DNA of 51,682 nucleotides, taken from assembly GCA_028228555.1 (NCBI GenBank), contig JAOJBP010000010.1:1-51682 (forward strand). The letters are read 5' to 3'. This stretch comes from Candidatus Thioglobus sp. (GTDB lineage: Bacteria > Pseudomonadota > Gammaproteobacteria > PS1 > Pseudothioglobaceae). A program made the translations under genes and the position numbers. Below are positions 1-51,682 of this stretch, piece by piece; within the stretch, counting starts at the first letter, position 1; each line of letters begins with the position of its first letter. The notes below the pieces were generated by a model, which ran no database searches, was not told where the DNA came from, and saw only the letters and a list, made by a program, of their open reading frames with translations.

Positions 1-22
1 TAAAAATACAAAAAACATAGAT

Positions 23-48
23 CTTAATATCTAATTTTAAATATTAAG
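23..48. promoter_or_regulatory. AT-rich hairpin upstream of csoS2
   Basis: An 8-bp perfect inverted repeat (23-30 and 41-48) with a 10-nt loop lies 33 bases before the csoS2 start, in otherwise featureless AT-rich sequence. In alpha-carboxysome operons the Rubisco small-subunit gene normally precedes csoS2, so this may be an intercistronic RNA stem that tunes expression or mRNA stability between the two. The upstream gene is not visible, so that role is inference. The stem contains no G-C-rich block and no strong T-tract, so it does not look like an efficient terminator. Confidence 0.35.
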
Positions 49-81
49 AAATTATTATATTGATTATTAAAGGTATTTAAT

Positions 82-2547
82 ATGACAAACTCAACAGAGA
101 AACTTTCTGGACGTGAGAGGTCGATTCTTAGACGTCAGCAAATGTCTAAAACAGGTTCAGCCGGTATGAAAAAAGCTGGTCAAGTGAAACCTCGAGGACG
201 ACAATCAGCTGTAGTGATAAATCCGAATGCTGGTCAAGCAATTCAGTCAAATGCAGCTGCAGAAAATACTACAGATAACGAATCTAATAACATAAATACT
301 CAAGTGTTAGAAAATGGTCATTTTGAGTATTGTTGTGATGATTGCAAGGAAAAGGATTTAAAAGAAACATGCTCTCCTTGCGATCAAAAACAATCCGCAC
401 AAGATGGCGATGTTAAAATAGATGAGATTTGTGAGTTAGTTGATTCCGGCACATCAAATGCAAGTACTTCTGTTAGAGCTTTTTGTAGAGATAGACGAAG
501 ACAAATGTCTAAAACTGGAAAACAAGCATTACCAGGTAAGATTGGTAGAGAAGCAAGGAGATCTAGAGTTAACAATAATAAAAACTCTATGTCAGGCCGT
601 GATTTAGCTAAAATTAATCGTGAAGAAAGGTGTACAGTTGGTCGTGGTAATAAAGAAGCTTGTCGCCCAAGTGGTAGAATTAGACCAGGTTCTGCACCAT
701 CTAAGGTCGAACTAGGTACTACACTAGCAGGACAATCTGTTAGTGGAACACAGGTCGAGCAAACAGAAAAAATTACAGGTAATGAAGTAGGTGGTTGTAG
801 AGCAATTACAGGTACTGAATACATAGGTACTGAACAATTTACACAATTATGTTCAACAACACCTAAAGCTAATGAGCCTAAGGTTGGTAAAACTCAAACT
901 ACAAAAGGCCAGACAATGACTGGTACTTTAGTTGAGGCTACTTCTGAAATTACAGGTACAGAATCGGGCTCATGTAAAGTAATCACGGGTAATGAGTATC
1001 TAGGTTATGATCATTATTCAAATGCATGCGATAATACAAATGCTGTTTCATCGCACCATAAGGTAATGTCAACACCATCAAAAAAAAATTTAGCAATAAC
1101 TGGAGCAGACGAAGCTAGAGCCAATTCAACAACCGGTTCAGAATCAGGAGCTGGTCATGCAATTACAGGCTCTGATTATTCAACAGCACCTTTTAGTCGC
1201 TCAAATGCTGGCGCTACAAAAGTTGATGTTAACCATACAAATAAAGGCTCTGTAATATCTGGCGGTGAATTATCATCTCCACTTGCGGTTACTGGTGATG
1301 CTCAAGATTCATGTGAAAGAGTTACTGGCACTGAATATGTATCCAATGAAAGATTTGTATCTAATTGTGGTACTCAGGCTCCATTGACGCCAAGTAAAGT
1401 GTCTGTTGACAATACTCAAAAGGGTATGGCTATTTCAGGCAATATGATGGATAGAGATGAGAAAGTAACAGGCAATGAACCTGGTACATGTCAGCGTGTA
1501 TCTGGAAGTCAGTATGATAGTTCTGCAAATAGAGGAGTATGTGACCAGCGTTCAGATAAAGTAAATCAAACGCACACTATTACTGGTAATCGTGTTTCTG
1601 GTAGCGAGGTTAGTGGCTCCCCAAAGCTAACAGGTGACGACTATGGCATGTGCCTGGGCGTCACCGGTAATGAGTACGTTAGCAAGGAAAGCTTTGAGCA
1701 AAGGTGTTCTTTTGTTCCGATGGCAGCTAAGTATAAAGAAACAGTGAGTCATACTTGGAATGATCAACAAGTTTCTGGCGTCCAATTAAGTCAATCTGAA
1801 ATAGTGACGGGTGACGAAGTTGGAAGTTGTAGTCTAATCTCTGGAAGCAGTTATAGGTCTAGAGAAGAAATGAGCAAGTTTTGTGATACGTCAGCAGTAG
1901 CTGCAAGTGAGCAAAAAATGAGAAAAACACATACAATGCAATCAATTAGTGGAAACACACCTTCTGAAGATAAGAGATTTTCAGGCAACTTTAATAAAGG
2001 GTTTGGACAGTCAATTAGTGGTACCCCTTATTTGAAAGATCATAATAAATCTGAACAGTTTGATGCAAATTTCTCTGTTCAGACACCAGCAAGATCTGCT
2101 TTTGAGAATAATTCTGAACGAGTTCATGATAGTGTATTTGGAGTAAATTCAAGAATTACAGGTGCTATGTCTAAATCACAAGGTGTGATGACTGGTACGC
2201 CAGAATTTAGACATCCATTAGAAGAGGTTCAGCAACAAGTTGTCCTTTCTCCAACTGAACCTACAAAAGTGGTAACTGGCGAAGGTAATGAAACTGGAAC
2301 AGATGTTACTGGCGATAATTGGTCGCGTAGTGGTCAAATTACTGGCACTGAAGGTATGTTCTCTTCAAATAGAAATGATACGCAAAAGGGCAATCCAAAT
2401 AATGATCATAAAATTGGTGCCCATGCATTAAGAGATAAAGAGGTTGTTGCTATTGAAGGCCCTAAAATTACTAATGGTAGCGGCGCTGGAAATGATTCAG
2501 ATAGTAGCTCTTCAAGAGTAACCTTATCTGGTGGCGCACGCGGTTAA
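82..2547 (+). CDS. csoS2: CsoS2, carboxysome assembly scaffold protein
   Basis: Intrinsically disordered scaffold of the alpha-carboxysome. In the known family the N-terminal repeats bind Rubisco and the middle and C-terminal parts contact the shell. At 821 residues it is within the family range. Three N-terminal basic repeats are visible (near residues 9, 137 and 173; the first two carry RRQQMSKTG or RRRQMSKTG). Seven middle repeats follow between about residues 215 and 605, with paired V/I-T/S-G motifs and Cys; the third lacks Cys. A C-terminal region with further ISGT and TGT motifs ends in a short Ser/Gly-rich tail. The start is set by AAAGG 10 bases upstream. A run of nine A at 1080-1088 is a possible -1 frameshift site (see findings). 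csoSCA follows after 9 bases. Confidence 0.97.
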   Translation: MTNSTEKLSGRERSILRRQQMSKTGSAGMKKAGQVKPRGRQSAVVINPNAGQAIQSNAAAENTTDNESNNINTQVLENGHFEYCCDDCKEKDLKETCSPCDQKQSAQDGDVKIDEICELVDSGTSNASTSVRAFCRDRRRQMSKTGKQALPGKIGREARRSRVNNNKNSMSGRDLAKINREERCTVGRGNKEACRPSGRIRPGSAPSKVELGTTLAGQSVSGTQVEQTEKITGNEVGGCRAITGTEYIGTEQFTQLCSTTPKANEPKVGKTQTTKGQTMTGTLVEATSEITGTESGSCKVITGNEYLGYDHYSNACDNTNAVSSHHKVMSTPSKKNLAITGADEARANSTTGSESGAGHAITGSDYSTAPFSRSNAGATKVDVNHTNKGSVISGGELSSPLAVTGDAQDSCERVTGTEYVSNERFVSNCGTQAPLTPSKVSVDNTQKGMAISGNMMDRDEKVTGNEPGTCQRVSGSQYDSSANRGVCDQRSDKVNQTHTITGNRVSGSEVSGSPKLTGDDYGMCLGVTGNEYVSKESFEQRCSFVPMAAKYKETVSHTWNDQQVSGVQLSQSEIVTGDEVGSCSLISGSSYRSREEMSKFCDTSAVAASEQKMRKTHTMQSISGNTPSEDKRFSGNFNKGFGQSISGTPYLKDHNKSEQFDANFSVQTPARSAFENNSERVHDSVFGVNSRITGAMSKSQGVMTGTPEFRHPLEEVQQQVVLSPTEPTKVVTGEGNETGTDVTGDNWSRSGQITGTEGMFSSNRNDTQKGNPNNDHKIGAHALRDKEVVAIEGPKITNGSGAGNDSDSSSSRVTLSGGARG
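1080..1086 (+). other. Candidate -1 frameshift slippery heptamer in csoS2
   Basis: The heptamer A AAA AAA lies in the correct phase for tandem -1 slippage, inside a run of nine A at the junction of the second and third middle repeats. A -1 shift here would add about ten residues and stop at TAG 1116-1118, giving a product of about 345 residues instead of 821. Halothiobacillus CsoS2 is known to be made in two lengths by programmed frameshifting. No strong stimulatory stem at the usual 5-9 nt spacing was seen, and A-runs are common in AT-rich genes, so the call is tentative. Confidence 0.4.
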
Positions 2548-2556
2548 TTTTGCAAC

Positions 2557-4143
2557 ATGAATACTAGAGATGCTTATAAAATTAGAGCCACTCGTGGTTC
2601 TAATTCTTATAAAAAGGCGCCAATAGGAATGGCTCAAGTTAGCTCTAAGACTAATACTAAAACTGAGAAATTAAATAGTCAGGATTATAGTATTGGGTCA
2701 AAGACGCCAATGGATTTAAATTCTGTTTGTGAATCCCTTCCTGAACGCTCTTGTAGGCATCCTTTGACTAATATGAGGCAGAATGCTCATTTAGCTAGAT
2801 GTGAGGAGTCCATTAAAGTTCGCTTTGATTCGATTACACCAGTTCTAAAAAAACTTGCGAATTTACAACATGAGAGTGATTTTGTTTCTAAGGCAGACTC
2901 TATCACCTCAAGTGAACTAGGTTTTAATTTTCCTATTGAATTATTAGAGTCTGCATGGGTTGATGGTTTAAACATGAAGGCTTTATACGCTAAAGCTGTT
3001 TTTAATGCGTTGAATAGTTCAATTGCTCAGTTTTCAGATGATTTAGGTCGAAATGTAGACTTAAAAGTAGATGCTAATAGTTTCTTCTTAGACTGTGGCT
3101 ATCACAGTGTTGATATCACACCTTGTTCTGATGGTCGCCTCAAAGGTCTTGCTAAATATATTTTGCGCTTGCCTTTATCGGCAATTACTGTTCGTAATTC
3201 CTATGCTGGTGCATTATTTAATGTTGAATCCAATGTGCGTGATTGGGAAAAAATCGAACTAGATAGGTTAAGAAATGGTAAAGTTCTAGACGATGGGAAT
3301 GCTTATTTAAAGATTGTTGTATATCATAGGAGTGGCTCTGATCCTTCGCATCAAGGATGTGCCGCTCATGGTAGTAACGATAAGGTATCTGCTGAAGCAG
3401 GATTAGAAAAGTTAACAGAATTTCGTGAAGCAATTGAAAACACTTATTGTTGTGGATCGGCTATTGATATCTTGTTAATTGGCGTTGATACTGATAATGA
3501 TTCGATTCGTGTACATGTGCCTGATTCAGCCGGCAACATAAGTGTACATAGGTATGTTGATACATCTGAGCTGTATAACGAAACACTGTCAATGAGTATT
3601 GATCAGGCTAGAGTCAAGTTATACAATGCTATTGACATTTGTAGTGATATTACAGGATGGGGGCAAGGGGCTGGAAGACCAGCTGAAGGCATGAGAAAAG
3701 TCGTTGCTAACTTGCTTGAATATAATTTATCTCAGATTGAATATGTTGCTGATTTATACGGCGGCATGTATCCAGATATTGGCCATGCCGAACGCTATAT
3801 TAGCGTGGGTAATGGCTTTCAAGAAATTCAATTGCGTAATATTGCCTATTTTGCGCATTTAGACACTGTTGAAGAGGGTTCAGCAGATTTAGATATCGGT
3901 ATTAAAATATTTACAGGTCTGAATCTCAATAAAGGATTGCCAGCGCCTATAGCAATTCATTATCGTTATGATTCTAAAGTACCTGGGTCAAGAAAAAGAA
4001 TGATAGAGAAATGTTATCGTGTAAAAAATGCAATAATAAACAGATACAAACAATTGGCTGAAAATAATAATTTATATTTTCAAATTAGCATTCAAGATCT
4101 ACCACTAGGTAGTAGTCTTGAAATTATAAGTGAGGAAGCGTAA
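2557..4143 (+). CDS. csoSCA: CsoSCA, carboxysomal carbonic anhydrase
   Basis: Epsilon-class (divergent beta) carbonic anhydrase of the carboxysome. It converts bicarbonate to CO2 next to Rubisco inside the shell. At 528 residues it has the family's usual length. The zinc and catalytic set is visible: Cys190 with Asp192 and Arg194 in the CSDGR motif, His257 in YHRSG, and Cys268 in HQGCAAHG. The His-Cys spacing of 11 matches the known H242/C253 pair of the Halothiobacillus enzyme. The first 60 or so residues look disordered and basic, which fits a cargo-targeting tail. It lies 9 bases after csoS2, and its stop shares one base with the csoS4A start, suggesting translational coupling. Confidence 0.96.
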   Translation: MNTRDAYKIRATRGSNSYKKAPIGMAQVSSKTNTKTEKLNSQDYSIGSKTPMDLNSVCESLPERSCRHPLTNMRQNAHLARCEESIKVRFDSITPVLKKLANLQHESDFVSKADSITSSELGFNFPIELLESAWVDGLNMKALYAKAVFNALNSSIAQFSDDLGRNVDLKVDANSFFLDCGYHSVDITPCSDGRLKGLAKYILRLPLSAITVRNSYAGALFNVESNVRDWEKIELDRLRNGKVLDDGNAYLKIVVYHRSGSDPSHQGCAAHGSNDKVSAEAGLEKLTEFREAIENTYCCGSAIDILLIGVDTDNDSIRVHVPDSAGNISVHRYVDTSELYNETLSMSIDQARVKLYNAIDICSDITGWGQGAGRPAEGMRKVVANLLEYNLSQIEYVADLYGGMYPDIGHAERYISVGNGFQEIQLRNIAYFAHLDTVEEGSADLDIGIKIFTGLNLNKGLPAPIAIHYRYDSKVPGSRKRMIEKCYRVKNAIINRYKQLAENNNLYFQISIQDLPLGSSLEIISEEA

Positions 4144-4403
4144 TGAGAATAATGCAAGTAGAAAAAACTCTTGTCTCAACCAATCGTATTCAAAATTTAG
4201 GTTTAAGACCTTTGCTTGTTGTACGAGACAAGCCTAATGGAATACCATTAGTGGCAGTAGATGCTGTTGGCTGTATTCCAGGAGATTGGGTAATTTGTGT
4301 TGGAAGCTCAGCAGCACGAGAGTCAGCAGGAAGCAAGGAATATCCAAGTGATTTAACAATAGTCGGTATTATCGATTATTGGGATAATGACAAACAAGGA
4401 TAG
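4143..4403 (+). CDS. csoS4A: CsoS4A, carboxysome shell vertex protein
   Basis: Pentameric BMV-fold protein that caps the vertices of the icosahedral shell. The 86-residue length, the opening MRIMQVEKTLVST, the GDWVICVGSSAAR stretch and the ending LTIVGIIDYW are typical of the CsoS4/EutN/CcmL family. The start overlaps the csoSCA stop by one base (TAATG), and a paralogous gene follows after 9 bases. A and B are assigned by gene order, since the first of the two is normally A. Confidence 0.95.
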   Translation: MRIMQVEKTLVSTNRIQNLGLRPLLVVRDKPNGIPLVAVDAVGCIPGDWVICVGSSAARESAGSKEYPSDLTIVGIIDYWDNDKQG

Positions 4404-4412
4404 ACGACTAAC

Positions 4413-4673
4413 ATGGAGATAATGCAAGTCCAAGAAGATCTTGTTTGTACTCGATCAGTTAATCAGCTTGAAGGTATTTCATTAAGAGTAATGAAGGATC
4501 TTAAGGGTAAGACTTGGTGTGCCTCTGACCCGGTTGGTGTTGGTGCAGGAAAGTGGGTCGTAACTACAAGTGGTTCGGCTGCTAGATGGGCAATGCCGAG
4601 CTATGATTCAGCGACAGATTTAACAATTGTTGGGATTATTGATCAATGGGAATGGCCGGAGCCAAAGGAGTAA
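4413..4673 (+). CDS. csoS4B: CsoS4B, second carboxysome vertex protein
   Basis: Paralogue of the preceding gene, also 86 residues. It shares the MEIMQVQEDLV opening, a GKWVVTTSGSAARWA loop and the LTIVGIIDQWEW ending of pentameric BMV proteins. It would occupy shell vertices like its neighbour. An in-frame ATG three codons downstream is an alternative start, but alignment with csoS4A favours the first. Only four bases separate its stop from the csoS1 start, and the csoS1 ribosome binding site overlaps its 3' end. Confidence 0.94.
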   Translation: MEIMQVQEDLVCTRSVNQLEGISLRVMKDLKGKTWCASDPVGVGAGKWVVTTSGSAARWAMPSYDSATDLTIVGIIDQWEWPEPKE

Positions 4674-4677
4674 TATT

Positions 4678-4980
4678 ATGAGCAATGTAACAGGAATCGC
4701 ATTAGGTATGATCGAGACTAGAGGTCTTGTACCTGCTATTGAAGCAGCGGATGCTATGACTAAAGCGGCTGAAGTTCGTTTAGTTGGACGTCAGTTCGTT
4801 GGTGGTGGTTATGTAACTGTATTAGTACGTGGTGAAACTGGTGCGGTAAACGCAGCAGTTCGTGCTGGTGCTGACGCATGTGAGCGTGTAGGTGATGGTC
4901 TGGTAGCTGCCCACATTATTGCGCGTGTTCACGGTGAAGTTGAGACTATTTTAAGTGCGGTAACTCCTAACGCTCTTTGA
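4678..4980 (+). CDS. csoS1: CsoS1, major hexameric carboxysome shell protein
   Basis: Single BMC-domain shell protein of 100 residues that forms the hexameric facets with a central pore. The MSNVTGIALGMIETRGLVPAIEAADAM opening (residues 1-27), VRLVGRQFVGGG (35-46) and GDGLVAAHIIARVH are characteristic. The reading frame is open further upstream, to 4627, but the start at 4678 is set by AAAGGAG at 4664-4670 and by the family's N-terminus. Only one copy is present, whereas many alpha-carboxysome operons carry two or three paralogues in tandem. The gene is more GC-rich and codon-biased than its neighbours, as expected for a very abundant protein. Confidence 0.97.
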   Translation: MSNVTGIALGMIETRGLVPAIEAADAMTKAAEVRLVGRQFVGGGYVTVLVRGETGAVNAAVRAGADACERVGDGLVAAHIIARVHGEVETILSAVTPNAL

Positions 4981-4984
4981 TTCT

Positions 4985-5416
4985 ATGCTGGCCAATTCAA
5001 AACTTAGTTGGTATTTGAGGCGAGGGTTAGAGCATGAAATGTCAGCTATTCAGTATTATACAACGCAATTTAATTTGTGCAAAATTTGGGGGCTAGAATC
5101 TGCGGCATCAAAGTTTGAGGAAGAAGCGAAAGAAGAATTTGAGCATGCGTCTAGACTTATTAATTTTATGCTTAAGTTGGGTTTGACAGCATCTGCTACG
5201 CAATTAAAATCAATACCAAAGACGAAGACGTTAAAAGAAATATTAATCGTAGATTGGCATCTAGAAAAAGAAGTGATTGAGTTGTATAAGGACGCTAGTG
5301 TGTTTTGTCAAAACCAAGGATTGCTAGAGGCGTATGAGTTGTTTTACGCATTGCTTCAAGAAGAATTAAGTCACTTAAATTCTATTGAAAAATGGATTAC
5401 TAAATTAAATAAATAA
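4985..5416 (+). CDS. Bacterioferritin-like protein of the carboxysome operon
   Basis: Ferritin-like four-helix protein of 143 residues, regularly found in alpha-carboxysome operons; its role there is not settled. All di-iron ferroxidase positions of bacterioferritin are present at canonical numbers: Glu18, Glu51, His54, Glu94, Glu127 and His130. The haem-ligand position, Met52 in true bacterioferritins, is Phe52, so haem binding is unlikely. It may store or oxidise iron, or handle oxygen near the carboxysome; that is inference. It starts four bases after csoS1 and is followed five bases later by acRAF. Confidence 0.88.
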   Translation: MLANSKLSWYLRRGLEHEMSAIQYYTTQFNLCKIWGLESAASKFEEEAKEEFEHASRLINFMLKLGLTASATQLKSIPKTKTLKEILIVDWHLEKEVIELYKDASVFCQNQGLLEAYELFYALLQEELSHLNSIEKWITKLNK

Positions 5417-5421
5417 TAATT

Positions 5422-5730
5422 ATGGAAGCTTCAGTCAAACAATTAATAGATCAAATTTCTGGTTCGGGCTGGAAAGTTCAAAAGCGTGCTTTGGTTATGA
5501 CCAAACGTTACGATTATGCTAACTATGATGATATGCGTGATTTTTTAGATGATTTGCAAGAACTTTCAGAAAAAGATGGTTTTTATCCAGATTTAACTTT
5601 TAGTCGGACGCATGCGAACGTTTCGATCAAATCAAGGGAGGATGATAAGTTTACTGAAGTTGATTTTGACTTTCCTAAAAAAGTAGATTTATTGGCCAAA
5701 AAAGCTATAACAGTTATCGAAGGGGGATAA
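5422..5730 (+). CDS. acRAF, pterin-dehydratase-like Rubisco assembly factor
   Basis: Member of the pterin-4a-carbinolamine dehydratase family, 102 residues. In alpha-carboxysome operons this family is known as acRAF, an assembly chaperone for form I Rubisco rather than an active dehydratase. The fold is recognisable by SGWKVQKRALVMTKRYDY near residues 14-31 and by SRTHANVSI near residue 60. The usual catalytic His-His-Pro triplet is replaced by FYPDL, consistent with loss of enzymatic activity. It lies between the ferritin-like gene and the ParA gene, with almost no spacing. Confidence 0.85.
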   Translation: MEASVKQLIDQISGSGWKVQKRALVMTKRYDYANYDDMRDFLDDLQELSEKDGFYPDLTFSRTHANVSIKSREDDKFTEVDFDFPKKVDLLAKKAITVIEGG

Positions 5731-5731
5731 G

Positions 5732-6364
5732 GTGGCAAAATTAAAAATTGCAGTAGCAAATCTTAAGGGAGGTTGTGGAAAATCAACCCTATCTTTAAAT
5801 TTAGCTTCTGGTTTAATGTCTAGAGGTAGTTCAGCTTTATTAGATGCTGATCCTCAGGGCACATTAGAGCATTGGGTAAAGAGTTCAGATGATGGCATGC
5901 CTAATGTTTTTAACGCTTCTAAGGATGTCGAACAAGCAATAATAGATACCGAAGATGATTTCGATTTTATTGTTGTAGATTGTCCACCAAGCCTAGAAAG
6001 CGGCCATACTAAAAAAGTGTTACAAATGGTTGATCTTTTATTGATACCAGTTTTGCCATCCCCTCCAGATCTCTGGAGTAGTGTGCATATGGTTGATGCT
6101 GTCAAAGAAGCGCAAAAAAACAATACTAATTTGAAATCCTATCTTGTCCGTAATCAGGTTGAGAGTAGAAGTGCACTTTCTAAAGCCATGAAGCAAGCGA
6201 TAGAGTTCTGTGGATTACCTGCACTTAAAAGTTCATTGAGTAGGCGAGCCTCATATCGATGGGCTGCTTTAGAAGGTATTAGTGTGTATCAATTTGGTGC
6301 TCGTGGTGCAACAGCTGTTGATGATATAGAAGCGGTAATTAAAGAAGTAGTAAAAGTAAAATAG
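5732..6364 (+). CDS. ParA-family ATPase, McdA-like carboxysome positioning protein
   Basis: Deviant Walker-A ATPase of 210 residues with KGGCGKST at residues 12-19 (signature Lys12) and a Walker-B-like FIVVDCPPSLES near residues 81-92. In carboxysome operons this ParA relative is McdA, which forms gradients on the nucleoid and spreads carboxysomes through the cell with its partner McdB. The small protein that follows fits McdB. The start is GTG, one base after the acRAF stop, with AAGGGGG directly upstream in the overlapping gene. A generic plasmid-type ParA is unlikely because there is no ParB homologue and the context is carboxysomal. Confidence 0.88.
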   Translation: MAKLKIAVANLKGGCGKSTLSLNLASGLMSRGSSALLDADPQGTLEHWVKSSDDGMPNVFNASKDVEQAIIDTEDDFDFIVVDCPPSLESGHTKKVLQMVDLLLIPVLPSPPDLWSSVHMVDAVKEAQKNNTNLKSYLVRNQVESRSALSKAMKQAIEFCGLPALKSSLSRRASYRWAALEGISVYQFGARGATAVDDIEAVIKEVVKVK

Positions 6365-6402
6365 TAGTTCAATTAACTATTATTAAATATAAGGAGTGTT
6401 TT

Positions 6403-6642
6403 ATGAGTTCATTAGAAGATAAATTATTAGAAAGTATTAATAAGTCCGATAAGGTTGTTAATGTAGCTAAAAAACCTGCAGCTAAAAAACCTGCAGCTAA
6501 AAAACCTGCAGCTAAAAAACCTGCAGCTAAAAAACCTGCAGCTAAAAAACCTGCAGCTAAAAAACCTGCAGCTAAAAAACCTGTAGCCAAAAATCCTACA
6601 GTTAAACTTGCGAGTGAGTCGCAACGCGTTTGGCCAGATTAA
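6403..6642 (+). CDS. Lysine/alanine/proline repeat protein, probable alpha-McdB
   Basis: A 79-residue, very basic, low-complexity protein directly after the McdA-like ATPase. An N-terminal segment of about 21 residues (MSSLEDKLLESINKSDK...) precedes nine 5-residue repeats of AKKPA type, the last two degenerate (AKKPV, AKNPT). It ends in SQRVWPD. Alpha-McdB proteins are small and disordered, sit next to mcdA and have an invariant tryptophan near the C-terminus, so position and the WPD end support McdB. The lysine repeats resemble histone-H1-like tails and could bind DNA or acidic partners; that is inference. AAGGAG at 6391-6396 supports the start. Confidence 0.72.
   Translation: MSSLEDKLLESINKSDKVVNVAKKPAAKKPAAKKPAAKKPAAKKPAAKKPAAKKPAAKKPVAKNPTVKLASESQRVWPD
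6466..6600 (+). repeat. Tandem 15-bp repeat within the McdB-like gene
   Basis: Nine units of 15 bp, each encoding A-K-K-P-A. The first seven (6466-6570) are identical, the eighth (6571-6585) differs by one base and the ninth (6586-6600) by four. The identity at third codon positions shows recent slippage-driven expansion rather than protein-level selection alone. Unit number is likely to vary between strains and may be collapsed in assemblies. The unit length is a multiple of three, so changes keep the frame. Confidence 0.97.
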
Positions 6643-6668
6643 TATAACTTTAATCAAGCCTATTATAT

Positions 6669-9089
6669 ATGTCAGTTCAATTATCAGATTTTGAAGGCCT
6701 TTTAGAAGAGCTAGGTGATCAGTCAGCTGAGATATTGGAGGCTAATTGGCACGAAGCAACGCGGGTTTTTACTCCGCGAGGTTTGCAATCTTATCTTGAT
6801 GCCGCCGTTGGATTAAAGTCACTAGGTCGCGGAGTTGACTTAGTTATTTCATTTATTGAAAGTGCTCCTATTGTAGCTAAAGAAATCGGCGAGCAGGCGG
6901 TTCCAGATTTACACTCTGTTGCCATTAAAATGTATTCCAGAACTAGCTCAGAAGTTATCGCGTTGGTGTTTTCTACAGCTCCAATTGCTGCTAATCGACT
7001 TGGTGAAATCGACTTATTTAAGGCTTATTTGGGCTTATTAAATAATTTGGTCGCCAAGGCTCCACGAGCCATCAGACCTTTCTTAAAAAACCTTGATGTT
7101 TTACTTGGACAATTGACTCTTGGGGGTTTGAGGCGCTGGACTACTTGGGGTGTATCGGCCTATCGTGATGATTTTGATGCTCAAATTGAATATTTTAGTC
7201 TGGAAAGCGAGCAAGCCAAGGCGATTTTAAAGCAAGAGCAAAGAGGCGTTCTTTTTGTTAATATTCAACGCAGGTTGAACATGTATCTTAGATCTTTATG
7301 GGGCCGTGATTTTTTTATCCGACCAACTTCTGGTGATTATGAAACTCGTGAGGGTTATCGTCCATATATTGAACATTATTTTATTCACCTTCCTGATGCT
7401 TTTGATGACTTCAAGCCATCAGAGGATGCCGATAAAGACTCAATTGTTCCCGGTATGGATGTGTATCGGGCAAGTTCTGCTCATGCAGCAGCGCATATTG
7501 TTTTTTCACCTTATGATGAAAATGGTGCTGAAGAGTTAAGTAATTTACAAAGACTCATGATTGGTGTTATTGAAGATGCTCGCGTAGAGCAGTTATCTGT
7601 TGAAAAGTTCCCAGGAATGAAGCAGTTGTGGATTAAGCTTCTACCGGCAGATGTAAATTTGAATGACGGACTTCAGCCTATTTTGGACCGAATGGCTAGA
7701 GCGCTACTAGATGATTCGTATAAAGATGATCACTTTTTAGTAGTTGATGCAAGAAAGCAATTTTTTGCAGCTCAAGATCGAATATTAGATGCAGAAATAT
7801 CTAGAGAAATAGGTCTTAATTTATCTCAGCAGATTCTTAATTCAGACATTGTCCTTAATTCCAGTAATGATAAATACAGTAATATCTATCGTGATGATAA
7901 TCGCTGTTTATGGCAATCACCAGATTATATTGAAGAAGGACATGAGCTTTTACCGGGCGAAGTTCAACAGGTTCGTAAATATGTCAGTTTAATGGAGATG
8001 GTTAATGCGGTCGAAGTGCCTAATGCAGGCGATGATGCGCAAGAAATATGGGTACTGAATACAGAATTTTTCCCTTATGAAGATAATGGCATCTCTTGGA
8101 ATGAAATGGAGGGTAAAGAGCCTATTTCTTCCCCTGTTCATTATCACGAGTGGGATTATCAAACACAATTAGAAAGGCCAGGTTGGGTGACATTGTTAGA
8201 GAAACGACCTAAATCTGGAGATACTGAAGTTATTGATGAAATTTTAGAACGCCACAAGCCACTTGTTAGGCGTCTTAAAGCACTTATTGAGGCAGTTCAG
8301 CCGCAAGGTTTGGTCAGACAAAGAAAAGTTGAAGATGGGGATGAAATCGATCTTAACGAAGCAATCAATGCTATGATCGATATTCGTCGTGGAGTGCAAC
8401 CAGATCCACGTATTGGAATCCGCACAACATTACAAATTAGAGATCTTTCAGTGATACTTTTGGTTGATCTGTCTGAGTCAACTAACGATCCACTCCCAGC
8501 AGCTAAATCAAATTTTTCTGTTAATCTTGATAAAAAAATAAAATCAGAATCGGATTTAAAAGAAGATAATCAGCCAACAATTTTAGACTTGTCTCGTGAA
8601 GCGGCAGCTTTGATGGCAGATGCTATGGATAAAATTGGAGACCCGTTTGCAATTCATGGTTTTGATTCGAATGGACGACATGATGTGGAATATTATCGTT
8701 TCAAAGATTTTGATGAGGATTATGATGATAAGGCTAAAGCTCATCTAGCTGGAATGACGGGCCAATTATCCACCAGAATGGGTGCGGCAATACGTCATGC
8801 AGGGTCTTTATTGAATGAGCGCGGAACCAGTAAGAAAATATTGTTTTTGTTAACTGATGGTGAGCCAGCAGATAATGATGAAAACGATCCTCAATATTTA
8901 CGTTTTGATACGAAGCGTGCTGTTGAAGAACTGGCAAGAGAAGGTGTTAATACCTTTTGCTTAACGCTTGATCCACATGCTGATGAATATGTCTCAAGAA
9001 TATTTGGTGCACAGAATTTTCTGATATTGGATGATGTTGCTCGGTTGCCAGAAAAGCTTCCAGAGTTATATTTATCGTTAACAAAATAA
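6669..9089 (+). CDS. cbbO: CbbO, Rubisco activase adaptor with VWA domain
   Basis: Large subunit of the CbbQO-type Rubisco activase, which remodels inhibited Rubisco by coupling the CbbQ AAA+ ring to substrate recognition. At 806 residues it has the family length. The C-terminal von Willebrand A domain starts near residue 594. The MIDAS motif DLSES begins at Asp600, followed by a conserved Thr in MTGQLSTRMG and an acidic LLTDGEPAD loop. The N-terminal part is alpha-helical and not otherwise recognisable. It is placed just after the carboxysome genes and followed 56 bases later by cbbQ, which supports action on carboxysomal Rubisco. No clear Shine-Dalgarno is seen. Confidence 0.93.
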   Translation: MSVQLSDFEGLLEELGDQSAEILEANWHEATRVFTPRGLQSYLDAAVGLKSLGRGVDLVISFIESAPIVAKEIGEQAVPDLHSVAIKMYSRTSSEVIALVFSTAPIAANRLGEIDLFKAYLGLLNNLVAKAPRAIRPFLKNLDVLLGQLTLGGLRRWTTWGVSAYRDDFDAQIEYFSLESEQAKAILKQEQRGVLFVNIQRRLNMYLRSLWGRDFFIRPTSGDYETREGYRPYIEHYFIHLPDAFDDFKPSEDADKDSIVPGMDVYRASSAHAAAHIVFSPYDENGAEELSNLQRLMIGVIEDARVEQLSVEKFPGMKQLWIKLLPADVNLNDGLQPILDRMARALLDDSYKDDHFLVVDARKQFFAAQDRILDAEISREIGLNLSQQILNSDIVLNSSNDKYSNIYRDDNRCLWQSPDYIEEGHELLPGEVQQVRKYVSLMEMVNAVEVPNAGDDAQEIWVLNTEFFPYEDNGISWNEMEGKEPISSPVHYHEWDYQTQLERPGWVTLLEKRPKSGDTEVIDEILERHKPLVRRLKALIEAVQPQGLVRQRKVEDGDEIDLNEAINAMIDIRRGVQPDPRIGIRTTLQIRDLSVILLVDLSESTNDPLPAAKSNFSVNLDKKIKSESDLKEDNQPTILDLSREAAALMADAMDKIGDPFAIHGFDSNGRHDVEYYRFKDFDEDYDDKAKAHLAGMTGQLSTRMGAAIRHAGSLLNERGTSKKILFLLTDGEPADNDENDPQYLRFDTKRAVEELAREGVNTFCLTLDPHADEYVSRIFGAQNFLILDDVARLPEKLPELYLSLTK

Positions 9090-9145
9090 ACATTTAAGTA
9101 AAAAAATATCTGGTTTTTAATATAAATTAATTTAAAGGAAGAGAA

Positions 9146-9949
9146 ATGATAGACATAAGTAAATATATGATAACCGAAGAGCCTTATTATCATAAAGTTG
9201 GGCAAGAAGTTGAGCGTTATGAAGCGGCGTATTCTGCCAGAATGCCTGTTCTGATTAAGGGTCCAACAGGTTGTGGTAAGTCAAGATTTGTTGAATATAT
9301 GGCTTGGAAGCTGCAAAAACCTTTGATCAGCGTTGCATGTAATGAAGATATGACCGCATCAGATTTAGTAGGGCGTTTTCTTCTTGATGCTAATGGTACG
9401 CAGTGGCAAGATGGTCCATTAACTATCGCGGCACGTATTGGTGCTATTTGTTACCTTGATGAAATTGTTGAAGCGCGCCAAGATACAACGGTTGTTATCC
9501 ACCCTTTGACTGATCATCGTCGTCAATTACCGCTTGAGAAAAAAGGTGAGCAAGTTGATGCGCATCCAGATTTTCAAATGGTTATTTCATACAATCCAGG
9601 CTACCAATCAATGATGAAAGATTTAAAACAATCTACTAAACAACGTTTTGGTGGAATGTCTTTTGATTACCCGCCTAGTGAAATGGAGGTTTCTATTGTT
9701 GCACATGAAACTGGAATTGACAAAGAAACAGCTGAAAAATTAGTGCAGGTGGCACAACGTTCACGTAATTTAAAAGGCCATGGGCTTGATGAAGGTATGT
9801 CTACTCGTTTATTGATTTATGCAGGTCAGTTGATTTCTAAAGGTATTAAGCCAGCTGATGCTTGTCATATGGCACTTGTTGAGCCTTTAACTGATGATAT
9901 TGATATGAGAGATACGCTCAATGCTGCTGTGGGAACTTTTTTTGCCTAG
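9146..9949 (+). CDS. cbbQ: CbbQ, AAA+ ATPase of Rubisco activase
   Basis: MoxR-type AAA+ ATPase of 267 residues, the motor of the CbbQO Rubisco activase. Walker A is GPTGCGKS at residues 39-46, Walker B is ICYLDEIVEA near residues 104-113, and a sensor-1-like SYNPGYQ lies near residue 150. A strong AAAGGAAGAG precedes the start by two bases. Here cbbO comes first and cbbQ second. NorQ and other MoxR relatives look similar, but the cso/cbbO neighbourhood settles the assignment. Confidence 0.95.
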   Translation: MIDISKYMITEEPYYHKVGQEVERYEAAYSARMPVLIKGPTGCGKSRFVEYMAWKLQKPLISVACNEDMTASDLVGRFLLDANGTQWQDGPLTIAARIGAICYLDEIVEARQDTTVVIHPLTDHRRQLPLEKKGEQVDAHPDFQMVISYNPGYQSMMKDLKQSTKQRFGGMSFDYPPSEMEVSIVAHETGIDKETAEKLVQVAQRSRNLKGHGLDEGMSTRLLIYAGQLISKGIKPADACHMALVEPLTDDIDMRDTLNAAVGTFFA

Positions 9950-9996
9950 TGAATATAATACAAAATTATAGGTAGTTTGAAAAATGGATAAGTTTT

Positions 9997-11316
9997 ATGG
10001 ATGAAAATAATAAAATATTAACAGATAGTCACTCCCCAGAGAATCATGGATCTGCGGCATTCAGAAAAGAGTATGCTTTGGCAGATCTACAAGCTGGCGT
10101 TGTTACTGCAACTATGGCCATTCCGCTTTCGATCGGTATTGCGTTAATGTCAGACTACCCAATTCAAGTGGGCTTGGCTACCGTGGCCTTTGCTTCTCTA
10201 GTTGGGTTTTTATTTGCTTGGTTTCGTCCTGGAAACTATATCGGTGCGCCAGGAATTGCTGCAGGTTTGGCACCAATTCTTGCCTTAGGTGTTGTAGAGT
10301 TTGGCATACAAAATATGGCATTTATTATCTTTTTAACTTCCACTTTCCAAGCTATTATCTGGAAGTTTAATTGGCAAAGGTATCTATTAGTTGCTGTCCC
10401 AACCTATTTGGTGGAAGGCTTATTGGCTGGAATAGGGTTAAAGATCGCATTAAAATTTATGCCATTTCTTTGGATGTTGCCTACAGGAACAGATGCTAGC
10501 GAGGTGTTTTGGAATGCAGATAGAATTAATGTGATGACTTTATCAGGCATTGGCATTGTTTTATTTGGCGTGTTATTTTACAAATTCAAACGCACAAAGC
10601 CTGCTATACCATATTTTGCCTTGATTACTTTTGGGCTTGTTGCTGCGATTTTTGTAGAGGTTAATATGCTAATAGTAGAAGATGTAGACTTGAAATTAGC
10701 TTTGCCTATTCCTGATTTTGACTCTTGGTCGATGTGGGTATATGCAGCATTTTTTGCATTTATTCTTGCAGTTGTTGATGTCATTGAGCAGGTGATGAGT
10801 AATGCCGCTATTGAAAAAATAGACCCTCTAAAACGTCCATGCAATAGCAATAATAGTTTACTGTCTATCTGGGCGGCTAATATGGGTGCCAGTTTTTTTG
10901 GAGGTATGACAAACTTAGATGGGCTTGCTAAAAGCTCAACAAACGGCTTAGCAGGCGCATACACTAAACTTTCTGTCTTGGTAATTGGCGTACTAATTAC
11001 TTTCTTTATATTTAATTCTCAATATCTACAATACTTACCTTATTTTTCATTAGCAATTATTATGGTATTTGTTGGTATTAAAATGATTCTTGGCTTGATT
11101 CACGTTGCTGTTCATGGTGAGTACGCATTTTTATTGGGCTCATTATGTGCAATTCTTGTATTTTATATAGGAATTTTTGAGGGGCTGTTAGTGACCTTGG
11201 CATTGCATGCTGTGATCCATTTAGTTATTTTTACTGTTATTGAGAAAATGCAACCTTCAAGTGTTGTTAAACGTTATTTTGAACGTTTTAAAGATAGGGA
11301 TTCTGACATTAATTGA
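9997..11316 (+). CDS. SulP-family anion permease lacking a STAS domain, probable bicarbonate transporter
   Basis: Integral membrane protein of 439 residues with about 10-12 hydrophobic segments. The N-terminal LQAGVVTATMAIPLSIGIALMSDYP matches the SulP/SLC26 core helix TM1. It ends shortly after the last membrane segment, so the cytoplasmic STAS domain usual in the family is absent. SulP relatives without STAS sit beside carboxysome and cbb genes in sulfur oxidisers and are thought to import bicarbonate; some homologues carry sulfate or other anions. It begins 47 bases after cbbQ with no terminator between, so it may be co-transcribed. Substrate is inferred from context only. Confidence 0.75.
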   Translation: MDENNKILTDSHSPENHGSAAFRKEYALADLQAGVVTATMAIPLSIGIALMSDYPIQVGLATVAFASLVGFLFAWFRPGNYIGAPGIAAGLAPILALGVVEFGIQNMAFIIFLTSTFQAIIWKFNWQRYLLVAVPTYLVEGLLAGIGLKIALKFMPFLWMLPTGTDASEVFWNADRINVMTLSGIGIVLFGVLFYKFKRTKPAIPYFALITFGLVAAIFVEVNMLIVEDVDLKLALPIPDFDSWSMWVYAAFFAFILAVVDVIEQVMSNAAIEKIDPLKRPCNSNNSLLSIWAANMGASFFGGMTNLDGLAKSSTNGLAGAYTKLSVLVIGVLITFFIFNSQYLQYLPYFSLAIIMVFVGIKMILGLIHVAVHGEYAFLLGSLCAILVFYIGIFEGLLVTLALHAVIHLVIFTVIEKMQPSSVVKRYFERFKDRDSDIN

Positions 11317-11388
11317 TAGATTTTTGACTCTTATAGTAACTGCTTAATACCTCTACTTACAAAAATTCTAGGTTTTAGAGTATTCGTA

Positions 11389-11394
11389 TATAAT
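11389..11394 (+). promoter_or_regulatory. Possible -10 element upstream of the second SulP gene
   Basis: A perfect TATAAT lies 82 bases before the second permease, in a 160-base gap. The best -35 match 17 bases upstream (TTCTAG at 11366-11371) is poor. In AT-rich DNA such hexamers arise by chance, so this is only a hint that the second SulP gene has its own promoter. Confidence 0.25.
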
Positions 11395-11476
11395 AATATT
11401 TTTATAAATAAAACTAACGGCATTAATGCTTATTTGCTATTAACTCGTTATCTCACTGACTGATTAAACAAAAATA

Positions 11477-13234
11477 ATGAACAAATTTACCAAGTTTCTT
11501 CCTTTTTTAGATTGGCTGCATGAACTTAAAGATTTTAATGTTTTGAGGGCTGATATGGTAGCTGGATTAACAGTTGCATTAGTGTTAGTACCCCAATCGA
11601 TGGCTTACGCCCAACTAGCAGGATTGTCGCCACAATACGGACTCTATTCTTCATTCTTGCCAGTCATGATAGCCGCATTAATGGGATCGTCGCGTCAATT
11701 AGGTACTGGTCCTGTTGCGATTGTTTCATTATTAACCGCAGCAGCAATACCAATGGTAATTCCAGAAGGGGCTGATATGGTAACTTATGCGGCTTATGCT
11801 TCTTTGCTGGCATTAATGGTTGGTTTCTTTCGATTTGCCATGGGCGCATTAAAGCTTGGATTTGTTATTAATTTTTTATCTCATCCAGTTGTTGTTGGCT
11901 TTACTAATGCTGCTGCAATTATTATTGGAACATCACAACTTGATAAAATATTTGGCGTTTCAAAGGGCTTTGGAGAATATTCTTACGAACAAGTTTGGGG
12001 AACTGTTGTTAATGCAATTAATGATGCTCATCTTTTGACATTAGCGATTGCCATATTTGCTGCCAGTATTATTATTTTGATTAAAAAATATAAGCCTAAA
12101 TTGCCAGGAGTGTTGATTGCCGTTGCGATTACGACATACACTTCCTATTTGATGGATTTTGGTAAATCGGTTGAAGAAGGTGGTTATGGTGTTGCTATTA
12201 TTGGAGAGATTCCAGAAGGCTTACCTAGCTTTATTATGCCGGAATTTGACTTCTCAGCGATGAGTGGAATGATAGTTGTTGCCATTACTATTGCTCTGAT
12301 TGGATTTATGGAGGCGATTGCAATTGCCAAGGTAATGCAAGCTAAAACAAAACAACGTTTGGATATTAATCAGGAATTAATGGGTCAAGGCCTAGCTAAT
12401 TTTGCTTCTGGATTTTTTCAAGGCTACCCTATCTCAGGCTCTTTTTCGCGATCAGCAGTAAATATTTCAGCAGGTGCGGTGACAGGTTTTTCTTCAGTTT
12501 TTACTGCGATATTAGTTGGATTTACACTAGTGTGGCTTACACCATTGTTATATCATATTCCTCAGGCGGCATTGGCTGCTGTTATTATGACAGCAGTACT
12601 TAACTTGATTAAAATTGAACCAATCATACAGGCTTGGAAAGTTGAAAAGCATGACGCGTTAGTTGCGGTTGCTACTTTTGCCTTAACATTAATAGCTGCA
12701 CCACATTTAGAAGACGGCATTCTGATTGGAATAATATTGTCATTGGGGCTATTCCTTTATCGCACGATGGAGCCAAGATTTACAGAGCTTTCTGCTCATG
12801 ATGGCTCTAGTATGCTGGTTAATGCATTAGAAAATAAACTAGAAGGTTGTGAAGTAGTTTCTATTGTTAAATATTCAGGCTCGCTTTATTTTGCAAATGC
12901 AGGCTATTTTGAAGATAAGATTCTTGGTTTGATCGCATCAAAACAAAATTGCTTGAAATATATTATTGTTGATATGGCAGGAATTAATCGGATTGATGCA
13001 AGTGGCGAAGATATGTTGACCAGACTACTGAGTCGTTGTTCTTCTATTGGTGTTGAGATTTTATTTGCCCGTACTGAAGGTATTGAAAAAGTACTGGAAC
13101 GAGCAGGCTTTATGGACAGATTTGGTGAAAACCGTTTTTATGATCGACGAACTGATGCACTTCGTTTTGCCTGGGGCGAGCTTGGTGATGAAGATGCCGC
13201 ATTAAAAAGCCCTTTAAAACATTTAATTTCATAG
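11477..13234 (+). CDS. SulP-family permease with STAS domain, probable bicarbonate or sulfate transporter
   Basis: SLC26/SulP transporter of 585 residues. The family signature region LTVALVLVPQSMAYAQLAGLSPQYGLYSS spans about residues 32-60, then about 12 membrane segments run to residue 430. A C-terminal STAS domain covers about residues 445-560, with IIVDMAGINRIDASGEDML as the core strand-helix. BicA-type SulP proteins import bicarbonate and others import sulfate. Placement after cbbOQ and another SulP gene favours a carbon role, which is inference. It starts 160 bases after the first permease, a larger gap than elsewhere in the cluster, and may have its own promoter. Confidence 0.85.
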   Translation: MNKFTKFLPFLDWLHELKDFNVLRADMVAGLTVALVLVPQSMAYAQLAGLSPQYGLYSSFLPVMIAALMGSSRQLGTGPVAIVSLLTAAAIPMVIPEGADMVTYAAYASLLALMVGFFRFAMGALKLGFVINFLSHPVVVGFTNAAAIIIGTSQLDKIFGVSKGFGEYSYEQVWGTVVNAINDAHLLTLAIAIFAASIIILIKKYKPKLPGVLIAVAITTYTSYLMDFGKSVEEGGYGVAIIGEIPEGLPSFIMPEFDFSAMSGMIVVAITIALIGFMEAIAIAKVMQAKTKQRLDINQELMGQGLANFASGFFQGYPISGSFSRSAVNISAGAVTGFSSVFTAILVGFTLVWLTPLLYHIPQAALAAVIMTAVLNLIKIEPIIQAWKVEKHDALVAVATFALTLIAAPHLEDGILIGIILSLGLFLYRTMEPRFTELSAHDGSSMLVNALENKLEGCEVVSIVKYSGSLYFANAGYFEDKILGLIASKQNCLKYIIVDMAGINRIDASGEDMLTRLLSRCSSIGVEILFARTEGIEKVLERAGFMDRFGENRFYDRRTDALRFAWGELGDEDAALKSPLKHLIS

Positions 13235-13284
13235 TCTTTCTTCATTTAAATTTATTAAGAGATAAATTATGATTTATTGGAATA

Positions 13285-13665
13285 ATGTCTAGCTCTATTG
13301 TTGTCACTGTTGTAGAATCACCTTTTTTCCCAGATTTTAGTGATTTGTATGATCATAAAGGTCTTTTGGAATCTCGAGTTGATAGCATTCGTAAAGCGAT
13401 CTCTTTAATCAAAAAACAACCTGCAGCTTATATTGTGGTGGAATTTTTCTATGCTTATAGTACCAACTATAGTGGTATATATAAATCCAATATAGAGGTT
13501 TTATTGGTAAGTCTTCGTAAATACTCACCCAATACTAAAGTGATTGTTTTGTCTAAAAAATCAGAGATAAAGTTTATCAATGTTCTAGAGGCTGTTGATT
13601 ATCCATTGCATGGTGTATTGCAACTTCCAACCTCACTGTCAAAAATGGAAGATTTGTTGGGATAA
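13285..13665 (+). CDS. Conserved-looking protein of unknown function, 126 residues
   Basis: I do not recognise this protein. It has no signal peptide or membrane segment. Alternating hydrophobic strands (SIVVTVVES, AAYIVVEFF, TKVIVLSKK, LHGVLQLP) and intervening helices suggest a small alpha/beta fold, perhaps response-regulator-like. However, there is no acidic cluster or phosphoacceptor Asp in the expected places. The start at 13285 is 50 bases after the SulP-STAS gene, with a weak AAGAG upstream, and a strong hairpin terminator follows the stop. As last gene of the carbon-fixation cluster it may relate to transport or its control; that is inference. Confidence 0.7.
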   Translation: MSSSIVVTVVESPFFPDFSDLYDHKGLLESRVDSIRKAISLIKKQPAAYIVVEFFYAYSTNYSGIYKSNIEVLLVSLRKYSPNTKVIVLSKKSEIKFINVLEAVDYPLHGVLQLPTSLSKMEDLLG

Positions 13666-13678
13666 ATCAAATTCAAAA

Positions 13679-13704
13679 AAAACCAGCCGATAAAGGCTGG
13701 TTTT
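13679..13704. terminator. Bidirectional terminator between the carbon-fixation cluster and ssrA
   Basis: A 10-bp perfect stem (13679-13688 with 13695-13704) and a 6-nt loop. It has an A-run before and a T-run after, so it can stop transcription in both directions. It ends the + strand gene at 13285-13665 and the - strand tmRNA gene, whose 3' end is at 13712. Confidence 0.9.
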
Positions 13705-13711
13705 AGTAGTT

Positions 13712-14058
13712 TGGTGGAGATGGCGGGGATCGAACCCGCGTCCGAAAACCTTCAAACAAAGAGTCTACATGCTTAGCTTGGTCAACTTGAGTTAGCCACT
13801 TACCACCCGACCATCAGGGATGTAAGAAGCGATTTCCGAAAGTTTTAACCGAATCATTTGGAACAAATAATCCTAGCGAGTCTGTGAGCGACCGCTACCC
13901 AAGAAGTACAGACAACCTCAAGGGAGCGGCTAGCTATGCAGCTAGAGCGTAGTTGTTTTCGTTTGCAACTATGTTTTTAAAGCATATTTTAACGAGTTAT
14001 CTTTATCCTCGGCATGCGTCCTTGAGATCCAACTCCTCGTCGAAGCCATGTCATCCCC
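13712..14058 (-). ncRNA. ssrA: tmRNA (transfer-messenger RNA)
   Basis: Single-piece tmRNA of 347 nt. The 5' end GGGGATGACATGGCTTCGAC (14058 downwards) and the 3' end carrying GGTTCGATCCCCGCC, then TCTCCACCA, form the tRNA-like acceptor. Its 7-bp stem GGGGATG/CATCTCC contains one G-U pair, and CCA is encoded. The tag reading frame starts at a GCA resume codon (13966-13964), encodes ANENNYALAA and stops at TAG (13936-13934). It rescues stalled ribosomes together with SmpB and marks the incomplete protein for proteolysis. The related ANDENYALAA of enterobacteria differs in the third and fourth residues. Confidence 0.97.
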
Positions 14059-14082
14059 TGGAAAATGTATTATAACAGTATT

Positions 14083-15267
14083 TTATGTAATCGTTACTCT
14101 TGCAAACTTACGTTTGCCAACTTGATAGGTCGCTGTGCCTATTTTTGGCTCTAGATTTCTATCAATAATTTTTTCACCTTCAATTTTGGCAGCACCTTCT
14201 TTGATCATTCTAAAGGCATCAGAGGTTGAGTTGACTAGCCCAGATTCTTTGAGAAGGTTGGCAATTTTAATACCAGCATCAAAGCTAAATTCTGGCATTT
14301 CATCAGGCACTTTGTTTTTAGCAAAACGATTAATAAAATTTTGTTGCGCTTTTTTTGCAGATTCACTACTATGAAACCTTGTGATAATTTCCTCTGCTAA
14401 GCGGAATTTTATGTTTCTAGGGTTTTCACCATTCTCAATTTCAACCTTCCAAGAAGCGATCGTTTCAAGTGTCTCGAAGCTTAGTAATTCAAGGTAGCGC
14501 CACATTAGATCATCGGAAATCGACATGAGTTTTCCAAACATGTCATCTGGCGCATCATCGATACCAATGTAGTTATCAAGTGATTTCGACATTTTTTGAA
14601 CGCCATCTAAACCTTCTAAAATTGGCATGGTGAGAATAACTTGTGGTTCCATGCCAGCTTGTTTTTGCAGTTCACGCCCCATCAAGAGGTTAAACTTTTG
14701 ATCTGTGCCACCGAGCTCAATATCTGACTCTAATGCAACGGAATCATAGCCTTGTATTAAAGGATATAGAAACTCATGGATAGAAATACTCTTGCCAGAT
14801 TTATAACGCTTGGAAAAATCATCACGTTCTAGCATTCTTGCCACTGTTTGTTGAGAAGCGAGCTGAATCATTTGTGCAGAACTCATTTTTCCCATCCACT
14901 CAGAGTTAAATACGACAGTGGTTTTTTCCTTGTCGAGAATTTTAAAAACCTGATCTTGATAAGTTTGAGAATTTTCAATAACCTGTTCTTGGGTGAGTGG
15001 CGGTCGAGTGGCACTTTTACCAGTAGGATCTCCAATCATGCCGGTGAAATCGCCAATTAAGAACAATATATCATGACCTAGATCTTGTAATTGTTTTAGT
15101 TTATTGATGAGAACTGTGTGCCCCAGATGAAGATCTGGTGCTGTTGGATCAAAGCCTGCCTTAATGCGCAAAGGCTTATTTTTTGTAAGTTTTTTCTTTA
15201 ATTCGTCGAGTGGCAATATTTCATCAGTGCCACGCTCAAAAACAGCTAATGTATTTTCTGTATTCAT
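14083..15267 (-). CDS. tyrS: Tyrosyl-tRNA synthetase
   Basis: Class I aminoacyl-tRNA synthetase that charges tRNA-Tyr. At 394 residues it matches the longer bacterial TyrRS form. The HIGH-type motif is HLGH at residues 47-50 after [14 protein letters not shown] is present in [11 protein letters not shown] near residue 230. A C-terminal S4-like RNA-binding domain covers about residues 330-394, ending KRKFARVTI. It is transcribed after proA, with 14 bases between them, in a lptE-holA-proA-tyrS run. Confidence 0.97.
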
Positions 15268-15281
15268 TTTTTAAATTAGGT

Positions 15282-16541
15282 TTATTGTCTAATGTGACCG
15301 TCACCAAGGACGATGTATTTTTGCGAAGTTAGACCTTCAAGGCCAACTGGGCCACGAACGTGAAACTTATCAGTACTGATACCGATTTCAGCACCAAAGC
15401 CGTATTCAAAACCATCAGCAAAAGCTGTTGAAGCGTTAATCATGACGGATGCAGAATCAACCTCGGTAATAAAACGACGACCTGAGGTGTAATTTTCTGT
15501 AATGATAGATTCTGTATGACCTGAACCATGCTTCTCGATGTGATCAATAGCATCAGACATGGAGTTAACAATACGAATAGAAAGAATGGCATCTAAATAC
15601 TCTGTATCCCAATCCTCAGTAGTTGCTGCGGTAATTTGCTTTGAAAATTCCATTGTACGTTCACAACCTCTAAGCTCAACACCCTTGAGAGCATATTCTG
15701 CAATAAGTTCTGGTAATACTTTGCCAGCAGCTGATGCATGGACTAGCAGTGTCTCCATAGCATTGCAAACTCCATAACGGCGAGTTTTGGCGTTAAAAGC
15801 AATTTTTATGGCTTTATCGGCATCTGCATCTTTATCAATATAGGTATGGCAAATACCATGAAGATGTTTGATGACTGGCACTGTAGCGCTTTCGCTAATA
15901 GCCTCGACTAAGCCTTTTCCGCCTCGTGGAATGATAGCATCAATATATTCAGACGCTTGAGTCAATGCATTCACTGCTGCACGGTCTGTTGTGTCAATCA
16001 ATTGGACACAATGCTCATCTAAATTAGCATTAGCTAGACCTTGTTTAATACATTGATAAAGTGCCAGGTTAGAGTGAATGGCTTCTGATCCGCCGCGTAA
16101 AATAACACCATTACCAGATTTTAAACAAAGAGCAGCTGCATCAATAGTGACGTTTGGACGGGATTCATAAATAATACCCATAACACCTAAAGGCACTCGC
16201 ATCTTTCCAACTTGGATGCCACTTGGGCGAAATTTTAAATCAGTGATCTCTCCTACTGGATCAGCCAATGCTGCAACCTGGCTAAGACTTTCAATAATTC
16301 CATCAATACGCTTGTCGTCGAGTATGAGCCTGTCAAGCAAAGCATCATCTAGTTGATTGTTTTTTCCTTCATTGACATCAAGCTGATTAGCCTTAAGAAT
16401 ATTCTTTCTATTTAAATTAATTTGCTCGGCAATATTTATAAGCGCACTATTTTTTGATTTAGTAGTCGCTTTACGTAAAGCTTTAGAGGCAATTCGTGCA
16501 TTTGAACCTAGCGTGGTAATTAAGTTTTCTATTGAGCCCAT
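15282..16541 (-). CDS. proA: Gamma-glutamyl phosphate reductase
   Basis: NADPH-dependent reductase of proline biosynthesis that converts gamma-glutamyl phosphate to glutamate semialdehyde. At 419 residues it has the normal length. Family markers include [29 protein letters not shown] (about residues 118-146), ILRGGSEA, and the catalytic-cysteine region [15 protein letters not shown] near residue 255. Its 5' end overlaps holA by 13 bases, so translation is probably coupled. proB is not in the window. Confidence 0.97.
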
Positions 16542-17548
16542 TGATTTTTTCCAGCCAAATTTAATAAAAGAGTGTGAAGTTCATTCACTACATTGAGATT
16601 ATCCATGCCTTTGATGGAGCGGTCAATACGTCCTAGTGATAATAATAGTTTTTGGAGACGCTGATATGGATGACGTTTTAATATATTGGTAATAATAGGC
16701 TTTCTTTTATTCCAAATACGGTGAGTTTGTAAAATAGAGTTAATGTCACTACCTTGGTGTATCTCAATTGACATGTTGATGATAGATTTCATTTCTCGAT
16801 AAAGTGAGCTACTTAATTGGATCGGCATAGCGCTATTATTAAGTAATGTACTATAAATTTTATTTACCTGAATGGCATTGCCAAGTAAGGCTGCATCAAT
16901 GAGCCCATAAATGGTATATTGAGATTGCTCTTGCGCCTGCGTGAGAAATTCTTGTGTATTTATTTGACCATCTGGATAAGTGATTTTTAGTTTTTGAATT
17001 TCCTGCATTGAAGCTAATAAGTTGCCTTCAGTAAAAAATGCAATACTTTGCGCCACTTCCTTGTTAGCTTCTAGCCCAATACTGGCCATATGATTACTGA
17101 TCCAGCCAACTAAATGATCACTGGTTACTTCCCAGTGTTGTACGACACCACCAAATTGCTCAAGGGTTTTAAACCATTTACTTTTTTGCTGTGCCATATC
17201 GAGTTTTCCAGTAGAAATAACCAGCAGAATATCGCTCGGAATGTTGCTAGCCAATTCAGTTAAAGCTTTTGAGCCTTTAACACCAATTTTACCTGTTTTG
17301 AGTTTGCACTCAATAATGCGCTTAGGTGAGAATAAAGAGGTGTTGGCAATTTCAGCAGTGATAAGGCCCCAATCAAAATTACCATCGATTTCAAAGCTGG
17401 CTTTTTCGTCAAAGCCAGCTTTTTTCGCAGATGACAAGATGGCATCTAGGCTTTGTTCAATTAATAAAAACTCTGCACCAAAAACAAAGTAGAGCGACTC
17501 AAGCTTATTAGATAGTTGGGAATTAAGCGATTCTGGCTTAATTCGCAT
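16529..17548 (-). CDS. holA: DNA polymerase III delta subunit
   Basis: Clamp-loader delta subunit, 339 residues, which opens the beta sliding clamp. The N-terminal [29 protein letters not shown] and the central [19 protein letters not shown] are typical of the divergent HolA family. It starts inside the 3' end of lptE (11-base overlap) and overlaps proA by 13 bases. lptE-holA is a widespread gammaproteobacterial pair, which strengthens both calls. Confidence 0.93.
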
Positions 17549-17990
17549 TGAGTTTTGAAAGTCTTCTAATTAATTTCTTGATCAGTGTATTTCGTAATTG
17601 GGTATATGACTCTTCAATCTGCAGTCTGTCTGCTTGTGATGAAGTAATTTTGCTCAAATGTAGGCTGGCTTTTAAATTCTGAGCTAGCAGAAGCTTTTGA
17701 TTAGCGTTATAAACTTTAACAGGAACACTTAAATTCAATGTATAGCTATTGACAACATTGCCAGATGTATAAGAAGAGGTTTGTTGCTTTTGTACTTCTG
17801 GGCCTATCTGGATCGTCAGATTTTGATTTGCATTTTGGTTAAATCTTGTTTGCAGTTCACTGGCAAATACGTTAGATTTTTCACTAATAATAGATGCGTT
17901 TAATGGAGTATTTTTAATAGGCGTGTGAAAACCACAAGAACTTAATAAGGCAGTTGTAATAATAAGAACTGATAAATTGATTTTTGACAT
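17538..17990 (-). CDS. lptE: LPS-assembly lipoprotein LptE
   Basis: Outer-membrane lipoprotein that plugs the LptD barrel in LPS export. The 150-residue protein has a lipoprotein signal peptide with lipobox LLSSCGFH and acylated Cys19. The rest shows the LptE-like pattern of short strands and ends in LRNTLIKKLIRRLSKL, resembling the family's C-terminal helix. Sequence conservation in this family is low, so the linkage to holA is a main argument. Confidence 0.85.
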   Translation of the reverse strand: MSKINLSVLIITTALLSSCGFHTPIKNTPLNASIISEKSNVFASELQTRFNQNANQNLTIQIGPEVQKQQTSSYTSGNVVNSYTLNLSVPVKVYNANQKLLLAQNLKASLHLSKITSSQADRLQIEESYTQLRNTLIKKLIRRLSKLNAN

Positions 17991-18056
17991 GGGAATAAGT
18001 GATTGACTTTATAGATGAATAATTATGACAGAATTTAATTTTTTTTGTTGAAGAAC

Positions 18057-18082
18057 CTTGAAAAAACGCCAACAACCCATAT
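18057..18082 (+). promoter_or_regulatory. Possible heat-shock (sigma-32-type) promoter of ftsH
   Basis: CTTGAAA at 18057-18063 and CCCATAT at 18076-18082, separated by 12 bases, resemble the sigma-32 consensus CTTGAA and CCCCAT-T. They sit 57 bases before the ftsH start, in the divergent gap with lptE. Enterobacterial ftsH is known to be heat-shock controlled. The spacer is at the short end of the accepted range and one C of the -10 block is missing. Confidence 0.4.
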
Positions 18083-18138
18083 TTAAATTATCGATAGGGT
18101 ATATTTAACTTTCTTTTTTTATAATTTTAGTTTTCGTC

Positions 18139-20052
18139 ATGTTTAAAAATTTATTGTTGTGGTTAGTTTTAGGTAGTGTTCTTACTTCGATTTTTAGTCA
18201 ATTTGAAGCAAATGAGCAGAAAAGTGAAGTCACTTACTCTCAGTTTATTCAAAGTGTTAAACAAGGAGATGTTTCCGAAGTTACTATAGCTGGTAGTAAT
18301 ATTTCTGGAGTAGGCGCTGGCGGCAACCAATTTTCTACTTACTCACCTGGTGATTTAGGCCTGATGGGAGATTTGCTTGATAATGGCGTTAATGTAGTCG
18401 CTAAGCCACCTGAAAAAGATGGGTTTTTCAAGCAGTTGATTATTTCATTAGCTCCTATTCTATTGTTAATTGCAGTTATTCTTTACACTATGAAAGGAGC
18501 TGGCGGTGCTATGGGCGGTAAAAACCCAATGAGCTTCGGTAAATCTAAAGCGCGTTTAATTCCAAAAGACGAATCTAATACTACGTTTAAAGATGTAGCA
18601 GGTGTAGAAGAGGCTAAAGAGGATGTAGCAGAGTTGGTTGATTTCTTGTCTAATCCAGGAAAATTTACTAAAGTAGGCGGTAAAATTCCTAAAGGTGTTT
18701 TACTAATTGGCCCTCCTGGAACAGGTAAAACTCTTCTGGCTAAAGCTATTGCAGGCGAAGCAGACGTACCATTCTTCTTTATTTCTGGTTCTGACTTTGT
18801 TGAAATGTTTGTTGGTGTGGGCGCATCACGTGTACGTGATATGTTTGAACAAGCTAAGAAAAGTGCACCCTGTATTATTTTTATTGATGAAATCGATGCT
18901 GTTGGTCGTCAGCGTGGAGCTGGTATGGGCGGTGGTCATGATGAGCGTGAGCAAACATTAAACCAGATGCTTGTGGAAATGGATGGCTTTGAAGGTTCAG
19001 AAGGTATTATTGTTATTGCGGCAACTAACCGCCCTGATGTTCTTGATCCAGCGTTATTGCGCCCTGGACGATTTGATCGTCAAGTTATGGTAGGTTTGCC
19101 AGATATTAATGGCCGTGATGCAATTTTAAAAGTGCATATGCGTAAGCTTCCAATTGCTAAAAATGTAAAGTCTGCTAATATCGCTAAGGGCACCCCTGGT
19201 TTTTCAGGCGCAGATCTGGCTAATTTATGTAATGAAGCTGCTCTTATTGCTGCAGGTAAGAATAAAGAATTAGTGGGAATGCAAGAGTTTGAAAAAGCTA
19301 AAGATAAGCTTATGATGGGTGCTGAGCGTAAATCTATGGCAATGGATGAGGCTGAAAAAGAAATGACCGCTTATCATGAGGCGGGTCATGCGATTGTTGG
19401 ACGTCTAGTGCCAGAACACGACCCAGTTTATAAAGTGAGTATCATTCCTAGAGGTAGAGCATTGGGTGTAACTATGTTCCTACCAGAAAAGGATAGCTAT
19501 AGTATTTCTAGGCGCAAGTTGAATTCACAAGTAGCCTCTTTATTTGGTGGACGAATTGCCGAAGAATTAATTTATGGTAAAGATTCCGTTACTACTGGTG
19601 CCAGTAATGATATTGAGCGTGCGACAGAAATTGCACATAAGATGGTTAAGCAATGGGGCATGTCAGATAAACTTGGTCCAATGGCTTATGGTGAAGATGA
19701 TGGTGAAGTATTCTTAGGTAAGCAAGTTACCAAGCATAAGCATATCTCAGAAGACACTTTTAAAGTGATTGATAATGAGATTCGTGCTATTATTGATAAT
19801 AATTATGCGATTGCTACTAAAATTTTAGAAGATAACAAAGATATTCTGATTGAAATGACTAAGGCGCTAATGGAGTTTGAGACCATTGATAAAGATCAAA
19901 TCGATGATCTTATGGAACGTAAGCCAATTCGTGAAGCAGCAGTCGTTATTGATTCGGATATCGTTTCTACTGAATTAGGTTCTGGCATTGAGCCGGATGA
20001 TACAAATGATTCTGAAGAGAAACCTCTTGATGGTAACCTTAAAATCGTATAA
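18139..20052 (+). CDS. ftsH: ATP-dependent zinc metalloprotease FtsH
   Basis: Membrane-anchored AAA+ protease that degrades misfolded membrane proteins and regulators such as LpxC and sigma-32. Length 637 residues. Two membrane segments (residues about 3-20 and 98-117) flank a small periplasmic part. Walker A GPPGTGKT is at residues 191-198, Walker B is IIFIDEIDA near 250, and the second region of homology is in [20 protein letters not shown]. The zinc motif HEAGH is at 413-417. folP and glmM follow on the same strand, an arrangement also known from enterobacteria. Confidence 0.98.
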
Positions 20053-20070
20053 GTATAGTTTTTAGTCATT

Positions 20071-20880
20071 ATGGCTATTCAAAAAACTCAAACTTTAATC
20101 ATGGGCATACTCAATGTAACGCCTGATTCTTTTTTTGATGGCGGCAAATACGTTGATTCTAAGGATGCAATTGCTAATGCTTTAGATCTGATCGAACAAG
20201 GTGCAGATATTATCGATATTGGTGGTGAGTCAACGCGCCCTGGTGCAAAATCAGTGAGTGAAGCTGATGAAATCGAGCGTGTCATACCTGTTATTAAGGC
20301 GCTATCATCTAAAACTAAAACACTTATCTCAATTGACACCTCAAAGCCCCAAGTGATGAAACTAGCGGTAGAGGCAGGCGCAAGTCTGATCAATGATGTC
20401 AATGCTTTGCAGGCTAATGGTGCCTTACAGATGGCTGCCTCTTTAAATGTTGATGTATGTCTTATGCATAGACAGGGCTTACCTAGAACTATGCAAGAGA
20501 ATCCAATATATGGCAATGTTGTCGAAGATATCAAGCAATTTTTTGACCAAAGGATTGAGGCCTGTGAGCATGCAGGTATTAAAGCAGATAAGATTATTTT
20601 AGATCCTGGTTTTGGCTTTGGCAAAACACTAGCGCACAACTTAGAAATTCTACGTCGATTTGATGAATTTAAAAATCTAAGGTGTAGGCTTTTAGCAGGA
20701 CTCTCTAGAAAATCTATGATTGGTGCTATACTGAATGACAGAGATGTAAAAGGTCGTGCTATTGGTAGTGTAGCAGGCGCTATAATAGCAGTTCAAAATG
20801 GTGCTGACATTGTGCGAGTGCATGATGTTTTAGCAACAAAAGATGCACTATTGACATTACAAGCGGTAAATGGAGAGTAA
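20071..20880 (+). CDS. folP: Dihydropteroate synthase
   Basis: Folate-pathway enzyme that joins p-aminobenzoate to dihydropterin pyrophosphate, the sulfonamide target. The 269 residues contain the signatures [16 protein letters not shown] (about residues 13-28), [11 protein letters not shown] (about 48-58) and a C-terminal [12 protein letters not shown]. The [11 protein letters not shown] loop binds pterin. It follows ftsH by 18 bases, and its 3' end overlaps glmM by 11 bases if glmM uses its ATG. Confidence 0.97.
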
Positions 20881-22207
20881 ATTGGCAAATTATTTTGGAA
20901 CAGATGGTATAAGAGGTGAGGTTGGTATAGAGCCTATTACTGCAGATTTCTTTTTAAAACTTGGTTGGGCTGTAGGTTCAGTCTTATCTGAAAAAGGTAA
21001 ATCAAGTGTTGTTATTGGTAAAGATACGCGCGTATCAGGCTATTTATTTGAATCAGCGTTAGAGGCTGGATTTTTATCAGCCGGCGTCGATGTGGGTTTA
21101 TTGGGTCCAATGCCTACTCCTGCTATTGCCTATTTAACGCAAACTTATAATGCAACTGCAGGTGTGGTTATTAGTGCCTCACATAATCATTTTCAAGATA
21201 ATGGCGTTAAATTTTTCTCTGACAAAGGTCTTAAATTAAGTTGCGAAGATCAAATCAAAATTGAGAAAAAATTAGCCGAACCTATGAAGAGTGTCAGCTC
21301 TGATAAGATCGGAAAGGCCCACAGACATGAGCAACCATTAGGTCGTTATATTGAATTTTGTAAATCAACGTTTGATCGAAACATTAGTTTGGCTGGGCTT
21401 AATATCGTGATCGATTGCGCTAATGGTGCTACTTATCATATCGCTGAAGATGTTTTTTCAGAATTAGGTGCGAACATTACAGTTATTAATAATACGCCAG
21501 ATGGTTTTAATATAAACAAAGATTGTGGCGCAACCAATACCAGGCATTTACAAACAGTTGTCCTTGAGGCTAATGCTGATTTAGGCATTGCATTTGATGG
21601 TGATGGTGATCGCTTGATGATGGTTGACCATAAAGGCGAACAGATTGATGGTGATGAGTTGGTATTTATTGTTGCAAAGGCTTGGCAGGCACAAAATAGA
21701 CTGACTAATAATACTATAGTCGGCACAAAAATGACTAATTTAGGAATGCGCCATGGTTTAAGAGACCTGAATATTGATTTTATTGAAGCAGATGTGGGCG
21801 ATCGTTATGTCATGGAAAAAATGAAAGAGCATGGCGCTGTTTTAGGTGGTGAAGGCTCTGGACATATGATTTGTTTAGATAAAACTACATCCGGTGACGG
21901 CATTGTATCTGCAATACAGGTATTAGAGGTCTTGGTTAAGAGCGGCTCTAATCTTAATCAGTTAAAAAATGAAATGGTTAAATATCCTCAAGTATTAATC
22001 AATGTTAGAACTAATAAGTCAATTGATTTAGATAGTCATCAAGTGCTAAATAAAACTATTTTGGAGGTTGAGAAATCATTAGGTGATGAGGGTAGGGTGT
22101 TAATTCGTGCATCAGGCACTGAGCCTCTTATCCGTGTCATGGTAGAGGCAAAAGATATGAAGCTTACCCAGCAAATTGCAGAAAAGTTGGCCGATACACT
22201 CCGTTAA
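20870..22207 (+). CDS. glmM: Phosphoglucosamine mutase
   Basis: Converts glucosamine-6-phosphate to glucosamine-1-phosphate for peptidoglycan and LPS precursors. The phosphoserine loop VVISASHNH carries catalytic Ser104, the metal loop is DGDGDR, the sugar-binding loop GGEGSGHM, and the phosphate loop [14 protein letters not shown] lies near the end. An in-frame TTG at 20882 would give the common N-terminus [12 protein letters not shown] and remove the overlap with folP, so the true start is uncertain between ATG 20870 and TTG 20882. It shares one base with the next gene (TAATG). Confidence 0.97.
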
Positions 22208-22944
22208 TGGTCTTTGACTCTACCAGTCTTGTGCTGGTTGGTTTAATTTTCCTATGGGCAGGATTTGTTCGAACTGGTTTAGGCTTTGGTGGGGCGGCGC
22301 TTGGGTTGCCACTCATGTTATTAATTGGCGGTAGTCCAGTCTATTGGCTGCCAATTATCGGTATACATCTTCTATTTTTTTCCTCTCTCACCTTATTTAA
22401 ATCTATTAAAAAAGTAGATTGGCGTTATTTAAAGCACTCATTATTATGGATTATTCCACCGACTTTAGTGGGTGTGGCAGGATTAATTAGCTTGCCTGAC
22501 AAAGTGATAATTGTCTTTATTTATTCCATCACTATTTTTTATGCAATTACTTGGATTTTTAATCAAAAAATTAGCTCGCATAAATCTTGGGCGGATAAGT
22601 TATTGTTGGTCCTTGGAGGTTATGTTGCAGGTACTTCACTAACTGGTGCACCATTAATCGTAGCAGTATTTATGCGCCATGTTGCTAAAGAATATCTACG
22701 CAATACATTGTTTGTACTTTGGTTTATATTGGTAAGCATTAAGATGGTCGCTTTTATGGTTGTAGGTGTTATGATTGACTGGGAGTTTTCTCTTGCTTTA
22801 ATTCCGATAGCAGCCATTGGACATGTGATTGGCATCAAGGCCCATCAAAAAATTATTGAAAATGATCAGGTCTTTAAAAAATGGGTAGGCAGTATGCTTT
22901 TACTAATTAGTTCATTCGGGTTATTGAAAGTAATTTTGAGTTAA
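22207..22944 (+). CDS. TauE/SafE-family membrane exporter
   Basis: Polytopic membrane protein of 245 residues with about eight hydrophobic segments. The family opening [24 protein letters not shown] and the internal pseudo-repeat [20 protein letters not shown] identify TauE/SafE (DUF81). Members export sulfite, sulfoacetate or other small organic anions. In a sulfur oxidiser a sulfite or related role is plausible but not shown by the sequence. It is coupled to glmM by a one-base overlap and sits 10 bases before rnfA. Confidence 0.85.
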
Positions 22945-22954
22945 AATCAGTCAT

Positions 22955-23530
22955 ATGAATGAATATGTTTTAATTTTAGTTAGCACAATCCTGGTTAATA
23001 ATTTCGTCTTAGTGAAATTCTTAGGATTATGCCCATTCATGGGTGTTTCAAAAAAAGTTGAAACAGCTATTGGAATGGGCTTTGCAACAACTTTTGTGCT
23101 AACGTTGGCCAGCGTCTCTAGTTATCTAATTAACACTTATATTTTATTACCATTCGATATGGAGTATTTAAGAACCATTGCCTTTATTGTTACTATTGCT
23201 GGTGTCGTTGGCTTTACGGAATTAGTGGTTAATAAAACATCACCTGTCTTGCATCAATCTCTTGGTGTATTTTTGCCATTAATTACAACAAACTGTGCAG
23301 TTTTAGGTGTAGCACTTTTGAATGTAAACCAAGACCATGGATTTATAGCATCAGCTGTTTATGGCTTTGGTGCGGCCATTGGTTTTTCTTTTATTTTGGT
23401 GTTGTTTTCAGCCATTCGCGAACGTATTGATACAGCTGACGTGCCTGCTGCTTTTAAAGGTGCGCCCATTGCATTGATTACAGCAGGCTTAATGTCTATG
23501 GCATTTATGGGTTTTATTGGATTAGCTTAG
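22955..23530 (+). CDS. rnfA: Rnf electron-transport complex subunit A
   Basis: Membrane subunit of the ion-translocating ferredoxin:NAD oxidoreductase (RnfA/RsxA), 191 residues with six membrane segments. [20 protein letters not shown] and the second half-repeat [17 protein letters not shown] carry the paired cysteines that hold an iron-sulfur cluster in the membrane. Its stop overlaps the rnfB GTG start by one base. Confidence 0.97.
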
Positions 23531-24072
23531 TGATAGAATCGGTTGTTATTTTTTCTGGCTTGACACTCATCCTAGGGTTAATCTTAGGTTATGCTGCTAT
23601 TCGTTTTAAGGTTAAAGGGAATCCCTTAGTCGATCAAATTGACGCTATCTTGCCTCAAACTCAATGTGGCCAGTGTGATTTTGCAGGTTGTCGCCCTTAT
23701 GCTGAGGCTTTGGCTAAAGGCGAGGCACAAATTAATCAATGCCCGCCTGGTGGACAAGAGGGTGCTGATGCATTGGCTGAACTACTAAATGTAGAAACTT
23801 TAGCGCTGAATGAGGAGCATGGAGAATCTAAACCTAGACATGTTGTCTATGTAGATGAAAAGTTATGTATTGGCTGCACCTTATGTATTCAGGCTTGCCC
23901 TGTAGATGCATTTGTTGGTGCTTCAAAAGTAATGACAACAGTGATCGAAGAGGAATGTACAGGTTGTGATTTATGTATTCCAGTTTGCCCAGTCGACTGT
24001 ATATATGTTAGAGAAATTAATCCAACTTTATTAACTTTTGTGCCAACAATTCCTGGAGAGGCCCATGTCTAG
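23530..24072 (+). CDS. rnfB: Rnf complex iron-sulfur subunit B
   Basis: Ferredoxin-like entry subunit of the Rnf complex, 180 residues, starting with GTG. An N-terminal membrane anchor (residues about 4-24) is followed by the [16 protein letters not shown]...CPPGG cluster domain. Two 4Fe-4S motifs follow: [16 protein letters not shown] and [16 protein letters not shown]. It passes electrons between ferredoxin and RnfC. rnfC begins inside its last codons with an 8-base overlap. Confidence 0.97.
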
Positions 24073-25573
24073 TCAATCATATTCAGGTGGTGTAGTGATT
24101 GCTAATCCTTATCCAGTTGATCAGATAAAGATTATTAACTCGCCTTTACCTGATAAAGTCGTACTTCCTCTTCAGCAAAGAATTGGTGAAGAGGCTAAGC
24201 CTTGTGTTGAAGTAGGCGATAGAGTATTGACAGGACAAGTTATTGCGCAAACAGAAGATCAGTTTTGTGTCCCTATTCATGCCTCTATTTCGGGCATTAT
24301 TACAGCAATTGATAAACAAGCCATTCCTCACAAATCAGGCTTGAAATCTACTTGCATTAGCATTGAGTCTGATGGCCAGGATGAGTGGATTAAAAACCAA
24401 GGTTGCGGCAGCGACTTCCTACATTGTGACAAACAAACAATAATTGATTATATTCAGCATTCAGGCATTGTTGGCCTAGGTGGTGCTGGATTTCCATCAC
24501 ATGCTAAGCTTAATAAAGCGATTGATTGTCATACTTTAATTATTAATGGCACAGAATGCGAGCCGGGCGTGATGTGTGATGAAGCCTTAATGCAGCACCA
24601 TCCTAGAGAGGTGATTCGTGGTATAGAAATTTTATTGCATATTACCGGTGCTCAAAAAGCTATTATTGCCATTGAAAACGATAAGCAAGAAGCTTATCAG
24701 TCTTTATTAATGTCTAATCATAATGATAGAATTAGCTTTGCCCAACTACCAGCTAAATACACTTCTGGCGCTGAAAAACTATTAATTAAGGCGTTGTTAG
24801 GCGTTGAAATTCCATCAGGTGGATTTGCATCAGATAAAGGCATCTTATGTCAAAATGTTTCAAGTGTTAAAGCGATTTTTGATGCAGTTATTGATCAACG
24901 ACCTTTGGTCTCTCGCATAGTTACCATTACCGGAGATGCACTAACCCCGATTAACGTTGAAGTTAGATTAGGCACTTCTTTTGAACAGGTTATCAGCTTA
25001 ACGGATGTCAATAATCAAGCGCATGATTACCGTATGGGCGGCATGATGATGGGGGTTGATATTGAAACAACTCAAATGCCAATTTGCAAGATCACTAATT
25101 GTATTTTTATTAATAATAAAACATTAAAGCAGCCCGCAAAAGAATGTATTCGTTGTAATACTTGTAATACTGTTTGCCCGATTGGATTATTACCTCAGCA
25201 ACTTTATTGGCATGCCAAAAGTGAAAATATTGAAAAATGCACAGATTATCATCTATCGGATTGTATTGAGTGTGCCTGTTGCTCTTATGTTTGCCCTAGT
25301 AATATTGATTTAGTAAGTTATTTTTCATTTGCTAAAGCGCTGGATAAAAAACAAATAGCTGATCAAGAAAGAATCGATATTGCTAGAGATCGGTTTGAGT
25401 TTAGAGAGTATAGATTGGATCGAAATAAAGAAGAGCGCTCACAAATGATGGCTGAGAAAAAACAAGCGCTGAAAGAAAAAATGGCCAAAGACAAAGAACA
25501 AGGCTTAGAACAAACAGATAAAATTGCCCAAGCGATGGCTCGCGTTAAAAAAAACAAGGAAGATAATGCATAG
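24065..25573 (+). CDS. rnfC: Rnf complex NADH-binding subunit C
   Basis: Peripheral subunit that binds FMN and NAD(H), 502 residues from the chosen start. [13 protein letters not shown] is the FMN/NAD glycine-rich segment and [16 protein letters not shown] follows it. Two 4Fe-4S motifs, [17 protein letters not shown] and [17 protein letters not shown], lie near residues 361-415. The charged, lysine-rich tail is short compared with enterobacterial RnfC. The frame is open to 24038, but ATG 24065 is preferred because it is preceded by GGAGAGG and gives an 8-base overlap with rnfB. Confidence 0.96.
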
Positions 25574-26513
25574 TACTGGACTCAATACCAATCAAATCAT
25601 GCGACAAGTCATTTATGCCTTAGTGTTAGGCGTGAGTGCATCTTATATATTTTTTGGGTGGGGTATTATTATTCAAATACTGCTTGGCGTTTTTTCGGCA
25701 TTAGTTATCGAGGCGGCTTTTTTAGTAATACGAGGTCGTCCAGCATTAGAGTCTATTAATGATGGGTCAGCAGTTTTAACAGCAGTTCTATTGGCTATTT
25801 CTATTCCATCAATTGCACCATGGTGGATTATTGTAGTGGGTGTTGCTTTCGCTATTATTTTTGGTAAGCAATTATATGGCGGCCTAGGCAGTAACCCATT
25901 TAATCCTGCTATGCTAGGATATGCTTTTTTACTAATTTCATACCCTTTACAAATGACCACTTGGCCTGTTGATTTTTCAGCATTTAGTCAGGCTATTAAT
26001 GTTATCTTTAATGCATTGAGTTTTGATGGCTTATCCGGCGCAACAAGATTAGATGAGGTAAAAACGGGGCTATCTTTGGGTAATAATCTAGCAACAATGC
26101 AGGTACACTCTACTTCACAGGCCTGGATTAATGCTGGATTTTTAGTAGGTGGTATTTATTTATTGGCACGCAAAGTTATCTTTTGGCATATTCCAGTGGC
26201 TTTTTTATCAGGCATTGTAGTAATGGCCTTGCTGGTTTTAATTTTTGATTCACAAACACATCTTCCAGTTCAAAATCATTTAATGCTAGGTGGTACCATG
26301 TTGGGTGCTTTCTTTATTGCAACTGATCCAGTTTCAGCTAGTACAACCCCTAAAGGACGATTGATTTATGGCTTTTTGATTGGCGTACTAATTGTTGTTA
26401 TTAGAAACTATGGCGGATATCCAGATGGCGTTGCATTTGCTGTTTTATTAATAAATATGATGGTGCCATTAATCGATCATTACACTCAACCTAAGGTGTT
26501 CGGCAGATCATGA
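25566..26513 (+). CDS. rnfD: Rnf complex membrane subunit D
   Basis: Integral membrane subunit with a covalently bound FMN, 315 residues. The flavinylation motif SGATRLDEVKTG is visible near residue 160, and about nine membrane segments are present. GGLGSNPFNPAMLGYAFLL and ATDPVSASTTPKGRLIYGF are family signatures. ATG 25566 overlaps the rnfC stop by 8 bases and gives the natural N-terminus; the frame is open upstream to 25524 inside rnfC. rnfG overlaps its 3' end by four bases. Confidence 0.96.
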   Translation: MHSTGLNTNQIMRQVIYALVLGVSASYIFFGWGIIIQILLGVFSALVIEAAFLVIRGRPALESINDGSAVLTAVLLAISIPSIAPWWIIVVGVAFAIIFGKQLYGGLGSNPFNPAMLGYAFLLISYPLQMTTWPVDFSAFSQAINVIFNALSFDGLSGATRLDEVKTGLSLGNNLATMQVHSTSQAWINAGFLVGGIYLLARKVIFWHIPVAFLSGIVVMALLVLIFDSQTHLPVQNHLMLGGTMLGAFFIATDPVSASTTPKGRLIYGFLIGVLIVVIRNYGGYPDGVAFAVLLINMMVPLIDHYTQPKVFGRS

Positions 26514-27112
26514 TTAAGGCAATTTTAAAATCTGGTATGCTACTTTTGATCTTTACTATGGTTAGTGTTTTATTCGTCAGCTTGACGCAAGACACCACCC
26601 AGGAAAAGATTCAATATAATGAAGAGCAGTTACTCATCAAACGCTTAGCTGAACTGGTGTCTAATTATGATAATGATATTTTGAAAGAAAAATATGATCA
26701 AATGTTGATGCTACATGGTATTAACCAAAAAATTGGTATCTATCCTGCAAAGCGAAATGGGCAAACTTTTGCTTACTTGGTAGAGCATACTTATCCAAAT
26801 GGATACAATGGCAGTATTCGCCTATTAACAGGAGTTTCTGTTGACGAAACACTACTTGGTGTTCGTGTAGTAGCCCACAAAGAAACACCCGGACTGGGGG
26901 ATAAAATTGAAACAAGAAAGTCTGACTGGATTAAGCAATTTGCTGGATTATCTTTATCAAGCCCCACTCAAGATAATTGGAAAGTAAAGCGTGATGGTGG
27001 TGTATTTGAAGCATTCACGGGTGCTACAATTACGCCTAGAGCTATTGTAAGCGCTAGTTATCAGGTGTTAGAATTATTTAACAAAAAAGCCTTTTTATTC
27101 CAAGCTAAATAA
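26510..27112 (+). CDS. rnfG: Rnf complex subunit G
   Basis: Periplasm-facing subunit with a single N-terminal membrane helix (residues about 5-25) and a covalent FMN site at TGATITPRAIV near residue 175. KETPGLGDKIETRKSDWIKQF is the conserved family stretch. 200 residues is a usual length. In most gammaproteobacteria rnfE follows rnfG; here the next gene, four bases on, is queA, so rnfE is not at this locus. Confidence 0.95.
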   Translation: MIKAILKSGMLLLIFTMVSVLFVSLTQDTTQEKIQYNEEQLLIKRLAELVSNYDNDILKEKYDQMLMLHGINQKIGIYPAKRNGQTFAYLVEHTYPNGYNGSIRLLTGVSVDETLLGVRVVAHKETPGLGDKIETRKSDWIKQFAGLSLSSPTQDNWKVKRDGGVFEAFTGATITPRAIVSASYQVLELFNKKAFLFQAK

Positions 27113-27115
27113 ATT

Positions 27116-28129
27116 ATGTTGTTAAGTGAATTTGATTTTGACCTACCCAAGTCATTAATTGCGCAAAACCCGCCAGAAAATAGAACAGATTCTCGCCTTT
27201 TAGTGCCCCATGATTCGATTATAGATTCTCATTTTTATCAAATAGCTGACTTTATAAAGCCAGGTGATTTATTGGTGATGAACAACACACGCGTTATTCC
27301 TGCAAGATTATTTGGTTATAAGGCTTCGGGTGGAAAAGTTGAGATTATGATTGAGCGCTTACTAGACGAAAGCCATGTTTTAGCGATGATAAAAGCCTCT
27401 AGGGCGCCAAAAATTGATAGCTTTATTACTCTTGAAAATGGTGAAAAAGCTCAAATAATTAGCAAAGAACATGGTTTTTATACTTTAAATTTTGAAACTG
27501 ATTCGCTACTAGGCTTATTAGATGATGTGGGCCATATTCCTTTACCACCTTATATTGAGCGAAGTGATGATAAGGCAGATTTAGAGCGCTATCAGACAGT
27601 ATTTGCTAAGCAAGATGGTGCGGTTGCTGCGCCAACGGCTGGTCTTCATTTTGATGATGCCTTATTAAAAGACTTAAAAGATAGAGGTATTGATCATACT
27701 TTCGTAACCCTTCATGTCGGTGCAGGCACATTTCAACCGGTTAAGGCTGATAATATCATCGACCATAAGATGCATAGTGAGTATTTTGAAATTGATCAAA
27801 AAACTGTGGATAAGATTAATCAAGCTAAGACTAATGGTGGGCGAATTATTGCTGTAGGAACAACTGCGGTAAGATCTATGGAGTCTGCTGCTAAAAGTGG
27901 TGCGTTAGTTGCTACAAAAGAAGAGACGGATATTTTTATCTATCCAGGTTATAAGTTTAAAGTAGTTGACATGATGATTACAAATTTTCACTTGCCAAAG
28001 TCGTCCTTGTTGATGCTTGTTAGTGCTTTTATTGGGTGTGAAAAAATGATGGAAATTTACCAACATGCCATTCATGAAAAGTATAGATTTTTCTCCTATG
28101 GTGATGCGATGCTTCTGAGTAAAGCGTAA
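27116..28129 (+). CDS. queA: S-adenosylmethionine:tRNA ribosyltransferase-isomerase
   Basis: Queuosine-biosynthesis enzyme that transfers and isomerises the ribosyl group of S-adenosylmethionine onto preQ1 in tRNA. The 337 residues contain LIAQNPPENRTDSRLLV (residues 13-29), VMNNTRVIPARLFG, QDGAVAAPTAGLHFD and LHVGAGTFQPV, all strongly conserved, plus a closing YRFFSYGDAMLL. It begins four bases after rnfG and may be read from the Rnf transcript, although the function is unrelated. Confidence 0.97.
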   Translation: MLLSEFDFDLPKSLIAQNPPENRTDSRLLVPHDSIIDSHFYQIADFIKPGDLLVMNNTRVIPARLFGYKASGGKVEIMIERLLDESHVLAMIKASRAPKIDSFITLENGEKAQIISKEHGFYTLNFETDSLLGLLDDVGHIPLPPYIERSDDKADLERYQTVFAKQDGAVAAPTAGLHFDDALLKDLKDRGIDHTFVTLHVGAGTFQPVKADNIIDHKMHSEYFEIDQKTVDKINQAKTNGGRIIAVGTTAVRSMESAAKSGALVATKEETDIFIYPGYKFKVVDMMITNFHLPKSSLLMLVSAFIGCEKMMEIYQHAIHEKYRFFSYGDAMLLSKA

Positions 28130-28152
28130 TAATTTATCTTTAAGTGGACAAT

Positions 28153-28509
28153 ATGATTTATAAAAATGAGCTAGTGAGAGTCGAAATTGAACCCAGTGAA
28201 ATTCCCTGGATTAAGGTATTGACTCAAAGAGAGATTAAAGAATTTAGCGAATGCACAAATGATGAAAAGTTAGAAATTTTTAGAATTATTGATATTACTG
28301 AAAAAAGCATGCTAGAGTATTTCAAAGCAGACAAGATTAATATTGCGTCATTTGGCAACTTATTACCTCGCGTTCATTGGCATATTATGGCGCGTTTTAA
28401 AACTGATAGCTATTTTCCACAACCAATGTGGGGTGAAAAACAAAGGCAAGCGCAGCTAAATTTACCTAGTTTTAATGTGTTCTTTAAGCAATTAGGAGAG
28501 GATTTATGA
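28153..28509 (+). CDS. HIT-family nucleotide-binding protein
   Basis: Small histidine-triad protein of about 118 residues with the core LLPRVHWHIMARF near residue 80. The two histidines of VHWHIM correspond to the triad; the third position is not His, as in several bacterial HIT proteins. Such proteins hydrolyse dinucleoside polyphosphates or AMP conjugates; the substrate here is unknown. ATG 28153 is chosen because AAGTGGA lies about four bases upstream; an in-frame GTG at 28144 is the alternative. It overlaps the thioredoxin-like gene by four bases. Confidence 0.85.
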   Translation: MIYKNELVRVEIEPSEIPWIKVLTQREIKEFSECTNDEKLEIFRIIDITEKSMLEYFKADKINIASFGNLLPRVHWHIMARFKTDSYFPQPMWGEKQRQAQLNLPSFNVFFKQLGEDL

Positions 28510-28835
28510 ATCAGCTGGAAAGTCAAGCGCAGCTAGATACGCTCAAACGTGAAAACGAGGCGGTTTTAATTCTTTTTGGTGGAGCTCATTGCGGTGTTTG
28601 CCAAACTATTAAGCCACAAATTGATGAAAAATTTTGCCAAAAATTTCCAGATTTGGCAATGGTTTATATTGATTGCGAGCAACTGCAAGAAGTTTGTGCT
28701 CAGCATGGTGTATTTTCATTACCTGTGGTGCAAGTATTTTTTATGGGGCAAAAATTTATTGAAGAAGTTCGAGGTTTTTCGCTCTTAGCATTAGAGCAAG
28801 AGATTGACAAGGTCTATGCTAAGATGAATGCTTAA
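28506..28835 (+). CDS. Thioredoxin-like protein
   Basis: Cytoplasmic thioredoxin-fold protein of 109 residues. The redox motif CGVC lies in FGGAHCGVCQTIKPQI around residues 27-37, and the cis-proline region SLPVVQVFFMGQ is near residue 77. It differs from standard thioredoxin (WCGPC), so it is probably a specialised reductase of unknown target. It overlaps the HIT gene by four bases (ATGA) and converges on the next gene with a 17-base overlap of coding ends. Confidence 0.85.
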   Translation: MNQLESQAQLDTLKRENEAVLILFGGAHCGVCQTIKPQIDEKFCQKFPDLAMVYIDCEQLQEVCAQHGVFSLPVVQVFFMGQKFIEEVRGFSLLALEQEIDKVYAKMNA

Positions 28836-29586
28836 TTTTTTGCAATGCTGGTAAATCTAAGTCAAACTCCTTGGCTAGTTGCAAGGCTCTATTAAGTCTT
28901 GCAGGGGCAGATCTACCCATACAGCCATGGCCTAGATCGCCTTCAAAGGCTTTTATCATGCTTTTTTCTAACGCCATCTGATCAAATTTTTTGCCTGTAA
29001 GTGAGCCTTGTAATTTTATAATATCATTGGAAACTTCACGCATTAATGGTAGGTGATGAGTGCGCAATCTCTCAACATTAGCACCTGGTTCAATGGCTAT
29101 GCCAGCTATATTAGTGGTCAGAATATACAGATTTTTTAAGACTAATTCAAATAGTAGCTGGGTTTCATCATCAAGCACATGAGCAGGAATGTCAATCAGC
29201 GCTAGTGAGTCTACTAGTATTTGAGCTTTTCTTCCAAATACCGGTGAAGAGATTAGAACTTTAGAGTCCATGCCTTTCTTTTTCTCAAACCAAACTGAGA
29301 TAACTGTTGGATCCACAAATTGATAAGGTATCCAATCACGAGGCAAAAGCTCATTTTGCATCATGGCTACTCGATTTTTCCATGATTCTGGAATTTGCGC
29401 TAGTGCGGTTTGTAAGTCAGCTTCTCCAGTGCAGACCAAAATAAGTTCTGGATCAATACTACTAGCCAGTTTTGTAATATCAGTTTTTCTGGTAATTGGG
29501 TAGACGGGATAGTTATTCTTTAAGAAGGCGCGCGCAAAGACGCTCCCAAGTTCGCCAATTCCTAAAATTACAATGGGTTTTTTCAT
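28819..29586 (-). CDS. NAD(P)-dependent dehydrogenase resembling ketopantoate reductase
   Basis: Protein of 255 residues with an N-terminal Rossmann motif IVILGIGELGSVFARAF (residues 5-21) and an all-helical C-terminal half. The layout is that of the PanE/ApbA ketopantoate reductase superfamily, but it is shorter than PanE (about 300 residues) and lacks an obvious match to the usual catalytic region. I therefore do not assign panE. It ends tail-to-tail with the thioredoxin-like gene with no terminator between them, and lies 37 bases downstream of sucD. Confidence 0.6.
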   Translation of the reverse strand: MKKPIVILGIGELGSVFARAFLKNNYPVYPITRKTDITKLASSIDPELILVCTGEADLQTALAQIPESWKNRVAMMQNELLPRDWIPYQFVDPTVISVWFEKKKGMDSKVLISSPVFGRKAQILVDSLALIDIPAHVLDDETQLLFELVLKNLYILTTNIAGIAIEPGANVERLRTHHLPLMREVSNDIIKLQGSLTGKKFDQMALEKSMIKAFEGDLGHGCMGRSAPARLNRALQLAKEFDLDLPALQKIKHSS

Positions 29587-29623
29587 TTTTATTTGTAGAT
29601 AATATTGCTTTTTTCAATACTTA

Positions 29624-30493
29624 TTATTTTAATATCTCTAAAAGAGTTGAGCCCATCGTTGCTGGTGTAGGCGCTATGGCAACACCAACTGCTTCTAATG
29701 CTTTGATTTTATCTTCTGCTTTTCCAGTTCCACCACTAATGACAGCGCCAGCATGACCCATGCGCTTACCCTTAGGCGCACTTAAGCCAGCAATGTAAGA
29801 GACAACAGGTTTGGAAACGTGAGATTGGATAAATTCTGCCGCTTCCTCTTCAGCTGAGCCACCAATTTCACCCACCATAATAATCGATTTGGTTTGTTCA
29901 TCTTCTTCGAATAAGGCCAGACAATCAATGAAGTTCATGCCTTGAATTGGATCACCGCCAATGCCAATACAAGTGCTTTGGCCCAGTCCTACGATGGAAG
30001 TTTGATGAACCGCTTCATAAGTTAAAGTGCCAGATCTAGATACCACGCCAACGCTACCGGTCTGATGAATGTTGCCAGGCATAATACCTAATTTACATTC
30101 ATCAGGCGTGATTAAACCAGGGCAATTAGGCCCCACTAAAACAGAATTTGAATCTTTTAATATTGCTTTAATTTTAAGCATATCTTGAACGGGTATACCT
30201 TCAGTAATACAAGCAATAACCGGCATTTGCGCTTCAATTGCTTCAATAATAGAAGCATAAGCAAAACGTGGCGGCACATAAATCATGGTAGCTGTTGCAT
30301 TCGTTACTTCCATTGACTCCTTAACAGAGTTGAATACCGGTAAATCCAAATGTGTTTGCCCACCTTTTCCAGGTGTAACGCCACCAACAAACTGCGTTCC
30401 ATAGGCGATAGACTGTTTAGAGTGAAAAGTACCTTGTTTACCTGTAAAACCTTGAGTAATGACTCGAGTATCTTTGTTGATTAATACGCTCAT
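29624..30493 (-). CDS. sucD: Succinyl-CoA synthetase alpha subunit
   Basis: TCA-cycle enzyme subunit that carries the phosphohistidine and binds CoA, 289 residues. [19 protein letters not shown] (CoA site), [12 protein letters not shown] and the active-site His246 in [17 protein letters not shown] are all present. It shares one base with the end of sucC, so the pair is translationally coupled. Confidence 0.98.
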
Positions 30494-31662
30494 TACGCAA
30501 CTCCTCTAGATAGCGACACAATTTTAATTGCCGCCTGAGTAAGGTCTGCTTCAGTATAAATATCCGCAGTTGACTCATCAAGTAGCTTTAAACCTTGCGC
30601 AGCATTGGTGCCTTCCAAACGAACAACAATTGGTAAATTAAGGCCAACTTTTTCAATCGCTTGTAAAATTCCTTCTGCGATTAAATCACATCGCACAATG
30701 CCACCAAATATATTAACCAGGACACCTTTAACATTTATCTCAGTTTGAATAAGCTCAAAAGCCTTAGCAACACGCTCAGCAGTCGTGCCACCACCAACAT
30801 CTAAAAAGTTAGCGGGCGATCCGCCATGATGTTCAATAAGATCCATCGTTGCCATTGCTAATCCGGCACCATTCACCATGCAGCCAATTGTGCCATTCAG
30901 TGAAATATAGTTAAGCTGATACTTGCTCGCCTCATTCTCTTTTTCATCTTCTTGTGTGATATCACGCATTTCGGCAATATCTTCATGTCGATATAGGGCG
31001 TTATCATCAAAGTCAATTTTTCCATCAAGTGCCAACAACTGATTATCTGAGGTTGTGATTAGTGGGTTTATTTCAATAAGGCTAACATCTTTTGTGACAA
31101 AAATTTCGTACAGCCCCATTAGAGTCGTGATAAATTGATCTGCTAAAGTATTTTCAAGACTCAACTGTGAGGCAATTAAAGCACAATCATTTGCGTTTAA
31201 AGCGCCCAATGGATCAACTCCAAACTTAATGATTTTTTCAGGGGTTTCGCTGGCTACTTTTTCAATATCCATGCCACCTTCAGTAGAGGCGAGGACAGTG
31301 ATTTTTTGAGTTTGTCGATCAACTAAAAGACCTAAGTATAGCTCGCGTTCAATACTTTGCCCGCCTTCAATGAGTAATTGATTAACAGGCAAACCTTTGG
31401 CATCTGTTTGTGGCGTCACTAATGTTGATCCAAGTAATTTTTCACAAGCATCTTCAGCATCTTTTATTGAACGACATAAAATGACGCCGCCGCCTTTACC
31501 ACGACCACCTGCATGAACTTGGGCTTTAACTACCCAAATCTTACCGCCTAATTCAGTACAAGCCTTGTTCACTTGCTCAACTGCGCTAATCAGAGTGGCC
31601 TTAGGGGTTCGAATGTTGAGTTGTCTAAATAAGCCTTTCGCTTGGTATTCGTGTATGTGCAT
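30493..31662 (-). CDS. sucC: Succinyl-CoA synthetase beta subunit
   Basis: Nucleotide-binding subunit with an ATP-grasp domain, 389 residues. It begins [12 protein letters not shown] and contains [53 protein letters not shown] and the closing [20 protein letters not shown]. It is divergent from efp, with only 52 bases between the starts, so the two promoters must overlap or lie close together. Confidence 0.98.
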
Positions 31663-31714
31663 GAAAAAGTGCGTAAAATAAGATGCTTGAATTTTACACT
31701 TATTAGGTTAAAAA

Positions 31715-32278
31715 ATGGCAAATTACTCTACCAGTCAGTTTAAAAATGGCATGAAATTAATGCTTGATGGCAATCCTTGCTCTATTGTGAACAATGAAAT
31801 TGTAAAGCCAGGCAAAGGCCAAGCGTTTAATCGTGTTAAATTTAAAGATTTAATTACTGGAAAAAGCCTAATTAAAACGTTTAAATCCGGTGAATCATTA
31901 GAAAGTGCTGATGTAATGGAACTCGATATGCAGTATCTTTACAATGATGGTAGTACTTGGAACTTTATGGACACAGAGTCTTTCGAACAGCATGCCATTG
32001 ATGACAGCTCTATGGATGATGCACGAGGATATTTGGTTGAGCAGGACATGTGCACTGTAGTTCTTTGGAATAATAATCCAATTTCAGTTACGCCACCTAT
32101 TCATGTTATGTTGGAAGTTGTTGATACGGATCCTGGCCTTAAAGGAGACTCTGCTGGAACAGGTGGTAAACCGGCAACCATGAATACAGGTGTGGTCGTT
32201 CAAGTGCCTTTGTTTATTGGTATCGGTGAAGTTATAAAAGTTGATACACGCACTAATGAATACGCTGGGCGCTCATAA
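31715..32278 (+). CDS. efp: Translation elongation factor P
   Basis: Relieves ribosome stalling at polyproline stretches. 187 residues, with the modified residue Lys34 in [13 protein letters not shown] at the same number as in E. coli EF-P. The three beta-barrel domain pattern and the closing [11 protein letters not shown] are typical. The next gene is the EF-P lysyltransferase epmA, which would attach beta-lysine to Lys34. Confidence 0.98.
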
Positions 32279-32293
32279 CAATCATTTAAATTT

Positions 32294-32315
32294 GAAGTTT
32301 GAGTTATCAAACTTC
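32294..32315 (+). terminator. Hairpin between efp and epmA
   Basis: A 9-bp perfect stem (32294-32302 with 32307-32315) around a 4-nt loop is followed by TTTATTT. It is AT-rich, so probably a partial terminator or attenuator that gives abundant efp mRNA and less epmA. This role is inferred. Confidence 0.6.
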
Positions 32316-32335
32316 TTTATTTGCAATCTGGCAAC

Positions 32336-33214
32336 ATGACAGCATTACAAGAAAAAGCAACCCTGTTTAAAAAAATTCGAGAATTTTTTGACGCCCAAGG
32401 CTTGATTGAAGTTCAAACACCATCTTTATTAAACACACCAACAACTGACATTTATATTGATAGCATTGCTGTAGCAACCAATCAAGGAATCGGCCAAAAA
32501 ACACATAAGTATCTGCACACTTCTCCAGAGTTAGAAATGAAAAAACTACTCTCGAAGGGTAGTGGTGATATCTATCAAATCTGCCAGGTTTTTAGAGATA
32601 ATGAAATAGGCGAGCGCAATTTTAATGAATTTACTTTATTAGAATATTACCGCCTTGATTTTGATATTCACCAATTAATGGGCGATATATCAGCCCTACT
32701 TCGCCATTTAGGCATACATGATGAAGTGGTTAAGATGTCTTATGCTCAAGCATTTAATCAATTTGGAAAAATTGATATATTGAATACAGATTTTGAATCA
32801 TTAAAGTGTATCGCTTTAACACATAACCTCAATATTGATTTTGAATGGATTGAAGATCTACAAATGCTGTTATTCGTGCATCTAGTTGAGCCTTGTTTAA
32901 AAGATTTTCCAGTGTGCTTTATTTATGATTACCCTTCGGAGCAGTCTGCTTTGGCAAGAGTTGATGGCAAGATTGCCCATAGATTCGAGCTGTATTTATC
33001 AGGTGTTGAGGTGGGCAATGGTTATGATGAATTGCAAAGCGCTAAATCGTATCAGCAAGTATTTACGCGTGAGAATGCCAAACGCCAACAAATTAACAAA
33101 CCTTTTTTTGAGCTAGATTTAGAATTTTTAGCTAGTTTGGAAAAGCCTTTGCCAGCTTGTTCAGGCGTTGCTATCGGGATAGAGCGATTAGCTTCTCAAC
33201 TCTTTGCAACCTGA
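32336..33214 (+). CDS. epmA: EF-P beta-lysyltransferase (GenX/PoxA/YjeA)
   Basis: Class II lysyl-tRNA-synthetase paralogue of about 292 residues without an anticodon-binding domain; it attaches beta-lysine to EF-P. Motif 1 is FFDAQGLIEVQTPSLL. Motif 2 is IYQICQVFRDNEIGERNFNEFTLLEYYRLD. Motif 3 is SGVAIGIERLASQLF at the end. ATG 32336 is chosen over the in-frame TTG at 32321, since the five extra codons are not conserved in the family. The partner enzyme epmB is not in the window. Confidence 0.93.
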   Translation: MTALQEKATLFKKIREFFDAQGLIEVQTPSLLNTPTTDIYIDSIAVATNQGIGQKTHKYLHTSPELEMKKLLSKGSGDIYQICQVFRDNEIGERNFNEFTLLEYYRLDFDIHQLMGDISALLRHLGIHDEVVKMSYAQAFNQFGKIDILNTDFESLKCIALTHNLNIDFEWIEDLQMLLFVHLVEPCLKDFPVCFIYDYPSEQSALARVDGKIAHRFELYLSGVEVGNGYDELQSAKSYQQVFTRENAKRQQINKPFFELDLEFLASLEKPLPACSGVAIGIERLASQLFAT

Positions 33215-33229
33215 TTAAAATATAGAGCA

Positions 33230-34699
33230 ATGATTAAATTCTTCTACCTTATTATTTTTCTTTATGCACCAGCCCAGGCCTTGCAGATTTTGCAGCCTGA
33301 AAGTGGCAATGAGGTAGTGGTTCAGCAGTCTAAAGTGCTTGATGAGTCTAGCCAGTTATCAAATAATTTATTATTAACGAAGCTAGAAAAGTCCGCCAAA
33401 AGTGGTGATGTTAGGGCGCAATTTAGTCTAGCTAATGTTTATCACAATGGTATCGGAGTCAAGACTGATGAAAAACTTGCATTCTATTGGTATAAGCAAG
33501 TGGCAGAGCAAGGCTATGCAAGTGCGCAGTTTAATATTGCAAACGGCTATTATCACGGTATTGGCACTACCCAAGATTTAACAAAAGCCCAAATTTGGTA
33601 TGAGAAAGCCGCTGAACAAGATTTTGTTAATGCGCAATATAATTTAGCCGTTATGTATCGTCGTGGAGAAGGTACTGAAGTTGATAATGAACTTGCTTTT
33701 TATTGGTGTGAAAGAGCTGCACAGTTAGGCTATGGGGTTGCACAATTAACATTGGCCAAATTATATGAAGAAGGTGTGGGCACCGAACAAGATGACAGCT
33801 TAGCCCAAGTCTGGTATTTAAAAGCTGCCAACCAATATGACCCAGAAGCACAATTTCATTTGGCTGATTTTTATCATAAGCGTAGTCATTATGCGCAAGC
33901 GGTCTATTATTATCGTAAAGCATCAGACCAAGGCCATATTGGCGCTCAATATGCTCTAGCCAAGAGTTTAATATCAGGTACTGGTGTTATTAAGGATGAA
34001 ATCCAAGCGCAACAATTGTTATTAGAAGCTTCTCAAGCAGGACATGCCAAAGCTCAATTGCAACTTGGCCAATTATTTTTAGCGAATGATCAAATTATTA
34101 AAGCAAAAAAATGGCTAATTAAGGCTAGTGCTCAGCAAGAGAGTACGGCAACTATTTTGCTAGAAGACTTAGCAACTTTAGAACAGTCTAAGCGAGATAA
34201 TTTAGTGTTAGAAGAGCCAAACTCCGAAGTGCTAAGTGCTGAGAGTTCTCAAATAGACTCAGCGCCTATTCCTGTCGTTATTTCTGATAATGCATTAAGT
34301 GAGTTAGTCATTAATCCGGCTCCGAATTTGTCAATCATCATTCCCAATCAACAACAGATCTTAGATTCGTTAAATAGCAATGTAGATGCCATGAACAACG
34401 TGGAGAAGTTAGTTACTAGCGCACAACAGGGCAATCCGATTGCTCAGCATAACCTAAGCATACTTTATAGTATTGGTGAGCTGGTGGCTAAAGATGAGCG
34501 TAGGGCTTTTTTACTTATGCAGCAGTCTGCCAATCAAAATATTACCCGCTCTCAAAATTCTTTAGCAATGATGTATGTTAACGGTATCGGGGTTAATCCA
34601 GATTACCAGAAGGCTTATTATTGGGCCAGCGTATCAGCGCGCAAAGGCAATACTGAGGGTAAGAAAATTTTGACATATCTTGTTGGGGCGTCTTTATAA
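33230..34699 (+). CDS. Sel1-repeat (TPR-like) periplasmic protein
   Basis: Exported protein of 489 residues with a signal peptide (about residues 1-18, cleavage after AQA). About seven Sel1-like repeats run in tandem from residue 50 to 290, with motifs such as AQFSLANVYHNGIGV and AQYNLAVMYRRGEGT. A linker of about 90 residues follows, then two or more further repeats near the end. Such alpha-solenoids bind partner proteins; the partner here is unknown. The gene starts 15 bases after epmA, and its stop lies four bases before the next gene. Confidence 0.85.
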   Translation: MIKFFYLIIFLYAPAQALQILQPESGNEVVVQQSKVLDESSQLSNNLLLTKLEKSAKSGDVRAQFSLANVYHNGIGVKTDEKLAFYWYKQVAEQGYASAQFNIANGYYHGIGTTQDLTKAQIWYEKAAEQDFVNAQYNLAVMYRRGEGTEVDNELAFYWCERAAQLGYGVAQLTLAKLYEEGVGTEQDDSLAQVWYLKAANQYDPEAQFHLADFYHKRSHYAQAVYYYRKASDQGHIGAQYALAKSLISGTGVIKDEIQAQQLLLEASQAGHAKAQLQLGQLFLANDQIIKAKKWLIKASAQQESTATILLEDLATLEQSKRDNLVLEEPNSEVLSAESSQIDSAPIPVVISDNALSELVINPAPNLSIIIPNQQQILDSLNSNVDAMNNVEKLVTSAQQGNPIAQHNLSILYSIGELVAKDERRAFLLMQQSANQNITRSQNSLAMMYVNGIGVNPDYQKAYYWASVSARKGNTEGKKILTYLVGASL

Positions 34700-34703
34700 A
34701 GTT

Positions 34704-35153
34704 ATGCCAGATACAGAATTAAAATTTTGGGAAACTCACAGCTTAGATGAGATGAATCGAGCACAGTGGGAGTCTTTATGTGACAGCTGTGGACGCTGCT
34801 GTTTGCATAAACTTGAAGATGAGGAGTCAGGTGATATTTATTTCACGGATGTGGTTTGTCATTACATTGATGAAGAAACTTGCCAATGCCCGCATTATGA
34901 TGATCGACAAAAATTTGTACCCGATTGTTTAACCATTTACCCAGATTGGGGTGAAAAGTTTAACTGGTTACCTAATACTTGTGCTTACCGCTTATTACAT
35001 GAAGGAAAGCCTTTATTTGATTGGCACCCTCTGATCAGTAAAGATCCTGAGTCGGTTCATTTAGCAGGAATTTCAGTACGAGGTCGAACATTTTCAGATG
35101 ATAAAATCAATGAAGATGAAATTGAACTACATATAGTGGATTGGGTGAAATGA
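34704..35153 (+). CDS. YcgN-family (UPF0260) cysteine-cluster protein
   Basis: Small soluble protein of 149 residues matching the YcgN/UPF0260 family. The cysteine cluster CDSCGRCCLHKLED is near residues 29-42, with CHYIDEETCQCPHY further on and a closing part rich in acidic residues. Function is unknown; the cysteines suggest metal binding. The frame extends upstream to 34680 into the Sel1 gene, but ATG 34704 gives the family N-terminus (FWETHSLDEMNRAQWESLCD). The stop overlaps the next gene by four bases. Confidence 0.85.
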   Translation: MPDTELKFWETHSLDEMNRAQWESLCDSCGRCCLHKLEDEESGDIYFTDVVCHYIDEETCQCPHYDDRQKFVPDCLTIYPDWGEKFNWLPNTCAYRLLHEGKPLFDWHPLISKDPESVHLAGISVRGRTFSDDKINEDEIELHIVDWVK

Positions 35154-35572
35154 TAAAAAAATTAATGGTTTTGTTGATAGTAGTTTGGGCACAATCAGTG
35201 ATGGCTTTATGGCCGCATAAAAATATTTCCCAGGCTGTTTTTTCCACTTCTATCGTCGACAGACAGCCTGCTAAGATAATCACTGAAGCAGATGATTCTT
35301 TAGGTAAAATCTATTTCTTTACCAATATTCGACATCTAGCTGGCGACAAGATCACGCATCGTTGGATTTATAAGGGTAAAGTTAAGGCTGAAATTAGCTT
35401 TGATATTAAAGGCGATCGTTGGCGTGTTTGGTCAAGTAAAAATATTTGGCACACGTGGGTAGGTGAATGGCGTGTCGAAGTGGTTAATCAAAACCATGAA
35501 ATACTCCTGGTAAAAATAATTAATTTTGAAAAAAACATGGCTCAAGAGGGCGCAAGGAAGAACAATGAATAA
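35150..35572 (+). CDS. DUF2914-domain exported protein
   Basis: Secreted or periplasmic protein of 140 residues with a signal peptide (about residues 1-19, [19 protein letters not shown]). The body matches the DUF2914 pattern, [33 protein letters not shown] with WRVWSSKNI and a WRVEVV end. The role of the family is unknown. ATG 35150 (ATGA overlap with the YcgN-like gene) is preferred over the TTG at 35141. Its last 8 bases overlap the argG start. Confidence 0.8.
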
Positions 35573-36761
35573 AGTAGTACTAGCCTATTCAGGCGGATTA
35601 GATACAAGCATTATTGTTAAATGGTTACAAGACACTTACCAATGTGAAGTGGTGACTTTTACCGCTGATATTGGCCAGGGTGAAGAGGTAGAGCCAGCGC
35701 GTGCTAAAGCCAAAGCTTCAGGCGTTAAAGAAATCTATATTGAAGATTTACGCGAAGAATTTGCTCGTGATTTCGTCTTCCCTATGTTTAGAGCGAATGC
35801 TATTTATGAAGGTGAATATTTATTAGGCACTTCTATTGCTCGCCCTTTAATCTCGAAGCGCTTGGTTGAAATTGCCCGTGAAGTGGGTGCAGATGCTATT
35901 TCACATGGTGCGACTGGTAAGGGTAACGACCAAGTTCGTTTTGAGTTAAACGCTTACGCACTAGATGCAGATATTCAGGTAATCGCACCATGGCGTGAGT
36001 GGAATTTATCGTCACGCGAATCATTAATGAATTATGCTGAAAGCCATGGTATTAAAATCGATTATCAAAAGCAAGACAAAAAGTCTCCGTATTCAATGGA
36101 TGCAAACCTACTTCATATTTCTTATGAAGGCGATATTTTAGAGGACCCTTGGGCTGAGCCAGAAGAAGACATGTGGCGTTGGACAGTGTCCCCAGAAAAT
36201 GCACCAGATAAAGCAGAATATATTGAGCTCACTTATAAACGAGGCGATATTGTCGCCATTGATAACCAAGCCATGAGCCCAGCGACCGTGATGGAAGTTT
36301 TGAATGAGCGTGCCGGTGCACATGGCATTGGCCGTGATGATATTGTTGAAAATCGATTTGTTGGCATGAAATCACGTGGTTGTTATGAAACTCCTGCTGG
36401 TACGGTAATGCTTAAGGCTCATCGTGCTATGGAGAGTCTTACATTGGATCGCGCAGCAGCGCACCTTAAAGACGAGCTTATGCCAAAATACGCTGAGATG
36501 GTTTATAACGGCTTTTGGTTTGCACCTGAGCGTGAAATGCTACAAGCTGCGATTGATCAAACTCAAGAAAGTGTTAATGGTACAGTGCGCTTAAAACTTT
36601 ATAAAGGTGGTATTGCAGTCGTTGGACGTAAATCTGATGACTCTCTATTTAGCGAAAAAATTGCAACCTTTGAAGATGACGGTGGTGCCTACGATCAAAA
36701 AGATGCGGCAGGTTTTATTAAACTAAATGCACTTCGTTTACGTTTAAAGGCTTTAAAGTAA
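35565..36761 (+). CDS. argG: Argininosuccinate synthase
   Basis: Arginine-biosynthesis enzyme that condenses citrulline and aspartate using ATP. The 398 residues start [21 protein letters not shown] (P-loop SGGLDTS), with [28 protein letters not shown] and [16 protein letters not shown] further on. The frame is open to 35526, but ATG 35565 with AAGGAAG upstream gives the correct N-terminus. A G-U-containing hairpin 38 bases after the stop ends transcription. Confidence 0.98.
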
Positions 36762-36798
36762 GAAATAATAGCCATTCTTAAAATTTCTTAAATTTTAC

Positions 36799-36835
36799 AA
36801 AATACCTGCTAAAAACACCATTTAGTGGGTATTTT
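36799..36835 (+). terminator. argG terminator
   Basis: A 15-bp stem (36799-36813 with 36821-36835) including two G-U pairs and a 7-nt loop, followed by T-rich sequence. It sits in the 207-base gap between argG and the FAH-family gene. The rest of that gap (to 36968) is AT-rich, with no further structure I can support. Confidence 0.8.
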
Positions 36836-36968
36836 TGTCTGTAAATTGCCACTTTTTGTCATAAATATGGGTTAAAAGTGGGTGATATTCATTATTTCCT
36901 AAATTTATAGTCAATTTATTTAGATAAATATAGGGTGTAAAATTATTATTAATGACAAAAAATAGCCA

Positions 36969-37583
36969 ATGATGAATATTGTTAATATCAATAAAAAAAG
37001 CGTTATCCCCTCAAAGATTGTTTGCATTGGTAGGAATTATTATCAACATATTAGTGAACTAGGTAATGAAATTCCAGATCAAATGGTTATATTTTGTAAA
37101 TCAAACTCAGCAATTAGTGATAATCTAACACTAGATCATCAGCAGGATATTCACTATGAAGCAGAACTATCCTTTATGGTTGAAAATGGAGAATTCTGTG
37201 CACTAGGCTTTGGATTTGATTTAACTAAAAGAGAGCTTCAATCTCAGCTCAAGAGTAAATCACTACCTTGGGAGCGCTCTAAATCTTTTGATGGATCAGC
37301 AGTCTTTAGCTCGTTCATTCCTATAAAAGATATCGATCCATCTTTGTCTTTTTCATTGAGTATTAATGGTGTGATTGTGCAGCAAGGGAATTTAGAGTTA
37401 ATGATTCATTCTCCTGAAAAGATCTTAAAAGAAATTCAGACTTTTATGAGTTTAGAGGATGGAGATATAGTCATGACAGGCACACCAAAAGGCGTTGGTG
37501 TTTTAAAATCCGGAGATGTTTATCAGGCCTTAATAAGAAATGAACAAGAGATTTTATTAGAGCAGCAGTGGACTGTACGATAG
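36969..37583 (+). CDS. Fumarylacetoacetate-hydrolase family protein
   Basis: FAH-superfamily enzyme of 204 residues, resembling the small YcgM/FAHD1 type (acylpyruvase or oxaloacetate decarboxylase). The core is visible as IVCIGRNYYQHISELGNEIPDQ (about residues 17-38), the metal-site region HYEAELSFMVE near residue 60, SKSFDGSAVFSSF and the closing DGDIVMTGTPKGVGVL. Metal ligands would be Glu residues of HYEAEL and a downstream Asp. The precise substrate cannot be read from sequence. Confidence 0.87.
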   Translation: MMNIVNINKKSVIPSKIVCIGRNYYQHISELGNEIPDQMVIFCKSNSAISDNLTLDHQQDIHYEAELSFMVENGEFCALGFGFDLTKRELQSQLKSKSLPWERSKSFDGSAVFSSFIPIKDIDPSLSFSLSINGVIVQQGNLELMIHSPEKILKEIQTFMSLEDGDIVMTGTPKGVGVLKSGDVYQALIRNEQEILLEQQWTVR

Positions 37584-37607
37584 TAATAAAAAAAATATGA
37601 AGTTCAA

Positions 37608-37631
37608 TATAATCCCTTGTATGGGGTTATA
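37608..37631. terminator. Hairpin after the FAH-family gene
   Basis: A 9-bp stem with one G-U pair (37608-37616 with 37623-37631) and a 6-nt loop, followed by ATTTTGT. It is a plausible weak terminator of the FAH-family gene, just upstream of the rubrerythrin gene. Confidence 0.5.
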
Positions 37632-37664
37632 ATTTTGTCTGATTTTTAATCAACAAATAATTTG

Positions 37665-38243
37665 ATGACTCAAAGCATTAAAGGCACCCAAACTGAGAAA
37701 AATTTACTTATTGCATTTGCAGGTGAATCGCAAGCGCGCAATCGATATACTTTTTTTGCCAGTAAAGCAAAGAAAGAAGGCTTGATGCAAATATCTGAAA
37801 TATTTTTAGAAACCGCCAATCAAGAAAAAGAACATGCAGAGCAGTTTTTTAAATATTTAGAAGGCGGCGATCTAGAAATTACATCTTCATTTCCTGCCGG
37901 TGTTATCGGCACCACCTTTGACAATCTATTATCCGCTGCACAAGGTGAAGAGCATGAATGGTCAGTGATATATCCAGCATTTGCAAAAATAGCCAAAGAG
38001 GAAGGATTTGACGACATAGCGCAAACATTTGAGTCGATTATCATTGCCGAAAAACAGCATGACCATCGTTATAAAGCTTTGGCGAAAAATATTGAAGAAG
38101 GTCGGGTGTTTAAGCGTAATGACACGGTCACATGGCGTTGTCGAAATTGCGGATACTTACATGAAGCAAAACAAGCACCAAGCATTTGTCCAGCTTGCAA
38201 ACATCCTCAAGCTTATTTTGAACTCTTAGGTGAAAATTACTAG
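37665..38243 (+). CDS. Rubrerythrin
   Basis: Peroxide-reducing di-iron protein of 192 residues. A ferritin-like N-terminal domain has AGESQARNRYTFFASKA, EIFLETANQEKEHAEQFF and ESIIIAEKQHDHRY carrying the Glu and His ligands. The C-terminal rubredoxin-like domain carries CRNCGY and CPACKHPQAYF for a mononuclear iron. ATG 37665 is taken over the TTG one codon earlier. It is expected to protect against peroxide under microoxic conditions. Confidence 0.95.
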   Translation: MTQSIKGTQTEKNLLIAFAGESQARNRYTFFASKAKKEGLMQISEIFLETANQEKEHAEQFFKYLEGGDLEITSSFPAGVIGTTFDNLLSAAQGEEHEWSVIYPAFAKIAKEEGFDDIAQTFESIIIAEKQHDHRYKALAKNIEEGRVFKRNDTVTWRCRNCGYLHEAKQAPSICPACKHPQAYFELLGENY

Positions 38244-38263
38244 ATTGATTTTAGTGAATGCAT

Positions 38264-38293
38264 AAAAAAGCCCGATAATAATCGGGCTTTTTG
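38264..38293. terminator. Bidirectional terminator between rubrerythrin and tRNA-Cys
   Basis: A perfect 7-bp GC-rich stem (38270-38276 with 38281-38287) and a 4-nt loop, with an A-run before and a T-run after. It serves the rubrerythrin gene on the + strand and the tRNA-Cys transcript on the - strand. Confidence 0.88.
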
Positions 38294-38297
38294 TATA

Positions 38298-38371
38298 TGG
38301 AGGCCGGAACCAGAGTCGAACTGGTCTAGATGGATTTGCAATCCACTGCATAACCGCTTTGCTATCCGGCC
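38298..38371 (-). tRNA. tRNA-Cys (anticodon GCA)
   Basis: 74-nt tRNA with a 7-bp acceptor stem GGCCGGA/TCCGGCC, discriminator T and encoded CCA (38300-38298). The anticodon loop contains TTGCAAA, and the T-loop reads GTTCGAC. All four arms can be drawn. Confidence 0.96.
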
Positions 38372-38400
38372 AAGGTAATAAGTGCAAAGGGCTATATAAA

Positions 38401-38425
38401 AAAAGACCTGATAAACAGGTCTTTT
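38401..38425 (-). terminator. Terminator downstream of tRNA-Gly
   Basis: A 10-bp perfect stem (38401-38410 with 38416-38425) and a 5-nt loop. On the - strand it follows tRNA-Gly directly and ends in a T-run, separating that gene from tRNA-Cys. Confidence 0.85.
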
Positions 38426-38433
38426 AGAAAATC

Positions 38434-38509
38434 TGGAGCGGGAAACGAGATTCGAACTCGCGACATTCACGTTGGCAACGTGATGCTCTACCAGCTGAGC
38501 TATTCCCGC
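38434..38509 (-). tRNA. tRNA-Gly (anticodon GCC)
   Basis: 76-nt tRNA with an acceptor stem GCGGGAA/TTCCCGC, discriminator T and encoded CCA (38436-38434). The anticodon loop reads TTGCCAA, the D-arm is AGCTCAGCTGGTAGAGC, and the T-loop is GTTCGAA. Confidence 0.96.
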
Positions 38510-38563
38510 AATACAAAAGAGAATTATAGTGTTTTTTTCAAAATAGTCAAGGCAGTTTTGACT

Positions 38564-39148
38564 TTAATTGTCAAAAGTTTTAACGCCTTCTCTTAAATAA
38601 ATAAATCCAGACCAAAGAGTTAAAAATGTCGCAGCAATAAGTAGCACCACACCGATTTCAAAACTAGGCAATCCGAAGAATGGTTGCTGATAAAGTAAGA
38701 ATAAAATAGCAAAAATTTGCACAAAGGTTTTGACTTTGCCAATAGAAGAAACATTCACGCTTGATCTTTGCCCGATAGTACCCATCCATTCTCTTAATGC
38801 AGAGACTAAAATTTCACGAGAGATAATAATTAGTGCTGCCACAGTAATATACCAATGCGAGTCTGAGGGATAGAAATCAACCAGCATAATAAGGGCTACA
38901 GATACAATGAGCTTATCGGCAACTGGGTCTAAAAAAGCACCTAGTTGAGAAGTCATATTGAGCTTTCTAGCAAGATAGCCATCTAAATAATCAGTAGTAC
39001 TGATAAAGGCATACGCACCTGTTAAGCTAAAGTTTATCCAAGTAAAAATTGGTGTGTGCGTAAAAGCAGGTTGGAAATAGTAAAGAGCGACAAAAACTGG
39101 AATTAAGAAAATTCTAGAAAGTGTGATTATATTTGGGATTGTCATCAT
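38564..39148 (-). CDS. pgsA: Phosphatidylglycerophosphate synthase
   Basis: CDP-alcohol phosphotransferase of 194 residues that joins CDP-diacylglycerol and glycerol-3-phosphate in the inner membrane. The family motif is seen as DYLDGYLARKLNMTSQLGAFLDPVADK, with several membrane segments. It starts TIPNIITLSRI, as typical PgsA. The frame is open upstream to 39310 through the tRNA-Arg gene, but the protein starts at one of two adjacent ATGs (39148 or 39145). Confidence 0.95.
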   Translation of the reverse strand: MMTIPNIITLSRIFLIPVFVALYYFQPAFTHTPIFTWINFSLTGAYAFISTTDYLDGYLARKLNMTSQLGAFLDPVADKLIVSVALIMLVDFYPSDSHWYITVAALIIISREILVSALREWMGTIGQRSSVNVSSIGKVKTFVQIFAILFLLYQQPFFGLPSFEIGVVLLIAATFLTLWSGFIYLREGVKTFDN

Positions 39149-39200
39149 GGTGTATTCTATCAGAAGCTGTTTATGCAGAATAATCTCGATGGAAATTTGA

Positions 39201-39277
39201 TGGTGGGCCCGACAGGAGTCGAACCTGTAACCGCTCGGTTCGTAGCCGAGTACTCTATCCAATTGAGCTACGGGCCC
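39201..39277 (-). tRNA. tRNA-Arg (anticodon ACG)
   Basis: 77-nt tRNA with an acceptor stem GGGCCCG/CGGGCCC, discriminator A and encoded CCA (39203-39201). The anticodon loop reads CTACGAA, where A34 would be converted to inosine by TadA. The T-loop is GTTCGAC. It lies between pgsA and murF on the same strand. Confidence 0.96.
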
Positions 39278-39330
39278 ATCAAGCCGGTAATTATCGCTAG
39301 GTTTTGACAAAAGGTCAAGTGAAAAATGGT

Positions 39331-40620
39331 TTATTTTTGTAAAAGTTTAACCAGTTTGTCTAGTTGTACAACTCTAGAGCCTTTAATGAGTAAAGTTGCA
39401 CCCTGATGATGTTGCAAGATATGTTCTGCTAATCTTTGTTGGCTGTCAAAATGCTGTGCTTGATAATGCTCAGCTAATGGACCAAATGTATAAAAATTAG
39501 GGCTAATCTGTTGTGCTTGCAAGCCAATTTTTTTGTGTAGAGTGATAGTCTGCGTGCCCAACTCTGCCATATCACCTAGAACAATAACCAATTCGCCCGA
39601 AAATGTTTTCAAGGTTTCTAATGCAGCTGTAATCGAACTTGGACTGGCGTTGTAGCTATCATCAATCAAGGTGAATTGTTTAGTATGAATGATATTTAAA
39701 CGCCCATTTTCTGCCGTGGTAGACTCTAATCCAGATTTAATGGTTTTAAAATCAATACCTAGAGCATAGGCACAAGCACTTGCAGCTAATGCATTGTCAA
39801 TATTATGCATGCCAATTAGTTGTAAATTAATATGAATTTGTTGCTGGTGAATGTTTAATGTAAAGCTAGATTTTTCAATATCACTAGAAAATACGTCACC
39901 TGTTTTTGAGTTATTCGAATCTTGAACTGAGGCAGGTGTAAAACTGATATCACCTTTGAATTTTGTTTGTGTGTTGACGATATTTTTAGAATGCTTTGAG
40001 TAAATCTCGCCTTTGGCTTTAATCAAGTTAGCCTTACTACCAAATTCACCAATATGAGCGTCACCCGTGTTTGTAATCACAGCAACATCAGGATTAACAA
40101 TACATCTTAGGTGTTCAATTTCCCCTATATGATTAGCACCCATTTCGATCACAGCATATTGGTGATGATGCTCAAGTTTTAGGAGTGTCATCGGTACGCC
40201 TAAATGATTATTTAAATTGCCCTGAGTTTTGAGTGTGGGCGCAGATAAATTTAAAATATTGGCAAGCAGATTTTTTGTGGTGGTTTTGCCATTACTACCT
40301 GTAATTGCAACTATTTTTGGCTGAATGTTTTTTAAGTGATATTGGGCAATATCACTGAGCGCTTTTTGTGTATCTTTAACTAGTAAAACAGGTAGATTAC
40401 TAACTATTTTTTGACTAGAAATAATAGCCACAGCACCCATTTCTTCAGCTTTTTTTATGAAATTATGTGCATCAAAATTTTCACCAATCAGCGCAAGAAA
40501 AATACCACCATCCATGCGTTGACGAGTATCGGTGTAAATATCTTCAAAAGCAATGTCTTGAATATTGCTCGGATCAAGTTGCAGAACTTCGGTGAGTATT
40601 TTAGTGGTTGATTTAAGCAT
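39331..40620 (-). CDS. murF: UDP-MurNAc-tripeptide:D-Ala-D-Ala ligase
   Basis: Mur ligase that adds D-Ala-D-Ala to the peptidoglycan precursor, 429 residues from ATG 40620. The N-terminal part matches MurF domain 1 (DTRQRMDGGIFLALIGENFDAHNFI). The ATP loop is AITGSNGKTTTKNLLANIL. IDDSYNASPSSITAAL and VLGDMAELG are MurF signatures. A TTG three codons earlier is possible but gives a longer overlap with murE; the ATG start overlaps murE by 8 bases. Confidence 0.96.
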   Translation of the reverse strand: MLKSTTKILTEVLQLDPSNIQDIAFEDIYTDTRQRMDGGIFLALIGENFDAHNFIKKAEEMGAVAIISSQKIVSNLPVLLVKDTQKALSDIAQYHLKNIQPKIVAITGSNGKTTTKNLLANILNLSAPTLKTQGNLNNHLGVPMTLLKLEHHHQYAVIEMGANHIGEIEHLRCIVNPDVAVITNTGDAHIGEFGSKANLIKAKGEIYSKHSKNIVNTQTKFKGDISFTPASVQDSNNSKTGDVFSSDIEKSSFTLNIHQQQIHINLQLIGMHNIDNALAASACAYALGIDFKTIKSGLESTTAENGRLNIIHTKQFTLIDDSYNASPSSITAALETLKTFSGELVIVLGDMAELGTQTITLHKKIGLQAQQISPNFYTFGPLAEHYQAQHFDSQQRLAEHILQHHQGATLLIKGSRVVQLDKLVKLLQK

Positions 40621-41995
40621 TATTAGCAATGTCTATATCATTCATTGCAATGGTATTATCTTGATAATATTGTTCAGATTCATGGCCTTTTCCAGCGATG
40701 AGCAGACATTCATTTTCTTTAAGTGTGGTAATGCCCGTTTCAATAGCCAATATTCTATCTTGAATAATATCTACTTCATAACTATCATCAATACCATTGA
40801 GAATGTCATGAATGATACTAAGTGGATCCTCTGAGCGAGGATTGTCATCCGTTAGGATAATCGTACTGGCTAATTTAGAAGCGATCTTACCCATTAGTGC
40901 GCGTTTTGTTTGATCTCGATCTCCCCCACAGCCAAATATAACTCGAATATTATGCTCTGGATAATGTGCTTTCAAAGTGGTAATAGCTTTTTCTATGGCA
41001 TCAGGTGTGTGCGCATAATCTACCCAGGCAAAGTGATTATTAATTTTGTGCATACGGCCCATTGGTGGGCTCAGCTTATCCAATAATGGAATGATTTGCG
41101 CGCTGCTAAAATTGCGTGCTTTTAATGCTTGATAGGTGGCCAAAATATTCATCAGATTAAACTCGCCTAAGAATGGAACTTCAAACACAAAGCCATCAAG
41201 TTGAGCAATGAAGCCATACTCAGTGGTTTTAATGTCGTTAAAGTCATCAATAGAGTAATTAAACTGTGATTTTTTACCAGCGGCGTGGCTAAACTCCGTA
41301 TAGCTAGGATCGTCAGAATTTAGAGTCACGCTGTTTAGGGTGTCGAGTTGAAAAAGCTTTAATTTTTCAGTTTTGTATTGCTCGAGTGTTAAATGATAAT
41401 CAAGATGATCTTGTGTGAAGTTGGTTAGCACTGCTTGGGTAATATTAAGACCAGCAATACGATTTTGAGCTAAAGCATGCGATGAAACCTCTAATGTAAC
41501 GACTTTGATATTTTGTTGATGATATTCATCTAAAGCGCGATATAGGGTGATGATATCTGGCGTAGTTTGCCTGGATGTTTGTGAATTATTAGCAATACCT
41601 AGTGTTCCAATTAAGCCACTCTTTTCGCCTAATTGATTAAGTGTTTGCGAGATAAAGTGCGCCACTGAGGTTTTGCCGTTAGTACCAGTTACCCCTATTA
41701 TTTCTACGTCACAAGCATTTGAGTAAAAAGTTTTTGCAAGGCTAGGTAGATACTTTGACAAATTATCTATTCGAATGGTAGGAACACTACAAACGCTTTC
41801 TTTTGAATCTATCAATACGGCAATACAACCTCTGTCAATTGCTTGATCGATATAATCTATACCATGATCTTTCTCCCCTTGTAGGGCAATAAAAACGTCG
41901 CCAGGTTGAATTTTATGCGAGTTCAGACATAATCCTTCGACGGTTAAATCAAATTCAGTGGTAGTAATGTCTTGGAGTAGTTGGTTAATTTTCAT
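40613..41995 (-). CDS. murE: UDP-MurNAc-L-Ala-D-Glu:meso-diaminopimelate ligase
   Basis: Adds meso-diaminopimelate to the peptidoglycan precursor, 460 residues. The ATP loop is GVTGTNGKTSVAHFI. LTDDNPRSEDP contains the DNPR motif that marks diaminopimelate, rather than lysine, specificity. FGCGGDRDQTKRALMGKIA and the closing LIAGKGHESEQ are also present. murE-murF are coupled; ftsI is not seen upstream, and the 223-base gap above leads to soxB. Confidence 0.97.
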   Translation of the reverse strand: MKINQLLQDITTTEFDLTVEGLCLNSHKIQPGDVFIALQGEKDHGIDYIDQAIDRGCIAVLIDSKESVCSVPTIRIDNLSKYLPSLAKTFYSNACDVEIIGVTGTNGKTSVAHFISQTLNQLGEKSGLIGTLGIANNSQTSRQTTPDIITLYRALDEYHQQNIKVVTLEVSSHALAQNRIAGLNITQAVLTNFTQDHLDYHLTLEQYKTEKLKLFQLDTLNSVTLNSDDPSYTEFSHAAGKKSQFNYSIDDFNDIKTTEYGFIAQLDGFVFEVPFLGEFNLMNILATYQALKARNFSSAQIIPLLDKLSPPMGRMHKINNHFAWVDYAHTPDAIEKAITTLKAHYPEHNIRVIFGCGGDRDQTKRALMGKIASKLASTIILTDDNPRSEDPLSIIHDILNGIDDSYEVDIIQDRILAIETGITTLKENECLLIAGKGHESEQYYQDNTIAMNDIDIANNA

Positions 41996-42208
41996 GGCAA
42001 TATTATAAGATTTTTTGCAACTTATACTAAGATGAATCGAAAATATACCAATATTTTTTTAAAAAAACAGCTAAGTGTTTGTCTTTGTTTTATACTAATC
42101 CCCAAGCTAACATTTATATAATAATACCACCCCTTTAAATACGGTCTATATTAGATTAAATTTTGTATAAAATCTTAGCTATAAGCATTTAAAAATTATT
42201 GTTTTCCT

Positions 42209-42215
42209 GGGAGGT
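42209..42215 (+). promoter_or_regulatory. Strong ribosome binding site of soxB
   Basis: GGGAGGT lies three bases before the soxB ATG and is one of the strongest Shine-Dalgarno matches in the window. This fits an abundant protein. The 223-base gap upstream (41996-42218) is AT-rich; it holds a TATAAT at 42117-42122 without a convincing -35, and nothing else that I can support. Confidence 0.75.
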
Positions 42216-42218
42216 AGT

Positions 42219-44111
42219 ATGTCATTAACACGTAGAGATTTTATTAAAGTTTTAGGCGCTGGTTCAGCAGCAGGTTTAATTAGTGGTTGCGGCAATGATG
42301 CGCCGGCCAAACTTGCGTCACAAGATAATATGTATGAAGTGGCTAAAACTGGTAATGCACGAATTTTGCATATCACTGATACACATGGTAACTTATTACC
42401 TAATTATTTCCGAGAGCCAAACGTAAACCTTGGCTTTGGTCCTACCTATGGTCAGCTACCTCATGTCGTTGGTAATAAACTTCTTGAGCAAATTGGTGTT
42501 AAGCCAGGCTCAGCTGAAGCGTACGCATTTACTTACAATAACTTTGAAGAGCTTTCTGCTAAATATGGAAAAACAGGCGGCTTTGGTCAAATTAAAACGG
42601 TTTTAGATTCTTTGCGTGATAGTGCAGGCGGTGTAAAAAATACATTAACTATTGATGGTGGAGATACTTGGCAGGGTTCAGGTACATCACTTTGGACTCG
42701 TGGCGCTGATATGGTTGAAGCGTGTAATATGCTAGGTGTTGACGTGATGGTTGGCCATTGGGAGTTTACTTATAAAGAAGAAGAAACGCTGAAAAATATC
42801 GGCTTCTTTAAGGGTGATTTCTTAGGTCAAAATGTGCGAATTCTAGAAGACGCTTTGATGGGTGATAAGTACGCTACTATGACTGAAAAATTTGATGGTA
42901 ACGGTCTTTATAGTGAAGACGATGCGATGCCATTCAAGCCTTATGTGATTAAAAATGTAGGTGGCCACCGTATTGCAGTGATTGGTCAAGCTTTTCCAAG
43001 AACCTCTAATGCTAACCCACAAAAATACTTTTTCCCAGACTGGTCATTCGGTCTTCGTGAAGACGAGATGAGTGAATTAGTTGCCGATATTCGTGAAAAT
43101 GAAAAACCAGATGCGGTAATCGTGGTTTCTCATAATGGTATGGATGTAGACATTAAGATGGCATCACGTGTTGTTGGTATTGATGCTATTTTTGGGGGTC
43201 ATACGCATGATGGTATGCCAAAACCTATTGAAGTTAAAAATGCAGGCGGTATTACAGTGGTAACGAATGCAGGTTGTTCGGGTAAATATATCGGCGTCAT
43301 GGATCTTGAAATTAAAGACCATAAGATGGTTGGCTATAACTACAAGATGCTACCAATTTTGACAAACTTCATTAAGCCAGATGCAGCTATGGTGTCCTAT
43401 ATTACTAAAATGCGTAATACTAAATACGATAAAAATGTTGTTGAAGCGCGAAGCTCAACTATGTCAAACAATCCGGATCGTGTAGGTAAAACTTATGATG
43501 AAATCTTAACTGAAAAGCTTTGCTCAACGAATCAAACCTTGTACCGTCGCGGTAACTTTATGGGCACTTGGGATCAAGTATTGGTTAACTCTTTACGTGA
43601 AGAGCACGATGCAGACTTTGCGATGTCAGCAGGTGTGCGTTGGGGTACTTCTGTACCAGCAGGCCATGATGTTACTATGGAAGATTTAATGACCAATACA
43701 TCAATGACTTATGGTGAAACTTATGTGTCTGAAATGAAAGGCGCACAACTTAAAGAAGTATTAGAAGGTATTGCTGAAAACTTGTTTGTACAAGATCCAT
43801 ACCTACAATCAGGCGGTGATATGGTTCGTATGGGTGGCATGGATTACACTATCGATCCTGCTGCCGGTCTGGGTAATCGGATTTCAGAGATGAAAGATGA
43901 TGAAGGCACACTAATTGATCCGAATAAATCTTATAAGGTTTCAGGTTGGGCGCAAGTTGGCTCAGTGGGCAATGGTCGTTTAATGTGGGATGTTGCTGCA
44001 GATTACTTACGTAAACAAGGCACATTGGATTTAAAGAAAGTTAATCATCCAACCATTAAAGGTGTGAAAACTAATCCTGGTATTGAAAATTACTCTGGAA
44101 AGTTGGTCTAA
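42219..44111 (+). CDS. soxB: SoxB, thiosulfohydrolase of the Sox sulfur-oxidation system
   Basis: Periplasmic di-manganese enzyme of the 5'-nucleotidase family that hydrolyses the sulfonate from SoxY-bound thiosulfate as sulfate. The 630 residues start with a twin-arginine signal TRRDFIKVLGAGSAAGLISGC. Metal-site motifs are visible in order: HITDTHGNLLP, DGGDTWQGSGT, VGHWEFTY, SHNGMDVD and GGHTHDGMP. The C-terminal nucleotidase-like domain follows. It is slightly longer than the common 560-600 residues. It stands alone here: soxAX, soxYZ and soxCD are not in the window. Confidence 0.97.
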   Translation: MSLTRRDFIKVLGAGSAAGLISGCGNDAPAKLASQDNMYEVAKTGNARILHITDTHGNLLPNYFREPNVNLGFGPTYGQLPHVVGNKLLEQIGVKPGSAEAYAFTYNNFEELSAKYGKTGGFGQIKTVLDSLRDSAGGVKNTLTIDGGDTWQGSGTSLWTRGADMVEACNMLGVDVMVGHWEFTYKEEETLKNIGFFKGDFLGQNVRILEDALMGDKYATMTEKFDGNGLYSEDDAMPFKPYVIKNVGGHRIAVIGQAFPRTSNANPQKYFFPDWSFGLREDEMSELVADIRENEKPDAVIVVSHNGMDVDIKMASRVVGIDAIFGGHTHDGMPKPIEVKNAGGITVVTNAGCSGKYIGVMDLEIKDHKMVGYNYKMLPILTNFIKPDAAMVSYITKMRNTKYDKNVVEARSSTMSNNPDRVGKTYDEILTEKLCSTNQTLYRRGNFMGTWDQVLVNSLREEHDADFAMSAGVRWGTSVPAGHDVTMEDLMTNTSMTYGETYVSEMKGAQLKEVLEGIAENLFVQDPYLQSGGDMVRMGGMDYTIDPAAGLGNRISEMKDDEGTLIDPNKSYKVSGWAQVGSVGNGRLMWDVAADYLRKQGTLDLKKVNHPTIKGVKTNPGIENYSGKLV

Positions 44112-44131
44112 ATCTAGATTTAAATTGCTAT

Positions 44132-44158
44132 AAAAAACCTCGCTAGACGGGGTTTTTT
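44132..44158 (+). terminator. soxB terminator
   Basis: An 11-bp stem with one G-U pair (44132-44142 with 44148-44158) and a 5-nt loop, ending in a run of T. It separates soxB from the downstream HupE-like gene. Confidence 0.9.
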
Positions 44159-44173
44159 TATGAGAAGAGCTTG

Positions 44174-45292
44174 ATGAAATTTTTATTTTTATTACTGTTA
44201 TTGGCCAATTTAGTTGCGCAAGCAGATGTTGTTAAACCTGCCTTGGTGGAAATTTCTATATTTGAAGATAAAACACTTGAGGTGAGAATTGATTTAAGCC
44301 TTGAAGCGGCAATGGCAGGTATCGGTACACAATATAAGAATACCACCGACTCCCCAGATTCAGATCGCTATGATGAATTGCGAGCACTTGAGCCAAATAA
44401 TTTACAGCAAAAATTTAAAACATTTGAAACTGAGTTTTTAAATAGCCTTCAATTAAAAGTTAATAGTGAGCAACAATCACTAAGTTTAACCCAAGTTGAT
44501 ATTGATATTGTTGGGTATAAAAAACGGCCTAGAAAAACCAGTCTTACTTATACAGTAAAGCTTACTGAATGGCCTAAAGCGCTCTCTTGGCAGTACGGAA
44601 AAATTCATGGGGATAGTGCATTACGCTGGCAGATATACCAAGCAAATGAATACAATTGGAGTCAGTGGCAATGGCTACGTGGAGGCGATCCTAGTGGGGT
44701 AATTAATATTGACCATCCAGAGTCTCAAAGCGATACACAGCGTTTTTTCCAATTTATTGACATTGGCTTTAATCATGTTGTTCCATTGGGATGGGATCAT
44801 ATTTTATTTATTATTGGTATGGCGCTTTCGTCTTTGTTATGGCGTCGATTATTATTATTGGTCAGTGCTTTTACTTTGGCACATACGCTAACACTTGGTT
44901 TAGCAATGATAGGAGTGTTAGAAGTATCAGCAAGGCTTGTTGAGCCGCTAATTGCTTTTTCTATTGCCTATGTAGCAATAGAAAATCTAGTAACTAAGCA
45001 GTCAATTAATCGTAAAACTGTGATTGTCTTTTTATTTGGATTGGTTCATGGATTGGGCTTTGCTAGTATGCTTCAAGAATTTGAGTTATCGCCTGAATCA
45101 TTCTTATCAACACTCATAGGTTTTAATGTGGGCGTTGAATTGGCACAAGTCATGATTGTGGCTGTTGTGGTTTTACTACTTCAAAGTTTACGAGTCTTGG
45201 GATGGAATTATCGACAGCTGGTCGTTATACCTGTTTCAGTCTTAATTGCACTTATTGGATTTTGGTGGGGTGTGGAAAGGTTGATGGGTTGA
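44174..45292 (+). CDS. HupE/UreJ-family membrane protein
   Basis: Protein of 372 residues with a signal peptide (about residues 1-17), a soluble exported domain of about 170 residues, and then six or so membrane segments from residue about 195. The motif FNHVVPLGWDHILFIIGMALSS and later FTLAHTLTLGLAM and LFGLVHGLGFASML match the HupE/UreJ_2 family. Members are proposed to move nickel or similar metals, but no urease or hydrogenase gene lies nearby. ATG 44174 with GAAGAG upstream is preferred to the TTG one codon before. Confidence 0.78.
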   Translation: MKFLFLLLLLANLVAQADVVKPALVEISIFEDKTLEVRIDLSLEAAMAGIGTQYKNTTDSPDSDRYDELRALEPNNLQQKFKTFETEFLNSLQLKVNSEQQSLSLTQVDIDIVGYKKRPRKTSLTYTVKLTEWPKALSWQYGKIHGDSALRWQIYQANEYNWSQWQWLRGGDPSGVINIDHPESQSDTQRFFQFIDIGFNHVVPLGWDHILFIIGMALSSLLWRRLLLLVSAFTLAHTLTLGLAMIGVLEVSARLVEPLIAFSIAYVAIENLVTKQSINRKTVIVFLFGLVHGLGFASMLQEFELSPESFLSTLIGFNVGVELAQVMIVAVVVLLLQSLRVLGWNYRQLVVIPVSVLIALIGFWWGVERLMG

Positions 45293-45297
45293 TTAAT

Positions 45298-45420
45298 AAT
45301 TACAAGTATTATTACTTTTCGCAAGGCAAATTTTAAAAATATGCAAGGCGTGTAGTTAATCTACACAACTAAATATTTTTAAAATTTAACGCAGTCGAAA
45401 AGGAAAAAGACGCCGTAATT
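45298..45420. repeat. Nested palindrome, possible MITE-like or cruciform element
   Basis: A 123-bp segment made of four inverted-repeat blocks that share one centre near 45358. They are 6 bp at the ends (45298-45303 with 45415-45420), 7 bp (45315-45321 with 45396-45402), 15 bp (45328-45342 with 45373-45387) and 6 bp at the tip (45350-45355 with 45361-45366, loop 5 nt). It fills the whole gap between the HupE-like gene and kdsD, and its last base lies in the kdsD stop codon. Such a structure could be a non-autonomous mobile element or an intergenic repeat that also stops transcription. Confidence 0.75.
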
Positions 45421-46385
45421 TAGATAATTTTGGCTTGCATTAGCGTGTGTGTATTAATCGCGCCTAAGACTTGGTTGTTCTCATCAACTACAGGTAAAGA
45501 ATTTAAATTAAATTCATCCATTATCTGAACAGCAGCCATTGCAGGTTTATCTGCAAGAATTGTTTTACAATTTGGCACCATTACCTCTTTAATTCGCAAA
45601 TTTTGAATGTCAGCATGTGTTTCTAATACACGGCGTAAATCACCATCAGTAAAGATGCCTTCTAAATAATTATTGTCTGTAATAAGTACCATGCCTAATG
45701 CCTTTTGACTCATTACTAGTAATGCATCTAGTAGTTTTGTATCTGCGCTAACCATTGGAATCTCATCGCCAGTTTTCATAATATTATGAACAAATGTCAA
45801 CAGCCTTCTACCAAGAGCGCCTGATGGATGAGACCTGGCGAAATCATCTGGACTAAAGCCTTTATTGGTGAGAATGCTTACAGCTAATGCATCACCCATG
45901 GCTAGAGCTACAGTTGTTGAAGAGGTAGGTGCCAGGTTATGTGGACAAGCCTCTTTTTCAACACCTACGTTTAAATGAACATCACTAATTTGCCCAATTG
46001 AAGAGTTTTGATTACCAGTCATGCTAATAATAGAAACACCCAAACGCTTAATAACAGGAACAAGTGTCATGATTTCATCAGACTCACCCGAATAAGAGAT
46101 GCAGATAGCAACATCATTTTGTTCAATCATACCAAGATCGCCATGTCCAGCTTCACCAGGATGTACGGCAAATGCAGGCGTTCCAGTAGAAGCAAAGGTT
46201 GCAGCAATTTTATTACCAATATGGCCAGATTTACCCATACCAATTAAAACCACCTTGCCTGTACAATTTTGAATGAGGTGACAAGCATCAATAAAACCCT
46301 GATCAAGTTGATTGGCTAATTGAGTTACGGCGCCGGCCTCAATCAAGATAACTTGTTTGGCAGTTTCTAATAAAGTGTTAGACAT
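45420..46385 (-). CDS. kdsD: Arabinose-5-phosphate isomerase
   Basis: Interconverts ribulose-5-phosphate and arabinose-5-phosphate, the first step to KDO for LPS. The 321 residues include an N-terminal SIS domain (VVLIGMGKSGHIGNKIAATFASTGTPAFAVHPGEAGHGDLGM) and two CBS domains from about residue 205. GALGRRLL links the two parts. The length matches KdsD/KpsF. The stop codon abuts the palindromic element; no other KDO gene is adjacent. Confidence 0.95.
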   Translation of the reverse strand: MSNTLLETAKQVILIEAGAVTQLANQLDQGFIDACHLIQNCTGKVVLIGMGKSGHIGNKIAATFASTGTPAFAVHPGEAGHGDLGMIEQNDVAICISYSGESDEIMTLVPVIKRLGVSIISMTGNQNSSIGQISDVHLNVGVEKEACPHNLAPTSSTTVALAMGDALAVSILTNKGFSPDDFARSHPSGALGRRLLTFVHNIMKTGDEIPMVSADTKLLDALLVMSQKALGMVLITDNNYLEGIFTDGDLRRVLETHADIQNLRIKEVMVPNCKTILADKPAMAAVQIMDEFNLNSLPVVDENNQVLGAINTHTLMQAKII

Positions 46386-46412
46386 AATTAACTTTGATAA
46401 TAAATATTGTTG

Positions 46413-46458
46413 TTGATTTTATCAATTATAAGACTCGATGAGTAACGAAAAAATTAAA
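46413..46458 (+). pseudogene. Decayed copy of the phosphatase gene start
   Basis: 46 bases match 48085-48130 at 40 positions. They cover the sequence before the start codon and the first codons of the low-molecular-weight phosphatase gene. The copy reads MSNEKIKDN and then stops, against MSDEKVKIL in the intact gene. It lies in the 180-base gap between kdsD and the thioesterase gene. Nothing else is clear in that gap. Confidence 0.65.
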
Positions 46459-46565
46459 GATAACTAACCAGTTGACTCATAATAGATAAGTATATTTTGT
46501 ATTGTAATTATTCAATATAATAGGCGAATGACAGTCTGCGACTCAAAAAAAGTAAAAGGTAAATT

Positions 46566-46976
46566 ATGCTTTCTAAAGAAAAACTAACTGAATTCTTAGC
46601 ATTAGAATTCCCTCAAACAAAATGCTACATTGATAAAGTTGGAAATCGGAGTGCTAGCGTTAGACATAAAGTTGGAATTGATGAATTACGTCCTGGCGGT
46701 ACAGTCTCTGGTCCAGTTATGATGGCCACTGCCGATGTGGCCTTATATATAGCAATTCTTGGTGAAATTGGACTCGTGCCACTCATCGCAACTACAAGCT
46801 TAACTATTAATTTTCTTCGTAAACCTTCATCAAAAAAAGACATTCTTGGTGAGTGTTCATTAATAAAAGTGGGAAGATCTTTAGTTGTTGGCGAAGTTAC
46901 TTTGTATTCTGATGGTGAAGTAGAGCCAATAGCCCATGTTGTTGGCACCTACTCAATACCTCCACAAAGAAGTTAA
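46566..46976 (+). CDS. PaaI-like hotdog-fold thioesterase
   Basis: Small acyl-CoA thioesterase family protein of 136 residues. The hotdog core RPGGTVSGPVMMATADVALYIAILGEIG is followed by LVPLIATTSLTINFLRKP, and Asp55 in ATADVALY would be the active-site acid. AAAGGTAAATTATG gives a ribosome binding site. The physiological substrate is unknown. Together with the acyltransferase downstream it is flanked by the direct repeat described at 46413 and 48085. Confidence 0.85.
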   Translation: MLSKEKLTEFLALEFPQTKCYIDKVGNRSASVRHKVGIDELRPGGTVSGPVMMATADVALYIAILGEIGLVPLIATTSLTINFLRKPSSKKDILGECSLIKVGRSLVVGEVTLYSDGEVEPIAHVVGTYSIPPQRS

Positions 46977-47014
46977 CAAAACACTTAAAGCTAGTAATGG
47001 TATTGTGAATTATT

Positions 47015-47962
47015 TTAATATAAAGAATTTTTACCATCAGGTCGAGTTCGATAAAGCTTCATCAGCCACATATACTGCGAAGGGTGTCGTTTAATTAATT
47101 GCTCTAAATGATGATTAAGTTTATAAGCATCATCCTCTGAACTACTACTGGGATATTCTTCAATAGGAGAAGTAATAACCACCTTATATTTTGATATTTC
47201 TTCATCATAATAAGAGAAGCAAGGCAAGCTAACAGCTTTTCCTAGTTTGGCAATACGAGCAGGAGTAGTTAACGTCGCTTTTTCTTTGCCAAAAAAAGGT
47301 GCAAAAACTGAATTCTTTTTACCAAGATCCTCATCAGGTAAAAAGATAAGGAGTTGTTTTGGGATTAATTCTCTAATTATTTTACGCAACCCTTGTTCGC
47401 GTGAAATAACGAACTTGACATATCGACAGCGACTTTTAGTAATAAGCCAATTTATAACAGGGTTGCCAGACTGTTTGTAAGAGCCATAACAATCATAATT
47501 AAAGCTTAGAGCTATAGGGGCAAACTCCAGCATAACACTATGGGCAAGTAAGATTATTACGCTTTGATTTTTCTCAATCGCTCGATCTATAAATTCCTTA
47601 CCCTCGATGCATACTAGTTTATTTAGACGTCTTCTGGAGGCAAAGAATAATAAGCTATAGTCTAATAAGGCACAACCATACCATTGTAAATGTTGCCTTG
47701 CAAGCTGATGCTGGGCATCACTATTTAATGTTGGAAATACAATTTTGATATTTGTTAAAACGATATGACGGCGTTTTTTATTCCTAAAATAGATAAGACG
47801 GCCAATAAACCGACCAATAAGATGTCTTAAAGATTGAGGCAGTAATGATACTAAGAAGAAAATAGAAAGTCCAATCCAGGTTAACCAATAACGTGGCTGA
47901 AGAAAAGAAAATTTGAAGTTTACTTCAACATTGTTACTACTAGAATCCGTGTTATTAATCAC
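47015..47962 (-). CDS. Lipid A biosynthesis acyltransferase homologue (LpxL/LpxM/HtrB family)
   Basis: Inner-membrane acyltransferase of 315 residues. A membrane segment lies at residues about 29-48 (WLTWIGLSIFFLVSLLP). The catalytic HX4E motif is HSVMLE in ILLAHSVMLEFAP near residue 140. FLPDEDLGKKNSVFAPFFGKEKATLTTPARIAKLG is the strongly conserved region. It adds a secondary acyl chain to the lipid A precursor; which position cannot be told from sequence. It is oriented against the thioesterase gene, with 38 bases between their ends. Confidence 0.9.
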   Translation of the reverse strand: MINNTDSSSNNVEVNFKFSFLQPRYWLTWIGLSIFFLVSLLPQSLRHLIGRFIGRLIYFRNKKRRHIVLTNIKIVFPTLNSDAQHQLARQHLQWYGCALLDYSLLFFASRRRLNKLVCIEGKEFIDRAIEKNQSVIILLAHSVMLEFAPIALSFNYDCYGSYKQSGNPVINWLITKSRCRYVKFVISREQGLRKIIRELIPKQLLIFLPDEDLGKKNSVFAPFFGKEKATLTTPARIAKLGKAVSLPCFSYYDEEISKYKVVITSPIEEYPSSSSEDDAYKLNHHLEQLIKRHPSQYMWLMKLYRTRPDGKNSLY

Positions 47963-48084
47963 AACTTAAACCATTTGAATTAAATTACAGCTATCAATAA
48001 AGATTTTATCAAGATGTAACTTAAATTGAGTATCAAATTTCAATGATGTGTCAAACATGAGTAACTTTACAATAGATATAATGT

Positions 48085-48130
48085 TTGATTTTATCAATTA
48101 TGAAAGTCAATGAGTGACGAAAAAGTTAAA
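48085..48130 (+). repeat. Intact copy of the direct repeat at 46413
   Basis: This segment covers the last 25 bases before the phosphatase start codon and its first seven codons. It matches 46413-46458 at 40 of 46 positions in the same orientation. A TATAAT at 48077-48082 lies just upstream; its counterpart upstream of the older copy is partly preserved but broken. Confidence 0.7.
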
Positions 48131-48586
48131 ATTTTATTCGTATGTATGGGTAATATTTGTAGGTCACCAACTGCTGAAGGCGCCTTTAGGTCGCAAGTAG
48201 ATAGGCGCGGTCTTGAGGATTTATTTGAAATTGATTCAGCAGGGACACATGCTTATCATGTAGGTGAAAAACCAGATTCAAGATCACAAATAGCGGCGGC
48301 TAAGCATCAGGTAGATTTATCTAGTCAGCGAGCACGCCAAGTTCATCAGAGTGATTTTTATTATTATGATCATGTCTTTGCTATGGATGAATCTAATTTG
48401 TCCAACATTAGAAATATGTGCCCTAAGGAGTTTCAACATAAGTTGTCTTTGATGCTAGATAACATTCCAAACAATAAAACAAAAAGTGTACCTGATCCAT
48501 ATTTTGAAGGCCGATTTGATGACGTATTTGAAATGCTCAATCGTGCTAGTAATTTTTTATTAGACAGCTTAACGAAAAAGGCCTAA
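48110..48586 (+). CDS. Low-molecular-weight protein tyrosine phosphatase
   Basis: Cytoplasmic phosphatase of 158 residues. The N-terminal P-loop CMGNICRSPTAEG carries the CX5RS nucleophile motif, and the general-acid loop is DPYFEGRFDD near residue 130. Such enzymes dephosphorylate tyrosine kinases of capsule synthesis or arsenate; no wzc or ars genes are adjacent, so the role is open. The 147-base gap upstream contains TATAAT at 48077-48082. It precedes the str operon promoter. Confidence 0.93.
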   Translation: MSDEKVKILFVCMGNICRSPTAEGAFRSQVDRRGLEDLFEIDSAGTHAYHVGEKPDSRSQIAAAKHQVDLSSQRARQVHQSDFYYYDHVFAMDESNLSNIRNMCPKEFQHKLSLMLDNIPNNKTKSVPDPYFEGRFDDVFEMLNRASNFLLDSLTKKA

Positions 48587-48592
48587 AACTTA

Positions 48593-48622
48593 TTGACATA
48601 AGCGCCCCTAACACAGTATAAT
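48593..48622 (+). promoter_or_regulatory. Sigma-70-type promoter of the str operon
   Basis: Perfect -35 TTGACA (48593-48598) and perfect -10 TATAAT (48617-48622), 18 bases apart, 79 bases before rpsL. The consensus match is the best in the window and fits ribosomal-protein expression. The CCCCGAAAAAACAACGGGTGG stretch (near 48638-48658) may form a weak leader hairpin. Confidence 0.85.
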
Positions 48623-48701
48623 TCACCCCTTTATTGCCCCCGAAAAAACAACGGGTGGCTGTAAGTTACTTAAATTAAAAGAGATTTGGAGAAATAGCGA
48701 T

Positions 48702-49076
48702 ATGTCAACAGTTAATCAATTGGTACGTAATCCACGTAAAAAGAAGGTTGTTAAAAGTGGCGTGCCAGCATTAGACAGCTGCCCTCAAAAACGCGGAGTA
48801 TGTACTCGTGTTTATACAACTACACCTAAGAAACCTAACTCAGCATTACGTAAAGTTGCTCGTGTAAGGCTTACTAATTCAGCTGAAGTTACTACTTACA
48901 TTGGTGGTGAAGGTCATAACTTACAAGAACACTCAGTGATTCTTATTCGTGGTGGTCGTGTTAAAGATCTACCTGGTGTTCGTTACCACACAGTTCGTGG
49001 AGCGTTAGATACCGTTGGTGTTGATGGCAGAATGCAAGGTCGCTCTAAGTACGGTACTAAGAAGCCTAAGAAATAA
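48702..49076 (+). CDS. rpsL: 30S ribosomal protein S12
   Basis: Decoding-centre protein of 124 residues, with the universal segments [18 protein letters not shown] (streptomycin-resistance Lys position) and [28 protein letters not shown] precedes the start. Lysine at the common resistance site is wild-type. rpsG follows after 28 bases. Confidence 0.99.
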
Positions 49077-49089
49077 CAATAATATATAA

Positions 49090-49572
<483 letters not shown>

Positions 49573-49602
49573 TCGAACATTTAGATTTAAGGATTTAAGA
49601 AA

Positions 49603-51682
49603 ATGGCAAGAAATCACCCACTTAGTCGCTACCGTAATGTCGGTGTTATGGCGCATATTGATGCTGGTAAAACCACTACAACTGAACGCGTACTTTTGTA
49701 CACAGGACGTACTCACAAAATTGGTGAAGTACATGACGGTGGTGCAACCATGGACTGGATGGAGCAGGAGCAAGAACGTGGCATTACCATTACTTCTGCT
49801 GCAACTACTTGTATGTGGAAAGGCATGGACGAACAGTTTGAAGAGCACCGTATCAACATTATTGATACTCCGGGACACGTTGACTTCACCATTGAAGTAG
49901 AACGTTCACTTAAAGTATTAGACGGCGCATTGGCTTTATTTTGTGCGGTAGGTGGTGTTGAGCCTCAGTCTGAGACTGTATGGCGTCAAGCTAATAAGTA
50001 CAATGTTCCAAGAATTGGTTTCGTTAATAAGATGGACCGTGCTGGTGCAAATTTCTTGCGTGTTTGTGAGCAAATCAGAACTCGTTTAGGTGGCAACCCA
50101 GTGCCAATGCAGATTGCAATCGGTGCTGAAGAGGACTTTAAAGGTGTTGTAGATTTAATCACTATGAAGGCTATTTTCTGGAATGAAGAAGACCAGGGTG
50201 CTACATACGAAACAACAGATGTTCCTGCAGATTTACTAGATCTTGCTGAAGAAAAACGTGAAGCTATGGTTGAAGCAGCTGCAGAAGCTAATGATGTGTT
50301 AATGGAAAAATACCTTGAAGAAGGTGAGTTAACTAATGATGAGATTAAAGAAGGTATTCGTCATCAAACAATCAATAGTCAAATTATTCCAATGTTTTGT
50401 GGTTCAGCCTTTAAAAACAAAGGTGTGCAAGCAGCATTAGATGCAATTATTATGTATATGCCATCTCCAGTGGAAGTAGATCCGATTGAAGGTATTTTAG
50501 ATGATAAAGATGAAACTAGAGCGCCTCGTCCAGCTTCTGATGACGAACCGTTTGCAGCATTAGCATTTAAAATTGCAACTGACCCATTCGTAGGTACATT
50601 AACTTTCTTCCGTGTTTATTCAGGTGTTCTTAGAGCTGGTGATTTCGTATACAACTCATCAAAAGGCAAAAAAGAACGTATTGGTCGTATGGTGCAAATG
50701 CATTCTAACGAACGTGATGAAATTAAAGAAGTTCGTGCTGGTGATATCGCTGCCGCTATTGGTCTTAAAGACGTAACAACGGGCGATACGTTGTGTAGCA
50801 TGGATGATAAAATCGTTTTAGAAAGAATGGAATTCCCTGAGCCGGTTATTGCACTTGCTGTTGAGCCTAAAACTAAAGCTGACCAAGAAAAAATGGGCAT
50901 TGCTTTAGGTAAATTAGCAGCTGAAGATCCTTCTTTCCGTGTCTCTTCAGATGAAGAATCTGGTCAGACTATTATTGCTGGTATGGGTGAGCTTCACTTA
51001 GATATTATTGTAGATCGTATGAAGCGTGAATTCGACGTTGAATGTAACGTTGGCGCACCACAAGTATCTTACCGTGAAGCAATTACAACGTTAGTTGAGC
51101 ACCAACATAAGTTCGCTAAGCAGTCTGGTGGTCGTGGACAATATGGACATGTTCATTTACGTATAGAACCTCAAGAGCCTGGTGCAGGTTATGAGTTTGT
51201 TGACGAAATTAAAGGTGGTGTTATTCCTAAGGAATACATTCCTGCAGTTAATAAAGGTGTTCAAGAGCAAATGGAAAATGGTGTTTTAGCTGGCTTCCCT
51301 CTAGTTGATCTAAAAGTGACTGTTTATGATGGTTCATATCATGACGTTGACTCAAATGAGATGGCGTTTAAGATTGCAGCTTCTAAATGTTTAGCAGAAG
51401 GTGTTAGATTAGCTAACCCTCAATTACTTGAGCCAATGATGTCTGTAGAAATTATAACTCCTGAAGAATACATGGGTGATGTCATGGGTGATCTTAATAG
51501 ACGTCGTGGTTTGGTTGGCGCTATGGAAGATCTTCCAAATGGTAAGCAATTGAAAGCAGATGTTCCATTAGCAGAAATGTTTGGTTATGCAAATGACCTT
51601 CGTTCAGCGACTCAAGGTCGTGCTAGTTATTCAATGGAATTCTCAAAGTATACGGCAGCACCGAAAAATGTTGCTGATGACG
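49603..51682 (+). CDS. fusA: Translation elongation factor G (3' end cut by window)
   Basis: Translocase GTPase. It starts [31 protein letters not shown], with G1 AHIDAGKT, then G3 DTPGHVD and G4 NKMDR. The coding region is open to the last base (693 codons plus one base). Typical EF-G is about 700 residues, so only a few C-terminal residues are missing. AAGGATTTAAGAAA gives the ribosome binding site. tufA would be expected next. Confidence 0.98.

Follow-up and report, generated by a model that had tools for sequence, protein, structure and literature searches.

The alpha-carboxysome scaffold protein CsoS2 is known in two lengths, which are made by means of one ribosomal frameshift. In Halothiobacillus neapolitanus the short form, CsoS2A, comprises 570 residues, of which the final three derive from the -1 frame (PMC5009743). 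Among the -1 heptamers measured in E. coli, C_CCA_AAG has the highest efficiency, 54% with a strong stimulator (PMC4066793). Recoding of another kind occurs in dnaX of T. thermophilus, where transcriptional slippage on a run of nine A's (A9) takes place at about 50% and gives mRNAs in all three frames, with about half of the product being short; nine A's is a run length known for efficient polymerase slippage (PMC1088944, PMC5009743). Apart from a general recoding review, our literature search turned up no publication that deals with csoS2 in Thioglobus or with transcriptional slippage in csoS2.

We analysed a stretch of 51,682 nucleotides from a Candidatus Thioglobus sp. genome (contig JAOJBP010000010.1), referred to here as the window, which opens with csoS2; csoSCA and the shell genes come next. 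The gene and the elements of its canonical frameshift site are located as follows:

Positions 82 to 2547, forward strand: csoS2, encoding the alpha-carboxysome scaffold protein of 821 residues (Pfam CsoS2_M PF12288, E=2.5e-146; NCBIfam CsoS2 models; H. neapolitanus CsoS2B in the PDB, E=4.9e-123).
Positions 1620 to 1626, forward strand: slippery heptamer C_CCA_AAG at residues P514-K515 in M repeat 6, the same residue pair as P566-K567 of H. neapolitanus.
Positions 1633 to 1665, forward strand: stem-loop in which GGTGACG (1633-1639) pairs with CGTCACC (1659-1665) over 7 bp, after a 6-nt spacer downstream of the heptamer (about -20 kcal/mol, z = -3.5).
Positions 1635 to 1637, forward strand: TGA in the -1 frame, three codons past the canonical site, predicted to end a 518-residue CsoS2A-like form in ANR.

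Residues P514-K515 align on P566-K567 of H. neapolitanus CsoS2B (PDB 9ly8, 869 residues), and since CsoS2A of that organism has 570 residues with the last three from the -1 frame, its slip falls at residue 567, the same place as in the window. Pairing of the stem is complete in 12 of 12 sequences (84/84 cells, 100%), the folding z-scores at the site range from -3.0 to -3.7, and the closest relative (locus L028) has one compensatory change from G-C to A-U across the two arms (GAC to AAC, GGC to GGT). The top island of codon conservation in csoS2, at 1612-1665, contains the slip site, and the element nnC CCA AAR nnn nnn GGT GAY ... GTC AC recurs in 15 of the 64 csoS2 genes compared, GC-rich ones included. 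The segment at 1620-1665 is very probably the known proteobacterial csoS2 -1 ribosomal frameshift element, predicted to give a 518-residue form without M7 and the C-terminal domain; its position and signal can be read from the sequence, and we infer its function from H. neapolitanus. The initial annotation had overlooked this signal and had suggested that the csoS2 frameshift, if real, lies at a different place from that in Halothiobacillus. Because the canonical element is intact, the A-run described below is ruled out as a replacement for the known site, and would be a second site rather than a relocated one.

Several further features of csoS2 and the carboxysome locus were observed. Between two species of one genus, G293 (L031) keeps C_CCA_AAA, whereas G452 (L281) reads TCT CCA AAG and has lost the canonical heptamer. 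Four csoS2 genes without that heptamer (L052, L054, L056 and L059) carry at codons 512, 520, 515 and 554, respectively, the near-identical sequence A_AAT_TTT TGCC(A/G)G GCTGAAGACG(C/T)AGC, where the -1 frame is closed by TGA at the fifth codon; this may be an alternative frameshift element of another csoS2 clade. Another codon-conservation island of the window gene lies at 1903-1942 (AGT GAG .. ATG AGA .. CAT ACA .. CAA). At 6403-6642 of the window, after a parA-like gene, an ORF of 79 residues consists of about eight AAKKP repeats and ends in RVWPD, which has been reported as the motif that closes alpha-McdB at its C-terminus (PMC11321042); it probably encodes a minimal, lysine-rich McdB for carboxysome positioning.

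The A-run lies about 40% along the csoS2 ORF, 180 codons upstream of the canonical slip site, and is accompanied by nearby stops in both other frames:

Positions 1080 to 1088, forward strand: run of nine A's, TCA AAA AAA AAT, encoding S333 K334 K335 N336 where M repeat 3 begins; genomes G026, G001 and G010 share the A9 with the window genome.
Positions 1116 to 1118, forward strand: TAG, the first -1-frame stop after the run (A10 mRNA or -1 slip), giving a predicted product of 345 residues.
Positions 1091 to 1093, forward strand: TAG, the first +1-frame stop after the run (A8 mRNA), giving a predicted product of 336 residues; the +1 stop is at the same place in all four relatives.

The context reads ...CCA TCA AAA AAA AAT TTA GCA..., and counting from the ATG at 82, position 1080 is a third codon base, which puts A_AAA_AAA at 1080-1086 in phase. 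Past the run the -1 frame encodes KFSNNWSRRS before it reaches the TAG, and the 345-residue product would comprise the N-terminal region and M repeats 1 and 2. In all four csoS2 genes of the family the -1 frame closes after 10-12 codons and the +1 frame after 3. Direct reading of the gene confirms the initial annotation on the run, the in-phase heptamer, the -1 stop, and the length and content of the 345-residue form. It does not bear out the proposed division into Rubisco-binding and shell-binding halves: M1 and M2, both retained, have the [IV]TG motifs that belong to the shell-binding middle region, and because the middle repeats of CsoS2 bind shell protein too, the short form would not cleanly separate the two activities (PMC11365436).

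A single coding A9 in the window is by itself unremarkable, and chance suffices to explain it. When synonymous codons are shuffled in the window's 45 longest ORFs, 1.66 coding A9 runs are expected against one observed (2.9 against one for A9 and T9 combined), and dinucleotide shuffling of the whole window yields 7.6 A9 on both strands. The shuffled expectation is in line with neutral retention, in which conservation of the SKKN peptide in an AT-leaning genome brings A9 about incidentally, any slippage there amounts to noise and the canonical M6 frameshift alone is relevant. The probability of AAA for lysine, about 0.66 in these genes, points the same way: with AAA the more frequent lysine codon and the KKN peptide conserved, the amino acids account for part of the retention of the run. 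It also counts against selected slippage that the truncation products leave no new conserved coding sequence.

What neutral retention explains less well is the persistence of the run between relatives, for which the initial annotation had proposed a comparison of related genomes. Only 4 of 83 Thioglobaceae genomes contain csoS2 (the window genome, G026, G001 and G010), and all four have A9, reading TCA AAA AAA AA(T/C) TTA in each. Where both sub-clades have the same amino acid in csoS2, they share its codon only 52-56% of the time, so synonymous sites have largely been reset. When codon quartets were shuffled among columns of the same amino-acid pattern, which preserves the protein and the relatedness of the sequences, a shared nine-A run appeared in 0.55% of 20,000 trials (P = 0.0055), a result of moderate strength, since it rests on four sequences in two related pairs. 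The A9 block is the second or third island of synonymous conservation in csoS2 (scan with 9- to 25-codon windows), and the serine codon TCA and the codons TTA, ATA, ACT, GGA and GCA after the run are likewise kept in the four genes. Retention of A9 in csoS2 is therefore not expected by chance or from amino-acid need, with the moderate strength that four sequences allow, and we regard neutral retention as possible but rather doubtful.

The window's csoS2 shares 85% identity with its counterpart in G026 (L028), which belongs to another genus, and only about 70% with those of two members of its own genus (70% for G001, L029; 69% for G010, L030). Together with the presence of csoS2 in so few of the genomes, this likely means that the carboxysome operon has been transferred horizontally or lost patchily in the family.

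In the csoS2 genes compared from outside the family, the site has no such A-run: A9 is missing from H. neapolitanus and from the 11 other genes with a canonical site, one of which, that of G293, has A7. We treated the A7 of G293 (GGA AAA AAT) as a chance occurrence, since its sister G452 reads GGA AAA GAT. In three GC-rich genomes of one genus (L036, L038 and L039, codons 292-294), csoS2 has an in-phase A_AAA_AAG (CCA AAA AAG) at the start of M1, after which the -1 frame shuts within about 12 codons; confined to one genus and located at a different place, it was rejected as a counterpart of A9.

Mutability is expected of homopolymers this long (PMC1088944), and A9 could in principle be a phase-variation tract, in which replication slippage turns full-length CsoS2 off in part of the population. 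Homopolymer lengths in a single draft assembly can err, yet four independent assemblies agree on the same in-frame length of nine, and loss of CsoS2 would abolish carboxysomes; we consider phase variation very improbable.

The run was also set against other A9 and T9 runs. The window genome has 24 coding runs of this kind in ORFs of at least 100 residues, and the tolerance of such runs by about 24 genes again speaks against selection for slippage. Within the surveyed stretches of the four csoS2-bearing genomes, which do not include two long G010 A-runs or four to five G001 loci, only csoS2 (4/4) and dnaX (three; the G010 contig ends before the site) keep A9 in at least three genomes. At the surveyed loci, no other non-dnaX coding A9 of the window genome is A9 in G001 or G010, which argues against neutral retention. 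In serS (L124, L167 and L193) a run in an RKKN stretch is A9 in two genomes and A8 in the third. Since a truncated serS product would serve no purpose, the case shows that A9 can be retained without function and that a lysine-rich peptide alone can hold the run; serS supports neutral retention to that extent and serves as a control for it.

In dnaX (loci L133, L210, L163, L221-L250 and L296-L315) the run directly follows domain III (GAA AAA AAA ACN) and is exactly A9 in 44 of 50 Thioglobaceae, the others having A10 (four), A12 (one) or no run (one). In nearly all of them each off-frame meets a stop a few codons on, and there is little 3' structure. In G031, G014, G116 and G055 the run shifts tau out of frame, which means that tau itself would need slippage, an arrangement known for dnaX genes whose tau needs recoding (PMC3711429). 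Thioglobaceae probably use A-run slippage at dnaX, and the family-wide dnaX A9 offers a natural positive control for csoS2, making the idea testable in existing metatranscriptomes.

The initial annotation had interpreted A9 as a programmed -1 ribosomal frameshift site at A_AAA_AAA that produces the 345-residue form only. The heptamer is in phase in all four csoS2 genes, and tRNA-Lys(UUU) is the only lysine tRNA among the typed tRNAs (5 of 35 tRNA hits were not taken individually), as in E. coli with its shifty A-rich lysine sites (PMC5009743). Against a ribosomal mechanism, no stem downstream of A9 is conserved in the four genes (z from -0.05 to -2.0, no shared fold), and no Shine-Dalgarno-like helper is conserved among them either, AAGG being present upstream only in the window and L028. 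The strong motif of this type is A_AAA_AAG, A_AAA_AAA being reported as much less shifty (PMC5009743), and heptamers without stimulators reach only 2-10 times background in E. coli (PMC4066793). Ribosomal slippage, moreover, needs neither exactly nine A's nor a kept +1 stop. We consider programmed ribosomal frameshifting at A9 unlikely, and a weak ribosomal -1 component, given the missing stimulators, is possible. What stands of the initial annotation is a real, clade-conserved and slippage-prone A-run that would cut the protein after M repeat 2; the relocated site, the ribosomal mechanism and the clean split are not supported.

Transcriptional slippage is favoured instead, because no stem or Shine-Dalgarno sequence is conserved and both off-frames close quickly. 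As in dnaX-type slippage, at least nine sense-strand A's lie within an ORF, off-frame stops are near, and conservation exceeds amino-acid need; the stimulatory stem or Shine-Dalgarno sequence that adjoins the heptamer in csoS2-type programmed -1 sites is missing. Three features suggest that RNA polymerase is the slipping enzyme: the run has exactly nine A's, both other frames are closed, and dnaX carries A9 across the family. With nearly even odds, we take the A9 at 1080-1088 to be most likely a selected site of RNA polymerase slippage of the Thermus dnaX kind, second to the canonical one. Our overall explanation, to which we assign a probability of about 0.47, is that csoS2 of carboxysome-bearing Thioglobaceae has two slip sites, the canonical ribosomal one and the A9 for the polymerase.

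We hypothesize that RNA polymerase adds or drops A's at 1080-1088, which would give a share of mRNAs with 8, 10 or more A's. Ribosomes would translate these variants as usual and reach a stop within 12 codons, yielding proteins of 336 and 345 residues that hold the Rubisco-binding N-terminal region and M1-M2 only, and in-frame indels (A6, A12) would still yield the full-length scaffold. We speculate that the short fragment could connect Rubisco within the carboxysome or moderate how many shell anchors there are. Two recoding mechanisms acting serially in csoS2, polymerase slippage at A9 and ribosomal -1 slippage at C_CCA_AAG, might provide at least three lengths (821, 518 and 345/336 residues) in a fixed proportion by which Thioglobaceae tune the assembly of their carboxysomes, a proposal with the chances leaning somewhat against it. 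If true, one gene would house two recoding mechanisms, and a third, shorter CsoS2 arising from polymerase slippage would represent a new means of setting scaffold composition in a carbon-fixing organelle.

Three described systems bear comparison with this locus. Like the H. neapolitanus csoS2 frameshift, the window element at 1620-1665 has its slip site at the same residue pair (P514-K515 versus P566-K567), three -1-frame residues before the stop and a strong stem 6 nt downstream; the difference lies in A9, located 180 codons upstream in M3 and without a stem, which H. neapolitanus does not have. The -1 frameshift in E. coli dnaX (A_AAA_AAG with a Shine-Dalgarno sequence and a stem) resembles A9 in its in-phase A-rich heptamer and truncated product, but A9 has no conserved stimulators of either type and the last base of its heptamer is A, not G. 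The T. thermophilus dnaX run shares with A9 of csoS2 exactly nine sense-strand A's inside one long ORF, early closure of both off-frames and a product that is a shorter form of the same protein. It differs in that it belongs to another gene and lies at seven-eighths of its ORF rather than at about 40%, and in that slippage at the csoS2 run is predicted from sequence.
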